64,000 nucleotides of DNA from Pomphorhynchus laevis (taxonomy: Eukaryota; Acanthocephala; Palaeacanthocephala; Echinorhynchida; Pomphorhynchidae). Within the stretch, counting starts at the first letter, position 1; the number at the start of each line of letters is the position of its first letter. The notes beneath the pieces are model-generated. The model did no database searches and was not told where the DNA came from. It saw nothing but the letters and a program-made list of their open reading frames with translations. Below are positions 1 through 64,000 of the stretch, piece after piece. The DNA is taken from positions 62,001 through 126,000 of the forward strand of contig WNNJ02000687.1 in the NCBI GenBank assembly GCA_012934845.2. The letters run 5' to 3'. The position numbers were made by a program, and so were the translations under genes.

Positions 1-209
1 AGTTGTAATATATTTATATACCCGAAGAGATACATCATGACTAATTTATGAATAACCATAAATCAGATCACTTTACTGTGGCTACATATTTTGTACTATA
101 GATTTAAAAGTGTAAATATAAAAATATGGAAAACTAAATTTTTATAACTCAGTATTTTTATGAACCGATTGATAGATAATATTACAGAATAGATATTAGG
201 GGTCAACGA

Positions 210-267
210 GAGGAACTGCTTTGCAATCAAATTTCTGAAAGAGGAACTGCTTTGCAATCAAATTTCT
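210..267. repeat. Two-copy tandem repeat, 31-bp period
   Basis: A 27-nt word beginning GAGGAACTGCTTTGC occurs at 210 and again at 241, separated by GAAA. The copies are identical. It looks like a local slippage duplication in otherwise AT-rich DNA, and no function is suggested. Confidence 0.85.
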
Positions 268-524
268 CATCACATTAATCAAGCAAAACACATCAATGGG
301 CTTTATGATTTTAAAAATGTCTTATAAAGATACAGAGCAACAACGAGGCAATAGCTTGAAGTAGCTATTGCCTTCACTGCATTTTATATATTAGATAATA
401 TTAACATTTATCTTCATCTTTTAAAAATGTCGGCCATTATTCATCAACCCGACATAGCCTCGAAACCAAATACACGTTAATGATCTTATTTATTCTAAAA
501 AATAAATAAGTATTATGTTCACAC

Positions 525-945
525 ACTTGCATGGCAAATCAATTTCCGGCACAACCCTCCTTATCTATATCTTCCTGATAGCGCATCATATATGACGAGT
601 GGTCTCTCCCTAAGAAGTCATCGATCCTACCCGCTTTTCGTCCCCCATCACAACGGTAATCACGGATATCGTGCGTTCACCATCGCTGCACCACGCCTTT
701 GGAACAAACTTCCTCGAGACACAAAATCATTGACGTCGCTTAAACACTTCAAAACTTCCTTGATCACCATACTTCTTGCAAACGAACTAAAATAACACTT
801 TCAGCCACAATTAATTCAATAACTCTACATACAAGCTCAAATACTCATCGGACGTAAACTTGTCTTTTAATTTTTATAGCGGGCCTGTAAATGGTTCTAT
901 TTTACCACAAAGGCCACTCTAAATAAATTCTATTGTATTCTATGC
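525..945 (+). mobile_element. 3' remnant of a non-LTR retrotransposon (end of RT ORF and 3' UTR)
   Basis: The frame at 592-795 ends the reverse-transcriptase ORF of a LINE. It carries the tail signature RAFTIAAPRLWNKLP followed by a SLKHFK segment, which is typical of the C-terminus of CR1/L2/Jockey-like RTs. The same frame can be read back to about 525 (a PPYLY motif). After the stop, the sequence runs into a T-rich 3' UTR ending in ATTCTATTGTATTCTAT at about 940, a simple-repeat tail. Everything upstream of the last ~90 residues is missing, so this is a 5'-truncated dead copy. It does not match the other LINE families in the window closely enough to assign it to one. Confidence 0.75.
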
Positions 946-1430
946 ATAAATTTGTCTTAAAAATTTAAATTTATTTATAATAATATTTTGATGTTTTATT
1001 TTGAAATTATTTTTGTTTAAAAATAAATATATAAAGTATATTAAATATATAAAGTATATTATTAATTCAGTATATTTAATACAACTTTTTTAATTAACAC
1101 AAGCAGGAAAGTATAAACCTGATGCTTTTTAACAACCTTCGTCGGGAAGCTTAACCCGGAATGCGCCTACAACAGACGCCTAACCTCCAATAGGGCGTTT
1201 CGACCTTAGTCTACCCATCACTACAGGGTGGTCTCATCAGTGTGGCCCTGTAGCTACACAACTTCGACAGTAGTTAATCCTCAATAAACCTCTAAAAGGA
1301 ATTTGCTAAGTGCACGCTCCTCCACCGGTCGAGAAGCGTGCGCTTAGTAAAATCATTTCAGAGGTTTACTGAGGATTTGGTTTACTGGGAATTTTTTAGC
1401 GAGAGAATTTGTTTACAGAGCTGGCAATTA
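946..1430. other. AT-rich spacer containing a hairpin, no gene
   Basis: I see no coding signal. The first part is A/T-only sequence. From about 1100 the base composition is more balanced, and this part contains the inverted repeat listed separately at 1278-1375. Confidence 0.6.
1278..1375. repeat. Imperfect 41-bp inverted repeat (hairpin) with 16-nt loop
   Basis: The arms are 1278-1318 and 1335-1375. Aligning one arm to the reverse complement of the other gives 35 matches in 41 with no gap. The loop is CCTCCACCGGTCGAGA. No coding potential is seen across it. It could be a MITE remnant, a transcribed hairpin such as a small-RNA precursor, or a chance-preserved inverted duplication. The sequence alone does not decide. 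Confidence 0.8.
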
Positions 1431-1715
1431 AGTTCGTTAGAGATTATGGTAATCGGTAAAAGTCGCCCAGAAGTAGTGGATCGTAATTAGGTCTGTTAAG
1501 AGACAATCATATATGTTCACAATAATTAATACTATCGCATGTAAGTTCCAACGTTTTGAAAGTCAGGATGCCTTTGATATAAACGATAACTCCATCACCT
1601 TTACATATCTCTTTATCACTACGTATAAAGGTAAAACCATATATAGCAATTTCTTCGTCAAGTATCTCAGATTTGAGCCAAGTTTCAGTTTTAATAAGAT
1701 TGTTAACTGATTTTC
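1430..1715 (-). mobile_element. LINE endonuclease-domain fragment, degenerate
   Basis: On the minus strand the frame through 1715-1510 reads as part of an APE-type LINE endonuclease. TETWLKSEI matches the metal-binding glutamate motif usually written SESWL, and GDGVIVYIK matches the following GGGV-strand. A frame change downstream leads to LLLGDFYRLP near 1460-1440, matching the LGDFN motif with the Asn replaced. No RT follows, so only the endonuclease has survived. It reads as a separate element from the 592-795 remnant, which lies on the other strand. Confidence 0.6.
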
Positions 1716-1906
1716 CTTAAACCAAGACCACAAGTTCATCCTGCTTGTTGAAAATGCTCAATACATTTTAATACAATATCTGAAGGGGGTTATATTTGAA
1801 TTTAGATTGTAATTTTTGAAATTTGGTTGATAAGTTCCATCAATTTAAATCCTACAATTTGCAATGCAGACCATCATTAACAACCAGAGGATCAAACTTT
1901 CGGATG

Positions 1907-1908
<2 letters not shown>

Positions 1909-1967
<59 letters not shown>
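1909..1967. repeat. (TA)n microsatellite, about 29 units
   Basis: A pure alternating TA run. It is a simple-sequence repeat with no other function indicated. Confidence 0.97.
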
Positions 1968-1970
<3 letters not shown>

Positions 1971-2362
1971 CGAACTCGAGAGCCCATTGAGGCTGCTTTC
2001 AAATAAATCGTTAAACAAATCAAGAATCGAGTAACAGTAGCGATTTTTCTTTTATAGCACAATACAAGGGCTAAGCTTTCGGCGTAAAAACCTTCGTCAG
2101 AGTCTAAAAATAGAAACAATACTTGTCAAATAATGGGAAATACAATTTCAATCCATGTAGTGTGAAAATACAATGTGAATATAAATAAATAGTAAAACGA
2201 TATGTATTGCTGGGGCACTAAGGTATATGATATAATTATGATTGTTATAATTATAACAATAATTATATATTTTTTTATTACACAAAATTACATTGAACAC
2301 AAGACAAATCAAATAGTCAAATACTAGAAAGAAAGTTTGACCTCATTATAAATATATTCTAT

Positions 2363-3240
2363 CTATATCTCTTCAGACCTCTGACGACGGCATCGAAAAC
2401 ACCAAGAATTTGATTTTATTAGACCAAACCCGATCTTTCGACGTAACGTAGCGATACAATCACTGTAGTCATTGTCCCCTCTTAAGGCATGTATTGACGC
2501 TATTCTCTTAAGCAATGCATGTGACTCTCTACTGATTCCGCCAGACGATAAAAAAATAACCGGAATAAATGAAGCACGATCGACCCTAGATACTCGCTCT
2601 AAATATTTGGCCTGCTTTCTGTTGTGATGATACTCAAACAAACTATGAGGGCTTCGATTGGCATACGATGGAGCATGAACGTTATAAACGCAAATGTCTA
2701 GAAAAGACCGCTCTGTCGAATCCCCGTATAAACCACTGCATGCAACATCAAGGCGTGCATTCATATCCTTACACGTTGTTATTCTATCAAATTTGTAAGA
2801 AGACTCAACAGGAAGTAGGACCGGCTCAATTTCAATAGCCTTACATGTTGCAGATAACATACCTGCTATAATGTCGCGCATCACATTATGTCGAACAATT
2901 GTAAAGCCCCCTGTTTTGCAAGATAGTGTGTGCGATACGTTGTTAAGTTCTCCACAAGCACATTTTGTCGGAGCGTCTTTTAATTGCCATCCATATCTAG
3001 CGGCAAGCCCATCATAAAACTGATGATTATTTAGACAATACTGCCTATCTTCGCTAATCCTTGAAGATAGCCAGGTTGATGCGCCTTTTTCTGATACATG
3101 AATTAATGCATTTTTTGTGTAATTATCCAGTTCTGCAATAATCTTACTGTGTTTTAAATCGTTAAAAATCTTCTAATCACCCCGAATTCCGATATTTACC
3201 AATATTTGTTTCTCAAGTAATTCTTGTCCTACGTATCCAT
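2363..3240 (-). pseudogene. CCHC knuckle plus restriction-like endonuclease domain of the R2-like element
   Basis: Continuing the minus-strand protein past the frameshift and one TAG (3173-3175), the frame reads through AARYGWQLKDAPTKCAC, then SHTLSC and GGFTIVRHN. This is a C-x-C-x7-H-x3-C zinc knuckle of the kind found between RT and nuclease in R2-like elements. The segment 2884-2363 follows, with ARLDV, then RSFLDICVYN, then RKQAKYLERV and SFIPVIFLSSGG. The spaced Asp, Asp and Lys fit a PD-(D/E)xK-type nuclease, which in this group nicks the target DNA. Assigning catalytic residues is inference. The window holds a second broken copy of this domain near 19808-20700. Confidence 0.7.
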
Positions 3241-5236
3241 TTAACAAAGGTAAACACATTTTTTAGACCAATTCCATTCCTGGATTACCAGCTCGCAAGG
3301 ATTTAAAATCCCCATGCCTCCGCTAGATGTATGAAGTTCAACTAATTGCCTTATGTCTTCCGTAATTTCACTCATCCCCAGTATCCCCGGCAATAAGCTT
3401 TTCCGTATTTCCAATTCTAGTACTTGTAACCATGATTTTTCACATTTGCACGCACAAAAAACATATGTCCATTTATGTTGTAACGCAAAAATGAAAGCTA
3501 GATAAGTCTGTTGAGCACATGTTTCGGATATTTCCGATAAGCGTCTAACCATCTTACTCCATTTATCAACCTTATGTTCCACCCATTTCCGCTCATAGTC
3601 GCCATATCCGATTGGACACCCAAGAACTTCAGCGCCTAGGTGTGAAACTAGAATTTCACTACCCGCAAATATTGACCTTGCTATATCATTATTAGATCTA
3701 GAGATTAACTGGCATTTCTGAGTATTGATGTAAAAACCATAATACGGACCAATGTCCTTCATCATTTCAAGATATTGGTAAAGAACACCCGCCTCCCCAA
3801 TGCAAGATACATCATCTGCATACCACATCTGTTGGTCAGACGGAAATGCCTCCTTTAAACGCAATATTAAAGGAATTGTAGAAGCCGCGAATGCAACCAT
3901 AGACAGAGGATCACCCAGTGTGAACCCTTCGCGATACAATATTATATCGTCTCCTATCATCATCATAGGATCCTCCGAATACATGTTCGTTAACACATTA
4001 AGCAAAGGCGGACATACATTTTTCATGTTTGCTAGTGCCATCTTATGATTTACACAATTGAATGCATTCTTTGCGTCAATTAGAAGCATACAAGAATCAC
4101 GTTTTTCCACTGGAGATGATCGTAAACTACGTACTATGTATTCCGCTCCACATCTTTGTCCTGCGCACAATTGCATAGTACCAGCGACGCTCTGAATATG
4201 CATAGAAATTGTTTTGAGAATTACCTTTGAAATAATCCGACGATACACCTCGCCCACCCCTATGGGTCGGATTCCGTTATTCTTTGCAACTGCGATTAAC
4301 CTGGAGGCTACAAGTGCTGAAGTTGAACCTTTTGGTACAATACCCGCTACAAGTCTTCTTGTAAAACCGGCCAATGCATCAGCCAACGCCATTGAATCTC
4401 TATCAAAAGAAGTTAGCATTTGTTTCCATGTAGAGGCATCTACCCCAGAGGGCCCTGCGGAACCGCGAGTGCGTCGGGCCTCTGTAATAATACTCTCAGC
4501 ATCAATCTTGTCAAACATCACTGGATGAAATGGCAGTAAGTTAGGATGCAGACAAGTCATCACACCTTCTTCATATACGCGATCTCCTTCTGGATGTTTG
4601 CTTTCCAGCAACTGTCGTACGGTTGAAGATCCTATGAAATCATCAGGATTCAGATATGATCCACCTGAAGCGTCTTCCAAAGATTTTATTGCTGCTTTGG
4701 TATCACCATTTTGCATAGAGCGTCTAAACGCTACTTTCCAATCAATCTGAGCTTGAATACACTCTCTCCTTTTTCTAGTCGATTGTAGATAACGAGCTTC
4801 AGCTATAAGCTCACTACAATTATCGGAATTCCACCTCTCGATACGCCTTTTCATAGCCTGTCTTATCAAACTAACCTTCCTGGACTTTAATCTTTGAAGA
4901 ATGCATTGACTCACTATTGTGACTTTTTGCAGTGCACTACCATCATCCGTATCCAAACAGGCTTCCTTTATCAACTGCGTCAAGACATTGATGAATAACC
5001 TACTTTCATTGCACCTCGGCAAATTAAATTGATTCGGTTTCCATTTTGAAATTTCTTCATAAACTGATCCTAACACAAATTCGTTAGCATGCCCACCCAT
5101 ACTGGGCATTGTGCCATTTATATTGTATAAAACTTCGGAACTCACGCTATTACTCTGAACAACCAATGTATTTTTATTGCAACAATTTGGGGCAGCGCAG
5201 TTAAAACATCGTTTATTACTCTTTGCACAGCGACAA
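3241..5236 (-). CDS. Reverse transcriptase region of the R2-like element
   Basis: The longest open segment in the window (641 aa from 5166, extendable in frame to 5236). Upstream of the first Met-like codon (TTG) the frame is Cys-rich (CCKGCRCAK, RCFNC), resembling a small zinc-binding patch. RT motifs in order are RPIGVGEVYRR, LLIDAKNAFNCVNH (catalytic Asp of motif A), GFTLGDPLSM (motif B, with LGDPL instead of the common PQGS), MWYADDV (catalytic YADD) and YGFYINTQKCQLI (motif D). All three catalytic Asp residues are present. The open frame closes at 3241 because of a one-base shift in an A-run. In the neighbouring frame the protein continues MCLPLLNGYVGQE. Start uncertain: the 5' part of the element is missing. 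Confidence 0.8.
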
Positions 5237-5370
5237 CCTTTGCAACAATAATTATAATTATAATATGATTATAATTATAATATAATACAATAATTATAAT
5301 TTATGATATAATTTATATAATTTATAATTATAATACAATAATTATAATTATAATATGAATTACTATATAT
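5237..5370. repeat. AT-rich microsatellite (ATAATT-type)
   Basis: Imperfect repeats of ATAATTATA-like words. They directly abut the 5' end of the R2-like element. Similar words occur at 2227-2270 beyond its 3' end. Confidence 0.9.
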
Positions 5371-5430
5371 ATTGTAATTATCTTTTGATAGCAAACTTTA
5401 TGTTGATTCGTTGCTACCCATTATAAAAAC

Positions 5431-5589
5431 ATGTCGCAATATTATTTAACGTACAGCAGCATTACTCAAATACTTATGCAACCTTATGCTAAAGGTTCTT
5501 ATCGTAGTTTCCTAAAACCATTAAAAACATATGGTGATTCTCTGTGGAACAAGTGGAGACCGCTTAAAAAACGGAAATATAAATCATAA
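5431..5589 (+). CDS. Short open frame, 52 aa, unrecognised
   Basis: An ATG at 5431 opens a frame that ends in TAA at 5587-5589. The protein is basic at its end (LKKRKYKS) and has several Tyr and Trp residues, with no motif I recognise. It sits between a microsatellite and the 3' end of a decayed LINE. It may be a relic of an unidentified element or chance. No promoter or splice signal supports expression. Confidence 0.25.
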   Translation: MSQYYLTYSSITQILMQPYAKGSYRSFLKPLKTYGDSLWNKWRPLKKRKYKS

Positions 5590-5599
5590 TAATAAAGAT

Positions 5600-8500
5600 T
5601 TTTTAATAACAGAACAAAACAGGATTTAAATATGTAATACATGCATAAATAAAAATGTCATTGTAGAAAAATACGGCAATAAAAAACGATTTCAACTGAG
5701 TAATTTTCTTATAATAACGGGCAAAGAGGACCAGATCCCTCTAACTTACACCAGTGCGCAACCTTTCGTTTGAACCACTCAAGGTATCTCACTCACCTGA
5801 GGGTCCAGTCGAGGAGAACAATGCTGGGTAATCGCGAGGTGAGTAACAATGGCGAGGAAACCTTATTATTTGCTCTGGAGGACGTCCTCTAGAAATTAAG
5901 AGTAATTTCGAGATTGCCCAGGTTCCCCAGAGGCGCACCTGAGCTTTCTCACTAAATGACAGATTCTGGGCCCGTTTCAGGCCCATCTAGCTTTCCTCAG
6001 TACACTTTTGAATTTAATCAACTATGATCCGGTCGACCATTTAACCGTAATGAGACACCCCAGGTATTTTAGTCGATGTGTAAAAGAGGGGAGTGGTTGA
6101 TTGTTCAATATGGAAGAGAGGGCTGAGTGATAGTCTTTAGTTTTTTGTCACAGTGGCACCATTAAAAACAATCACCTGCAATTTAGAGGAGTTGAGAATA
6201 AGATGGGGAGTGGATAACTGGTCTTTTAATCTTGAAAAGAAGCGGCTGATGCCTGAGAATACAACTATTAACATGCGTCCAGAAAACAGGGCGGTGGTAT
6301 CATCAGCATATATCACTAGATGTTGATCGCGTTTAAATGTCTTAGAGTATGATATAAGCAGTAAGATATAATATAGGAGAAAGTGGGGAACCTTGAGGCA
6401 CACCTGTGATAGGGTAGAACTGACGAACATCAAGGTAATATTCATAAAAGAATCGATTTGTGTACAATAGTATCTCCACCCTGTTAACAATTCTCACAAG
6501 CAAATCGAGAGATCTGAGAGCAAAGATAAAAAAGGGAATTAAAATGTAATCAAATGCAGCGGAAAATCAAGGAAAACAACCACAACGAGGTGATAACAGT
6601 TGTCCTGACTGAACCGGTGCACCTCACCAGCAGCCGAATGGATCAAGTGATCTTTGGCAAACCCATGGAAACTTGGTGAAATTAAGTTACGCCTACTTAG
6701 ATGGTTGTGGATTCTAACTCAAGCGCCTTTTCGTAAATGGAGATGAGGGAGTTTTGTAGTGAAATAGATCGCATATCTTTAGGGCATGATATAGCTTTTT
6801 TCTTTGCTAAAAATATTCTGCGGCTAATATTAATGATGGTCATATCGGATAGTGAAGCTAACAGCATAGTGGTGGCGACTTCTCTTCTCTCATCAACTGT
6901 CAATAACTGACAGACACGAGTAAAGAGTGGGGAATAGGATCAAGACGTGCCCGGAAGTGGACCCCAGGCGTTCAGAATATCGGTAACCGATAAATCCCGG
7001 CTAATGAAGTTTCCCCTAGGAGGGGCCTGGTTGGGGAGATTGACTGGGTCCATACTTATGTAGAGTTAGTGACTCCTCAAAAACTTCGTCAAGACCTATA
7101 CTGCCAATCCAACCTGATGCCCTCCCCTTCCAGCAGACAAACTTCTTCTTAAATATATTTCAGAAGGAAGACTGATATGTATTAAGACTTTCAACGCTCG
7201 CTATATCTCTACTCAGCTAAAACCTATATATAGTGCTCCAGTATTCTTCCGCGAGAGCCTGTTTTAGGGAAACAGAAATATTAGGAAGATTTAGCGTTTT
7301 AGCTAGTACCTTAAGTTTCGTTAAAGTGGGATTAAATAAACGACTTTTTATAGGTGGTCGGAAGTATCGCAGTATCTTGCGAAGAGAAATAGGAATTATA
7401 TGGGGTCAGACTCGCATTTTCTACGACTGAGAAGTGTCGGATCGCTGACTGGAAGAAATTACTCTTACGAGATTAAAATGAAACGTCCTCCTTAGTAGCG
7501 TGTCTTCCTCTAACCGCCAGCGATGTAAATTATGCGAGGTGGATAATTGTTGGCCCGACTGCTCAATACAGGTAGGCTTTAGCAGTCACTTCTCGTTTAG
7601 CAATATTATGCCGAAGAGTGAATTTGTTTTTTCCAATGAAAGGTAGGGGCTGATGGTTTATGTTTATAATACACGTTCCTAGATCTGGGAAGTGCTGCAT
7701 TAATCCAATGACTAGTTATGTCGTTGAAGTCATTAAGTAATATGTCATAGCCGCTACCCAATAAACAGTCCATGATGTTACGGTTTTTGTGGATCTCTCC
7801 CGATCAAATATAGATATTTGCTATACTGATGCGTTTACCGTTCTTATAAGACATAACTGGACAAGAGTAGTTTAATAGGAGGGATGATCTTAAGTAGAAT
7901 GGCATTTAACTAAGGTTAAAAGATCTTGAGAAGAAGATGAATGGCGTGGGGTAATGTAAGGAGTAAAGTGAAAGGATATTTGCTTTAGAATAAACCTAGT
8001 AATGCTTTGGGGAGACCGGATTGATCTATTTTCTTATAAAACTATAACATCTGCATCTCGACCAGATAAAATGCTAAGGCAGAAGCACCTCCCGAATTCC
8101 ACTGAAAGACGTTCGGCAAAGGTTCGGAATTATTTTCCATGTAAAGGTCGAAATATAATGGACAGCGGAAATAATCTGGGCTGCAGGAGAGCTGGTAATG
8201 GTGACCATTTTCTAACCGGAAGGTATTTAGTGCCGTTTCTGGTAAGTTTTAAATCCGTGCATTTTTTTGACCATGTAGGATGCTGTAAACCGCAGTTAAT
8301 GCAACAGGCTACAGTACTGCATGACAGAAAACGTTTGTTTTCTTTTAATGCGCATAGCCCACAACACTTCTCAATACGACATGATGAGCTCCAGTGCCCC
8401 ACACATGATGATTGTTGCAATGGGGGTAAGCCAAATTGTTGGATTATATGTTCTGGATCTTCATATTATACCACAAGAAGAGGTTAAAAGCCGATTTCGA

Positions 8501-9000
8501 AAGAAGGGCATTTTCCTCTGTTGTGGAGCGAATGCTATGGGTAAAGAGGTGTCCCCTTTATCCTTGATGAAACTGAGGTCTGAGATATTGTACATTTTAT
8601 CCAGTGCCGTAATGTCGGCCGTATTTACCTCAGGCGTGATATTCGTGATTTTAATTGTTGCCAGGATTGGCATGTAGGTAACTGTGGCTTTATGAGCCAG
8701 ATGGTCCTTAGCGAACTTTATGTATTCATTGGCGAGGTCGGATGTCATGAATGAACTACGGTAATTGATCCGGCTAGTCTAGTAAAGTTAAGTATATCTA
8801 TGATTTTGTATCTAGTGACGAAGGTTCGCAAAAGTTCGTCAAAATATTTGTTCCTTGAAAGTGGAATAATGTGCTACGGAGATTAGGAAAGCTAGCTTCT
8901 TCACTTGTGGAAGCTCGGTAGAAACATCACCTTCTTTATTTTCCATAATTAAAACTTCACTAATCTTAATTGAGTCGTTCGAAATGTTCTTTTTAGACAA
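5600..9000 (-). mobile_element. Family B non-LTR retrotransposon copy, heavily decayed
   Basis: Pieces in four or more frames line up, in order, with the better-preserved family B copies at 22939-25703 and 60320-63900. The C-terminal RT tail is at 5986-5789 (QVRLWGTWAIS, SRGRPPEQ), the RT core at 6490-6137 (IYADDTTALFSG, YADD intact), an RT N-terminal piece at 6903-6697 (ISRRIFLAKKK, SISLQNSLISIYEKAL), endonuclease remnants between about 7600 and 8100, and ORF1 from 8130 upwards. Many stops and shifts make this the oldest-looking of the three copies. Family B has two ORFs and an APE-type endonuclease, which suggests the I/Jockey/R1 part of the LINE tree. Confidence 0.75.
8130..8748 (-). pseudogene. 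Family B ORF1 (Gag-like) remnant with zinc knuckle
   Basis: The minus frame at 8748-8461 reads ILATIKITNITPEV, then DITALDKMYNISDL, an RRM-like or matrix-like stretch. The same order (ILAILKVSNLP, then DIELLKETFKISNF) recurs in the copy at 60360-60577. After a frame change, 8420-8130 holds CCINCGLQHPTWSKKC, a CX2C-x-H-x-C knuckle that matches CSNCGGSHPAWSRKC in the other copy. Such ORF1 proteins coat LINE RNA. The frame is broken and will not yield a full protein. Confidence 0.65.
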
Positions 9001-9719
9001 ATTTGTAGAGAATTCCTGGAATTTGCAGACATTTCAGTGTTAATTTTCAAATCGATTGAACCACCTCAAACACTGCTTAATATTTATGCGACGATACTTG
9101 ATGTATTAGTCATTAAATATATGAAAATATATATTTAAATGATTAAAATATATTTAAATGGTTAAAATTAATCATTTACCACTTTTGCCGATTTACCAAA
9201 ATTAATGTATTAAATATTAATAAAAATAAATTTTAGATCACCAAACGTCATGCTTTTTGGAAATACTAATTTTATTAAATTAATAATGACAGACAAATTT
9301 AAATCATTAAAAGTAAATTTCGATTTATTTTTCTTTTATTTTCAAAAATAAAAGTGTCTTCTTTTATTTGTTATTATTGCATGACAAATTTCTGAGCAGT
9401 GCTCAAGTTGTATTATATTGATTAAAGATAAAAAAGTATTAAATAGGAGCACTGAATTACAGCGTAGTAGCTTTTTTATTCTGTTTTATGTGATTTAAGA
9501 TATTTTGCTTTCACTCAAACGATTTAATCGATTCACAAACCGTGGTCGAAATGTCTGCTTCTTTTAAAATCTTGTTATTTCACTAAATAAACGTTTTGAG
9601 TACTTTCGAAGTGATCGTGATCTGAGGAGAAATATTTTCCACAAATCTGATTATGAATATGCAATATATACCAATCTAAACAAATTTCTCTACAATCAAA
9701 TAATGCCCGAATCGAATGG
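9000..9719. other. AT-rich spacer, no feature recognised
   Basis: Short A/T-rich words and many stops in every frame. I see no RNA gene, repeat unit or ORF that I can support. Confidence 0.5.
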
Positions 9720-9855
9720 AATCCCAATGTCTGAAGCTTCTCGTTATATGATAGACGAGATTGATTGGTTCATTGTTCGGCGTAATAATTTTTCTAACAA
9801 GTTATACTAACGTCTAGTCTTGAGATTCAGACAATGAGACGCGAATAGAAAATGG
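9720..9855. repeat. Left copy of a ~136-bp direct repeat flanking the gypsy element
   Basis: Starts ATCCCAATGTCTGAAGC and runs to GACGCGAATAG. It recurs at 16012-16147 with a handful of substitutions. Both copies lie outside the LTRs, at different distances from them (16 bp on the left, 77 bp on the right). They are therefore neither LTR sequence nor a normal target-site duplication. Confidence 0.85.
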
Positions 9856-9871
9856 CTGAGAATGTGGGTAT

Positions 9872-9943
9872 TTGAACCGAGGCGAACAACAACAAAAGGC
9901 TTTATGCGAACATCTGAAAACATAACATATAAATATCAGTACA
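9872..9943 (-). repeat. 3' LTR of the gypsy element (72 bp)
   Basis: In element orientation it begins TGTACTGATATT and ends CTCGGTTCAA, with the TG...CA type of ends. It is identical to the copy at 15863-15934. A purine tract GGGAGAA lies immediately before it and is the plus-strand primer (PPT). The stop codon of pol lies inside this LTR (9936-9938). Confidence 0.88.
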
Positions 9944-10174
9944 TTCTCCCAACGATATAATCAGACAAATAGTTCGGTGATCGACGCATACGTGTCGATC
10001 GTCGAAATTCCATTGACGGGATCTGCTGTAGATCTACTTGTTGCTCTTGACAATCGTGAACTTTATTCAGATCATAATTCTCATTAGGTATATGCGACGC
10101 TGAGCTTGTAGCACTGTTATTTGAATCCACCTATGTTTGTAAATTGTGGATATCCGGAGTAAACATTGCAGGGG
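9936..10174 (-). pseudogene. C-terminal tail of gypsy Pol
   Basis: After pol stops at 10175 because of a one-base shift near an A-run (rc CATATCTCAAAATTGCC), the original frame continues through PDGRLTPAMF. It meets one TAG just before VDSNNS and then runs openly to 9936 (RRSTRMRRSPNYLSDY, the basic tail typical of gypsy Pol). The stop is a TGA within the 3' LTR. In the ancestral element the Pol C-terminus, the polypurine tract and the LTR start therefore overlapped. Confidence 0.7.
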
Positions 10175-12271
10175 TCAATCGTCCATCTGGCAATTTTGAG
10201 ATATGTTGGATTCTTCGAATACATTTTGATTACAGTTATTGGGAGCTAGATATTGAGTTGAAATGTGAGTCTCTTTTCCATTAGGGTATCGAACTAGAGC
10301 GTAGTTCTCGTTGGCATGAATAAGCTCTGCGCGATCTACAAGTGGATCGTTTTTACTAATACGGTTGAAATTCTTTACAAAGATAGGTCCAGGATTGATT
10401 AACCACTCAGGTAAGCTGACTCCCTTAGCTGATCTGCGATTGAATTTGAATATACGTTCATGAGGCGTTTCATTAGTCGAAGTGCATAAAAGAGATCTGA
10501 TCGAATGAAGTTCCTTTTGAAGTGTTGTTTCCCACCGTTCGATTGGAATCTTATTATTATGATGATACAACCGTATCGCGTTCCATATCAACCCGTTATA
10601 GCGCTCAATCTGGCCATTTGAGGTAGGATGGTAGGGAGTGGAATATGATAGCGTGATTCCCAATGTCAATAAATATTTACGGAACTCTACTGACGTGAAA
10701 GAAGTACCCCGATCGGTATGGATATTCTCAGGCGTGCCAAATAATGCGAACAACGACTCAAGACACTGAATTACCGATCGAGAACTGGTGTCAGCACAGG
10801 GAAACCCAAAGGGAAATCGGCTATATTCATCTACTATAGATAAAATATATCTTTTCTTACTCGAGCTGGGCAGCGGGCCTTTAAAATCTAAGGACAAACG
10901 CTCCCATGGTTTACTGGCTTTAATCAAGGTACTTCGAGGGGGTTTATAAAAGTGAGCTTTCAATTCGTTGCAGCTAGGACAACCTTTGATGACTTTTCTA
11001 ACATCTTCAATAGAATACGGAAAATTTCGATGACGTACATAGTGCCACATCCTTGTTACCCCAGGGTGACACAAATGATCATGCATCCTTTCGAATTCTT
11101 TTAAATCACTCGTGACTGATCCTAAAGCAATTCGAGACATACCGTCAGCTACCTGATTTTCTTTGCCGCATCGATATGACACGGCGAACTGATATTCGGA
11201 CAATTCTATTCTCCAACGATTGATTTTGTCATTTTTGATCTTACTGTAATGTTTATTTGAGAGCAAAAATGCCACGGATTGTTGATCCGTCAGAACGGTG
11301 AAATGTCTACAGGATAAATAGTGACGCCAGTATCTTATAGATTCTACTATGGCTAGTGCCTCTTTCTCAACAGCTGCATATTTCATTGCGTTCTTATCCA
11401 GAGTACGTGAGAAGAATGCGACTGGTTTAAAATTTTGAGACAAAGTAGCACCGATCGCAAAGGCAGATGCGTCTGTCTCGACCACGAATGGGACTGAGAA
11501 ATCTACTTTAGACAATGTAGTTGATGCAAGGCTGTGTTTCAGACTTGCAAATGATTCTTTTGCATGAAGAGACAGCGGAAAAGATACAGTTTGTGCTAAA
11601 GGTCGAACGACATTTGAAAAATTCTTTATCCATCGAGAATAGTGTACGAACATTCCTATAATACGTTTAAGTTCGACTAATGATTTTGGCTCAGGCATTT
11701 CCAATAAGGGTTTGACACGATCAGGGTCAGGTGAAATGTAACCGTTATCTATTTGGTAGCCAAGAAAATATACCTTAGAGACTCCGAAAATACATTTTGA
11801 CGTATTTAAAGTGATATTATATTTCTTAGCAACTTCTAAGAAGCGATCAAGATTCCTTTGGTGAAGTTCCTTTGTTTCACCGCCGATAATAACATCATCC
11901 AAATAAGCGTACGTAGATTCAAGATCCTCTTCCTCGATTAACTTAGCGATGATACGTTGGAAAGCCGCCACTGCATTTGTCAATCCGAACGGTAGGCGTT
12001 TAAATTGGTACAAACGACCATTAGCTTCAAATGCAGTGTAATGCCTCTCATTCTCCTGAATGGGAACCTGATGATAAGCATTCTTTAGGTCTAATCGACT
12101 GAAACTTTTGAATGGAGATAGCTTATCAATGAATTCGTCAATCCTGGGAAGAGGGAAGTCGTCAAGATGAGTGAATCGATTCACCGTCAAACTATAATCT
12201 ATTACCATTCGCACTTCGCGACCAGGATTCTTAACCAGGACAACTTGTGCACGCCACGGAGACGTGCTATT
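10175..12271 (-). CDS. pol: Gypsy Pol: reverse transcriptase, RNase H, integrase
   Basis: One open frame of about 680 aa from the first Met at 12214; the same frame is open back to the TAG at 12272-12274. RT motifs: RMVIDYS, LDLKNAYHQVP, FKRLPFGLTNA and YLDDVIIGG (catalytic YxDD). The RNase H region carries VETDASAFAIG and EALAIVESIRYWRHYL. The integrase carries an H/C zinc-binding part (HDHLCHPGVTR, then CPSCNELK) and a catalytic core with Asp at SLDFKGPLP, Asp at HTDRGTSF and Glu at NGQIERYNG, so all three catalytic acids are present. It copies element RNA and inserts the DNA. The region before the first Met (NSTSPWRAQ, NPGREV) is normal RT N-terminus, so Pol is expressed as Gag-Pol. Confidence 0.9.
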   Translation of the reverse strand, partial: NSTSPWRAQVVLVKNPGREVRMVIDYSLTVNRFTHLDDFPLPRIDEFIDKLSPFKSFSRLDLKNAYHQVPIQENERHYTAFEANGRLYQFKRLPFGLTNAVAAFQRIIAKLIEEEDLESTYAYLDDVIIGGETKELHQRNLDRFLEVAKKYNITLNTSKCIFGVSKVYFLGYQIDNGYISPDPDRVKPLLEMPEPKSLVELKRIIGMFVHYSRWIKNFSNVVRPLAQTVSFPLSLHAKESFASLKHSLASTTLSKVDFSVPFVVETDASAFAIGATLSQNFKPVAFFSRTLDKNAMKYAAVEKEALAIVESIRYWRHYLSCRHFTVLTDQQSVAFLLSNKHYSKIKNDKINRWRIELSEYQFAVSYRCGKENQVADGMSRIALGSVTSDLKEFERMHDHLCHPGVTRMWHYVRHRNFPYSIEDVRKVIKGCPSCNELKAHFYKPPRSTLIKASKPWERLSLDFKGPLPSSSKKRYILSIVDEYSRFPFGFPCADTSSRSVIQCLESLFALFGTPENIHTDRGTSFTSVEFRKYLLTLGITLSYSTPYHPTSNGQIERYNGLIWNAIRLYHHNNKIPIERWETTLQKELHSIRSLLCTSTNETPHERIFKFNRRSAKGVSLPEWLINPGPIFVKNFNRISKNDPLVDRAELIHANENYALVRYPNGKETHISTQYLAPNNCNQNVFEESNISQNCQMDD

Positions 12272-13453
12272 CTAGATGATACTGGAATCTAATAGACGTT
12301 TTACCTCGGCTGCGATAAAACAGTTATCTTCTGGAGTTCTTCGACGAGATGGAATTGCAACAGGTTTTACCGCTTTGTCTAGGAATTGAAATAGAGACGG
12401 AGCTTCAACTTTCATTTCCCCAACACCTGCAACAACGACCAAAGGACGTTCTACTCCGTTGAATTCTATGGTCACTGTCGAGTGTTGACGAAGAAAGGGT
12501 ACACCGAGGATCACATCTGTTACTAGGGTGGGGAGAATGAAGAATTTTACATTTCGATAGAAACGATTGTTTAAAACAACATCGGCGAATGTACAATGTC
12601 TTAACTCATAGGAAAATTCAGATGCAGCGAGAGAAACTTTTAAATTTGTGGATATTCTCACAAGCTTGCACTTAGTAGCGACATCACTTCTGACAATATT
12701 AAATGAACTTCCAGAATCGATCATCCCGCTTACTAAGATATTATTCAAACTTATAGTGGGCTGTATTAAGTTTGATGATGACGCGTTTGTTGTGCTTATT
12801 GAATATAAAGACGCAGACGTACCAGAATTTCTTGAACGGCACATGTTAGAAAAGTGTCCTTTCTTGCTGCACGTATGACAGGTAGCGTTGCGAGCAATAC
12901 AGTTACTCCGCACGTGGCGGTTTCGACCGCAAAAGTAGCATCGCTCTTGACTTTTGATTGCGGAACATTCTTGTTGTGTTTCCGAATCATCTCTGGGTAA
13001 ATTTGTCAACTGCGGTGGATTAGCATAGTTAATCATAGATTCCATATTTTCAGATTGAGTGATATCCCGTGAAGATAACCGGAATTCCGATGCTTCAGCC
13101 TGTGCCAACTCGATTGATCGAGCGATCCGATAAGCACTCTCTTTGTTAAGATCGACGGTTTCAAGTAGACGTTCTCTGATCGATGTGGAAATAATTCCAG
13201 CCACAAAAGTATCCAACAACAAAGAATCTCGATGTTCTCGTGAAGTTACATCTTTGAACTTGATTTGACGGGCAACGGATTCTGTCGTTTGAATGAACTG
13301 GTCGATTGTCTGGTTTTCGGCTTGCTTCAAATTATGCAGCTGATGTCTTGCATATACATCTCCCCTGTCCTTTATAAAACTTCTACTTAACGTATCGATC
13401 GCGATATCATAATCATCGACTCCTTCGATGATATCATAAAGGATTGGAGAGAT
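12272..13453 (-). CDS. gag-pro: Gypsy Gag (C-terminal part) and protease, ending at a single TAG
   Basis: The open frame 13330-12272 can be read upstream to the LINE junction at 13453 (YDIIEGVDDYDIAI). Domains in order are capsid-like, a zinc knuckle (CYFCGRNRHVRSNC) followed by a second (CHTCSKKGHFSNMC), and an aspartic protease with active site MIDSGSSFNIV. The frame ends at TAG 12272-12274 within SSII/NSTSPWRAQ. Gypsy proteins usually have Gln or Glu at this spot, and Pol follows in the same frame. The TAG is therefore probably a C-to-T nonsense change, though a read-through stop is possible. Confidence 0.85.
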   Translation of the reverse strand: MSPILYDIIEGVDDYDIAIDTLSRSFIKDRGDVYARHQLHNLKQAENQTIDQFIQTTESVARQIKFKDVTSREHRDSLLLDTFVAGIISTSIRERLLETVDLNKESAYRIARSIELAQAEASEFRLSSRDITQSENMESMINYANPPQLTNLPRDDSETQQECSAIKSQERCYFCGRNRHVRSNCIARNATCHTCSKKGHFSNMCRSRNSGTSASLYSISTTNASSSNLIQPTISLNNILVSGMIDSGSSFNIVRSDVATKCKLVRISTNLKVSLAASEFSYELRHCTFADVVLNNRFYRNVKFFILPTLVTDVILGVPFLRQHSTVTIEFNGVERPLVVVAGVGEMKVEAPSLFQFLDKAVKPVAIPSRRRTPEDNCFIAAEVKRLLDSSII

Positions 13454-15687
13454 CCTTTACCATTATCTACACCAAGTCGACCCTGGAAGCTTCTCGATAT
13501 CCCTATTCTCTGCACATCCTTACTCAATTCTTCACTCTTTTCACTTCCTCTTAACTATCTCTCTCCCGATGATCTCTGCATTCTGTTTGATTCTGAACTT
13601 ACGTCGATCCTCAATAACCTTCTACCTAGTCGACTTCGACGTTCCCAGCGCTTGCGCCATGCTCCCTGGTTCGATTCTGACTGTAGTCTTTCTAAGCGTC
13701 GACTCCGTCACTCTTTTCGTATGTATAAACGCTTTCTTAAACGTTCACCGAACTCACTCCCTCCAAATCTTCGTGATTCCTACTTTTCTCAACGCCGTTC
13801 ACATCTCATTCTTATACGTACTAAACGTACTCTCTTTTGGCGAAATCAACTCGAGTCATCTTCCAACTCGAAATCTCATTGGAAAATCTTAAACACAATT
13901 CTTTCACGATCATCTACCCCTTGTAATATAAATCCTGATGAATTTTCTTCTTATCTACAAACTAAGCTATCTAATTTACTTTCCCTACTACCCATAGCCC
14001 CCTTGTACCCACTCTTATCTTTAAATACTTCCCTCCCAGAACTATTCCACCTTCTTCCCGTTTCGTCTGATGAAGTTTCTTCGGTTCTGCTGTCATTACC
14101 TAATAAAACCTCTCCTTCTGACCCAATTTCCACTCACTTACTTAAAAATATCTGCACTTTTATCTTACCCTTCCTAACCACATTGTTCAACTCGTCCATC
14201 CGTAGCTGTACATTTCCTTCCATCTGGAAATGCGCCACTGTTCGTCCTATCATCAAAAAGCAATCTCTCGACTCTTCACTACCATCTTCGTACCGTCCAA
14301 TCTCACTTCTCCCAACCCTCTCTAAACTCCTTGAGCGTCTCGTTCTTAAGCAAGTTAATACATATCTCTATTCCTCTAACTTATTTCCTCCCTTCCAAGC
14401 CGCTTTTCGCTCTAATTACTCTACCGAAATTGCATGTCTTAAAGTTTATAACGACTTACTCATATCGCGCGATCATAAATTATGTAGTGTCATAGTTTCT
14501 CTTGATCTATCGTCTGCTTTTGACATCGTCGATCACTCGATTCTTCTCCATCGCCTTCGTCATGATTATGGCTTCTCTTTACCCACTGTATCATGGTTTT
14601 CTTCATATCTATCAAACCGTACATTTCGCGTATATTCTAACTCTTCTCTCTCCCATCCTTCGTCCATTCCGTCCGGTGTTCCGCAAGGCTCCGTATTAGG
14701 CCCTATACTTTTCTCTCTTCTTCTTGGTGATTTGTCTTTGATTTCTCATAAATTTAACTTCCATGCTATGCAATATGCTGATGACATTCTCATATATGCT
14801 CATGAACCTGTTTATCGTATTCGCGATCTTAGTGTTTCTGCTTCCGACTGTCTTGTCTCAATTTCCAATCATCTTTCTTCCCTTCGCCTTTCTCTGAATC
14901 CTGATAAATCCAAAATTATGTGGATCCTACCTCGACGCCTCGGCTTCGAACCTCCCTCCGTATCATTTAATTCTACAATTCTTCCTATCGTTGATAATCT
15001 CGTATTCCTAGGCTTCCATTTTAACTTTCACTTAAACCTTTCGTTAGAGATAAAGTACGCTCATCTACCTTGATACTCCGCAACCTCCGTCAAGTTCGTA
15101 GATTGATCGATTTCCCTTCTTGTATGACTCTCATATCATCTCTTCTTTTTTCTAGACTCGATTATTGTCTTAGTCTATTTTCCAACTCACCTAAATCCAC
15201 TCTTCTTCCCCTACAACGCATCGTCAACGCAGCTGTCCGAATTCTCCTCCGTCTTCGTCGTTTTGATCACACATCCTACCATCTTGCTTCTCTCCATTTG
15301 CCTACAATTTATTGTCGTGTTCAAATTCGTCTTCTTATCGTTGCTTTCCGCCTTGTAACTTTTCATACCCCTTCATTTTTTCAACCTTCCTTTTCTTGAT
15401 AATTCTCGTCCTGTTTACTGTTACTTGCGTTCCTGTAATTCCCTCCTTTTACATGTCCCAAACTACTCTACCTCCTTTGGACTCCGCTCCTTTCTGGTGG
15501 CTGCTCCTCTATCGTGGAACCATCTGCCCATTCATATACGCCAATCAACTTCCCTGCAGTGCTTCAAACGACAAATCCGATCCCATCTGAACAATTTAAC
15601 TGCTTGACTTTCTCATTTTTGTTTGTGGACTTGTAAGCGTACAGCTTGTACGCATTTGCCACATTAAATAAATTTGTATTATTATTA
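13454..15687 (+). mobile_element. Family A (CR1/L2-like) LINE inserted in gypsy gag, 5'-truncated
   Basis: On the plus strand it contains the end of the endonuclease region (PRPWKLLDIP-like, near 13480), the whole RT and a short 3' UTR ending in ATTATTATTAT. Removing it rejoins gag exactly (LLINHI to SPILYDII), with at most an AT dinucleotide duplicated, which proves that this is an insertion. The 3' UTR holds the family stem-loop (GCGTAC, loop, GTACGC at 15637-15653). The tail is a microsatellite rather than poly(A), as is common in the CR1/L2 group. Confidence 0.9.
13652..15399 (+). pseudogene. Reverse transcriptase ORF of family A LINE, one frameshift
   Basis: Open from about 13652 to 15073 and then, after a 7-bp deletion near 15024 (the place where other copies read FDNRLS), continued in another frame at 15070-15399 (LRNLRQVRRLIDF). 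RT motifs: SSYRPISLLPTLSKLLE, SLDLSSAFDIVDH, GVPQGSVLGP, MQYADDILIY (YADD intact) and LSLNPDKSKIMW. The N-terminal part is rich in Arg and Ser. It would prime reverse transcription at nicked DNA. The single frameshift makes this copy inactive, but it is otherwise well kept. Confidence 0.85.
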
Positions 15688-15844
15688 TATGGTTGATCAG
15701 AAGGTCAAGCTTTTGTTGGTTTGTGACATCTTCAAGAACTCGTACAATCGCATCGAATCTTTGTAGCCAATGACGCCAAACTTTTGCCGAATCAATCCCA
15801 TCGGTTGAAGCATCTAGGATCGCTGGTTTGAGTAGCTTGTCCAT
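15688..15844 (-). CDS. gag: N-terminus of gypsy Gag, cut off by the LINE insertion
   Basis: The frame starts at ATG 15844-15842 with MDKLLKPAILD and runs to LLINHI at the LINE junction. It continues beyond the insertion at 13453 in the same frame. Motifs such as KVWRHWLQRF match the start of Mag/gypsy capsid proteins. The ATG is only a few bases after the primer-site complement, so the leader is nearly absent. Confidence 0.8.
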
Positions 15845-15849
15845 TCACA

Positions 15850-15862
15850 ATGTTCGCATAAA
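15850..15862 (-). promoter_or_regulatory. Putative self-primer binding site, complementary to LTR
   Basis: In element orientation the bases directly after the 5' LTR are TTTATGCGAACAT. The LTR itself holds ATGTTCGCATAAA (plus-strand 15892-15904), a perfect 13-nt complement 29 nt away. The site lacks the TGG that a tRNA 3' CCA end would need. Its position is exactly where minus-strand synthesis should start. Tf1 and sushi elements prime with their own folded 5' RNA end in this layout. That this element does so is an inference from position and pairing. Confidence 0.65.
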
Positions 15863-15934
15863 TTGAACCGAGGCGAACAACAACAAAAGGCTTTATGCGA
15901 ACATCTGAAAACATAACATATAAATATCAGTACA
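15863..15934 (-). repeat. 5' LTR of the gypsy element (72 bp)
   Basis: Identical by eye to 9872-9943. In element orientation about 30 nt precede ATGTTCGCATAAA, including a TATA-like TATTTATATG and TTTTCAG. This would leave a U3 of about 30 nt and R-U5 of about 42 nt if transcription starts at or just before that 13-mer. A word, AGTACAGCTTAAAA, is duplicated across the outer edge (15929 and about 15947). Confidence 0.88.
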
Positions 15935-16011
15935 GCTTAAAAAAAGTACAGCTTAAAATTGGGATTTTAATAGGGATAAAAATCCTATTTAATAGGGATT
16001 TTAATAGGGAT

Positions 16012-16147
16012 CCCAATGTTTAAAGCTTCTCGTTATATGATAGACGAGATTGATTGGTTCATTGCCCGGCGTAATAATTTTTCTAACAAGTTATACTAAC
16101 GTCTAGTCTTGGGATTCATACAATGAGACGCGAATAGTAAATGGTGG
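16012..16147. repeat. Right copy of the ~136-bp direct repeat flanking the gypsy element
   Basis: Matches 9720-9855. It is preceded by short tandem words of ATTTTAATAGGG (about 15966-16012). Confidence 0.85.
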
Positions 16148-16189
16148 GGGATGGTGATTTTTTTGATAATACTGCTTATATGTACGATC

Positions 16190-16385
16190 ACATTAAAAAA
16201 AGATTTATTTTAACGTAGCAAATGCGTGCCAGCGCACCTTCACATGACCACAACAAAACAAAAATGTAAATCATGTGTGAACGGAGGAGGTGTTTGAATG
16301 TGATAAAGGCGGGAGCGCAGCGGACGTCGAGAGGGAATTAATTCCAGGCGAGTGAGGCGGCGACAAGGAAGGATCGGATACCGAT
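16190..16385 (-). mobile_element. 3' end of a family A2 LINE
   Basis: Nearly the same as 36828-37020 at the 3' end of the long A2 copy: AGATTTATTTTAACG, GCAAATGCGTGCCAGCGC, then the reverse complement of the last RT codons (AWNQ-type region and HIQTPPPFT). Only the last ~200 bp are present. Confidence 0.75.
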
Positions 16386-16500
16386 TCATTTTGGAAATAA
16401 GACTCATGATTAGCACGATCGAACACTTTGGAAAGATTGAAAAACGCAACGTCACTACTAATACACTTATCAAAAATTTTAGTCAATGTATAGTGAGCGA
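16386..16500 (-). mobile_element. LINE RT motif-A fragment
   Basis: The minus frame reads DVAFFNLSKVFDRANHE, which is RT motif A (FDLSKAFD type) of an unassigned LINE. The fragment is about 110 bp, joined to the A2 3' end, and carries no other domain. Confidence 0.55.
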
Positions 16501-17259
16501 CTAGTATATTTAAAGCAGTAGAGCAGTTAGTTCAGAAGCTGTGTTGAGACTTGGATAGTAGGTTATTAGTTTCAATAGTGCAACTAATATTTCGATACAA
16601 AAGTCTTTTCCGCACACTGCAACACATATGCTATACTTATTAATCGATTGTTATCAACGGATGACCGTAATCCTTTTTATATATTGGCTTAATAAATGAT
16701 TGCTTCGAAGTTAACTTACGAAAATATAAGGTAGGAACAAACATACGATATAAAGTAACAGTATGTAGGTTCCTAAGTTTTTAGAGATTCGGGAAAGGAG
16801 CAAAGAGCGTTGTAATAAATATATAAAACAAATAGAGTCAACACTCGATCGTTCCTTCCTAATGTTTAAACGGGGCTTTCTAATATTAATATACATAAGC
16901 CATTTATCAGGGTACTTGAATATCTTCTCTTTTGCTTCATGCATCTTAGGTTTGAAATCACTATTTTATTATTAACAATTGTTCAACGATTTTGTTCAGT
17001 CGTATTGCTCGAGATCCTCAGTCGCACTTTAGTTAACATTCAAGTCGTAAAATTGTTAAATTTTGGTGAATGTGTATCAAAGGTAAAATACAAAAATTAC
17101 AGTAATGTGCAAGTAAAATGAATAAGTTTATGTATTTGTAGTGTAGGCGTTCAATTGCATTCAATGTTCTGTAAGCGAGGCCATGACTGATGCACCATTG
17201 CCAATTTGCATGACAGTACTTATGCTTTCATTAGGAAGGAGCCAGCCCAGCCCGCAGGT
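16501..17259. other. Spacer, no feature recognised
   Basis: AT-rich. The open frames here are short and show no motif or composition that I can connect to a gene family. Confidence 0.45.
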
Positions 17260-18180
17260 CGTCTACAAATCGGCGAAGCTTTTTGCTGAGCAAATTGAAG
17301 AAGTTAGATGATTCCTTGCCCATCGCACCAGTGGTATACGTGAACTGAGGCCATGAGTGCCTAGTGAGACTATTTGGATTCTGCAGCGACATGTGTGAGG
17401 TTGGCAAACCGAGGCTCCGAGATGTAAAGCGGATGCGATACGAAATGTATCATCACTCATCCTTGAACCAACTGGTAGAGAAGGAAGTGACTGAAGAAAC
17501 GCACCTGAACCAGGTGCCGCCACACTTATTAGTCGGTACTTTGTTGTAGTGTCATTCGCGTTTGAAAGCAGGTCGACATATCCTGTGTGGTCTATAAGAG
17601 CACTCCATTCCCGTTGAGTTTTAAATGGTAGCGGATCTCGACTACTAAGGGTGAACGAGCTCCAGAGGTTCATGTGTCGAAGCAAATCAGTTGAACCAGC
17701 GAAGAGGTTGAAATGTAGTTCACATGGGATCAGGTCAGCAACCACTCCGATCAACGCGTTGTAATAAGAAATAAACCCGCGACCGAGAGAAAAATCGTCA
17801 AAGGAATTCCCCTGCCTCCGAGGTTAACTAGGAGCGTAGCTTGTTTCCAACTGTTGTCCTTCAGTGTCACGTGCAGAAATTTTTCCAAAGTGGTTCTGAG
17901 GATTAAGTCGTAACGATGGAGTTTTTGCTGAATCCACATGGAGAGGTGAATAGAACATAGGAGAGCTTTGGGGCAGATATGCAATTTCGGAGCAGAAAAA
18001 TGCTGCATGTGCGCAGACCGAACTAAGGAGCTCTTTCATTCGATCAAGGTCAGGCACTTTTGATGATAGGACATCGTCAATCGCCTCTGAATTGCCGATG
18101 CTAGAGCCGACTAATGTGGCATTAGCGGGTTTTGCCCAGGTGGCGCCAAAAAGATGTTAATCGTTCCACGAGAGCTGTAT
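17260..18180 (-). mobile_element. Fragment of a second RLE-like or related LINE family (family C)
   Basis: Two minus-strand frames join into the region after an RT catalytic core. 18130-17824 reads IGNSEAIDDVLSSKV, then a thumb-like SPMFYSPLHV segment. 18008-17751 has WKQATLLVNLGGRGIP. 17754-17263 has VAAPGSGAFLQSLPSLPVG, then DDTFRIASALHLGA and CQPHTCRC, then THGLSS. The last part is a decayed C-x-C...H...C knuckle, of a kind I know from animal non-LTR proteins that end in a nuclease. The YADD core and the nuclease are both missing. The family differs from the R2-like element at 2345-5236. Confidence 0.6.
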
Positions 18181-18204
18181 CAAAAGTTTAAGACGAAAAT
18201 TTTT

Positions 18205-18566
18205 ATTGAAGCTAGACGCGGAAGAACGGTAGCGAGTACAGTTTCGTCATCACAATGACTCATCAATGTCAGATCCCTCCCACTACTGGATGCAGAGGAG
18301 GATTGGCAGACGGCACACGAGTCATGTGTATGAAGTACCGGAAAGATTTCTAGTAACTTCACATTGAGTGCTAAATCAGCACCACTGCTTCACCAAATAG
18401 GATCATTAGCAAGTTCCAGAAATCTTTCTGGTACTTCATACACATGCTCGTGTGCCGTCTGCCAGTCCACCACTGGATCCAGTAGTGGGAGGGATCTGGC
18501 ACTGATGAGTCATTGTGATGACGAAACGGTACTTTCGCTACCGTTCTTCCGCGTCTGCCCTCAATG
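18205..18566. repeat. Large inverted repeat, ~145-bp arms, ~55-bp loop
   Basis: Arms at about 18215-18357 and 18412-18555, with weaker pairing beyond them. Shared words include GACGCGGAAGAACGGTAGCG with its complement, and CTCCCACTACTGGAT with its complement. Arms differ by scattered substitutions and a few 1-2-nt indels. There is no ORF of note. It may be a MITE, a foldback element or an inverted duplication able to form dsRNA. Confidence 0.85.
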
Positions 18567-18955
18567 ATAACAACGTATTTCACGCGGATTGGTTTCACTC
18601 TCTTTTGAAAATTTTTATTGTAACAGGTATGATGTAATACGTAATGAAGCACAATTAATCATTAAGCGAATAGCGAAATTACAGGCATTAAAAGCTTAAC
18701 GGCCCTACAATCGGAGCATTGAAGACCTAAGATCAAGTTTTGGATTTTAAATGGCCCGATCAGCTTTCATGAATCTTCGATCTGCCAGATCAACTTTCGT
18801 GGATATACCTGAAAGAATGGCATTACAGAAGCAACAACTTAACACTAACTTATTATTTTGCTTTTTGTACTAATAAATTTCTAAAAAATGAATTCACAAC
18901 ATGTCTTAGCCTTTGGGATATTTAGACAAATCAGAAAAGAGAAAAATAATGCTGC

Positions 18956-19330
18956 TCATTCCCATTGATACCGCAATAAGCGAAATCTGTTCTCAGATCC
19001 ATGTAAACGTTTATACAGAGTCCAACTGTGCCCAGGCAGCCTGGCTGTCGAAGACACAAATCCAGAAGGGTATCCTATCACTTCGTGAATCATCATCCAA
19101 ATGGATAAAAGGTCAAGTAAGACCTGCCTAAACCTTACAGAAATTAAATCTAGAATCGTTAAACCCATATTATAAGAGTAGCTTTTGAGATAAATGCAGA
19201 TAAGAGATCCACGTTCCATAACTGTGTCGAGGTCGTTTATTTCTTTCTTGGTAATCGGGAAACTCGCTTGTACGCAGTATTCCAAATGCGGTATTACACG
19301 AGTAATGAATAAAGTTTTGAAGACAGGAGC
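18956..19330 (-). mobile_element. C-terminal RT fragment of a CR1-like LINE
   Basis: On the minus strand FKTLFITRVIPHLEYCVQA opens the post-catalytic part of a CR1/Jockey-like RT (compare LEYCVQ in many LINEs). It is followed by MERGSLICIYLKSYSYN and STARLPGHSW, matching the usual RGHS tail. Frame 19285-18956 is open and continues upstream to 19327. The RT core is absent. Confidence 0.65.
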
Positions 19331-19590
19331 TGAAATGAAGGAAATTGTATTTCTAATACAATATAAGGCATGTATAAGGCGATATAAGGAGCTGAAATGA
19401 AGGAAATTGTATTTTTAATGCAATATAAGGCATGTATAAGGCGATATAAGGAGCTGAAATGAAGGAAATTGTATTTTTAATGTAATATACGGCATGTATA
19501 AGGTAATATAAAGAGCTATATAAGGCAATATAAGGAGCTATATATAAGGCATGTATAAGGAGCTATAGGGCACATAAGGCAATATAAGGC
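19329..19590. repeat. 61-bp tandem repeat (3 units) with degenerate tail
   Basis: The word GCTGAAATGAAGGAAATTG starts at about 19329, 19390 and 19451. After the third unit, shorter AAGGCATATAAGG-like words continue to about 19590. Confidence 0.85.
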
Positions 19591-19807
19591 AGATGATTTT
19601 AAAATATGGAAAATGATTCTATCCTTATCAAACTTTATGAGCCTGCAGCTTTTCTTCCTCTCAGCTTTTTGGAATCACGGAGGCTAAATAGGTGATTGAG
19701 AGTGGGATGAAGACACGAGGGCTTTCCGCAACAGCATCACATCATCTATAACCGGGCTTTTATGGATAGATGTAATTTCAAAGGTCCTAGTAGTAGGACC
19801 CTTGAAG

Positions 19808-20700
19808 TAGTAGTTTTTATTCCACTATCAGCTTCTGGAGGCATTGAAGAGAATTTAGTGTCAGTAAATTTATTGTCACTGACAATAAATTCTCTTCCAT
19901 GCCCCCAAATGGAAGTATGATAATACTAGTGGAATAAAACTACCACGTTCGACCATTTCATTGAAAATGTAGAATTTGAGAACTCTCGAAGAATGTGTAT
20001 TTCATATTATTTAATGTACAAGAGAGTTGAATTGCGTCACATTCAACAATCGATTTTCCAAGACACTGTGGATATAAAAAAGGATACCCTTATGAAGCGA
20101 TTATTGAAGGCAGAGTCATGCCGTTGTGTAAACATTAAACACGCTTTGACTTTCGCGTGTTCAGAAGGGGCTGCGATATCGTTAATATTATTTCTGTTAG
20201 TCGCCAAAAAAATATCACATTACGCCTACCGCATTTCTCGATAGCTGGGCAACGCGATATGCGTGGACACCTGACGATTTACCTACAATATGTGCATGCA
20301 CTGCTGAGTCAAATTCATCACATCTATTATCATTTAAACGTGGCGGCTTTCAGATCACTCGAAGTGTTGGCATTGAACCTGTCATGAGAGACCTAAACTC
20401 AATACCATTCTTCGAAACATCGCAACGTGCCTTGAAAATAATGCACGGCTCGACGTCGTTTGTATTGGTTTGCTTGAGAATCGATTCGCGATGACGTTCT
20501 TTGAGGTCAAAGTATTTAACAGATATACCGTTTCGTATTCATCGAATTCCTACGGATTTAAACTTCATGAGACCCGCAAAAATTCGAAATACGAAAAACG
20601 AGTTGTCATGGTCGAACGTGTTAGTTTTATTCCGATAGTATTATCAGCTTCTGATGGCATGAAAGAGAATTCATTGTCAGTATTAAGACGCACAGCTTAG
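19808..20700 (+). mobile_element. Second copy of the R2-like element, C-terminal knuckle/nuclease only, rearranged
   Basis: In frame at 20245-20390, RYAWTPDDLPTICACTAES, SHLLSF and GGFQITR correspond to the CCHC knuckle at 3000-2890 of the intact copy, with the last Cys replaced. 20470-20697 reads FFEVKVFN, KNSKYEKRVVMVERVSFIP and SASDGMKENSLSVLRR, matching FLDICVYN, KQAKYLERV and SFIPVIF. An earlier knuckle-like HALT..CSEGA piece lies at 20130-20180. An inverted pair of the nuclease tail is at 19808-19950. All RT is missing. Copy and family are clear, the order of pieces is scrambled. Confidence 0.6.
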
Positions 20701-20924
20701 CTGCAATCAACATAAACATACAGTAAGATATTATGCGTTTTGAAACCAAAGATCAGTTTTGGCCTTTGTCGCGCCGCATCTTTATGTCTTCGCTGTTTTC
20801 GGTCTTCGCGTGGTAAGCCAACGACCAATACAACTTAAACATACACTACTCAGACTGTCGATCGGTGTGGAGCGGATAGTGTTCACGCCGATAAAGAATC
20901 GTTATAGCATGTGCTAATATACTC

Positions 20925-22640
20925 TCTTCTCTTTAAATACTTCGCTCCCAGAGCTATTCAACCGTCTTCCCGTTTCGTTTGATGAAGTTTCTTTGGTTCT
21001 TCTGTTATTACCTAATAAAACCTATCCTTCTGACCAAACTCCTACTAACTTGTTTAAAAATATCTGCCCATATATCTCACCCTACCTAACCACATTGTTC
21101 AACTTGTCTATCCGTAGTCGCAAATTTCCTTCTACCTGGAAATGCGCCAATGTTCGTCCTCCTCAAAATCAATCTATCGGTCATTCACTACCATTTTCGT
21201 ACCGTCCTATCTCACTTCTCCCGAGCCTCTCCAAACTGCTTGAGAGTCTTGTTCTCAATCAAGTTAATGCATATCTATTTCCTCAAACTTGTACCCTCCC
21301 TTCCAAGCTACTTTTCGCTCTAATCACTCTACTGAAATTGCATGTCTTAAAGTTTATAACGACTTACTCATCTCGCACGATCAAAAATGATGTAGTGTCA
21401 TAGTTTCTCTAGATCTATCGTCTGCTTTTGCCATCATCGATCACTCGATTCTTCTCCACCGCAATGTCATGATTATGGCTTCTTTTTACCACTGTAGCCT
21501 GGCTTTCTTTTGTATCTATCAAACCGTACTTTTCGCGTGTGTTCTAACTCTTCTCTTTGTTTGAGAGAAGAGTTCTAACTCTTCTCTTTGTTTGAGAGAA
21601 GAGTTCTAACTCTTCTCTTTGCTTGTGGACGCTCCACAAGACTCCGTATTAGGCCCTTGGTTTTTATCTCTTCTCAATGATTTTCTTCTATTTCTCATAC
21701 ATTTAACTTCTATGTTATCAATATGCTAACGACATTCTCATCTATGATCATGCACCTGCTTATCGTATTCATGATCTTAGTGTTTCTGCTTCCAACTGTC
21801 TTGCCTCGATTTTCAATCATCCTTTTTCTCTTCGTCTTACTCGTAATTCTAATAAATCCAAAATAATGTAGATCCTTCAACGACGCCCCGGCTTAGAACC
21901 TCCCTCCGTATCATTAAAATCTACAATTTTTCCTATCGTTGACAATCTCGTTTTCCTAGACTTCTATTTTCTCAACCGACTTTCAATTAAACCTCTCGTT
22001 AGAGATAAAGTACGCTCATCTACCTTGACTCTCCGCAACCTCCTTCAAATTCGTAGATTGACCGATTACCCTTCTTGAATGACTCTCATATCTTATCTCC
22101 TTTTCTTAAGACTTGATTAATGCCTTAGTATATTTTCTAACTCACATAAATCCTATCTTCTTCCACTACAACGCATCATCAACGCAGCCGTCCGAATTCT
22201 CAGTCTTCGTCGTTTTGATCATACATCTCACCATCTTGCTCATCTCGATTCGCCTATTATTTATTCTCGTGTTCAAATTCGTCGTCTTCTCATTGCTTTC
22301 AACCTTGTAACTTTTCCTATTCCTTCATTCTCAACCTTCCTTTTCTCGACAATTCTCGTCCTGATTACTGTTCTTTGCATTCCCGTGATTCCATACTTTT
22401 ACATGTCCCAAACTACTCTACCTCTCTTGACTTCAGCTCCTTCCTTGTGTATGCTCCTCTCTCGTGGAATCATTTCCCCAATCATATACGCCGATCAACT
22501 TCAATGCCGTGTTTCAAACGCAGAATTCTGTCTCACTTAAACAAATTAAAAAATTCATCTATATGAATTTTGCTGTTTTTAGTTAGTGAACTTAAAGCGT
22601 GCAGTTGGCACGCATTTGCCACTTAAAATAAATTATTATT
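20925..22640 (+). mobile_element. Family A LINE copy, 5'-truncated and decayed
   Basis: The frame at 20993-21403 reads NKTYPSDQTPTNLFKNICP and SYRPISLLPSLSKLLE as in the better copies, then breaks. Later frames give the LRRFDHT- and NHFPNHIRRSTSMPCFKRR-type C-terminus (22375-22566). A 31-bp unit, GTTCTAACTCTTCTC and following, is repeated three times at 21541-21625 inside the RT. The 3' stem-loop GCGTGC/GCACGC is at about 22598-22615. The copy is followed by the extension listed next. Confidence 0.8.
21541..21633. repeat. 31-bp tandem triplication within a LINE
   Basis: Units start at 21541, 21572 and 21603. Each contains CTTCTC...GAGAAG, an inverted word that may have promoted slippage. Confidence 0.9.
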
Positions 22641-22938
22641 AACGTTAGGTACCCCTAATCTTTGATTAATGGATACCCACAAATAGTTACAATCGGATGA
22701 AAAAATACTAGGCACAATTACTTTTACAAATAACGAATTATTTATGTAAAGGCCAACACCATCCCGCATTATTCTAAAATTTTTAATCATCAAATGATCT
22801 TCACCATTCGCTTTTCGATCCTTCAGTTCAATAAGTGTTGTTTGCTTTCGTTTATTTCATTAAAGATTTTTTAAATGGCTATGTCAATTTCAACAATTAT
22901 TAAATTTTTGGGCGAGAAAAAAGGAAAAACTAAACTAA
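22641..22938 (+). repeat. 3' extension shared by three family A LINEs (deleted version)
   Basis: Begins AACGTTAGGTACCCCTAA just after the LINE tail and continues to ACTAAACTAA. The same sequence follows the LINE at 25945 and 49362. This copy lacks about 100 bp found in the others, with a GCATTATTCT word at the deletion edge. It ends where the 3' end of a family B LINE begins. Confidence 0.85.
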
Positions 22939-25703
22939 GTAAGTAAGGGTTTTATTAATAACTATATAACTGATAAAAACTTAAGAAACAAAAACATGCA
23001 AAAGACAACTTTAAATAGAAGCCGTTCACGACGTGTATTTTGAAATCTTCAACTTATATTCACGGCCTCAGGTCCAGAGGGATCTGAGCCCCTCGGCCGC
23101 ACCAGCGCGCCGCCCTCTGACTGAACCATTCGAGGTCTCTCCCACACCTAAGAGTCCAGTCAAGGCAGACTATGGTTGGTAATCTCGAGATGTGGAGCTT
23201 GAGAAACCTTAGTCTTTGTTCTGGGGGACGTCCTCGTGAGAAGAAGACTAATCCCGAGATAGCCCAAGTATCCCAGAGGCGAACTTGCGTTATCCCATTC
23301 AATGACAGATGATGGGCCCGTTTCAGAGCCCAACTAGCTTTCTTCAGGATACGTTTAAGTCTATCCAGGTCAGCTTTCGCCGACCAATTCATCGTAACGG
23401 TGAACCCCAGATATTTTACTCGACTCGTGAAGATGGGGAGTGGTTAATGCTGCAAAATGGAGGAGAGTGCAGAGAGTGCTAGTCTCTTAAGTTTCTTTTT
23501 GGTGGCAGGAACGCCATGAAAGACTACCACCTGTGATTTAGAGGAGTTTAAAATAAGATTGGATTGGGGCAACTGATCTTTTAATCTTAAAAAGAAACGG
23601 CTGATGTCAGAGATTACATCTTTGTACCTGCGTCCAGAGAACAAGGATGTGGTATCATCATATACCACTAGATGTTGATCACGTTTAAAATTCTTGAATA
23701 GTACAATGGATGCAGCAAGATATAAGATAGGAGAAAGTGGGGATCCTTGAGGTACACCCGTAATAGGGTAGAACTGATGCGCATCAGGGTCGTCTTCATA
23801 GTAGAACCGCTTGGTGTACAACAATATCTCCACCCTGTTAACAATTCTCGCAGGCAACCCGAGGGACCTGAGAGAGGAGATAACGAAGGGAATGGAGATC
23901 CGGTCAAATGCAGCTGAAAAATCAAGAAAAACAGCCGCAGCAAGCTGATGACTATTATCCTGACAAAACTGATGCACTTCACCAATTGCTGAATGGACCG
24001 AGCGCCCTTTGACAAACCCATGAAAACTCGGTGGGATCAAATTACGCCTACATAAATGAACGCGGATTCTACGCACAAGCGCTTTCTCGTAGATAGATAT
24101 GAGGGCGTTTTGAATCGAGATGGGCCGCAGATCTTTAAGACAAGTGATTAATCTCTTTTTATGTAAAAAAACTCGACGGCTGATATTGATGTCCGCTATG
24201 TCAGACGGGGAGGCTAATATCATTGTAATGGCGACCTCCTTTCTCTGACTGTATATCAAAAGCTGACAGACACGAGTGGTGAGTGGCGCGTGGGATTTGG
24301 AGGTGCCCGGGAGTGGTCCCCAGGAGTTAAGGATATCTGTAACAGATAAGTCCCTACTCCTGAAGTCACACCAAGGCGGGATTGGTTGGGGAGATTGAGT
24401 GGCTCCATAATTATGTAAGGAAAGTGACTCCTCTAAAACTTTGTCAAGGCATATGCTACCAATCCAAACCAAGGTTCTATCCTTCCAGCAAACAAATTTC
24501 TCCTTCTTGAATATCTCCCAGAAGGAAGCCTGAGAAGGGTTTAGGTTAGCAATGCTTGCCCTATCCCTGCTCAGCTGGAGCCTATATCTAGAGCTCCAAT
24601 ATTCATTCGAGAGGATATGTCTGGCGGAAACAGAGAGATTAGGAAGGTGTAACATTTTAGCTAGGACCTTGAGCTTTGTTGGAGTAGGATTGTATATTCG
24701 ACCTTTATAGGTAGTCGAAAGGATCGCGGTAGCTTGCGATGAGAGGTAGGAATTAAATTCGGTCAAACTCTCAATTCCAATTTTGGGGAAGAGTTGGATA
24801 GCTGCATGAAAGAAGGCCACTCTAATAGGGTCAAAGTGAAACCTTCTTCTAAGCAACGTATCGTCCTCTAGCCGCCAGCGAATTAGGTCATGAGAGGTGG
24901 TCTGTTGTTGACGCGACTGCTCGGTGCAAATGGGTTTCAACAACCACATCTTATGTAGCAGTAATATGTCGAGGAGAGAATTTGTTGTAGAGCAATGAAA
25001 GGTTGGGGAAGGTGGTTTATGAATAAGATAGTCGATCCTTGCTCTGCGGAGTGCTGCATTAATCCAACGACCAGTTATGTCAATGAAGTCACCAAGTAAC
25101 ATGTCATAACCGCTCCCCAATATTTGATCCATGGAGGTCACGGTTCTTGTGAATTTCTCTTGGCCGAATATAGACATTGGCTATGCTTATTCGCTTACCG
25201 TTCTTACAAAGTGATATAGCTAAACAAGATAGGGCTGGATAAGAGTAGTTTAATAGGAGGGATGATCTTAAGGAGCTTTTCACTAGGGTTAAAAGACCTT
25301 GAGATGAAGAGGATTGGGGGTATGTAAGGAGTAAAGTGGGTGTATATGTGCTTAGGGATAAATCGAGTAATATCCTGGGGGAGACGGATAGACCGCGTCT
25401 CCTGAAGGGCTATAACATCTGCATCTCTACCAGATAGAAGGCTAAGGGCGGAAGCACCTCCCGAATTCCACTGAAGGATATTCAGTGAAAAAGGCCCTTG
25501 ATTACTTCCCATTGCGTAAGTGTTACCGAAGTGGGACACCCCTTACCTAGTCGCAACTAGATGCGGAAAGGTCGCCTTTACCGCTTCCCGTCACGACAAA
25601 TGGAGTCGCTTGCCCACGGGCGATATCTTCATTTTCCTCGTTAGCCATAGCCCTGATCGAATCCATCCGAGCAAGCTTCAGAGCGGCTATGCTCACCGCT
25701 GAC
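22939..25703 (-). mobile_element. Family B LINE copy, nearly complete ORF2
   Basis: Minus strand. The tail of ORF1 (about 25703-25550) is followed by ORF2 with APE endonuclease and RT, then a short 3' UTR (23060-22939) ending GTTATTAATAAAACCC. The 5' part of ORF1 is missing: the element stops abruptly at about 25703 against a family A 3' end. This is the best guide to family B structure in the window. Confidence 0.88.
23060..25539 (-). pseudogene. Family B ORF2: endonuclease-reverse transcriptase
   Basis: Endonuclease start at 25539: ILQWNSGGAS and DADVIALQETRS (catalytic Glu). A frameshift near 25210 leads to the 577-aa frame 25177-23444 with YDMLLGDFIDITGRW (LGDFN with Asn lost) and the DLIRW stretch. 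RT: FVKGRSVHSAIGEV, AVFLDFSAAFDRIS and GVPQGSPLSP. Motif C reads VVYDDTT instead of VYADDTT: one codon (Ala) is missing compared with the copies at 6300 and 63155. The C-terminus (23392-23060) continues in another frame with QVRLWDTWAIS and SRGRPPEQRLRF. The enzyme is dead. Confidence 0.85.
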
Positions 25704-26427
25704 CCGTCCAAAACTATTCTATCTCTCTTGGCTTACGCTTCTTCCTTGTGGCTGCTCCTCTCTCGTGGAATCAGCTGCCCATTCATATACGCCAATCAAC
25801 ATCGATGCCGTGTTTCAAACGCCAAATCCTGTCTCATTTAAACAAATTAAAAAATTCATCTATATGACTTTTGCTGTTTTTTTTTATTTGGTGGACTTGT
25901 AAGCGTGCAGTTGGCACGCATTTGCCACTTAAAATAAATTATTATTAACGTTAGGCACCCCTAACCTTTGATTAATGGATACAATAAAGTTACAATCGGA
26001 TGAACAATTACTAGGCACGATTACATTTACAAATAAGGAATTATATATAAAGGTAGACACCATCCCGACTTAACTTATTGGTGATGCGGCACGGAGTAGA
26101 CAAAAGCCTCTTTACTCACCTCTGCAGGTTTGGAACCGATCTAAAAGCTTGTATATATTCGGCGTCGCATTATTCTAAAATTTTTAATCATCAAATGATT
26201 TTCACCATTCGCTTTTTGATCCTTCAGTTCAATAAGTGTTGTTTGCTTTCGTTTATTTCATTAAAGATTTTTTAAATGGTCATATCAATTTCAACAACTA
26301 TTTTATTTTTGGGCGAGTAAAAAGGAAAAACTAAACTAAAAAGTAGATGAGTATATTTAAACACACAAAAATAAAGATCTAATAGAGAGAGCTAAAATTA
26401 ACAAAAGCAAAACAGTAAAGATGCCGG
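25704..26427 (+). mobile_element. Family A LINE 3' end plus 3' extension
   Basis: From 25740 to 26427 this is identical by eye, with no indel, to 49157-49844 (constant offset 23,417). It holds the last RT codons, the stem-loop 3' UTR (about 25903-25920) and the extension from 25945. The extension's 65-codon open frame at 26078 is a by-product and shows no family motif. It ends at GATGCCGG. The 5' edge abuts the family B element. Confidence 0.85.
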
Positions 26428-27398
26428 CTGTTAAGATGTGCGAAGTAACTTCCAAAATTACTCGGATACGATTTGCCGTTAAGCAAATGATTAATGCTAC
26501 TGTCCAGTTTTCAGTTGTTGTTACGATGTTCTAAAAATATACGCGTTTTTATTGGCAGTTTTTATGAGCAGTAAAAGTCGTTACTTTAATTTTATATCAT
26601 AATGCGTTTACCAAAACTATAAAAAACCGTATACAGCTAATGCAATCAGTGCTTAGTCTTTTGTATATACCTATCTTTCAAATTTGAAATTTAAAAATCG
26701 TAAATTTAAAAATAAAACTTAGCTTTCGAATCACGTTTTTTAAGTTCATGACAAAACTAGACAAGTTGACGCGTTATATAAATTATGTATTGAGTTCTTT
26801 CGTGTTTTATATACGGTATTTATAGCACTTTTGTTTGGTGAAACAGCTTTTAAATCTCTCGCTTAAGTGTCCTGTTAATGTTATAGTTCAATATTGTATG
26901 TCACAATAGGGTATGTATCGAGCATCAGTCAAAAAGTTAAAGAAAACTATATAATTTTGTAAAATACATATTGGCTAATATCTTAAACGTTTGACCAGCA
27001 TACTGGTCAAACTAATAAGTCCAATGTCAAAATCAATGCTGAATAACAGTTAGCAGGAAGAATCACTGATATTTCAGTTGCGTAATACAGCGGTGGAGAC
27101 CATATTCACTAATGCTTAAAACTTAAGTGATAAAAAGTCGTCAAATGTTGGGTTGGTGATATAAAGCGTACTAGTGGATTGTTTTATAGAAAATGCTTTG
27201 CCGACTAACCAGGCCTAAATTAGAGCGACCTAATAATTTAGCCTATGTGTTAAGGTGTCTGCGTTTTGCAGAAGAACATTGCATTGTCTTTACAAATATG
27301 TTAGTTTGTAACCACTTGACCATAAGTCGGGTCGATGAATGACTTGTTATTTTGCGTAGCAAATCTACTTATAATCGTAGTTAAGCACTGCCGTTTAA
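26428..27398. other. Spacer, no gene; one short palindrome
   Basis: AT-rich with stops in all frames. The only structure I see is GTTTGACCAG-CATA-CTGGTCAAAC at 26989-27012, a perfect 10-bp inverted repeat. Confidence 0.5.
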
Positions 27399-27755
27399 GT
27401 GCTCTTACGTCTCCATCGCTTCGACCACCCACACATTTTGCCCAATTTGCCTGTCCCACCCACATCCACATCCCTTTTCTTAGATGACACTCGCCCCACC
27501 TCTCTGTCGATGTGTTCCCGTAATTCCCTCTTACTCCACGTTCCCAATTACTCTATTAACTACTGTCTCCGATACTTCCTCGTCGCCGCCTCACTCGCCT
27601 GGAATCAATTCACTCAACGTCCGCCATGCTTTTCTTTTATTACATTTAAATAACTCCTCCGTTCCCACCTTTTCGACAGGATTTAGATTTTTTGTTGTGG
27701 TCATGTAAGCGTGCTCTGGCACGCATTTGTCACGTAAAAATAAATCTTATTATAA
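27399..27755 (+). mobile_element. 3' end of a family A2 LINE
   Basis: Frames at 27399-27653 and 27484-27708 give LRLHRFDH, VPNYSINYCLRYFLVAA and LAWNQF, the C-terminus of A2-type RT. They are followed by a 3' UTR with the stem GCGTGC-TCTG-GCACGC (about 27709-27724) and a TTATTATAA tail. 5'-truncated. Confidence 0.75.
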
Positions 27756-28795
27756 GGTTATAATTCCTTGTTTATTTCAATAAAATTTGCAAAAATGAAT
27801 AATATGTCACTAAATATAGAAAATACAAAGTACGAGTCGGTGTTCGTAATTCAACATTAGAAAAGGACCGAAATAATAAAATAAGTATTGTAGTAACAGC
27901 AAGTGATGAAACCTAGCAATGCTGAAATGTAGCGTACTGATCTTGGCTTAAAATAACGCATTAAAGTAACTAGTTTAAAAATAGGCAATCGCAAATGCAT
28001 AGGTAAGTTTTCAAATTAAAGATTTGACATTCCTTAACACTGATTTAATTTGAAATCAGAAATGATTTTAATTAAATCTGAAAAATTCTGATTGAATTCC
28101 ATCTAATTGTCAATTAAGCAGAATAGTCGAATGGAATGATCGAAACGTGAAACGTAAGTATTGAATGAACTAGTGATGATCACAACCAATACTAAAATTT
28201 AGCGTATTGCTGTTACCCAATATACAGGATTAAATTAACGTGTCGAATTAAAATAATAAAAATTTCAAAAAATTTTGATATTTAATATAATATTTATATT
28301 ATATTAAACTATATATTATATTATATATAATATATATTTAACTAGCTGACTTTGCAATGTCTATCTCAGGGTACTATTAACACATTTAATACTCTACCCG
28401 AGTAAACTACCACCTCCATACTATTTCATTGAATTCAAGTGGGTAATGAAATTATGGATCGCATGTTAGTAATAAACGAAGCTTGCTTTAATTATCCTTT
28501 GACATATCTTTATTAAAATTTGCACTTTAAAATTTTCAGGTAAAACGATCATGTTGTGATGTTTTGCCCTTCTAATTTAAGCAAAGAGTGAATTCGATAG
28601 CTTTCTTGAAATCCCGATAATTTGTGAATATTTTCGACCTTGCTAATGCCTATAATTGTGTTGGTCATAAAATCCTAATTTCCAAACATGATAAGTACGG
28701 CATAGCATATATTATTATGTAGACAACGTTACGAGCATAGCTCAGAGTTGCTGACAAATCGATAGTCAAAATAAAAGAAAGAAAAACAAAAATAA
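27756..28795. other. Spacer, no gene recognised
   Basis: AT-rich. A stretch of ATATTATATTATA words at 28285-28345 is simple sequence. No RNA gene or ORF that I can support. Confidence 0.5.
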
Positions 28796-29719
28796 ATCTA
28801 CCCCTTGTAATATAAATCTTGATCAATTTTCTTCTTATCTACAAACTAAGCTATCTAATTTACTTTCCCTACTACCCATAGCCCCCTTGTACCGACTCTT
28901 ATCTTTAAATACTTCACTCCCAGAACTATTCCACCTTCTTCCCGTTTCGTCTGATGAAGTTTCTTCGGTTCTGATGTCATTACCTAATAAAACCTCTCCT
29001 TCTGACCCAATTCCCACTCACTTGCTTAAAAATATCTGCTCCTCTATCTCACCCTTCCTAACCACATTGTTCAACTCGTCCATCCGTAGCCGTACATTTC
29101 CTTCCATCTGGAAATGCACCACTGTTCGTCCTCTCATCAAAAAGCAATCTCTTGACTCCTCACTACCATCTTCGTACCGTCCTAGTTCACTTCGCCCAAC
29201 CCTCTCTAAACTCCTTGAGCGTCTCGTTCTTAAGCAAGTTAATACATATCTCTATTCCTCTAACTTATTTCCTCCCTTCCAAGCCGCTTTTCGTTCTAAT
29301 TACTCTACCGAAATTAATAATAATACAATAATTTATTTAACGTGGCAAATGCGTGCAAAATGCACGCTTACATGACCACTAACAAACAAAAAAAAGAACA
29401 TCAAAGGTCACAGGTAATTAGTTAATTGTTGAAAAAAGAATTGGATTTGGCGTTTGAAGTACGGCATAGATGTTGATTGGCGGATATGAATAGGCAGTTG
29501 ATTCCACAAGAGATGAGCAGCCACAACGAAGGAGCGGAAGCCAAAAGAGTTAGAGTAGATTGGGATATGTAAAAGAAGGGAATTACGAGAACGCAGAGCA
29601 CAATACACAGTACGAGAATTGTCGAGAAAAGGAAGGTTGAGAAATGAAGGGGTATGAGAAGTTATAAGGCGAAAAGCAATGATAAGAATACGAATTTGAA
29701 CACGACAATAAATGGTAGG

Positions 29720-31440
29720 TCAATCAAGAGAAACAAGATAGTGGGATGTATGATCAAAACGACGAAGACGGAGGAGAATTCGGACAGCTGCGTTGACGAT
29801 GCGTTGTAAGGGAAGAAGAGTGGATTTAGGTGAGTTGGAAAATAGACTAAGACAATAATCGAGTCTAGAAAAAAGGAGAGATGATATGAGAGTCATACAA
29901 GAAGGGAAATCGATCAATCTACGAACTTGACGGAGGTTGCGGAGTATCAAGGTAGATGAGCGTACTTTATCTCTAACGAAAGGTTTAAGTGAAAGTCGGT
30001 TGTCAAAATGGAAGCCTAGGAAAACGAGATTATCAACGATAGGAAAAATTGTAGAATTTAGTGATACGGAAGGAGGTTCTACGCCGAAGCTTCGAGGTAG
30101 GATCCACATAATTTTAGATTTATCAGGATTCAGAGAAAGGCGAAGGGAATAAAGATGATTGGAAATTGAGACAAGACAGCTGGAAACAGAAACACTAAGA
30201 TCATGAATACGATAAGCAGGTGCGTGAGCATAGATGATAATGTCATCAGCATATTGCATAAAATGGAAGTTAAATTTATGATAAATCGAAGACAAGTCAC
30301 CGAGAAGAAGAGAGAAAAGCATAGGGCCTAATACGGAGCCTTGTGGAACACCGGTCGGGATGGATGAAGGATGGGAGTGAGAAGAGTTAGAATATACGCG
30401 AAATGTACTGTTTGATATATATGAAGAAAACCATGATACAGTGGGTAAAGAGAAGCCATAATCATGACGAAGGCGATGTAGAAGAATCGAGTGATCGACG
30501 ATGTCAAAAGCAGACGATAGATAAAGAGAAACTATGACACTACATAATTTGTGATCGCGCGAGATGTGTAAGTCATTATAAACTTTAAGACAGGCAATTT
30601 CAGTAAAGTGATTAGAGCGAAACGCGGCTTGGAAGGGAGGAAACAAGTTAGAGGAAAAGAGATATGTATTAACTTGCTTGAGAACGAGACGCTCAAGGAG
30701 TTTAGAGAGGGTTGGGCGAAATGAGATTGGACGGTACGAAGATGGTAGTGAGGAGTCGAGAGATTGCTTTTTGATGATAGGACGAACAGTGGCGCATTTC
30801 CAGATAGAAGGAAATGTACGGCTACGAATGGACGAGTTAAACAATGTGGTTAGGAAGGGTGAGATATAGGAGCAGATATTTTTAAGCAAGTGAGTTGGAA
30901 TTGGGTCAGAAGGAGAGGTTTTATTAGGTAATGACATCAGAACCGGAGAAACTTCATCAGACGAAACGCGAAGAAGGTGGAATAGTTCTGGGAGGGAAGT
31001 ATTTAAATATAAGAGTGGGTACAAGAGGGCTACGGGTAGTAGGGAAAGTAAATTAGATAGCTTAGTTTGTAGATAAGAAGAAAATTCATCAGGATTTATA
31101 TTACAAGAAGTAGATGATCGTGAAAGAATTGAGTTTAAGATTTTCCAATGAGATTTAGAGTTGGAAGATGACTCGAGTTGATTTCGCCAAAAGATAGTAA
31201 GTTTAGTACGTATAAGAATAAGATGTGAAGGGCGTAGAGAAAAGTAGGAATCACGGATATTTGGAGGGAGTGAGTTGGGAGAACGTTTAAGAAAGCGATT
31301 ATACACACGGAAAGAGTGACGGAGTCGACGCTTAGAAAGACTACAGTCAGAATCGAACCAGGGAGCATGGCGCAAGCGCTGAGAGCGTCGGAGTCGACTA
31401 GGCATAAGTTTATTGATAATAGACAAGTTCAGAATCAAAC
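29720..31440 (-). CDS. Reverse transcriptase of the nested family A LINE
   Basis: An open frame of 659 aa reaches upstream to 31699, but the part that corresponds to RT starts at about 31440 (SIINKLMPSRLRRSQRL). Motifs: WFDSDCSLSKRRLRHSFR, SSYRPISFRPTLSKLLE, SLYLSSAFDIVDH (motif A, with Asp of SLDLS replaced by Tyr), GVPQGSVLGP, MQYADDIIIY (YADD kept) and LSLNPDKSKIMW. The motif A substitution would probably inactivate it. The ORF runs to the end of the family's C-terminus without another break. Confidence 0.82.
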
Positions 31441-32320
31441 AGAATGCAGAGATCATCGGGAGAGAGATAGTTAAGAGGAAGTGAAAAGAGTGAAGAATTG
31501 AGTAAGGCTGTGCAGAGAATAGGGATATCGAGAAGTTTCCAGGGTCGACTTGGTGTGGATATTGGTGGAGGCGGAGACGGAGGATGGGGACGAGTAAGAG
31601 TAAGAGTGACAAGGAAATGATCGGACAAACCGGGATCAGTAATTGACAAGGAAGTATAGTCATTGAAGCAGATAGGGACAGCAATGATGTCGAGAGCACC
31701 GCCGAGAATATGAGTTGGGCTTGTTGAAAGTAATTTATAGTTAAAATCAGAAAAAATATTAGTTAAAGTGATAGAGTCAGTGTCAGCCGGGCGATCAAGA
31801 CGAATGTTAAAGTCACCGAGAACAAAAGAAGGAGTATAAGACAAGGAACAGTGAGACATAAGATCTGCAAGGTCGTTAAAGAAGATACGTGAGGGGGCAA
31901 CTGAACCTGGACGGTATACAATCACAAGTTCCAGAGGGAAAGGAGTTGATAATCTGCATATGAGTAATTCGAACGAGGTGTAACGGATGTTAACGTTAAT
32001 TTTACGTAATGACATTGGGTACGAGCAATGGCAACTATACCGCCATGGTTAAAATCAGTAGATGTATGAGAGGCAATTGGACGAGCTAATTCAACTAAAG
32101 AACAACCAGGGCGACATAGACGACGAATAGCAAGATCGTCGGAGTCACAATGCCAGGATTCGCTAATGCAGAGAATATCGATAGATAATTGATCGAAGAT
32201 ATCAAGGAGCATATAAGCTTTATGAAGAATGGAGCGAGTGTTGAATAGACTAAGACGAAAAGTATGCTTAGGAGCGAGATCGACTAGCGAAGAAGACAAG
32301 GGGGAGAGATGGGACGCCAT
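31410..32320 (-). pseudogene. APE endonuclease of the nested family A LINE
   Basis: Two overlapping minus frames (32320-31922 and 32015-31410) make one endonuclease with a frameshift near 31980. Motifs: LSLFNTRSILHKAY (Asn motif), DILCISESWHCDSDDL (catalytic Glu), HGGIVAIA, VIVYRPGS, FVLGDFNIRLDR (GDFN) and ITDPGLSDHFLV (SDH). All the catalytic motifs of an APE-type LINE endonuclease are present. A second frame change near 31413 joins it to RT. Confidence 0.82.
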
Positions 32321-32398
32321 CGAATTTTTGGCCTTGTGTGTACAACGTGAAAATTTTCATTGATTTGACGTATAGATAAGGATGACTCGCCGTTTGTT

Positions 32399-33578
32399 TC
32401 ACGTCGGTTTTTCAATGCGAGCTAAATTGAGCTGGGCAATATCAGAAGGGGAGCGGTCAGGAAAGGTACGACTAGTAGACGAAGTGGTAAGAAGTTTTAA
32501 ACGTTGGGAAAGTACCAAGGATGCATGTGAACTATGTCGGAAAACAATTTTTAGGAGTGGAGGACTGAGATGATTGGATTTGGTGGATTTATTTAAACGG
32601 ATCAAAGATACAGGAGCGATATTATTGAAGAGGGTGGATTATTATCAGGAAGAATGGTTGCTAGGTTAGACCTGAAAGCAGATACATCATCATCGAGGCG
32701 ACATTGAGGAGAGCAGATTCGGAAACCTTTAAATTAGATATGATAACGCATCGTTCGCGCGAAGGAAGACGATTACGTAGTGGTGGACGGAAAGACCTGG
32801 TAGCAGTAGAGGCAGAAGAGCAGATAAACGTGGGAATGACAGGGGTGCTAAGTGAAGATTTAAGATTGTTTGGAGCATGTGCGACAGGAGTGGAGTGTTG
32901 AATTGGTTGATCGGAGATGTTACTGGAGATGATTTTGACGGAAGGATGTAAATTATTAATAGGTGATACGGTTGGAGCATGTGTGACAGAAATGGATTTT
33001 CGAATGGGTTGAACGGAGATGTTACAGGAGATAATTTTGACAGAAGGATGTAAATTATTGAGAAGTGATACGTTAGAGGTAGAGTAAGGAGTACGTGAAG
33101 AGAAGAATGAAGTGTGAGATGAATTTAGATGTGGGGATGAATAGGAAAAATGAGGTACGAGATGAAGGCCTTTACTGTTTGCATTGTTATGAAGATGAAG
33201 ATTATGGGAAGTTTTATCCGTAATTAAAGGAGGAGTGTGTGTGAGAAGTTTCAAGAACGGGTTTCATAGATGACGAAGGAGTTAGTAAGCAAACGGATGA
33301 CGACGATAGATTGGAAGATATGTTGTCGTTTGTTGATGTTCCATGTATAACAGCGGTCTGAGTCGACTGAGAGATATCAAGTTTATTTCTTAAGCACAGA
33401 TCTGTTTTGTTAGCGTTCAGAACGTCTCCACCGTTTGAGTGGTCATTCTTCATTAGCTTACTTACGAGGGTAGCACAGCAGAAGCCGCAGAGGACATTCC
33501 GATTTAAAACGTTGTCCTCGTCAGTGAAATAAATGGCAACCTGAGTCCAAACATTGCAGTTATTGTTGTCGCATCCAA
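32399..33578 (-). pseudogene. Family A ORF1 with Cys-rich (PHD-like) finger
   Basis: From 33578 downward: FGCDNNNCNVWTQV, then NVLCGFCCATLVSKL, with C-x4-C and C-x2-CC spacing like the PHD-type finger in CR1-group ORF1. Next come a low-complexity Ser/Thr/Asn region with a repeated HAPT or NNLHPSVKIIS unit (33254-32661), and the end frame 32605-32399 (LVLSQRLKLLTTSS, SDIAQLNLARIEK). The first Met at 33624 lies in the inverted duplication and is not the genuine start. Several frame breaks are present. Confidence 0.65.
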
Positions 33579-34919
33579 AATAATATCGCTCCTGTATCTT
33601 TGATCCGTTTAAACAAATCCACAAAATCCAATCATCTCAGTCCTCCACTCCTAAAATTGCATGTCTTAAAGTTTATAACGACTTACTCATATCGCGCGAT
33701 CATAAATTATGTAGTTTAATAGTTTCTCTTGATCTATCGTCTGCTTTTGACATCGTCGATCACTCGATTCTTCTCCATCACCTTCGTCATGATTATGACT
33801 TCTCTTTACCCACTGTATCATGGTTTTCTTCATATCTATCAAACCGTACATTTCGCGTATATTCTAACTCTTCTCTCTACCATCCTTCGTCCATTCCGTC
33901 TGGTGTTCCACAAGGCTCCGTATTAGGCCCTATACTTTTCTCTCTTCTTCTTGGTGATTTGTCTTCGATTTCTCATAAATTTAAGTTTCATGTTATGCAA
34001 TATGCTGATTACATTCTCATCTATGCTCATGCACCTGTTTATCGTATTCACGATCTTAGTGTTTCCGCTTCGGACTGTCTTGTCTCAATTTCTAATCATC
34101 TTTATTCCCTTCGTCTTACTCTGAATCCTGATAAATCCAAAATTATGTGGATCCTACCTCGACGTCTCGGCTTCGAACCTCCCTCCGTATCATTTAATTC
34201 TACAATTCTTCCTATCGTTGATAATCTCGTTTTCCTAGGCTTCCATTTTGACAACCGACTTTCACTTAAACCTTTCGTTAGAGATAAAGTACGCTCATCT
34301 ACCTTGATACTCCGCAACCTCCGTCAAGTTCGTAGATTGATCGATTTCCCTTCTTGTATGACTCTCATATCATCTCTCCTTTTTTCTAGACTCGATTATT
34401 GTCTTAGTCTATTTTCCAACTCACCTAAATACACTCTTCTTCCCTTACAACGCATCGTCAACGCAGCTGTCCGAATTCTCCTCCGTCTTCGTCGTTTTGA
34501 TCATACATCCTACCATCTTGCTTCTCTCGATTTGCCTACAATTTATTATCGTGTTCAAATTCGTCTTCTTATCGTTGCTTTCCGCCTTGTAACTTTTCAT
34601 ACCCCTTCATTTCTCAACTTTCCTTTTCTTGATAATTCTCGTCCTGTTTACTGTTCCTTGCGTTCCTGTAATTCCCTTCTTTTACATGTCCCAAACTACT
34701 CTACCTTTTTTAGACTCCGCTTCTTCCTGGTTGCTGCTCCTCTATCGTGGAATCATCTGCCCATTCATATACGCCAGTCAACTTCCCTGCAGTGCTTTAA
34801 ACGACAAATCCGGTCCCATTTAAACAATCTATCTGCTTGACTTTTTCATTTTTGTTTGTGGACTTGTAAGCGTACAGATTGTACGCATTTGCCACATTAA
34901 ATAAATTTGTATTATTGTA

Positions 34920-36595
34920 TTATTATTGTAAAAAACAAATCAGTAAAAAATTTAAAATAATTTGTCGTTTAAAGTGCTCACGAGTTGGCTTATTTACAAT
35001 ATCATCGCTTAAACGATTCCATGAATTTATTATTCGTTGTCCAAATTGAATCGTCCTAGAATGTACTATTCGTTGGCGACTAAGATAAAACGAGTGACCT
35101 CGCAAAGCTCGAGTTGATCGAATGTTGAAGAGCCCACGCAACACATGGTGTTCATTGTGAAATACTTCCCATACAAGACACAGATCCCGGAGTCAAGAAT
35201 ATCACATAATGACTGCATATTTAAAGACCGAAGACGGTCCTCGTAAGAAAGTTCTCTAAAAGAATGTACTAATTTTGTTGCCCTACGTAGGCACCTTCTC
35301 AAGTCGAGTAATCTCACCTCTGGTTCGAGGGTATGAACATTGAGAAGCATATAACAAATGACTTAGTACAAAAGCGTTTGCAAGAACTCTAAAAGAACGT
35401 GGACTTACATAGCTGAATGATCGGCGAAGGAAACCAACCATACGCATGGCCTTCGGACAAATGTACTCAGTATTTTAGCAAGTGGAGAAATCATCCGTTA
35501 TCAATACGCCAAGATCTTTATAGCTCGAAACCAATTTAATCACTCGATCCCCGAGATGATATATCGGCACTGGAACAATATTACGTGATCGAATGTGCAT
35601 GCAAGTGCACTTTGAGGCATTAATAGACAGACCATTAGAACGTACCCACTTAAGAACCGTGTCAATATCTGATTGAAGAATGTTACGATCATAATCCGAC
35701 TTGATGGCTCTCCAAATTTTTAAATCGTCTGCAAATAATAATGAATGCGAACTTATTACACTGGGGAGATCGTTGATGAAAATACAAAACAGCAAAGGAC
35801 CCAATACAGACCCTTGCGGGACACCGGCATTAACTGGGTAATGCTCGGAAAGGGTACTGTGAATGGCGACCTGGTATGTGCGACCAGAAAGAAAGTTGCA
35901 TATCCAACGAATGATAATTGGATTGATTTTTAATGCACTCATCTTCAAATCAACTTATCATGGGGTACATGATCAAATGCTTTGGAGAAGTCAAAAAATA
36001 TGACATCGACAGCATACCCCTCATCCACTATGGAACCCCAACTTTCCTGTGCCAATAAAAGGTTGGTTACTGTGGAACAATTTTTCCGGAATCCGTGCTG
36101 ATTAGTAGAAAGTAACCTGTATGATTCTAGGTAGTTACTGATTATCCGATAAAGTAATCTCTCTAATACACGACACGATACAGAGGTTTAGAGCTAGAAG
36201 ATCGAACATTACTTTTAAAATTTGCATAATATTTAAATAATATGTTAGGATTGTTGGCTGACTTTCCTATCAGTACTTGTTCAAATTGCCGCTTTTTAAG
36301 TCTCTTGAGATATGTGAAATGATTCCGACACTTTTTAAATGACCTATAATCAGTTTCTCCATTCCTATACCTTACGAATTTTTGCTTCTTGGATCTCAAT
36401 GCCTCTGGAAGCTCCTTATCAAACCAAGGATTTGTGCGTGCACGGGCAGTTGCTACCTTACGAGGTGAGAAACGTAGAAGGAGCGATATCATTAGAGTTT
36501 CAAATTGTTGCCAAGATGATTCAACTCCAAAAATCAATGGATCATACCAATTTGTACCGAGAAGGGATTGACGTACTAAACTGCAATTGGTAATT
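34920..36595 (-). mobile_element. CR1-like LINE (family D) with an internal deletion
   Basis: Minus strand. 36537-36175 holds the RT N-terminal region (PWFDKELPEALRSKK, YRSFKKCRNHF). At about 36175 it jumps into the RT palm with RVLERLLYRIISNYLES, so the segment between is deleted. Then come FFDFSKAFDHVPH, 35948-35475 (GVPQGSVLGPLLF, LLFADDLKIW, LSINASKC), and C-terminal pieces 35350-35066 and 35144-34923 (RGHSFYLSRQRIVHS, SWNRLSDDIV). LFADDLK is the catalytic motif. The 5' half including the endonuclease is missing. Confidence 0.8.
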
Positions 36596-36827
36596 TAATT
36601 TGTAATTGGTAATTTATTGAGTACCAAACTGTAATTTAAATTTTAATTTAATTAATAATTATAATTTAACATCACTGCATTTTGAAGTGCTTTAATAGAA
36701 ATAGAATAAAAATTGTAAGTGAAAAACATGTAACTGAAAAACACTTTCAAACTGTTTTTTAAACACTAAAATGTTTAAAATGTCGTATATTTTAGTCAAG
36801 ATAATATATCGAAAATTGAGCACTAAA
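36596..36827. other. AT-rich spacer between LINEs
   Basis: Short reiterated TGTAATTGGTAATTTA words at about 36585-36630, then A/T-rich sequence. No gene. Confidence 0.5.
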
Positions 36828-39800
36828 ACAGATTTATTTTAACATGGCAAATGCGTGCCAGCGCCCGCTTACATGACCACAACAAAACAAAAATGTAAAT
36901 CATATGTCGAGAAGGTGTGAACGGAGGAGGTGTTTGAATGTGATAAAGGAGGGAGCGCAGTGGACGTTGAGAGTGCTGATTCCAGGCGAGTGGGGCTGCG
37001 ACGAGGAAGAATCGGAGACCGTAGTTGTTGGAGTAGTTGGGAACGTTAAGTAAGAGGGTATAACGGGAATGCAGTGATAGAGAGGTTGGGCGAGTGTCGT
37101 ATAAGAAAGCATTGTTGATGGAGAGCCGACAGCGATGAGACCAAAAGTTACGAGAAGAAGGCGAAGTTTGATGCGGATGTGGATGGTGGGCGAGGAGAAT
37201 TGAGCAAGATATGTGCATGTGTGGTCGAAGCGACGGAGACGAAAGAGCACTCGAACGGCGGAGTTGATTATTAGTTGTAAGGGTAGGATAATAGATTTTG
37301 GAGAATTGGCATAAAGGCTAAGGCAGTAATCGATTTTAGGTAAAAGAAGCGATGAAAGAAGAGACATACAAGAACGAAAGTCGATAAGGGAGCGGATACG
37401 GCGGATGCCACGTAGAATTAAGTTAGACGAGCGGACCTTGTCACGGACGAAGGGTTTAAGGGAAAGGTGATCATCGAATTGAAAGCCTAAGAAAGTAAGA
37501 TTGTGTACTATGTGGATGATCGATGATGCAAAAGATACAGTGGGAGGAGATATGTTTGGTTTACGGGGAAGGATCCACAATATTTTAGACTTGTCGGTGT
37601 TTAGAACGAGATGGATATTGGAAAGACGTTCGTAGATAGAAAAAAGACAATTGAGGCAGAAATGCCGATATCGTGTATGCGATGTGCGGGTGCATGATCA
37701 TAGATGAGGATGTCATTGGCGTATTGCATGACGTTATAGGAGCAAGGTTTGATAAACGTAGAGAGATCACCAAGCAGAAGAGAGAAAAGCATGGGACCAA
37801 TGACTGAACCTTGTGGGACCCCTCGAATATAAATATGGGTGGGGAGGATGATGAATTAGAACAGACGCGAAAGGAACGGTCGGATAGATATGAGGCAAAC
37901 CATGCTACGGAGGAAGAAGAAAAGCCGTAATCATAACGAAAGCGAGAAAGGAGGGCGGATTCATAGGCAATGTTGAATGCGGAGGAGAGGTCGAAGGAGA
38001 TGAGAACACTATATAGAGCCATGTCTCGAGAAATGAGTAAGTCGTTGTCAACTTTCATACAGGCGATTTTTGTGGAGTGATTAGAGCGGAAAGTGGATTT
38101 GAAAGGAGAGTACAGATTGGATGAGGAGTGATAAGCATGGATCTGTATTAAGATGAGGAGTTCTAAGAGCTTAGAAAGAGTAGGTAGTAGTAATTAAATG
38201 GAGGCGATAGCTAGAAGCAAGGGAGGGGTCGAGCGATTGCGGATTTCCAGTGTGACGGAAGATACGACTGCGGATGGACGAGTTAAACAAGGATGTGAGA
38301 AAAGGGGATATCGATGAGCATATGGATTTAAGTATGTGGGTAGGCAGGGGATCGGCAGGTGAGGTTTTGCTGGGCAAGGACATGAGAACAGATGAGACTT
38401 CGGAAGGTGAGACAGGGAGAATCTGAAAGAGTTTCGGAAGGATGAGGCTAGGCGGGACAGAGTGGGATAGGATGGAGACCGGGTGTTAGAGAGCAACGTG
38501 GACACTGGTATGGAGAAATGACTAATAATCATAGGGATTGATGTTGCAAGGCGAAGAGGAGCGAGCAAGCATTGAGTTAAAAGTATGCCATAGAGTCTTA
38601 GAGTTAAATAAAGTGACGATTTTATGCTTCCAGAAGGAGTTGCATTTGGTACGTAGTAGGTTGAGATGAGACCGGCGATGAGCGAGATAGGAATCACGGA
38701 AATACTGAGTGGTCGAGCGGAAATCACGTCTGAGAGTGCGGTGATATACTCGAAAAGCACGATGGAGTCGAAAGGCATTGGATGCTAAACCATGGGGCAC
38801 GGTGCAAGCGACGTTGTGTGAGGCTTGAAAGGCAAGTGAAGATCGAGAATGGATGTGGGTCCAGAGTTGAAAAGGAAGGCGAGATCGTGAGGAGAGGAAT
38901 ATGTTATTGCCGGATAGGATAGAGACGATTTGAGTAAGTTAGAGCGGAGAAGGGAGAGGTTAGGATTTCTTCAAGGGCGACGTAGGATTGTATGTGTGTG
39001 AGGATGGGTGTGGTTGTGAGTGAGATCAAGGGTGACGAGAAAGTGAACCGATAGATTAGGATCAAAAATGAACAGTGAGGTGTATGCAGCAAAATGATCG
39101 GGGACAGCAGTGATGTCGATTGCCCCACCAAGGATATGTGTGGGATCAGTGGAGATGGGTTTGTAGTTATAGTTGGATAGAATGTTGATGAACTGGATGG
39201 ACATGGTGGAAGAGGGGCTGTTGAAGCGGATGTTGAATTGGCCAAGAACGATTGAAGGGATTGAGGACAAAAAACAGTGGGACAGAAGGTAAGCGAGTTC
39301 AGTAAAAAATAAGGAGGTAGGAGCTTATGCACCTAGGACGGTATACAATGGCGAGATCTAGAGTGATCGGGTTAGAAAAACGACAAGTGAGCAGCTTAAA
39401 AGAGCGAGGACTGAAAGAGGAAGTGAGTTCGCGAATAGACGCGTAGTGACGGCGAATGCGACAATGATGCCATGATTAGAGAATTTAGAACGGGATGAGC
39501 TGAGTGGGCGAGCGGATTCGACTAGTGAGCAACAGCAGAGAACAAACGGCGGATGGAGAGGTCGTCAGAATCGGAGTGCTAGGATTCGGTGAGGCAGAAG
39601 TGATCGATGGATTGTTTGGTGAATAGATTGAGGATGAAATCAGATTTTTTGAGAATAGATCTAGTTTTGAGGAGTTGAGGCGGAAACCGTGGTTGGTGGT
39701 GATAGGGGCTAGTGGAGAAGAGACATAGGGGAGATAAAGCGCCATTGAATTTTTGGGCGGGTGTGGATAACTTGAAAATTTTTGTCTGTGTTTCGGATTG

Positions 39801-39934
39801 AGAGAGATGTTTTGCCGTTTTCCTCGCAGCGTTTTTCGATGCGGGCAAATGAGAGTTGAGCGATTTTGGACGGTGTGCAATCGTGGAAAATTCGAGTGGC
39901 TGAAGATGACATAAGTTTAAATCGTTGGGAAAGC
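36828..39934 (-). mobile_element. Family A2 LINE, long copy with many frame breaks
   Basis: Related to family A but with a distinct 3' end (GATTTATTTTAACATGG... in plus orientation). RT pieces: 38800-38194 (RLHRAFRVYHRTLRRD), 38383-38171, 38058-37585 (SFDLSSAFNIAYES, and MQYANDILIY, where YADD reads YAND) and 37580-36900 (FDDHLSLKPFVRDKVRSS, LILRGIRRIR). Endonuclease pieces: 39992-39485 (LLKTRSILKKSDF, then TES) and 39332-38904 (VLGQFNIRF for LGDFN, and LSVHFLV for LSDH). The key catalytic residues changed in several places, so it is dead. ORF1 is cut at the foldback element. Confidence 0.85.
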
Positions 39935-40258
39935 ACATACAATCAATCCAGTTCCAGATCATACATTCCAGATCTATCCAGTTCCCGATCAATCCAGTTC
40001 CAGATTAATTCAGTTCCAGATCAATCCAGCACGTTCAGTCGTGTGTCGAGCACTGTACTTGTGGTTGAGCACAGTTAGTGTCAGTCGTAGCTTAATTCTT
40101 AAGTCCTCTCATCGACGTCGTTGTGTGTTATAACTATTAAATTTGCTGGATTGATCTGGAACTGGATTGATCTGGAACTGGATTGATCTGGAACTTTATT
40201 GATCTGGAACTTTATTGATTTGGAACTTTATTGATCTGGAACTGGATTGATTGTATGT
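39935..40258. repeat. Foldback element: long inverted repeats made of 16-bp tandem units
   Basis: The left arm 39935-40030 consists of ATCAATCCAGTTCCAG units. The right arm 40146-40258 consists of the complementary GGATTGATCTGGAACT units, some with TTTATTGATC variants. The two ends match perfectly as ACATACAATCAATCC and GGATTGATTGTATGT. A non-repetitive centre of about 115 bp (40031-40145) has no ORF. The layout resembles Foldback (FB)-type elements. It abuts the 5' end of the A2 LINE. No transposase is encoded. Confidence 0.85.
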
Positions 40259-40576
40259 ATATTATCATACATGTATTTTATATATGTATATATATTATAT
40301 TATATCATATATTTATATTATATTGAACACTAGTTTCTTTTCTTGGCGCATTTTCTTTTATAAAACTAAAGCTTGTTGACTCACGGATCACAGTGTAACA
40401 CATCATACTATTAAATTATAAAAATGTATCCTCTTATGGGTCCTATGAGAAAACAAGCAACGACATCAATTAAAATTCATGCCGAATAAAATTAGGATGA
40501 TCCGGAAAGCACGTTGTTAGTCTAAATAGGTTAGGCCCATGCTACCACGGTTTCAAATTCTCGGATATGCCTTTAT
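40259..40576. other. AT-rich spacer
   Basis: TATATA-type simple sequence up to about 40320, then unremarkable AT-rich DNA without ORF or repeat. Confidence 0.5.
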
Positions 40577-41012
40577 ATATCATAAGTAGCCGAAACGACC
40601 GATGATAGTTTATTCTACTAATGAGTGCTGCCGTCTACCATCAGCTCGTCTAGGAGTGATAAGGAAGTCTGCTCTGCTTGTCCGTTGTATATGATAAGCA
40701 GTCCAAACCACTGATTTTTTCCCTTTACTGATAAATGCTGACAGCTACCATCAGTTCGTCTAGGAGTGATAAAGAAGTATGTTCTGCACGTCTATTCTAT
40801 ATCATAAGCAGTCCAAACGACTGATATTAGTTCCCCCAACTGATGAATTCTGACAGCTACCATCAGTTCGTCTAGGAGTGATAAAAAAGTCTGCTTTGCG
40901 TGTCCGTTGTATATCATAAGCGGTCCAAACGACTAATATTAGTTCAACTAGTTGAGTGCTGCAGACTTCCATCAGCTCGTCTAGGAGTGATAACAAAGTC
41001 TGTTCTGCATGT
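40577..41012. repeat. ~112-bp tandem repeat, four units
   Basis: Units start at 40577, 40689, 40799 and 40911 with ATATCATAAGCAGTCC-like words. Each contains CTACCATCAG(C/T)TCGTCTAGGAGTGATAA. Units differ by a few percent. This is a minisatellite or short satellite array; an ORF through it is an accident. Confidence 0.92.
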
Positions 41013-41514
41013 AACCGAATTTCTGTTTTGGCATATTCGTGGTTATGAAATTTAAGTTAATATGCTCCCGTAGCATAGTGTGACCCGTTTTACTATTAAA
41101 TTATATATATACTTGTAATTTAAATAACATTTGGTTATTATCATGCCAACTAAAGAATATTTATATTTTACATGGAACTATTTACAAAATGACCATGTAA
41201 ATATTAGAATTTTATTGCTTTTGTATAGCTTTATAGTTTATTATTTAAATATGTTCGGCCTTTTATTTTCATGCAAGAATTTTAAGCTATTTTTAAATCG
41301 ATCTAGTTATTCGGATGCGACAGCTCTCATCAGTAGAGTAAACTACCATCAGTCTTTCGGCTGCCTTGGGATATATTTAAAAGGCATTTCCGAGAATTTG
41401 TATATTTTACTAACAAAATATTCGTTGGAATATTTTGTATAAAATATTTAGAAAAAAAAAACGAAATAATTCAAAAACCTAACTATTTCAAATTATCTTC
41501 TTAATTTTAGTCAT

Positions 41515-41890
41515 CGAGTTTTGCTATTTATTAAGCTAATCGATTTTGTCACTGACTAAGCTAATCGAGTTTGGCCTTAGACTCTGCGCGTCGATTTTGG
41601 CCATCATCTCCACTAATTGATTGTGTCTTCGACTAAGCGCTTCAACTTTGTCGTCGATTAAGCACATCGAACTTTGTCGTCTACTAAGCTAATCGAGTTT
41701 TATCGTCGAGACAGCTAATCGAGTCTTGCCATCGATGAAGCGTTTCGATTTTTGTCGTCGACTAAGCTCAATGATCTTTGTTGACGACTCAGTAAATCGT
41801 GTGTTGTCATCGACTAAACGCTCCGATTTTTTTGTCGACACCGCGCAGCGAATATTGCTATCGACTAAGCGCATCGATTTTTGCAATACT
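41515..41890. repeat. Imperfect minisatellite, 24-27-bp unit, upstream of the SR gene
   Basis: A core TCGACTAAGC(G)CATCGATTTTTG is repeated about a dozen times with substitutions (for example 41720-41770 and 41858-41886). It ends about 100 bp before the SR-factor ATG, so it may lie in the promoter or 5' leader. Confidence 0.8.
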
Positions 41891-41972
41891 AGCTCATAGA
41901 ATTTTCTCGTTCATTTGAAAATAAACGACTCTTTGAAAACACCTTGCGAAACGAAAATCAGCTCGAATATTG

Positions 41973-41985
41973 CTTTTGTTTTTAG
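41973..41985 (+). promoter_or_regulatory. Splice-acceptor-like site just upstream of the SR-factor ATG
   Basis: TTTTGTTTTTAG ends 6 nt before the ATG. It could be the 3' site of a 5' UTR intron or a trans-splice acceptor. No branch point or leader can be assigned from sequence alone. Confidence 0.45.
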
Positions 41986-41991
41986 ATTATA

Positions 41992-44900
41992 ATGTCGGGT
42001 ATTTCTCGTCACAACGATTGTAAACCAGGCTGCAAAGTATATATTGGTAATCTCACACGAGGTGCTTCAAAAGACGAACTAGAGAAGGCGTTTAGTTATT
42101 ACGGAAATGTAAATCACATTTTTGTCGCCCGAAATCCTCCCGGATTTGCGTTTGTTGAATTTGAAGATCCTAGAGACGCTCGCGATTCGGTTGAAGGTCT
42201 GGACGGGCGGTACGTAATTGTTATATTTTATTTAATTGCTGTGTTTTTATTTGCTGCGTATATATCTAATATTTCTGATATTTCAACTTTTAGATTTCTA
42301 TTAACCAGAAATTTCCATTCATCTCTAGGCATCAAAGTAAAGCGTATAATTCTAAGTAATCGAACAGGATATAGTTAAATGATTTTATAATTTTTAATAT
42401 TTTATAATTTTAACAAATAATTTAATATAATTATAACACGAAATTTAACGTATTATATTTAATATAATTTTAAGATATAATTTAATATAATTTTAACATA
42501 TATATTATAATATATTATAATTTTATATAATTTTAAATATGATAATTTTATGAGAAACCATTTAAACTTAATATTTGTATCACCTGAAAGCAATAATTTT
42601 AATTTCCCTATAGTGACCATTTTTAATTTGTCAGGTTATCCCAGCAGTTAAATCATTATTACATAAACTTTAATGCTATAAATATATTGTTCACTCATGT
42701 TTTATTCGTTCAATTTGTATTACATAATATAATTTTATGATTATTAAATATAATACTTTGTTTATTTATATTTTGTACATTTGTTCCCACACTACATCTG
42801 TCATTTTTGAAAGTAAGATCTACAAACTGTAATTTCATCCTTAATCCTTTGAAAAATCTAATTAGAAATCTAATAAAAAATCTATTAAGTATATACTGTC
42901 CAATTTTTAATTTAGCGAACTTTTTGAAGATTCGATTTTAAAATATTTAGCATAATATATTTGTAAAGTGTAAATTTTTAAAATATTATAATATAATGTA
43001 ATATCTAATATAATAATATATTATATTTATTATATTATATCGATAATATATTCTTATATTATAATAATGTATAATCATATAATGTAATGTTTTTTATTGT
43101 TTTTAATCTCTATCTATTTGAAAAAACATAATACAATACGCTACGGACACCGAGTTATAAGCATACCATTTCGTATTTAAAGTTATCTTTTTTCCAGACA
43201 ATTTAAACTTGTTTTATCAATTTCTTTTAGCATTGTGTGTGATACACGCTTGCGCGTAGAGCTTGCACATGGGCGAGGACGCAGCAAACACTATAATGGA
43301 CGACATGGATCTCCAGGATCATCGTTTGGTCGACAGCGACGCTTAGACAGGTAAGTGTTTGCTCTTTCTAAATTTTTATGAGGTTGTTTACACTTTTGAA
43401 TTAATTTAAAATGTTGATTTTAATTTGCACGCATTTTTCAGTGCCGTCATAACTTTCGTCGGCGCCGTCGTCACTTCATCATCGTAACTTCATCATCGTC
43501 ATGATACTTACGACAACCTTTGTGTGTTTGACATTTTGCGAAGTCGCAGTGCTCAATGTTGCAATCCTTATCATCTTCACCAGATACTAATCTGGATGCT
43601 TATATAAATAATTTATTAGGCCATTCGATACGAAATATTTTACGTCATCTTTATTCGTCGTCATCTGCTCAACTGCGCGCATCCGCACAACTGCTTGTCT
43701 ACTCTACTACCTATAATATCTGTACTTGTTCGTCGGTGACATGACCACCAATTTAGGTTTTTGTTTTTGCACAAATATCAGATCCCATTTTGATGTTAGT
43801 CAAAACGGGACATGCAAAATCGCCCAATATTCATTTTTAAAGTTCTTCTTAGATCTCCGTCATCAAGATCACCTTCACCTTCTGGACGAAAGATATACAA
43901 CAACAGAACAGCAAGATCTAGATCTCATTCATTCGGACGCTCACGCAGAAGATCGTAAGTTTTTTCGATTTATTTATACTTGATTTTTATGATTTTCCAT
44001 CATTTTCTTAACAAAGTAACTTTATAAAGTATGTAATCAAATAATCATATCGTGTCTAAAACTGACTTGTCCAATTCTCAAGATACTAATTGTGTTCTTC
44101 AACATTCATCTGTCTATCATTATCACATATTGATATTCGATCGAATCAAACGAATAAAAAATAACATAAACTTTAGCAATAAATGTAAAATAATATTTGT
44201 GAAAATATTGTCCAAATATAAATTTCGTAAAAGGAATATATCCAACAAAGCGCCTTTGAAGTAACCTTTTAGTCAACGGTTACTATTTGCATTCAGCAGT
44301 TAAAAGTATTTCAAACTGATGAGTCAAATTGAACAAAACAGACTTTTACAGTTATGGTTATAAATAATTTAAATTCTTTTACAGCTTCTGCAACCAGCGT
44401 TTGATGTTAGTGATGCCATCAAATTGGTTACAGTAGTGAAAAATATTTAATTCAATTCGATTAACAGTAGTAACTATCTATCTATATTAAATAATTAATT
44501 TCTAAATAAAAAAGTTTATTTAGGTCTACACGTTCGGTTGTTCGGCTGAACAACCGAACGTATGGACCGCTCCAAGAAGCGCTTCTGAATCCACTATTTT
44601 CGTCAAATTTAGTACTAATAAATTAGAATAACAAATGTTGTAAATTACACTAAAATGAATGTTGGTTCGAGGAATAGAACCAACATTGTGAACCAACGCA
44701 ATGTTGAAGGAATTATCATTTACCAGTTTTCGTTAGTTTCGTATGTTTTCGTGAGGATAAAAGTAATCTGGAATTTTTTGCTATTGCTATTTGAATCGAA
44801 ATTCGTTATCTTATTTGTATAGTGCTGTGCGATAACGCAATCAACAGACAATCACACAATATTTAGCCATTTTTGTCTTACCGAGTGATTTTGAATACGA

Positions 44901-47082
44901 GAATGTGCAATTTTTATTATATTTTATCATTTTGAGTGTAACTGCAAATTTACGTAATAAATGCAAAACAAAACGAATTTTAAGCTCATTTTTAAATGGA
45001 CTTTATTCAATTCAATCTTTTACAGTTTGTAAATTTTAACATACACTCATGATGATATGTTATAGAAGAAAATTTTTACAATTTTCTTTTATTACTTATT
45101 CTACAAAGTAACTTTAATTAATTGAATAATATTTAAAAATATAGATAATTTAATATAAATATCAAATAATGATTCCTACAAAGTTTACATCGACCCTGGT
45201 GGTATTAGTTATTTATTAGTAATAAACGTTTTTTAATTTCATAAGTACAACCACATATTTACGGATGTTGGTGTATTTAAGTTTGATGATATTTATGATC
45301 GTTTGTTTGATGTTTTATTTAATTTAAATTATACCTTTTAATTTCTTATCGCTACTCAAATACAATATATTCAACTATAATTGAATATTATATAATTGAT
45401 AATATTAATATTAATTGATATTATATAATTGTTAATATAATGTTATATAATATTATATATTATATAAATATAATATTATTATATTTTTGATATTAACATT
45501 AATTGCAATATAATATTAATTGATAATAATATTATTATAATAATATTATATGATAATATAGTATTAAATATAATACTGTAATAATACTATATTATTTTAA
45601 ACTTTTAAGATATTTTTTCAAAATACAATTACTTTAGTTTTTCATTAATATACGATTATTATTATTTTTCTTGTGAGCGACATCCATTTGACGCACAATA
45701 GACAAAAAATTTAGCTGTCGACTTTAAATAAATATAGGAATTTAATATTTTAATTGTCGAGATTTTTAAAATTAAATTTTGCACTATTTTTATAAAATAA
45801 TTACACGATTGTTATAAAATAATTTCTTATTTAAAGTAATTTTTATAAAATAATAATACTTATAAGTTTTTATAAAATTATTTTTACAAAAAAAATCAAT
45901 TATCATATGAAAAACTAAATTAATTGTATTTTGCAAAATCAATAACTATTTATTAATTAAATAATTATTGATAATTATTTAATAATTATCAATAATATAC
46001 CGTATTGATTAATAATTTAATACGATAATTTGCCGTATTGATTAATTTTAATCAATTAATTAAATGAATTGAAATTTGAAATTCTTATGTAGCCGCTGGA
46101 AAATTGTTCTATTAGTGAAATAAAAATAAAATAGTGTTTATTGATTTTGCTCTAAAATTCCAATATATAAATTGTATTAAATCTTGCACAATTATTTATC
46201 TTTATTTTTAATTTATAAATAATATAAAATACGTAGACTCATTTAGATGATCTGATTTCTTAGAAGTAAACACTTTAAAATAATATCATTGAATAAAAAA
46301 TGATATTATACGGGACAAAAGTTTTATACTAAAATACAAGAATACAATAATTTAAGCATTCATAATATATTTTTTGTACATGTGATATAAAAATGCGTAT
46401 ATAACTGATAGTATAGCAGTTCCTTAAATTAATTAATTTCTTATTCGATCGAATACATCGTATATTATTTTTTAATCAATTCATAAAAATTGATTTTTAT
46501 TTTAAATTTTTATTACAAATTATATTTTTATTACAATTTTTTATTTTAAAATTTCTATCGTTATATAATTATAAATTATATAGCATCATATATAATTATT
46601 TATTATTTATAATTCTTTATCTTTATTTTAAATAGTTGATAATGATACATTATTGATAAATATTTATTGGAACTGGATCAAAGAAAAGATGAAAATGTAA
46701 GCAAATTTTCCTCATTTATTTTGATCCAGTTCAATTAATTCTTTATTTATCTTTATATTTAATTTATCGCATAAAATAAGTAGACTCAGTTAGCTGATAT
46801 GATAAAAAGTAAACATGAAATTTAACTCTATAATATGCTTATTCCTTTTGATCAAATATGTATTTAAATCAAACAGGTTGAATTGAGCCTAACGTATGAA
46901 AATATTAACACTACATTGTTGTATTGCTAAACATCATAATCCTTAAGTTTAAGTGCCAAAATTGATATTAATTATAAAATCAATTGCAATTGATTGTAAT
47001 TAACATTTTTCTACTAAAATTCTGTTTTGCTGTCTTTAGCATGACTCCACCAGATTATCATCACTATCCCGGACGTCGATAG
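41992..47082 (+). CDS. SRSF3-like SR splicing factor, four coding exons
   Basis: CDS join 41992-42209, 43231-43350, 43853-43954, 47040-47082. Every internal junction is GT...AG and phase 2. Exon 1 carries RNP2 (CKVYIGNL) and RNP1 (GFAFVEFED) of an RRM, with ARNPPGFAF as in SRSF3/Rbp1. Exon 2 completes the RRM ([13 protein letters not shown]). Exon 3 encodes an RS domain ([27 protein letters not shown]). Exon 4 is short ([14 protein letters not shown] then TAG). No zinc knuckle follows the RRM, which favours SRSF3 over SRSF7. It would bind pyrimidine-rich RNA and guide splice-site choice and mRNA export. Total about 160 aa, as usual. The last exon is least certain: acceptors at 44351 or 44385 would give other short tails. 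Confidence 0.82.
42210..43230 (+). other. Intron 1 of the SR gene
   Basis: Donor GTACGT, acceptor TTTCTTTTAG. AT-rich, with A/T-only stretches at 42380-42560 and 42980-43090. No ORF or repeat of interest. Confidence 0.75.
43351..43852 (+). other. Intron 2 of the SR gene, containing a possible regulated exon
   Basis: Donor GTAAGT, acceptor TTCTTCTTAG. Inside, a second good acceptor (ATTTTTCAG, ends 43441) opens a segment rich in CATC/CGTC words. See the next entry. Confidence 0.75.
43442..43735 (+). other. Candidate alternative (poison or cassette) exon in intron 2
   Basis: After the acceptor at 43441 the phase-2 frame continues [14 protein letters not shown] and reaches TAA at 43484-43486. 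A donor-like GTAACT at 43484 would instead give a 42-nt in-frame cassette. A longer form could end near 43735 (GTCG/GTGACA, a weak donor). The segment has many CATC, CTTC and CGTC words, close to the CNUC-like sites bound by SRSF3. Vertebrate SRSF3 and SRSF7 carry a stop-containing exon at the equivalent place for negative autoregulation. Function here is inference. Confidence 0.4.
44522..44567. repeat. Hairpin: 14-bp perfect stem, 4-nt loop
   Basis: ACGTTCGGTTGTTC at 44530-44543 and its complement GAACAACCGAACGT at 44548-44561 around GGCT. Pairing extends outward imperfectly to GGTC...GACC. About 90 nt downstream GAATGTTGGTTC and GAACCAACATTG form a second, smaller hairpin (about 44655-44686). 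Confidence 0.85.
46629..46700. repeat. Copy 1 of a dispersed repeat ('GGATCAAAGAAA' family)
   Basis: Contains AAATAGTTGATAATGAT, then CATTATTGATAAA and TTATTGGAACTGGATC. It matches 53011-53082 and in part 53548-53600. Small dispersed family, type unknown. Confidence 0.7.
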
Positions 47083-47345
47083 TTCTTGGTGAAAGTCATA
47101 CATTGGTTATCAGAAATCAATTGTAGACTTGATTGTGGTGGGAAACATAAAACATCATTGTCATATAAGCTCGTGTTAATTTTTGTCATATAGTCTTCGT
47201 TATTTTATTTAAATATTTTTATTAAGCAATTTTTGTTTTAAAAATTCTTAACTTCTTGAGCGGTCATTTATACCTTGACTTCTTGAGCGATCATTTACTC
47301 ATCGCTGTACGTATTGAAAATAAACGTTTTTATTAAAGTATTATT
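47083..47345 (+). other. Likely 3' UTR of the SR gene with AATAAA
   Basis: After the TAG at 47080-47082 the sequence has a two-copy repeat (ACTTCTTGAGCG...TCATTTA at about 47249 and 47278) and an AATAAA at 47319-47324 that would serve as poly(A) signal. Confidence 0.55.
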
Positions 47346-47582
47346 ACGTTAACATAATAGTCTTTTATTATATCGTAATATACTATTGCTAGATCGAGAA
47401 ATAGGGGTCGAAACCCTTTTAAATTTAAATAATTTTTTTTCGTAATATAAATATAAATTACATGACTTTTTTATAGAATCTTATATTTTAATATATTATA
47501 TAAAAGAATTTATTATAAAAGTTTATATAATTATTATTATTTATTTATTATTTATTTATTATTATTTATTTATTATTTTTAC
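47346..47582. other. AT-rich spacer with TTATTTATTA microsatellite
   Basis: Simple sequence (about 47520-47580) directly before the 5' end of a family A LINE. Confidence 0.6.
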
Positions 47583-49361
47583 CTACCCCTTGTAACATAA
47601 ATCCTGATGAATTTTCTTCTTATCTACAATCTAAGCTATCTGATTTACTTTCTCTTCTACTCAAATGTCCCTTGTATCCTCTCTCTTCTTTGAATACTTA
47701 CATCCCTAAGCTATCCCACCTTCCCGTTTCGTCTGATGAAGTTTCTTCGGTTCTGCTGTCATTACCTAATAAAACTTCTCCTTCTGACCCAATTCCAACT
47801 CACTTGCTTAAAAATATCTGCTCCACTATCTCACCCTTCCTAACCACATTGTTCAACTCGTCCATCCGTAGCCGTACATTTCCTTCCATCTGGAAATGCG
47901 CCACTGTTCGTCCTCTCATCAAAAAGCAATCTCTCGACTCCTCACTACCATCTTCGTACCGTCCTATCTCACTTCTCCCAACACTCTCCAAACTGCTTGA
48001 GAGTCTTGTTCTCAATCAAATCAATGCATATCTATTTTCATTCAACTTGTTTCCTCCCTTCCAAGCTGCTTTTCGCTCTAATCACTCTACTGAAATTGCA
48101 TGTCTTAAAGTTTATAACGACTTACTCATCTCGCGCGATCAAAAATGATGTAGTGTCATAGTTTCTCTTGATCTCTAATCTGCTTTTGACATCGTCGATC
48201 ACTCGATTCTTCATTATCGTCTTCGTCATGATTATGGCTTCTCTTTACCCACTGTATCATGGTTTTCTTCATATCTATCAAACCGTACATTTCGCGTCTA
48301 TTCTAACTCTTCTCTCTACCATCCTTCGTCCATTCCGTCCGGTGTTCCACAAGGCTCCGTATTAGGCCCTTTGCTTTTCTCTCTTCTCGATGATTTGTCT
48401 TCTATTTCTCATACATTTAACTTCTATGTTATCAATATGCTAACGACATTCTTATCTATGATCATGCACCTGCTTATCGTATTCATGATCTTAGTGTTTT
48501 TGCTTCCAACTGTCTTGCCTCTGTTTTCAATCATCCTTCTTCTTTTCGTCTTACTCTGAATCCTAATAAATCCAAAATAATGTTGATCCTTCCTCGACGC
48601 CCCGGCTTAGAACCTCCCTCCGTAGTATTAAATTCTACAATTCTTCGTATCGTTGACAATTTCGTTTACTTAGGCTTCCATTTCGACAACCGACTTTTAC
48701 TTAAACCTTTCGTTAGAGACAAAGTACGCTCATCTACCTTGACTCTCCGCAACCTCCTTCGAATTCGTAGATTGATCGTTTTTACATGTTGCATGACTCT
48801 CATATCTTTTGTCATTTCCTCGTAACTTGCTTACTGTCTTAACATATTTTCCAACTCACCTAAATCCACTCTTCTTCCACTACAACGCATCATCAACGCA
48901 GCCGTCCTTATTCTCCTCCGTCTTTGTCGTTTTGATCATACATCCCATCATCTTGCTTCTCGCGATTTGCTTACAATTTATTATCGTGTTCAAATTCGTC
49001 TTCTTATCGTTGCTTTCCGCCTTGTAACTTTTCATACCCCTTCATTTCTCAACTTTCCTTTTCTTGATAATTCTCGTCCTGTTTACTGTTCCTTGCGTTC
49101 CTGTAATTCCCTTCTTTTACATGTCCCAAACTACTCTACCTTTTTTAGACTCCGCTCCTTCCTTGTGGCTGCTCCTCTCTCGTGGAATCAGCTGCCCATT
49201 CATATACGCCAATCAACATCGATGCCGTGTTTCAAACGCCAAATCCTGTCTCATTTAAACAAATTAAAAAATTCATCTATATGACTTTTGCTGTTTTTTT
49301 TTATTTGGTGGACTTGTAAGCGTGCAGTTGGCACGCATTTGCCACTTAAAATAAATTATTA
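47583..49361 (+). mobile_element. Family A LINE copy, 5'-truncated, several breaks
   Basis: Starts at CTACCCCTTG, the same point as the copy at 28798. The frame 47672-48148 reads LSLPNKTSPSDPIPTHLL, SSYRPISLLPTLSKLLE and NLFPPFQAAFRSNHSTE. It stops at TGA 48146. Later frames carry motif B (GVPQGSV-type near 48330), a destroyed motif C, and C-terminal pieces 48580-48825 and 48967-49284 (RVQIRLLIVAFRLVTF). The 3' stem-loop GCGTGC/GCACGC is at about 49320-49337. It is followed by the extension. Confidence 0.85.
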
Positions 49362-49844
49362 TTAACGTTAGGCACCCCTAACCTTTGATTAATGGATACA
49401 ATAAAGTTACAATCGGATGAACAATTACTAGGCACGATTACATTTACAAATAAGGAATTATATATAAAGGTAGACACCATCCCGACTTAACTTATTGGTG
49501 ATGCGGCACGGAGTAGACAAAAGCCTCTTTACTCACCTCTGCAGGTTTGGAACCGATCTAAAAGCTTGTATATATTCGGCGTCGCATTATTCTAAAATTT
49601 TTAATCATCAAATGATTTTCACCATTCGCTTTTTGATCCTTCAGTTCAATAAGTGTTGTTTGCTTTCGTTTATTTCATTAAAGATTTTTTAAATGGTCAT
49701 ATCAATTTCAACAACTATTTTATTTTTGGGCGAGTAAAAAGGAAAAACTAAACTAAAAAGTAGATGAGTATATTTAAACACACAAAAATAAAGATCTAAT
49801 AGAGAGAGCTAAAATTAACAAAAGCAAAACAGTAAAGATGCCGG
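49362..49844 (+). repeat. 3' extension of family A LINE (full version)
   Basis: Matches 25945-26427 without indel. It starts AACGTTAGGCACCCCTAA and ends GATGCCGG. The 65-codon frame inside (49495-49692) is the same as at 26078 and shows no family signature. Confidence 0.85.
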
Positions 49845-49905
49845 TATGATTTTTGCTGTCTTTTTTAGTTAGTGGACTTTTAAGCGTGCATTCGCTGTAT
49901 CGAAT
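49845..49905 (+). mobile_element. Short piece of family A 3' UTR
   Basis: TATGATTTTTGCTGTC, then TTAGTTAGTGGAC and TTAAGCGTGCA resemble the family A 3' UTR just before its stem-loop. The stem-loop is cut after the first arm. Confidence 0.6.
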
Positions 49906-50500
49906 TTAAAATTGAATTTGAATTTCTTCACAACAAAATTTATCATCGACAAAATATATAAATATTAGTACAATTTGAGAAACTTAGCATCGTAGACAAT
50001 AAAATCTTATATTATATTACTTTATAATAATATAATATATTAATATATTAAAGAATATATTAATATTTATTAATATTTATTTTATTTGATAAAATAATGG
50101 TAAATTTGTTGTTATGATGAAAAGTTATAACGAAATTACATGGAAACATTTCATATTCTTCAAATCTTTACAAGGAGGATGAATACAGCAGTTGACCACA
50201 TTTATACAATACTATACAGTACTTTGACGATATGAACTTGTATCATATAGCTGTCTTCCGCACATTGCACATATTCCCTTCTTGCTAGCGCAACCTATGA
50301 AAATAAAGAACAATAACTCTGGTAGTTACTAATCAAATAATAAATTAATTCGGGTTAGACTACGACTAATTTATCTTAGTTTTTAGTTAGTATTCGAAAT
50401 AGATTCGAAACATATTTAATATTAAATTATTATAAAATATTAAATAATTATTTTTAATTATTAATTAAAGCATTACATAATTATTAAATTCATTCATTTA
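49906..50500. other. AT-rich spacer
   Basis: A/T words up to about 50100. No ORF, repeat or RNA gene that I can support. Confidence 0.5.
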
Positions 50501-52090
50501 TTCATTCAAGATCCTTTATTTATCAAAAAACAAATAGCGGATATCTTCGCTATTTGTAACACTTTCATAGAGAAAATAAATAGCCAAAATAAGTTTGATA
50601 TTTGGAACGCGAACTACTTTGAAGACGCGAAGTTTATTTTCCACACGAATTTATGTAATCAAGAGCCCGAGAAAGCTATTTTTTAGATGTTCTGTCCTAC
50701 AACAAGCTGTTGCCCACTTGCGATTTGATCGTAGAGCAGCTGAGTATAATTGATTACTGGTGTGACATAAATAAGACTATTCAGTAAGCGTTTGAAGAAT
50801 GTTCGAGTTTGCCTTTTTTTGAAAATATTGACTAGAATTGCATCAAATGTAGGCAACTCGCATCCACATATTGATTGAGCTTTACTGTGAATTATCATAA
50901 GCATACTATGCTCTCTTTGGGACAATGTGCAAAAAGTTGGATAACCGTACGTAAGGATCGAGAGTATGCATGAATTGTAAAATAGAACTAATTGATCCTG
51001 GCAAGCTCCTAATCGTTTTAATTCACGTAGAAAATACATATGAGTTGCGCTTGTTTTCTTGACGTTACGAATATGCTTTCTCCAAGATAGGTTAGATTTA
51101 AATGTTAAACCTAAGATTTTCAACTCAGTTACTCTAGTCAGATCAAAATTAGGAAGTTCGTCTACAAGGATGGATGACTTTAACGAAAATAAAATTATTT
51201 TAGACTTGGCCATATTGAGACATAGTCAGTTTATATTACACAATTTGAGTAGATTTTCCACTTCGATTTCTACGACTTTGTTAGAATAATATTGAGAGCT
51301 TGCGATAGTAATGATCGTCAGATCATCTGCATACTTAATACATAAAGAACTAGAGCAGCTAGCTAAAAAATCGCTCATAAATAAAAAAAATAAGTAGTGG
51401 TGAGATAACACTGCCTTGTGGTACACCGCAGCTGTTTTTCCTCCATGAAGGTTTCAAACCTAAATGCTTTACATATTGTTGTCTATCATACAGGTATGAT
51501 GACAAAAACCTTAGATGCCAGTTTAGAAAACCGCAACTTTTTAACTTTTCTAACAGTAGAGGAAATCTAACAGAGTCAAATGCTTTACTGATATCAGCTT
51601 GAATTAATTGAACGATTGGGTATTTTCCTGAATCTAGATGATCTAGACAAAATTGATGAATACTAAGCTAAGCGTCACTTGTACTTTTGCCAGGCCGGAA
51701 GGCACATTGGTGGTTGTCAATAGCTTGAAGAAATATATTGGTAATTCTCCTTTTGAAAATAATTTCAAGCAATTTTGAAAGTGCAGGAATGAGCGTTATA
51801 GGTCTAAAGCTATGTTCTGATATATTCATGGAACCTTTTAAAACAAGAACAACTTCTGACAATTTTAAGCATTTTGCGATAACTCCATCCTTAAACATAA
51901 TATTAAAGAAGCGCGATAACGGTTCTGCAATCGATTCACTTAAAAACTACTTTAGAACCCACATAGGCGGTCCTAGACTGCAAGCTTTTGATGACGACAT
52001 TTTTAATAGGGTTTGACATACTTCATCAGTAGATGCTAAATCGTTATTATTTTGAAGGATATTGACGGTAAAGGAATTGTGTATGGCAGT
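50500..52090 (-). mobile_element. CR1/Jockey-like LINE (family D2), 5'-truncated
   Basis: Minus strand. 52020-51668 reads KMSSSKACSLGP and SFRPITLIPALSKLLE, then HQCAFRPGKSTSDA. 51426-51226 has KYADDLTIIT, with YADD intact. 51213-50683 has LNWR-type thumb residues (LKILGLTFKSNLSWRKH) and a tail (LFYNSCILSILTYGYP). The 3' UTR has a hairpin at 50530-50557 and ends in TGAATGAATAAATGAATG-like units. Frame breaks lie between the three pieces. Confidence 0.8.
50530..50557 (-). repeat. 3' UTR stem-loop of LINE D2
   Basis: ACAAATAGCG (50530-50539) pairs with CGCTATTTGT (50548-50557) over an 8-nt loop. It lies 20-30 nt from the microsatellite tail, where several LINE clades keep an RT-recognition hairpin. 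Confidence 0.7.
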
Positions 52091-52419
52091 TCATTATTTA
52101 AAGGGCACAATGACTCATTTATAACTTTTTAATTTTCGTTTTAAAAAAACAATATTTCCGAAGATAATGGCATCAAAATATTGCCTGTTTATAATAATAT
52201 TGATTTCTTGTTAGTTTCGAAAAAATACGTTCTTAATAATTTTGTTATATATAATTAAACAAAATAAATGATATAACATTTTTTAATTATTAAAAATTTT
52301 TAATATTATTTAATATTATTTTTTAATAAAATTTTCGTTATTATTTTAAAGGATATTGACGGTAAAGGAATTGTGAATGGCAGTTCATTATTTAAAGGGC
52401 ACAATGACTCATTTATAAC
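52041..52419. repeat. 85-bp direct duplication, 294 bp apart
   Basis: TCGTTATTATTTTGAAGGAT... at 52041-52125 recurs at 52335-52419 with two or three substitutions. The intervening sequence is A/T-rich (TTTTTAATTATTAAAA-like). Confidence 0.88.
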
Positions 52420-53010
52420 GTCTAATGTTCTTTGAAGCTATGTTGTTGAGAGATGTGATAAGAGAGAATTAGATGAAGAACAGTTTAGAGAACCTACACC
52501 TTTTTAAAGTTGTAAACCGCGAGAACTACCTAATTTATTTTTCGCGTAATTGCGTTTTGCTTTAACAATTTCTATCGATAGTTTTTCAGAAACTCTATTG
52601 GATATATCCACGTTATTTTTATTATGATCTACTTGAATCTACTTTATTATGATAATAAATTAATAATGATTCACCTTGACAGTATTTTACTCCTGGTTGA
52701 TAAACTGAACATTTGCATAACTTGCATGATCGTTTGCTGTACGGAGAGGATCTAAAACAATATGGAACTTGGTATTTTTATATCGAATACAAAATAAAAA
52801 TTCTCATAAAATGTAGAAACAAGTGAAATTTGATTATATAATTAATCAATTAGAACTTTGATGTAAAGTTATGAATGATACCTAAAATTTTGGTAACTTA
52901 GCAGTTTATTGGCATGATACTTCGTTGGGCGAATGGCTAAACAATCAAAAATATAATTTAGCTTTTAAAATTAAAACATCGGATAATGTATTTTTTAAAT
53001 ACATCAATTA
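52420..53010. other. AT-rich spacer
   Basis: No gene or clear repeat seen. Confidence 0.45.
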
Positions 53011-53280
53011 TTTTAAATAGTTGATAATGATCCATTATTGATAAAGAATTATTGGAGATGGATCAAAGAAAGAAGGGAAATTTTATTGATATTTCGCTAA
53101 CCTCTGTTAGCATCTTCAGAAAATTGCAATTAAATCATCACATAATTGACAGATCTCTCCCAGTAAAATTTTACGACTCAGAGGGGGCTTATAAAACGAG
53201 TAGTAAAAGTATACTTTTGACAGATGTTGATGCCTTATCAGTTTACAACCTTATTCATTACTTTTAAGATACTTAATACA
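53011..53280. repeat. Copy 2 of the dispersed repeat, with a short open frame
   Basis: Contains the same words as 46629-46700, extended by about 200 bp. The open frame 53052-53267 (71 aa; DQRKKGNFIDISLTSV, then LLTDVDALSVYNLIHYF) is not like any family I know. A third copy (53548-53665) repeats only the first ~115 bp. Confidence 0.75.
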
Positions 53281-53547
53281 TCTCGGTATGACTCCTATAC
53301 TTTGTAAACATCTCAAAGAATTTGACTTAAAAACTAAATCGTATAACCCCCAATTGAATTTATCATCTGGACGCACTTAATACAATTGACTTGATTATAA
53401 TATCCATAAAAGACCATTGATCTGGATGGATTCATTGCATGGGTATACAAAAAAATAGTATATTCATCTAATTTAAATATTAAATAATAATAAAATTTAT
53501 TATTAATGATTGAATTGAAACCTTAAGTTTCATATGATAACTATAAT

Positions 53548-53665
53548 TTCAATAAATAATTATTGGAGCTGGATCAAAGAAAGAAGGGAAATTTTATTGA
53601 TATTTCGCTAACCTCTGTTAGCATCTTCAGAAAATTGCAATTAAAACATCACATAATGATTTATT
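53548..53665. repeat. Copy 3 of the dispersed repeat
   Basis: ATAATTATTGGAGCTGGATC... to AAACATCACATAATGAT matches 53038-53150 with few differences. Confidence 0.8.
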
Positions 53666-54780
53666 TTTTAAATACAAAAAATAGTAAATTCATCTAATTT
53701 AAATAATAATAAAATTTATTATTATCGAAACAAAAAGCCCAACAGTCTACATTTAAAAATACTGGTTCCTATCAATTCGCAATTGTCGAGCACGTGTCAA
53801 AGTTTATATAAATTTAAGTATAAATGATTGCAGCTCGTTTGAAAGATATATTTTTATACTAAAAAGTTTTATTGATAACGTCTCAATCGGAAAAGTAATA
53901 TTTTTCTGTTATTGCTATTTGAAAAATTGAAAATGTCGTTTAAAGACGTAATTTTTGATAATTTAATTAAATAATAATTTAAATAATATTTTTTTAAATA
54001 ATATTAAATTATTATTTAATGCTCAACAATTATTAAATAATTAATTATTAAATATAATTATATTTCGTTGCCTAATGTCGACTTCATCAGAACAGAATAA
54101 TTTAAAATATAAAATCGATTTTAATCAATTTGACTGTTGCGTAAATATCCATAAGTAGAAGAATTCAAGGTCAGAGCGACATAATATAAATATTATGATA
54201 ATTCTAATTTAATAATTCAATTAATATTTTTAGTAATTTAAATAAATAAAATGTTTTAATAATTTATAATTTGAATAATTTTGTAATGACATAAAATGTG
54301 AGATAAATGAACATATGTTATATTAAAATCCCCTTTAGACATAAAACTTTTGTGTCCTATAAAGTACCGTTTATGTCGTCAGAAGGTGTCCCTTTAAATG
54401 TTCGGTATTTGATATATCTGACGTAGATATAAAAGTACTATTTCCTGGAAAATGAATGCCAAGTGTAAGTAATCTTCTACCCCATGGACTTTCAATCCAA
54501 TGATAAGATTTTCAATTGCGAATCATTACAATTATATCGAAGCTTATCTTATGATAAATCTGATCATATTAAAGACTAGCAGCCTGAAAAGTACAAAAGC
54601 TTCTTCGGAAAAGAACTTACTAAAACAATTCGGCAACGAAAATATTTGGTACATAGAGAATATATTCCTCTAGTAATTCCTGTGCGCTGTTAGATTTGCT
54701 ACTGCAACTGATCGGCGAGCGCAGCGATACGATCTATCTGAGCTTATCGAGAGATTAAGCTCAATCCGCGAACGTAGCCA
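53666..54780. other. AT-rich spacer
   Basis: A/T-rich, no ORF above noise. No structure that I can support. Confidence 0.45.
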
Positions 54781-54912
54781 GCGAACTGACAGGAAAAATC
54801 TGGAACTGACAGGAAAAATCTGGAACTGACAGGAAAAATCTGGAACTGACAGGAAAAATCTGGAACTGACAGGAAAAATCTGGAACTGACAGGAAAAATC
54901 CGGAACTGACAA
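54781..54912. repeat. 20-bp tandem repeat, about 6.5 units
   Basis: The unit AACTGACAGGAAAAATCTGG is repeated from 54784 with exact 20-bp spacing; the last unit reads ATCCGG. Open frames through it are periodic artefacts of a unit that is not a multiple of three. Confidence 0.97.
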
Positions 54913-56130
54913 GCAACATGTAAGTAGTTATAGCAAAAGAATTATTTTATCCTTTATGGACATCGTAAATGTTGGTTATAGTACAGTTGGTTCAGTTGGT
55001 GTTGTCAAGCACCGATGAAGTAATTAGATTACATTTCAGTAATGGTCATTAAGGCGTATGCTAAGGATCGAGCACCATTGACACTTGATTGGTTTAAAAC
55101 CACTTGCTTGCGGTTTTTAGCTGATCCGTGATCAAATAATTAAGGGAATCGCAACCGCCAGAGTAAACAATTAAAAAATTCAAAGCATTTGAATTTTTGA
55201 GATTTAAAAATTTTTATACGTGTTCGTGGAAAATCCTTTCTATTATTTAATGATTATTTAATAATTACTAAAATTAAAAGAACTAAAACATATATTTTAT
55301 TTATATTTTACATGGATTTTCGTACAATAAAAATGCATACGGTTTAACGGCAACTATTAGCTTGAACAACTGAATTTATTTTAAATTATAATGTTTTAAA
55401 TTTTAAAGAATATTAAAGTTATAAAAACAGAATGTGCACAATTACAACATGTGGTGCACATTCCATTGGATGCGTTATCTCTAATAAAATGATAAGGATA
55501 TTAGAATTTGTACAATCGTGAGTGGCAATAAATTTAAAATATAAAGTATTGATAGTAGTATATGATACCTCCAGTTCCTTTCTTCCACGGGTCAGGAGTT
55601 GATTTCGGATGCAATTTAAGTTCACCTATAATTACATAAATTTAAAAAAAAACTTAGTAAATAATAAAATTGATTATTTATTAAAATATTAATATTAATT
55701 GAATTTTTAATTTAATCAGAACATTTTAAATGATTCGCGTTTATAAAGTGAGATTAAAGTTTAGTAGAAATTATCGATGGAATTATATAATAATACAGCT
55801 TAACAAAACTTAGGAAAACGAAAGGCTGATGAAAAAATTGTATTTTTTTAAAGATCTTTGTCAAGAGGTCTTATAAATTCACTTATCTATAGTAAATCTA
55901 TAATTAAATTCTTAACATTCCAGAATCTATTTTATCCATAAAGAATGAAAAAATTAAATTAAATTCTTAATCTTACAAATAGTAAAATATTTGTCTATAA
56001 TATTTTACTAAATTAGTTATCTATTATAGTCGATTTAAGCATCAAAATGGAATCAACATTAATTACCAATAATAATATTAATAATATTGTATAATTATAT
56101 TAAAGTAATATACAGAAATGTATATCTACA
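54913..56130. other. AT-rich spacer
   Basis: No gene or RNA recognised. Confidence 0.45.
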
Positions 56131-56134
56131 CCAC

Positions 56135-56330
56135 TGGAGCAGCCAGCTTAGTGGATGTAGCGTTTAATCGCGATACAGACGTCCTTAGTTTATATCCGAT
56201 AAGCACCAGTGTACGGAGTAAGCAGATAGTAAGGGTCGAAACGTGAAATGCAGGTCTGGGTCAGCAGCTGATGAGACCCACCCGGACTGATTAGTAGCAT
56301 CCTGCTGTATCAAAAATAAGATCAATACCT
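56135..56330 (+). other. GC-richer island, possible tRNA-derived SINE
   Basis: An island of balanced composition in A/T DNA. CAGCTTAGTGG (about 56147) resembles a pol III box A and GGGTCGAAAC (56233) a box B, about 85 nt apart, which is longer than in a tRNA. No cloverleaf can be drawn with confidence. No second copy in the window. Confidence 0.25.
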
Positions 56331-58700
56331 GTAAGGATAATATCGTGCCACAATCAGAAAAATTATTATAATATTAAGATAATAAATGCTTTAATATTGA
56401 GGCGGACACTGCTATGAATTGTCTGTCGTCTAATTTTGAAACAATATAGTCGACACGATATAGTTGTTGACAACAATGCCATTTATGAAACTATGGGGAT
56501 GCACATTCATTTATCAATGATGTATTAAACCCGAGATGGATAGCAAATATTATTTCACTAGCATGTCTAGAACATTCAAATTATTCAAAAAGTTGAAAAT
56601 AGTGGCTAATGATATATTTTCCTGCATATTGAAGTATTTTTAATAAAATCAAGATATATCTTTAGAAACCTGGAATTTCGACAGCTTTTATAATTTAGAA
56701 AACTAAAATTTGTTATTTTAAAAATTACAGATTCGATATGTTTATAGTAAATAAATTATTAGTGATTTTGAAAGCTTGATTGATTTTGCTTCAGTTTGAT
56801 TAAATAATTTCACTCCGTAAAGAATGAAAATAATTGACAAATTATTAATCGGATTTTAATTATAGTAAATTTAAGTCATATTATTAATAAATTTTATTCT
56901 TAATTATTTAAAACTAATTATAAAATTCAATAATTTAATTCTATTTTACGAACATTTTGCGCCCGTTCAAATTCTTCAAAACTGTTTTGTCGTTTTATCT
57001 CTGCAATTTGTATTTTATTTTTACACAAAGCTGTGATACATATTCCTATACGAAAAACATTTAACCTATTCATTTTTAGTTTTTTTTTATTCTGAACACA
57101 ATGCCAGTAGTTGTCGAAATTGTTCAATGAAAATAATTCTTCTTGGTTTCAATAAAAATAGTTCAATTCAAATAGTGTCCTATATATTTAAAAAATATAC
57201 AACCGATATTGAATAATAAAATATACTCGTTTACAATTATATTACAAACAACTCCTCTCTTACTAAAATCCGGATTTAAACGGCATAGACAAGAACATAA
57301 TGTAAAAATATAAAATACAATATAATATGTAATTAAAAATATGTTACGTTTCAAGCATAAATATTCGAAACATCTAGACCACAAAGAGGATTGGAGTAAA
57401 TACTCTGTAATATATTCTAGATAACGCTAAGAATGATGAGGGAAATTATGATAATCCATTAAAATACTAGCGTGTGATGAATTAGTGAAACGCCCACAGA
57501 GCTTACAATAACATCAAAATTCACTCAATTTTCATTATATAATGACTAAATTCATACAAATTATTTAATTTTTATGTTTAGAACGATCCAAACAACACAT
57601 CAATATTTTACGTTTTTAAGTTGGCTGATAGCAACAATAGGCTAAATTTGGTATTTTAAATTGATCTTTAAATTTGACATTATATATCCAACAGACAAAT
57701 AAAATAGGGATAAGTTAATAAGTTAAGCAGTATATATAATTGTATTATACTAATCTAAATATCGATTTACTTACATTTATCGCAAACCATAAGCAGTTTT
57801 TAACGAAATAAGTCTGGTATCTGAAAATAATTTTCAAAATTAAAAAACTTAATATCAATCCATAAATATTAACATATTCTTATATGTTAACGCAACAATT
57901 AAATATTGAAATCTTCTAAATTTAAACAAAATACTAAGGTTAAAAATACTATAACGTTTATAACTTTTAAATACGGTGACAAGATTAATATGAAATTTAA
58001 ATATGGTGAAAAGAAAAATAACAAAAAAAGAAAGAATGAAAAATAACAAAAAAGAAACTGGACGACTCGATATTATATTATATATAGTATTTTATACGAA
58101 AGAATGCTACCACATTTATGTTCACAATTTTAAATTATGTAGTGTGTTCAGATTCTTGTCTAGCATTATCTGTCCAATATCCAATAATTCTCATGTTTCT
58201 TTGGCATTCGTCTATAAAGGTGGTAAAAAAGTGGTTGTCAAATAATCATGTGAATTGGCAATTATATTACATTTATATGACAACTCAATTAATAGCCATA
58301 TGATCCCAGTTAATGGTTGTATTTCTTTTATCCATGCTGAATTATTTAAGGACGCGTCTAATAACTAGCAGATTACATTACATCACAAGTTAGATCAATT
58401 ATGCACACAAGCAATGCTCATGCAATGAAGATAGACCGTTTAATTATAAAACATGAATTTATAAGAGCAAAGTAATGATGTGGATAGAGCCATTACAAGG
58501 TTCGTTATTGTTTATTCAGCTCTTCGAATGTTTTGAACAGTTAGCCTATAACTCATTTTGAGGAAGACCAATCAGTGACACTTAAAACAGGAATTGTGTG
58601 CGGCGTTTGTATTCATGGGTATCTACTTAATGGTTGTAGAAACAAGGCCTTATTTTATTAATTGGTATTTAAACCCCGCATCGTGATTGGCGTGCATTAT
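56331..58700. other. AT-rich spacer
   Basis: Open frames here are short, composed of A/T-rich codons (Lys, Asn, Ile, Tyr) and show no motif. I see nothing to annotate. Confidence 0.45.
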
Positions 58701-58759
58701 CGACACAATATCTTATATTTTAAAATGGCAAAGTAATGCTAAACTGGCAATATTAGGAG

Positions 58760-60310
58760 ATGACTTTAGTATACGATTTGAAGGCAAATGTACGACGAAG
58801 TAAAAATCCTTGAAGAATTTATGGCAACTCTGAATTTCTTTATATCCAATAATGTAGATAATATTACGTATCAAAGAAAGATATGAGAGGAAATTTAGTG
58901 GATCTTGCTTGGACATTGGATATAAATAGATCATCTGTTAAAGTCGATACTGCTTCAAATATCGCCTTCCTGCACAAACATCACCATCTAGGCATTGTAT
59001 GGCATAAACTGTGATACTTCAACATATGCAAATAACAAACGAGCAGAATGATCGATGTTGAGAATATTTTAGTCCAAAATATTCATAGGTAACGAAAAAT
59101 GTCAAGGCAATCTGTAATTACCACAAATTATGAGTTAAAATGTAGAATAATAATGGAATCTTCAAGAGAACTAAACTATAAAACAAAAGCATAATGCAAC
59201 ATCGTATTCTAAGAAATTAGATCATCAAAAATATTAGATCATCAATCAAGAGTGAATAAGGAATTATTTCCGTCAATTATTACCGATAATTTATGAAACG
59301 ATCGCTACATAATTATTAAAAAACCAAAAAAAAACAGATTTGAAGAGGATATACAAGGTATTACGATAAGAAGATAGTCATTGTCAAATATTAAAAAAAG
59401 AATTTACGTTTGAAGAATTCGAATACTCAATACTTTATCTAGCGAATAACTAAGCAGAAGGTCTTGACGACATCACAAATGATCACACTGAATCAAGTTT
59501 CTATTATATTGATATATTTAGGTCGTTACCTTTTAACAAGGGATTATAATACGGAATTATGTCTGAGGGATGGCGACACTTGATTTGTAAAGTCCTTTAC
59601 AAAGGCAACCGGTCCAACTTTCCACTTTCATAGTGGAATGTCATTTCATAATCATGTCCTTAAGTGATTTATGTTGCTGATTGGAAAACGAATAACATTG
59701 TATAAAATTAATACCCTCAGTATAAAATTATTTGTCGAGGATATACACGGCATCACACGAGGACGATAGTCATTCCATGTATTAAATAAAGAGTTAACAT
59801 TTGAAGAATTAAAATACTCACGACTTTATCAAGCGAATAACAAAGTAGCATGTCCTGACGACAACACAAATGAGCACTTTAAATAAAGTTTCTCTTATAT
59901 TAGTATATATTGAGTTGAGCTATTTAATAAGGTTTTAGAATACGGGATTATACCTGCGGGATGGTGGCAATCGATTTGTAAAGACCTATACCAAGGTAAA
60001 GGACAACAAAAGATACCAACTCTTATAGGAAAATGTCATTTCAGAATCATGTCCGTAAGTGGTTTATGTTGATGATTGCAAAACGAATAACAGAGTATAT
60101 TGAACAACTAATACATCCGAACGAACAATACGCGTTTATAAAGGTGTTCAATATGATAAATAGACAACTCTTATTATATACTGAAACTATAAAACATAAA
60201 AGCATAATGCAACATCGTATTCTAAGAGATCAAATAAAAACTAAAAATATTATATCATCAATCAAAGACATTTATTGTTTAATTTCTTTCTACGGTTGTT
60301 TACAGAGCAA
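58760..60310 (+). mobile_element. Degenerate LINE (family E) with internal tandem duplication
   Basis: 58790-59030 reads in broken frames as the end of an APE endonuclease (ILEEFMATLNFF, GNLVDLAWTLDIN, HKHHHLGIVW). RT N-terminal sequence then appears twice: 59335-59700 (GIMSEGWRHLICKVLYKGN) and 59733-60160 (FNKVLEYGIIPAGWWQSI, then IAKRITEYIEQLIHPNEQYAF). A tract with ATAATGCAACATCGTATTCTAAG follows or precedes each (59190 and 60207). Stops are frequent, the catalytic YADD is missing. Confidence 0.6.
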
Positions 60311-60349
60311 CTATCAAATAGAATCATTTTCAACTCGGTAAAACTTTAC

Positions 60350-61185
60350 GAAACTGAACTAAAGATTTCGTTTACGACCTCAGACCTCTTAAAGGGGTAT
60401 GTTAAATACTTCGAATCTTCCCTGTCGGAGTACGGGTCCATATACTCTAAACCCATACTTGCCATTCTAAAAGTATCTAACCTACCTTGTCAATTAGAAG
60501 AGAATGATATCGAGTTGCTAAAAGAAACATTTAAAATATCGAACTTCCGTTCAATAATAGGCAAGAGCGGACATTAAATACCAGTTGGATTTTGTTCCGC
60601 TTCCCTAGAGCGGGCTGAATCGCTGGCTAATTCAGCTTATAATCCCTTCATGCGATTTAATCTCATATTTACAATAATTGACAAATAAGAGTTCACATAT
60701 CCGCCCTGCAGCCAGTGCCACAAATGGGGGGCGCTGGGCCTCAAGCTGCAGTGAGCCATCGACATGTGGGGTGTGTGGCTCCCCCAGTGTCCGGCTTTGT
60801 TGACAGGAGAAAAATGTGTATCCCTCCATTATGCTCTAACTGTGGAGGGAGCCATCCTGCGTGGAGCAGAAAATGCAGCCATTTTAAATTATATCGAAGT
60901 GGATTTAACAAGTCTGCTGCCCAACCGAAATCTGGTACCTTTGCAAATGCTGCCACTTGTACGAGGGACGATGATCACATGCGGGCAATTGATATACGTA
61001 TAGAAACAATGTATAAGAAGATGGAAGTTTTAGTATCCTCTGTTGTTGCCACATTCTGTACTAACCCTACTATTCCATCATCAACGGCAATTCCATCATC
61101 CAAAAAGAGGGGGGCTTCGGCTCATTCCATCCCTCCCATCAATATTGGCAATCTCCTGAAGAGTAAAAAAAATAAGGGGAAATGA
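60350..61185 (+). pseudogene. Family B ORF1 (Gag-like, CCHC knuckle)
   Basis: 60360-60577: TSDLLKGYVKYFESSL, KPILAILKVSNLP and DIELLKETFKISNF, stop at 60575-60577. This is similar in order to the remnant at 8748-8461. After frame changes, 60715-61185 holds CSNCGGSHPAWSRKC (CX2CX3HX6C) and a basic tail (LLKSKKNKGK). Nucleic-acid-binding ORF1 of a two-ORF LINE. Frame breaks near 60577-60760. Confidence 0.7.
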
Positions 61186-61300
61186 AGATGCTGCCCATGG
61201 GAAGGTACCTGCCCGGATGGTTCTAGTGACGGGAAATGGAAACCTTCCCGTTCCTAGCTCCTTCTAGGTAGGCAATCCCACATCAAACTAATCCACCACA

Positions 61301-63740
61301 ATGCAGAGTAATCGTGAGCCTTTTTCACTGAATATCCTTCAGTGGTATTCGGGAGGTGCTTCTGCCCTTAGATTTCTATCCAGTAGAGATGCAGATGTTA
61401 TAGTCCTCGAAGAGACGCGGTCTATCCGTCTACCCCAGGACATTACTCGAATTACCCCAAAGCATGTATATTCCCACTATACTCCGTACATGACTCCTCC
61501 TCACTCCTCTTCATCTCAAGGACTCTTAACCTTAATTAAGTGTTACTTAAGGTCCTCCCTCCTATTAAACTATTCATGTCCAGCCATGTCTTGTTTAGTA
61601 GTTTCACTCTGTAAGAACGGTAAACGCCTCAGTCTAGCCAATGTCTACATCCGTCCTGGGGAGATACACAAGAACCGTGTCACCCTAGATAGTATTATCG
61701 ACAGCGGTTACGACATGATACTTGGAGATTTCAACGACAGAACTGGTCGTTGGATCAATGCAGCACTTCGCAGAGCTAGGAACGGTTATCTTATTCACAA
61801 ACCACCTTCCCCTACCTTTCATTGCATATCAACAAATTCAGTCCTCGATATTTTACTGCTTCACTCGAGGTGGTTGTTAAAGCCCCTCTGCACAGAGCAA
61901 TCGCGCCAGCAATTGTCCACCTCTCATGACCTAATTCGTTGGAGAATTGAGGAAGATATGTTGCTTCAAAGAGGGTTTCACTTTGATCCGATCAGAGTGT
62001 CCTTCTTTCAAGCGGCTATCGAACTCTTTCCCAGAATATAAAATGAGAGTCTGACCGAATTTAATACCTACCTCTTTTCGCAAGCTAACGCGATTTTATC
62101 GACTACTTATAAAGGTCGTATATACAATCCCACTGCGACGAAACTCAAGGTCCTAGCGAAATTGCTGAACGTCCCTAATATCTATGTTTCCGCCAGACAG
62201 GCTCTCTCGAATGAATACTGGAGCAACTAGATATAGGTTCCAGCTGAGTAAGGATAGGACGAGTATTGCTCGCCTTAGTCCTTCTCAGTCTTCCTTTTGG
62301 AAGATTTTCAAAAAGAAGTTTGTTTGCTGGAAGGATAGAGCATTGAGTTGGATAGGGAATGTAGGCCTTGATAAAGTTTTGGAGGAAGTCACTAGCCCTA
62401 CACAACTATGAAGCCACTCAATCACCTCAACCAATCCCGCCTTGGTGTAACTTCAGGAGTAGGGATCTATCTGTTACGGATATCCTTAACTCCTGGGGTC
62501 CACTCCCGGGCACCTCCAAATCCATCGCTCCACTTTCTTCTCGGGTCTGTCAGCTTTTGACAGCTGATCAGAGAAGAGAGGTGGCCGTCACAATGCTTTT
62601 AGCATCCCCATCCGATGTATCAGGCATCAATATTAGTAAGCGTATTTTTATTCCTAAGAAAAAATCCTGATCATGCCCTAAAGATCTGCGACCCATTTCG
62701 ATTCAAAATGCCCTCGTGCCAATTTACGAAAAAGCGCTTGCGCGTAAAATCTGCGACCATTTAAGTAGGCGTAATTTGATCCCTCCAGGTTTTTATGGGT
62801 TCGTCAAAGGACGCTCGGTCCATTCAGCAGTTGGTTAGGTCAATCAATTTTGTCGGGAGAATATCCATTGTCTTGTTGTGGCTGTTTTCATTGACTTTTC
62901 TGCTGCATTTGACCATATATCCATTCCTTTTGTGATCTCTTTTCTCAGGTCCCTTGGGTCGCCTGCGAGAATTGTGAACAGGGTGGAGATCATGCTGTAC
63001 ACCAAGCGATTTTACTATGTATACGACCCTAATGCGCGTCAGTTCTACCCTATTACAGGTGTGCCTAAAGGTTCCCCACTTTCTCCTATCTTATTTATTG
63101 CTGCCTCAATTAACTTATTCCAAATATTTAAACGCGAACAACGTCTAGTGGTGTACGCTGATGACACCACAGCCCTGTTTACTGAATACAGGTGCAAAGA
63201 CGTAGTCTCAGACATCAGCCGTTTCTTTTTAAGATTAAATGAACAGCTTCCCAAATCCAATATTATTTTAAACTCCGCCAAATCGCAGGTGGTTGTCTTT
63301 CATGGCTTCCCTGCGACGAAGCAAAAACTTAAGAGATTAGCACTCTCTGCACTTTCCTCCATTTTGCAGCTTCAACCACCTCCTACCTTTACAAGTCGAG
63401 TAAAATACCTGGGGTTCACCGTTACGGTGAACTGGTCGGCGAAAGCCGACCTGGATAGATTTAAACGTATCCTGAAGAACGCTAGGTGGGCCCTGAAACG
63501 GGCTTAACGTCTGTAATTGAAAGGGAAAATTCAGGTGCGCCTCTGGGGCACTTGGGCTATCTCGGGATTAGTCTTCTTTTCGAGAGGACGTCCCCCAGAA
63601 CAAAGGCTAAGGTTTCTTAAGCTCCTCGTCTCTCGTTTACCCAGCATAGTCCGTCTCGATTGGATTCTTCGGGGGGGGTGAAAGACCCCGGGTGGTTCAG
63701 TCGAAAGGCGGCGTGTTGGATCGGTTGGTGGGCTCAGATC
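61301..63740 (+). pseudogene. Family B ORF2: endonuclease and reverse transcriptase
   Basis: 61301-62041: endonuclease with ILQWYSGGAS (Asn of ILQWNS changed), DADVIVLEETRS, LANVYIRPGE, DMILGDFNDRTGRW (intact GDFN), NSVLDILLL and TSHDLIRW. Stop at 62041. 62184-62670 and nearby: linker and RT N-terminus (SWGPLPGTSKS, INISKRIFIPKKK). 62878-63507: FIDFSAAFDHIS, GVPKGSPLSP and LVVYADDTTALF (YADD intact), then FHGFPATKQKLKRLAL. The C-terminus continues to about 63740 in other frames (SRGRPPEQ-type near 63580). At least four lesions. Confidence 0.85.
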
Positions 63741-63900
63741 CACATGGATTTGAGGCCATAGAAGAGAAATTAGAAGACATGAATAGTTGAAGACCGAAGT
63801 TGTGCTGCCGTTCTTTTTGACTATGATATGACTTGTCTGTTTTTTTTTCTTGCATGCTACTTATAGGTTATTGATGTATTTAATAAAATCGTTGTTGTAA

Positions 63901-64000
63901 TTGCATATGCATCAAGCTACTGCAGAATCAAGTAAAAGCTACGACATTAGCTATTAAATACTGGCGTGGAAGCTTCTAGTTATGAAGATATAACGCTTAT
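63901..64000. other. Window end, no feature
   Basis: About 100 bp with nothing that I can assign. Confidence 0.5.

What the first reader, a model, noticed from the sequence alone, without database searches (positions are those of the whole stretch)
15850..15934. Gypsy element whose LTR is complementary to its own primer site: likely self-priming
In element orientation, TTTATGCGAACAT begins at the first base or two after the 5' LTR. ATGTTCGCATAAA, its perfect 13-nt complement, lies in that LTR about 30 nt from its start. The PBS lacks the TGG needed for a tRNA CCA end. Tf1 and sushi prime reverse transcription with the folded-back 5' end of their RNA in this geometry. I know of no such report for a Mag-like element with 72-bp LTRs. 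The pairing and position are seen; self-priming is inferred.
Basis: partly seen in the sequence, partly recalled or inferred. Interest (0 to 1): 0.85.

Follow-up and report, generated by a model that had tools for sequence, protein, structure and literature searches.

The report
Self-priming animal LTR retrotransposon family
An animal jumping element seems to start copying itself with a folded-back piece of its own RNA instead of a borrowed tRNA, and related elements keep the same pairing with different letters, which points to an unusual priming method in a group of elements whose proteins are found across many animals.

Summary
The element is on the minus strand. Its LTR is 71 bp (TG...CA), then one A, then PBS TTTATGCGAACAT, whose perfect complement lies at LTR position 31. 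Copies of the family are too alike to covary: 33 of 40 5' ends have both arms unchanged, none is compensated. Relatives are informative: seven more families in this genome and two contigs filed elsewhere have different arm letters, yet all ten families can form the helix (12-14 Watson-Crick pairs in nine, 10 in one); in nine it starts at the second base after the LTR. For those nine, the true arm pairing is the best of 362,880 assignments. Two other gypsy families here have a tRNA-Ser(GCT)-type PBS and no such helix. Self-priming is strongly supported, though no RNA was seen. New points: the clade lacks a chromodomain hit and its proteins occur across animals; the arm ends in a poly(A)-signal hexamer (AATAAA, ATTAAA or CATAAA) in 10 of 10 families, and YAG|A precedes it in 9 of 10. 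Membership in Mag was not tested.

The parts
15864..15934 (-). 5' LTR, 71 bp, TG...CA
   Evidence: identical repeat pair; boundary set by 3' ends and 5-bp target duplications of other copies
15892..15904 (-). LTR arm ATGTTCGCATAAA (proposed self-primer), LTR positions 31-43; preceded by TTTTCAG, ends in CATAAA, followed by GCC
15863..15863 (-). single spacer base (A) between LTR and PBS
   Evidence: one spacer base in 9 of 10 families
15850..15862 (-). PBS TTTATGCGAACAT, perfect complement of the LTR arm
15842..15844 (-). probable start codon of gag-pol, 19 nt after the LTR (MDKLLKP...)
   Evidence: sequence; tblastn matches of a related polyprotein start at this ATG in other copies
12272..13330 (-). 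ORF with two CCHC knuckles (read from the sequence) and an aspartyl protease
10175..12214 (-). ORF with reverse transcriptase, RNase H and integrase; no chromodomain hit
9873..9943 (-). 3' LTR, 71 bp, identical to the 5' LTR, preceded by TTGGGAGAA (polypurine tract)
9901..9913 (-). same 13-mer in the 3' LTR (its CATAAA is the proposed poly(A) signal; no PBS beside it to pair with)

Best explanation
This is a compact Ty3/gypsy retrotransposon (about 3.8 kb in most full copies, judged from LTR spacing; 6.1 kb here with its LINE insertion) that primes minus-strand DNA synthesis with its own RNA. SHOWN: the LTR arm and the PBS are perfect complements, the PBS starts at the second base after the LTR, and the pairing is kept by changes on both sides across ten families. 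INFERRED: transcription, or less likely splicing, makes an RNA whose 5' end lies at the YAG|A just before the arm. The first 13-15 nt fold back on the PBS. The element's RNase H cuts after ...AUAAA, and the freed 3' end is extended into U5. The short cDNA then moves to the matching R at the 3' end of the RNA. When the plus strand later copies the attached primer, the PBS is rewritten from the LTR arm, which would keep the two arms matched as they drift. INFERRED, weaker: because the arm ends in the poly(A) signal, the same helix hides that signal in the 5' LTR and leaves it free in the 3' LTR.
For: Perfect 13-nt complement, not reached in shuffles. Families B, C, D, G, H, I, J in the same genome and E, F from contigs filed elsewhere keep the helix with other letters. 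Own-LTR complement 10-14 nt against a mean of 6.5 (maximum 11) for 90 cross-family pairs. Over nine families (F left out), 84 of 90 cells at pairs 5-14 are Watson-Crick and of 362,880 arm assignments only the true one reaches that. No TGG in 10 of 10 families and no anchored match to 20 tRNA genes. Two other gypsy families of the genome have a tRNA-Ser(GCT)-type PBS and at most 7 nt of self-complement. The leader from the arm onward folds into the helix in A, E and F. AATAAA (8 families), ATTAAA (E) or CATAAA (A) lies at, or one base from, the arm's 3' end.
Against: No RNA or cDNA data: 5' end, cleavage and priming are unseen. Inside family A no copy shows a compensated change (7 of 40 5' ends differ in or lack an arm). 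With longer flanks the minimum-energy fold of the window leader still has the helix but is no better than shuffles (z -0.37 and -0.41). Family F has its 13-nt core at post-LTR position 11 and needs a split helix. J pairs only 10 nt by Watson-Crick rules, and its PBS finds 11 nt in the LTR of F. Shuffled LTRs reach the observed length at times in B (4 of 2,000; 1 of 500), F (3 of 2,000; 0 of 500) and J (2 of 500). The LTRs of E and F have no second copy to set their ends; I placed them by TG...CA. D rests on one locus. Eight of the ten families share one genome. Only 20 host tRNA genes of eight amino acids were compared with the ten PBSs.
Confidence: 0.86

Rival explanations
1. The helix is a regulatory hairpin, not a primer: it masks the poly(A) signal in the 5' LTR (or controls translation or packaging), and priming is done by something else.
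For: The LTR arm ends in AATAAA, ATTAAA or CATAAA (in D and F followed by one more A) in 10 of 10 families, and only the 5' LTR has the PBS beside it.
Against: Masking does not require the second arm to start exactly one base after the LTR end, as it does in 9 of 10 families, and it leaves these elements without any primer, as no TGG is at the border.
Confidence: 0.07
2. Priming by a tRNA in an unusual way (internal tRNA fragment, or a CCA end at a displaced site); the LTR complement is a by-product.
For: Half-molecule tRNAs are used by some plant copia elements (PMC6317226, passages). A TGG lies about 20 nt downstream in family A.
Against: Longest match of the ten PBS regions to 20 host tRNA genes is 5-8 nt, none 3'-anchored. 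The downstream TGG is part of the start of the reading frame (ATGGAC). The ten PBSs differ in letters and each matches its own LTR. Not all tRNA isotypes were tested.
Confidence: 0.04
3. Self-priming holds but works in trans: the arm of one RNA primes on the PBS of a partner RNA in the particle.
For: Not excluded by any sequence result.
Against: The 24-50 nt between arm and LTR end fit a simple hairpin, and folding predicts it in cis in A, E and F.
Confidence: 0.15
4. Chance, or an inverted repeat kept for DNA-level reasons.
For: Short low-complexity arms reach such lengths at times in shuffles of B, F and J.
Against: Ten families, one shared position in nine, compensated letters, best of 362,880 assignments; two control families lack it.
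Confidence: 0.01

Closest known systems
Tf1/Tf2/Tj1 and the Tf1/sushi chromoviruses (self-primed Ty3/gypsy)
   Same: A 5' RNA segment in the LTR is complementary to a non-tRNA PBS at the LTR border; in Tf1 the first 11 nt of the RNA pair with the PBS and RNase H cuts between bases 11 and 12 (PMC7175516 and PMC4600332, passages).
   Different: Here the pol ORF gives no chromodomain hit, the LTRs are very short (71-121 bp in the eight families of this genome), the arm is 12-14 nt and ends in a poly(A)-signal hexamer. Homologous proteins carry names of many animals.
Mag lineage of animal Ty3/gypsy
   Same: Short LTRs, 5-bp target duplications and animal hosts (PMC3286476 table passage).
   Different: The 13 Mag families of Culex were given tRNA-Leu, tRNA-Ser or (one) tRNA-Arg PBSs (PMC3286476, passages); none of the ten families here has a tRNA PBS. 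Whether this clade lies inside Mag was not tested.
Tcn1 chromoviruses and TAR copia elements of plants
   Same: Predicted self-priming from sequence (PMC6317226, passages).
   Different: Other clades, plant hosts; no relation shown.
Skipper elements (Dictyostelium)
   Same: No TGG at the PBS in most of them.
   Different: Reported to have no complementary region in the left LTR (PMC5006619, passage).

Membership tests
Self-primed LTR retrotransposons (functional group) | LTR segment complementary to the PBS at the LTR border | tested here: met
   10 of 10 families have a helix, 9 of 10 starting at the second base after the LTR
Self-primed LTR retrotransposons (functional group) | PBS not complementary to a tRNA 3' end | tested here: met
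   no TGG in the first 8 nt in 10 of 10; no anchored match to 20 host tRNA genes
Self-primed LTR retrotransposons (functional group) | RNA 5' end at the primer segment | not testable with these tools
   no transcript data; YAG|A before the arm in 9 of 10 families is only suggestive
Self-primed LTR retrotransposons (functional group) | RNase H cut frees the primer, which stays on the minus-strand DNA | not testable with these tools
   needs cDNA end mapping
Tf1/sushi chromoviruses | chromodomain at the integrase C-terminus (recalled; the group is called chromoviruses in PMC6317226 passages) | tested here: not met
   Pfam scan of the 679-aa pol ORF: RT, RNase H and integrase domains only; degenerate chromodomains could be missed
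Tf1/sushi chromoviruses | RT phylogeny inside chromoviruses | not tested
   no named reference elements were placed in a tree
Mag lineage | RT/integrase phylogeny with Mag or SURL | not tested
   no Mag or SURL reference sequence was used
Mag lineage | PBS for tRNA-Ser, tRNA-Leu (or rarely tRNA-Arg), as reported for Culex Mag families | tested here: not met
   families K and L of the same genome do have a tRNA-Ser-type PBS
Ty3/gypsy | protease, RT, RNase H, integrase in this order, TG...CA LTRs, short target duplication | tested here: met

The most novel reading that the evidence does not exclude
Self-priming is the ancestral and general priming mode of an animal-wide clade of compact gypsy elements without a chromodomain. 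In this clade one short RNA segment is both the reverse-transcription primer and the LTR's poly(A) signal, so that one helix silences the signal at the 5' end, leaves it active at the 3' end, and commits full-length RNA to self-primed copying.
Probability: 0.45. Interest if true: 0.85.

Novelty: new variant of a known kind. Interest (0 to 1): 0.73.

Why it matters
In the papers whose passages I saw, self-priming is ascribed to Tf1/sushi chromoviruses, several fungal elements and a few plant groups. Nine answered searches of the open library listed no report for a non-chromodomain animal clade; subscription papers, Repbase notes and preprints were not searched. If it holds for the whole clade, priming without tRNA is not a chromovirus oddity but a widespread animal strategy. 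It would also free such elements from tRNA supply and from control by tRNA fragments, which PMC7472051 (start of abstract in a search listing) describes for endogenous retroviruses. The overlap of primer and poly(A) signal is a concrete, testable way to solve the old problem of how an element ignores its 5' poly(A) signal and obeys its 3' one.

Tried and rejected
Within-family covariation: rejected as a test, since the 40 copies are 95-100% alike over this stretch and the few arm changes are uncompensated. DNA of relatives in viral contigs: none confirmed. Plasmid and phage records: only distant gypsy or transposase matches. One, L041, in a Wolbachia record, served as query to find control families. 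Control M (C3126) had no LTR in the stretch taken. Three of 43 relative loci lacked an arm: C3112 and C1673 show no LTR in the stretch taken, C69 has a decayed PBS. A splice-acceptor reading of the YAG|A (spliced leader or cis-splicing sets the RNA 5' end) was considered; it cannot be told from an initiator without RNA. More families were sought with two further queries (P0051, L040) that did not complete.

Full report
OBSERVATION. In element orientation (minus strand) the window holds 5' LTR 15934-15864, one A, PBS 15862-15850 (TTTATGCGAACAT), then an ATG at 15844, 19 nt after the LTR. The 3' LTR is 9943-9873. The LTR arm ATGTTCGCATAAA occupies LTR positions 31-43. In 2,000 shuffles of the LTR the longest complement to the 25 nt after it was 10 nt, against 13 observed, and 0 of 20,000 shuffles contained the exact arm. 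Pfam finds protease in one ORF and RT, RNase H and integrase in the other, and no chromodomain. A LINE with an RT ORF on the plus strand (13652-15073) sits inside gag.

COPIES OF THE SAME FAMILY. The DNA search scored 40 5' ends in the genome (94 candidates, 40 scored). In 33 of 40 both arms are unchanged. Seven differ or lack an arm: four have one base changed in one arm (PBS in L066 and L069, LTR arm in L070 and L071, the last two being alike), one has two changes in the LTR arm (L038), and two have no LTR in the stretch (L073, L074); none is compensated.

OTHER FAMILIES. A protein search of the same genome with the window's pol listed 30 loci of other families at 54-59% identity (4,997 candidates, 65 scored), and one with the pol of L039 listed 26 more (4,878 candidates, 68 scored). 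I took 5' stretches of all 30 and of 13 of the 26 (the others being 12 loci with the score of family H, and C1049), and 3' stretches of 37 of these 43. By LTR they fall into seven families. Arms as LTR arm / PBS, with Watson-Crick length: B ATGTTGAATAAA / TTTATTCAACAT, 12; C TGTATTAGAATAAA / TTTATTCTAATACA, 14; D ATTCGTGAATAAAA / TTTTATTCACGAAT, 14 (one locus); G ATGTTTTCAATAAA / TTTATTGAAAACAT, 14; H ATAGTTGAATAAA / TTTATTCAACTAT, 13; I ATTGATAAATAAA / TTTATTTATCAAT, 13; J ATTGTTCAAATAAA / TTTATTTGAATAAT, 10, or 15 with G-U pairs. Of the 43 loci, 39 have both arms exactly as in their family, one (C3037) has a single change, a PBS C to T that gives a G-U pair, and three lack an arm: C3112 and C1673 show no LTR in the stretch, and C69 has a decayed PBS.

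FAMILIES FROM OTHER SOURCES. A scan of prokaryote genome contigs with the pol alignment gave two contigs, L039 and L040, at 50% and 49% identity, filed in bacterial MAGs. Each has terminal overlaps of 145 or 155 bases, as single-LTR circles of eukaryotic elements would; that they are contamination is my inference. With one LTR each, their LTR ends are placed by TG...CA only. L039 (E): LTR arm TATTGTTGATTAAA, PBS TTTAATCAACAATA, 14 nt. L040 (F): LTR arm TAATGTAATAAAA with TTTTATTACATTA at post-LTR position 11, plus an 8-bp stretch (GTAGTATT / AATACTAC) that brings the split helix to the LTR border. In a FastTree of 41 pol proteins (37 of the 120 listed homologs, the window, L039, L040 and outgroup L041) the window branches near the base, next to a Caligus protein, E lies beside Actinostola and F beside two cartilaginous fish (support values not examined, outgroup short). 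So the helix is known from both sides of an early split of that tree, but the LTRs of the named homologs were not seen. Homologs carry names from flukes, nematodes, copepods, insects, mussels, anemones and cartilaginous fish (4,064 matches among 7,982 scored, 120 listed, best identity 55%).

COVARIATION. Each PBS matches its own LTR over 10-14 nt; the 90 cross-family pairs average 6.5 nt, maximum 11, and that maximum (PBS of J, LTR of F) exceeds J's own 10. For the nine families with the helix at post-LTR position 2 (F left out, as it does not fit the register), pairs 1-10 are Watson-Crick in 9 of 9, with up to four pair types at one position; at pairs 5-14, 84 of 90 cells are Watson-Crick. 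Among all 362,880 ways to assign LTR arms to PBSs only the true one reaches 84; the next best reaches 81. B and H have similar arms and weaken the contrast between those two. The register was chosen after seeing the helices; the loci were chosen by pol similarity, not by the helix.

CONTROLS. Two other gypsy families of the genome, K (C82, LTR 194) and L (C766, LTR about 219), carry TGGCGACGAGGG at the LTR border and have at most 7 nt of self-complement. Against the 20 tRNA genes sampled first they matched only 5 nt from the 3' end. I then looked for tRNA-Ser(GCT) with an 18-nt gene start from recall: seven genes. With CCA added, L192 matches K over 14 and L over 18 nt; the other six gave 3 nt, as ARAGORN placed their ends a base further out (the true end is my reading). 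A third control locus gave no LTR. None of the ten self-complementary families has TGG in the first 8 nt; none has an anchored match to the 20 sampled tRNA genes (Lys, Thr, Cys, Arg, Trp, Phe, Ser, Met), the best match anywhere being 5-8 nt.

RECURRENT ANATOMY. The LTR arm ends in AATAAA in eight families (in D and F with one more A), ATTAAA in E, CATAAA in A, and is followed by GCC, ACC, GCT, GAT or, in F, TGG. It is preceded by YAG|A after a T-rich run in nine of ten (not F; in E the helix starts three bases after the AG, in C one base). The arm's end lies 24-50 nt from the LTR end. These facts suggest that transcripts start at YAG|A and that the hexamer is the poly(A) signal. A T-rich YAG|A also resembles a 3' splice site; I could not tell the two apart. 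RNA folding from the arm onward gives the full helix in A, E and F (z -2.85, -2.21, -3.97). With longer flanks the window leader still shows the helix but its energy is no better than shuffles (z -0.37 and -0.41).

MECHANISM. By analogy with Tf1, where the first 11 nt of the RNA pair with the PBS and RNase H cuts after them (PMC7175516, passages), the arm is taken to be the primer, cut after ...AUAAA and extended into U5. As the primer stays on the minus strand, plus-strand synthesis would rewrite the PBS from the LTR arm, which would explain why the arms drift together. That one hexamer serves both poly(A) signalling and priming, and that the helix masks it only in the 5' LTR, is my inference and untested.

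PLACEMENT. It works like the Tf1/sushi elements but the ORF scanned gives no chromodomain hit. It is not a typical Mag element in priming: Culex Mag families have tRNA-Leu, tRNA-Ser or tRNA-Arg PBSs (PMC3286476, passages). Its place among the animal gypsy clades (for example those listed in PMC6238403, passages) was not tested. Nine answered literature searches listed no report of self-priming in such a clade; papers were seen as listings or passages only.

On going back to the calls I mended the number of tree sequences, the element length, the wording on how far the helix itself was seen, the counts of loci taken and left, and what was fetched whole.

Noticed in passing
window 13652-15399 (+): A non-LTR retrotransposon with an RT ORF lies inside the gag region of this copy, in opposite orientation.
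   Followed up: partly
window 9718-9873 and 16007-16162: A 156-nt direct repeat (90% identity) flanks this copy on both sides, and the copy lacks a 5-bp target duplication; this suggests insertion in a tandem repeat or a later recombination.
   Followed up: partly
G000 C505, C575, C652, C786, C1256, C1523, C1663, C1997, C2091, C2149, C2154, C2175, C2785, C3086: Fourteen loci with the same score in the pol search, 9 of 14 with a 1222-aa frame, so probably very recent spread; the LTRs of two (C505, C2149) were seen and are family H.
   Followed up: partly
L182 (G000:C82) and L184 (G000:C766): Two gypsy families with a tRNA-Ser(GCT)-type PBS. In K an open frame starts inside the LTR and runs through the PBS; K has many loci with the same score, with frames of up to 1394 aa.
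   Followed up: partly
L039 (JAAESD010000556.1) and L040 (JABSRZ010000027.1): Two contigs filed in bacterial MAGs look like single-LTR circles of eukaryotic gypsy elements, so those genomes probably carry contamination.
   Followed up: partly
L041 (NZ_CP087956.1): A 5.3-kb 'plasmid' of a moth Wolbachia record codes a gypsy-type protease, RT, RNase H and integrase-like region; it looks like a host retrotransposon, not a plasmid.
   Followed up: no
G000:C2414:99169-100213 and others: COX1-like stretches with stop codons in nuclear contigs, probably nuclear copies of mitochondrial DNA; divergent, top database match 58%.
   Followed up: partly
G000:C2747:7220-16020: Two family C elements appear to lie head to tail and share an LTR.
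   Followed up: no
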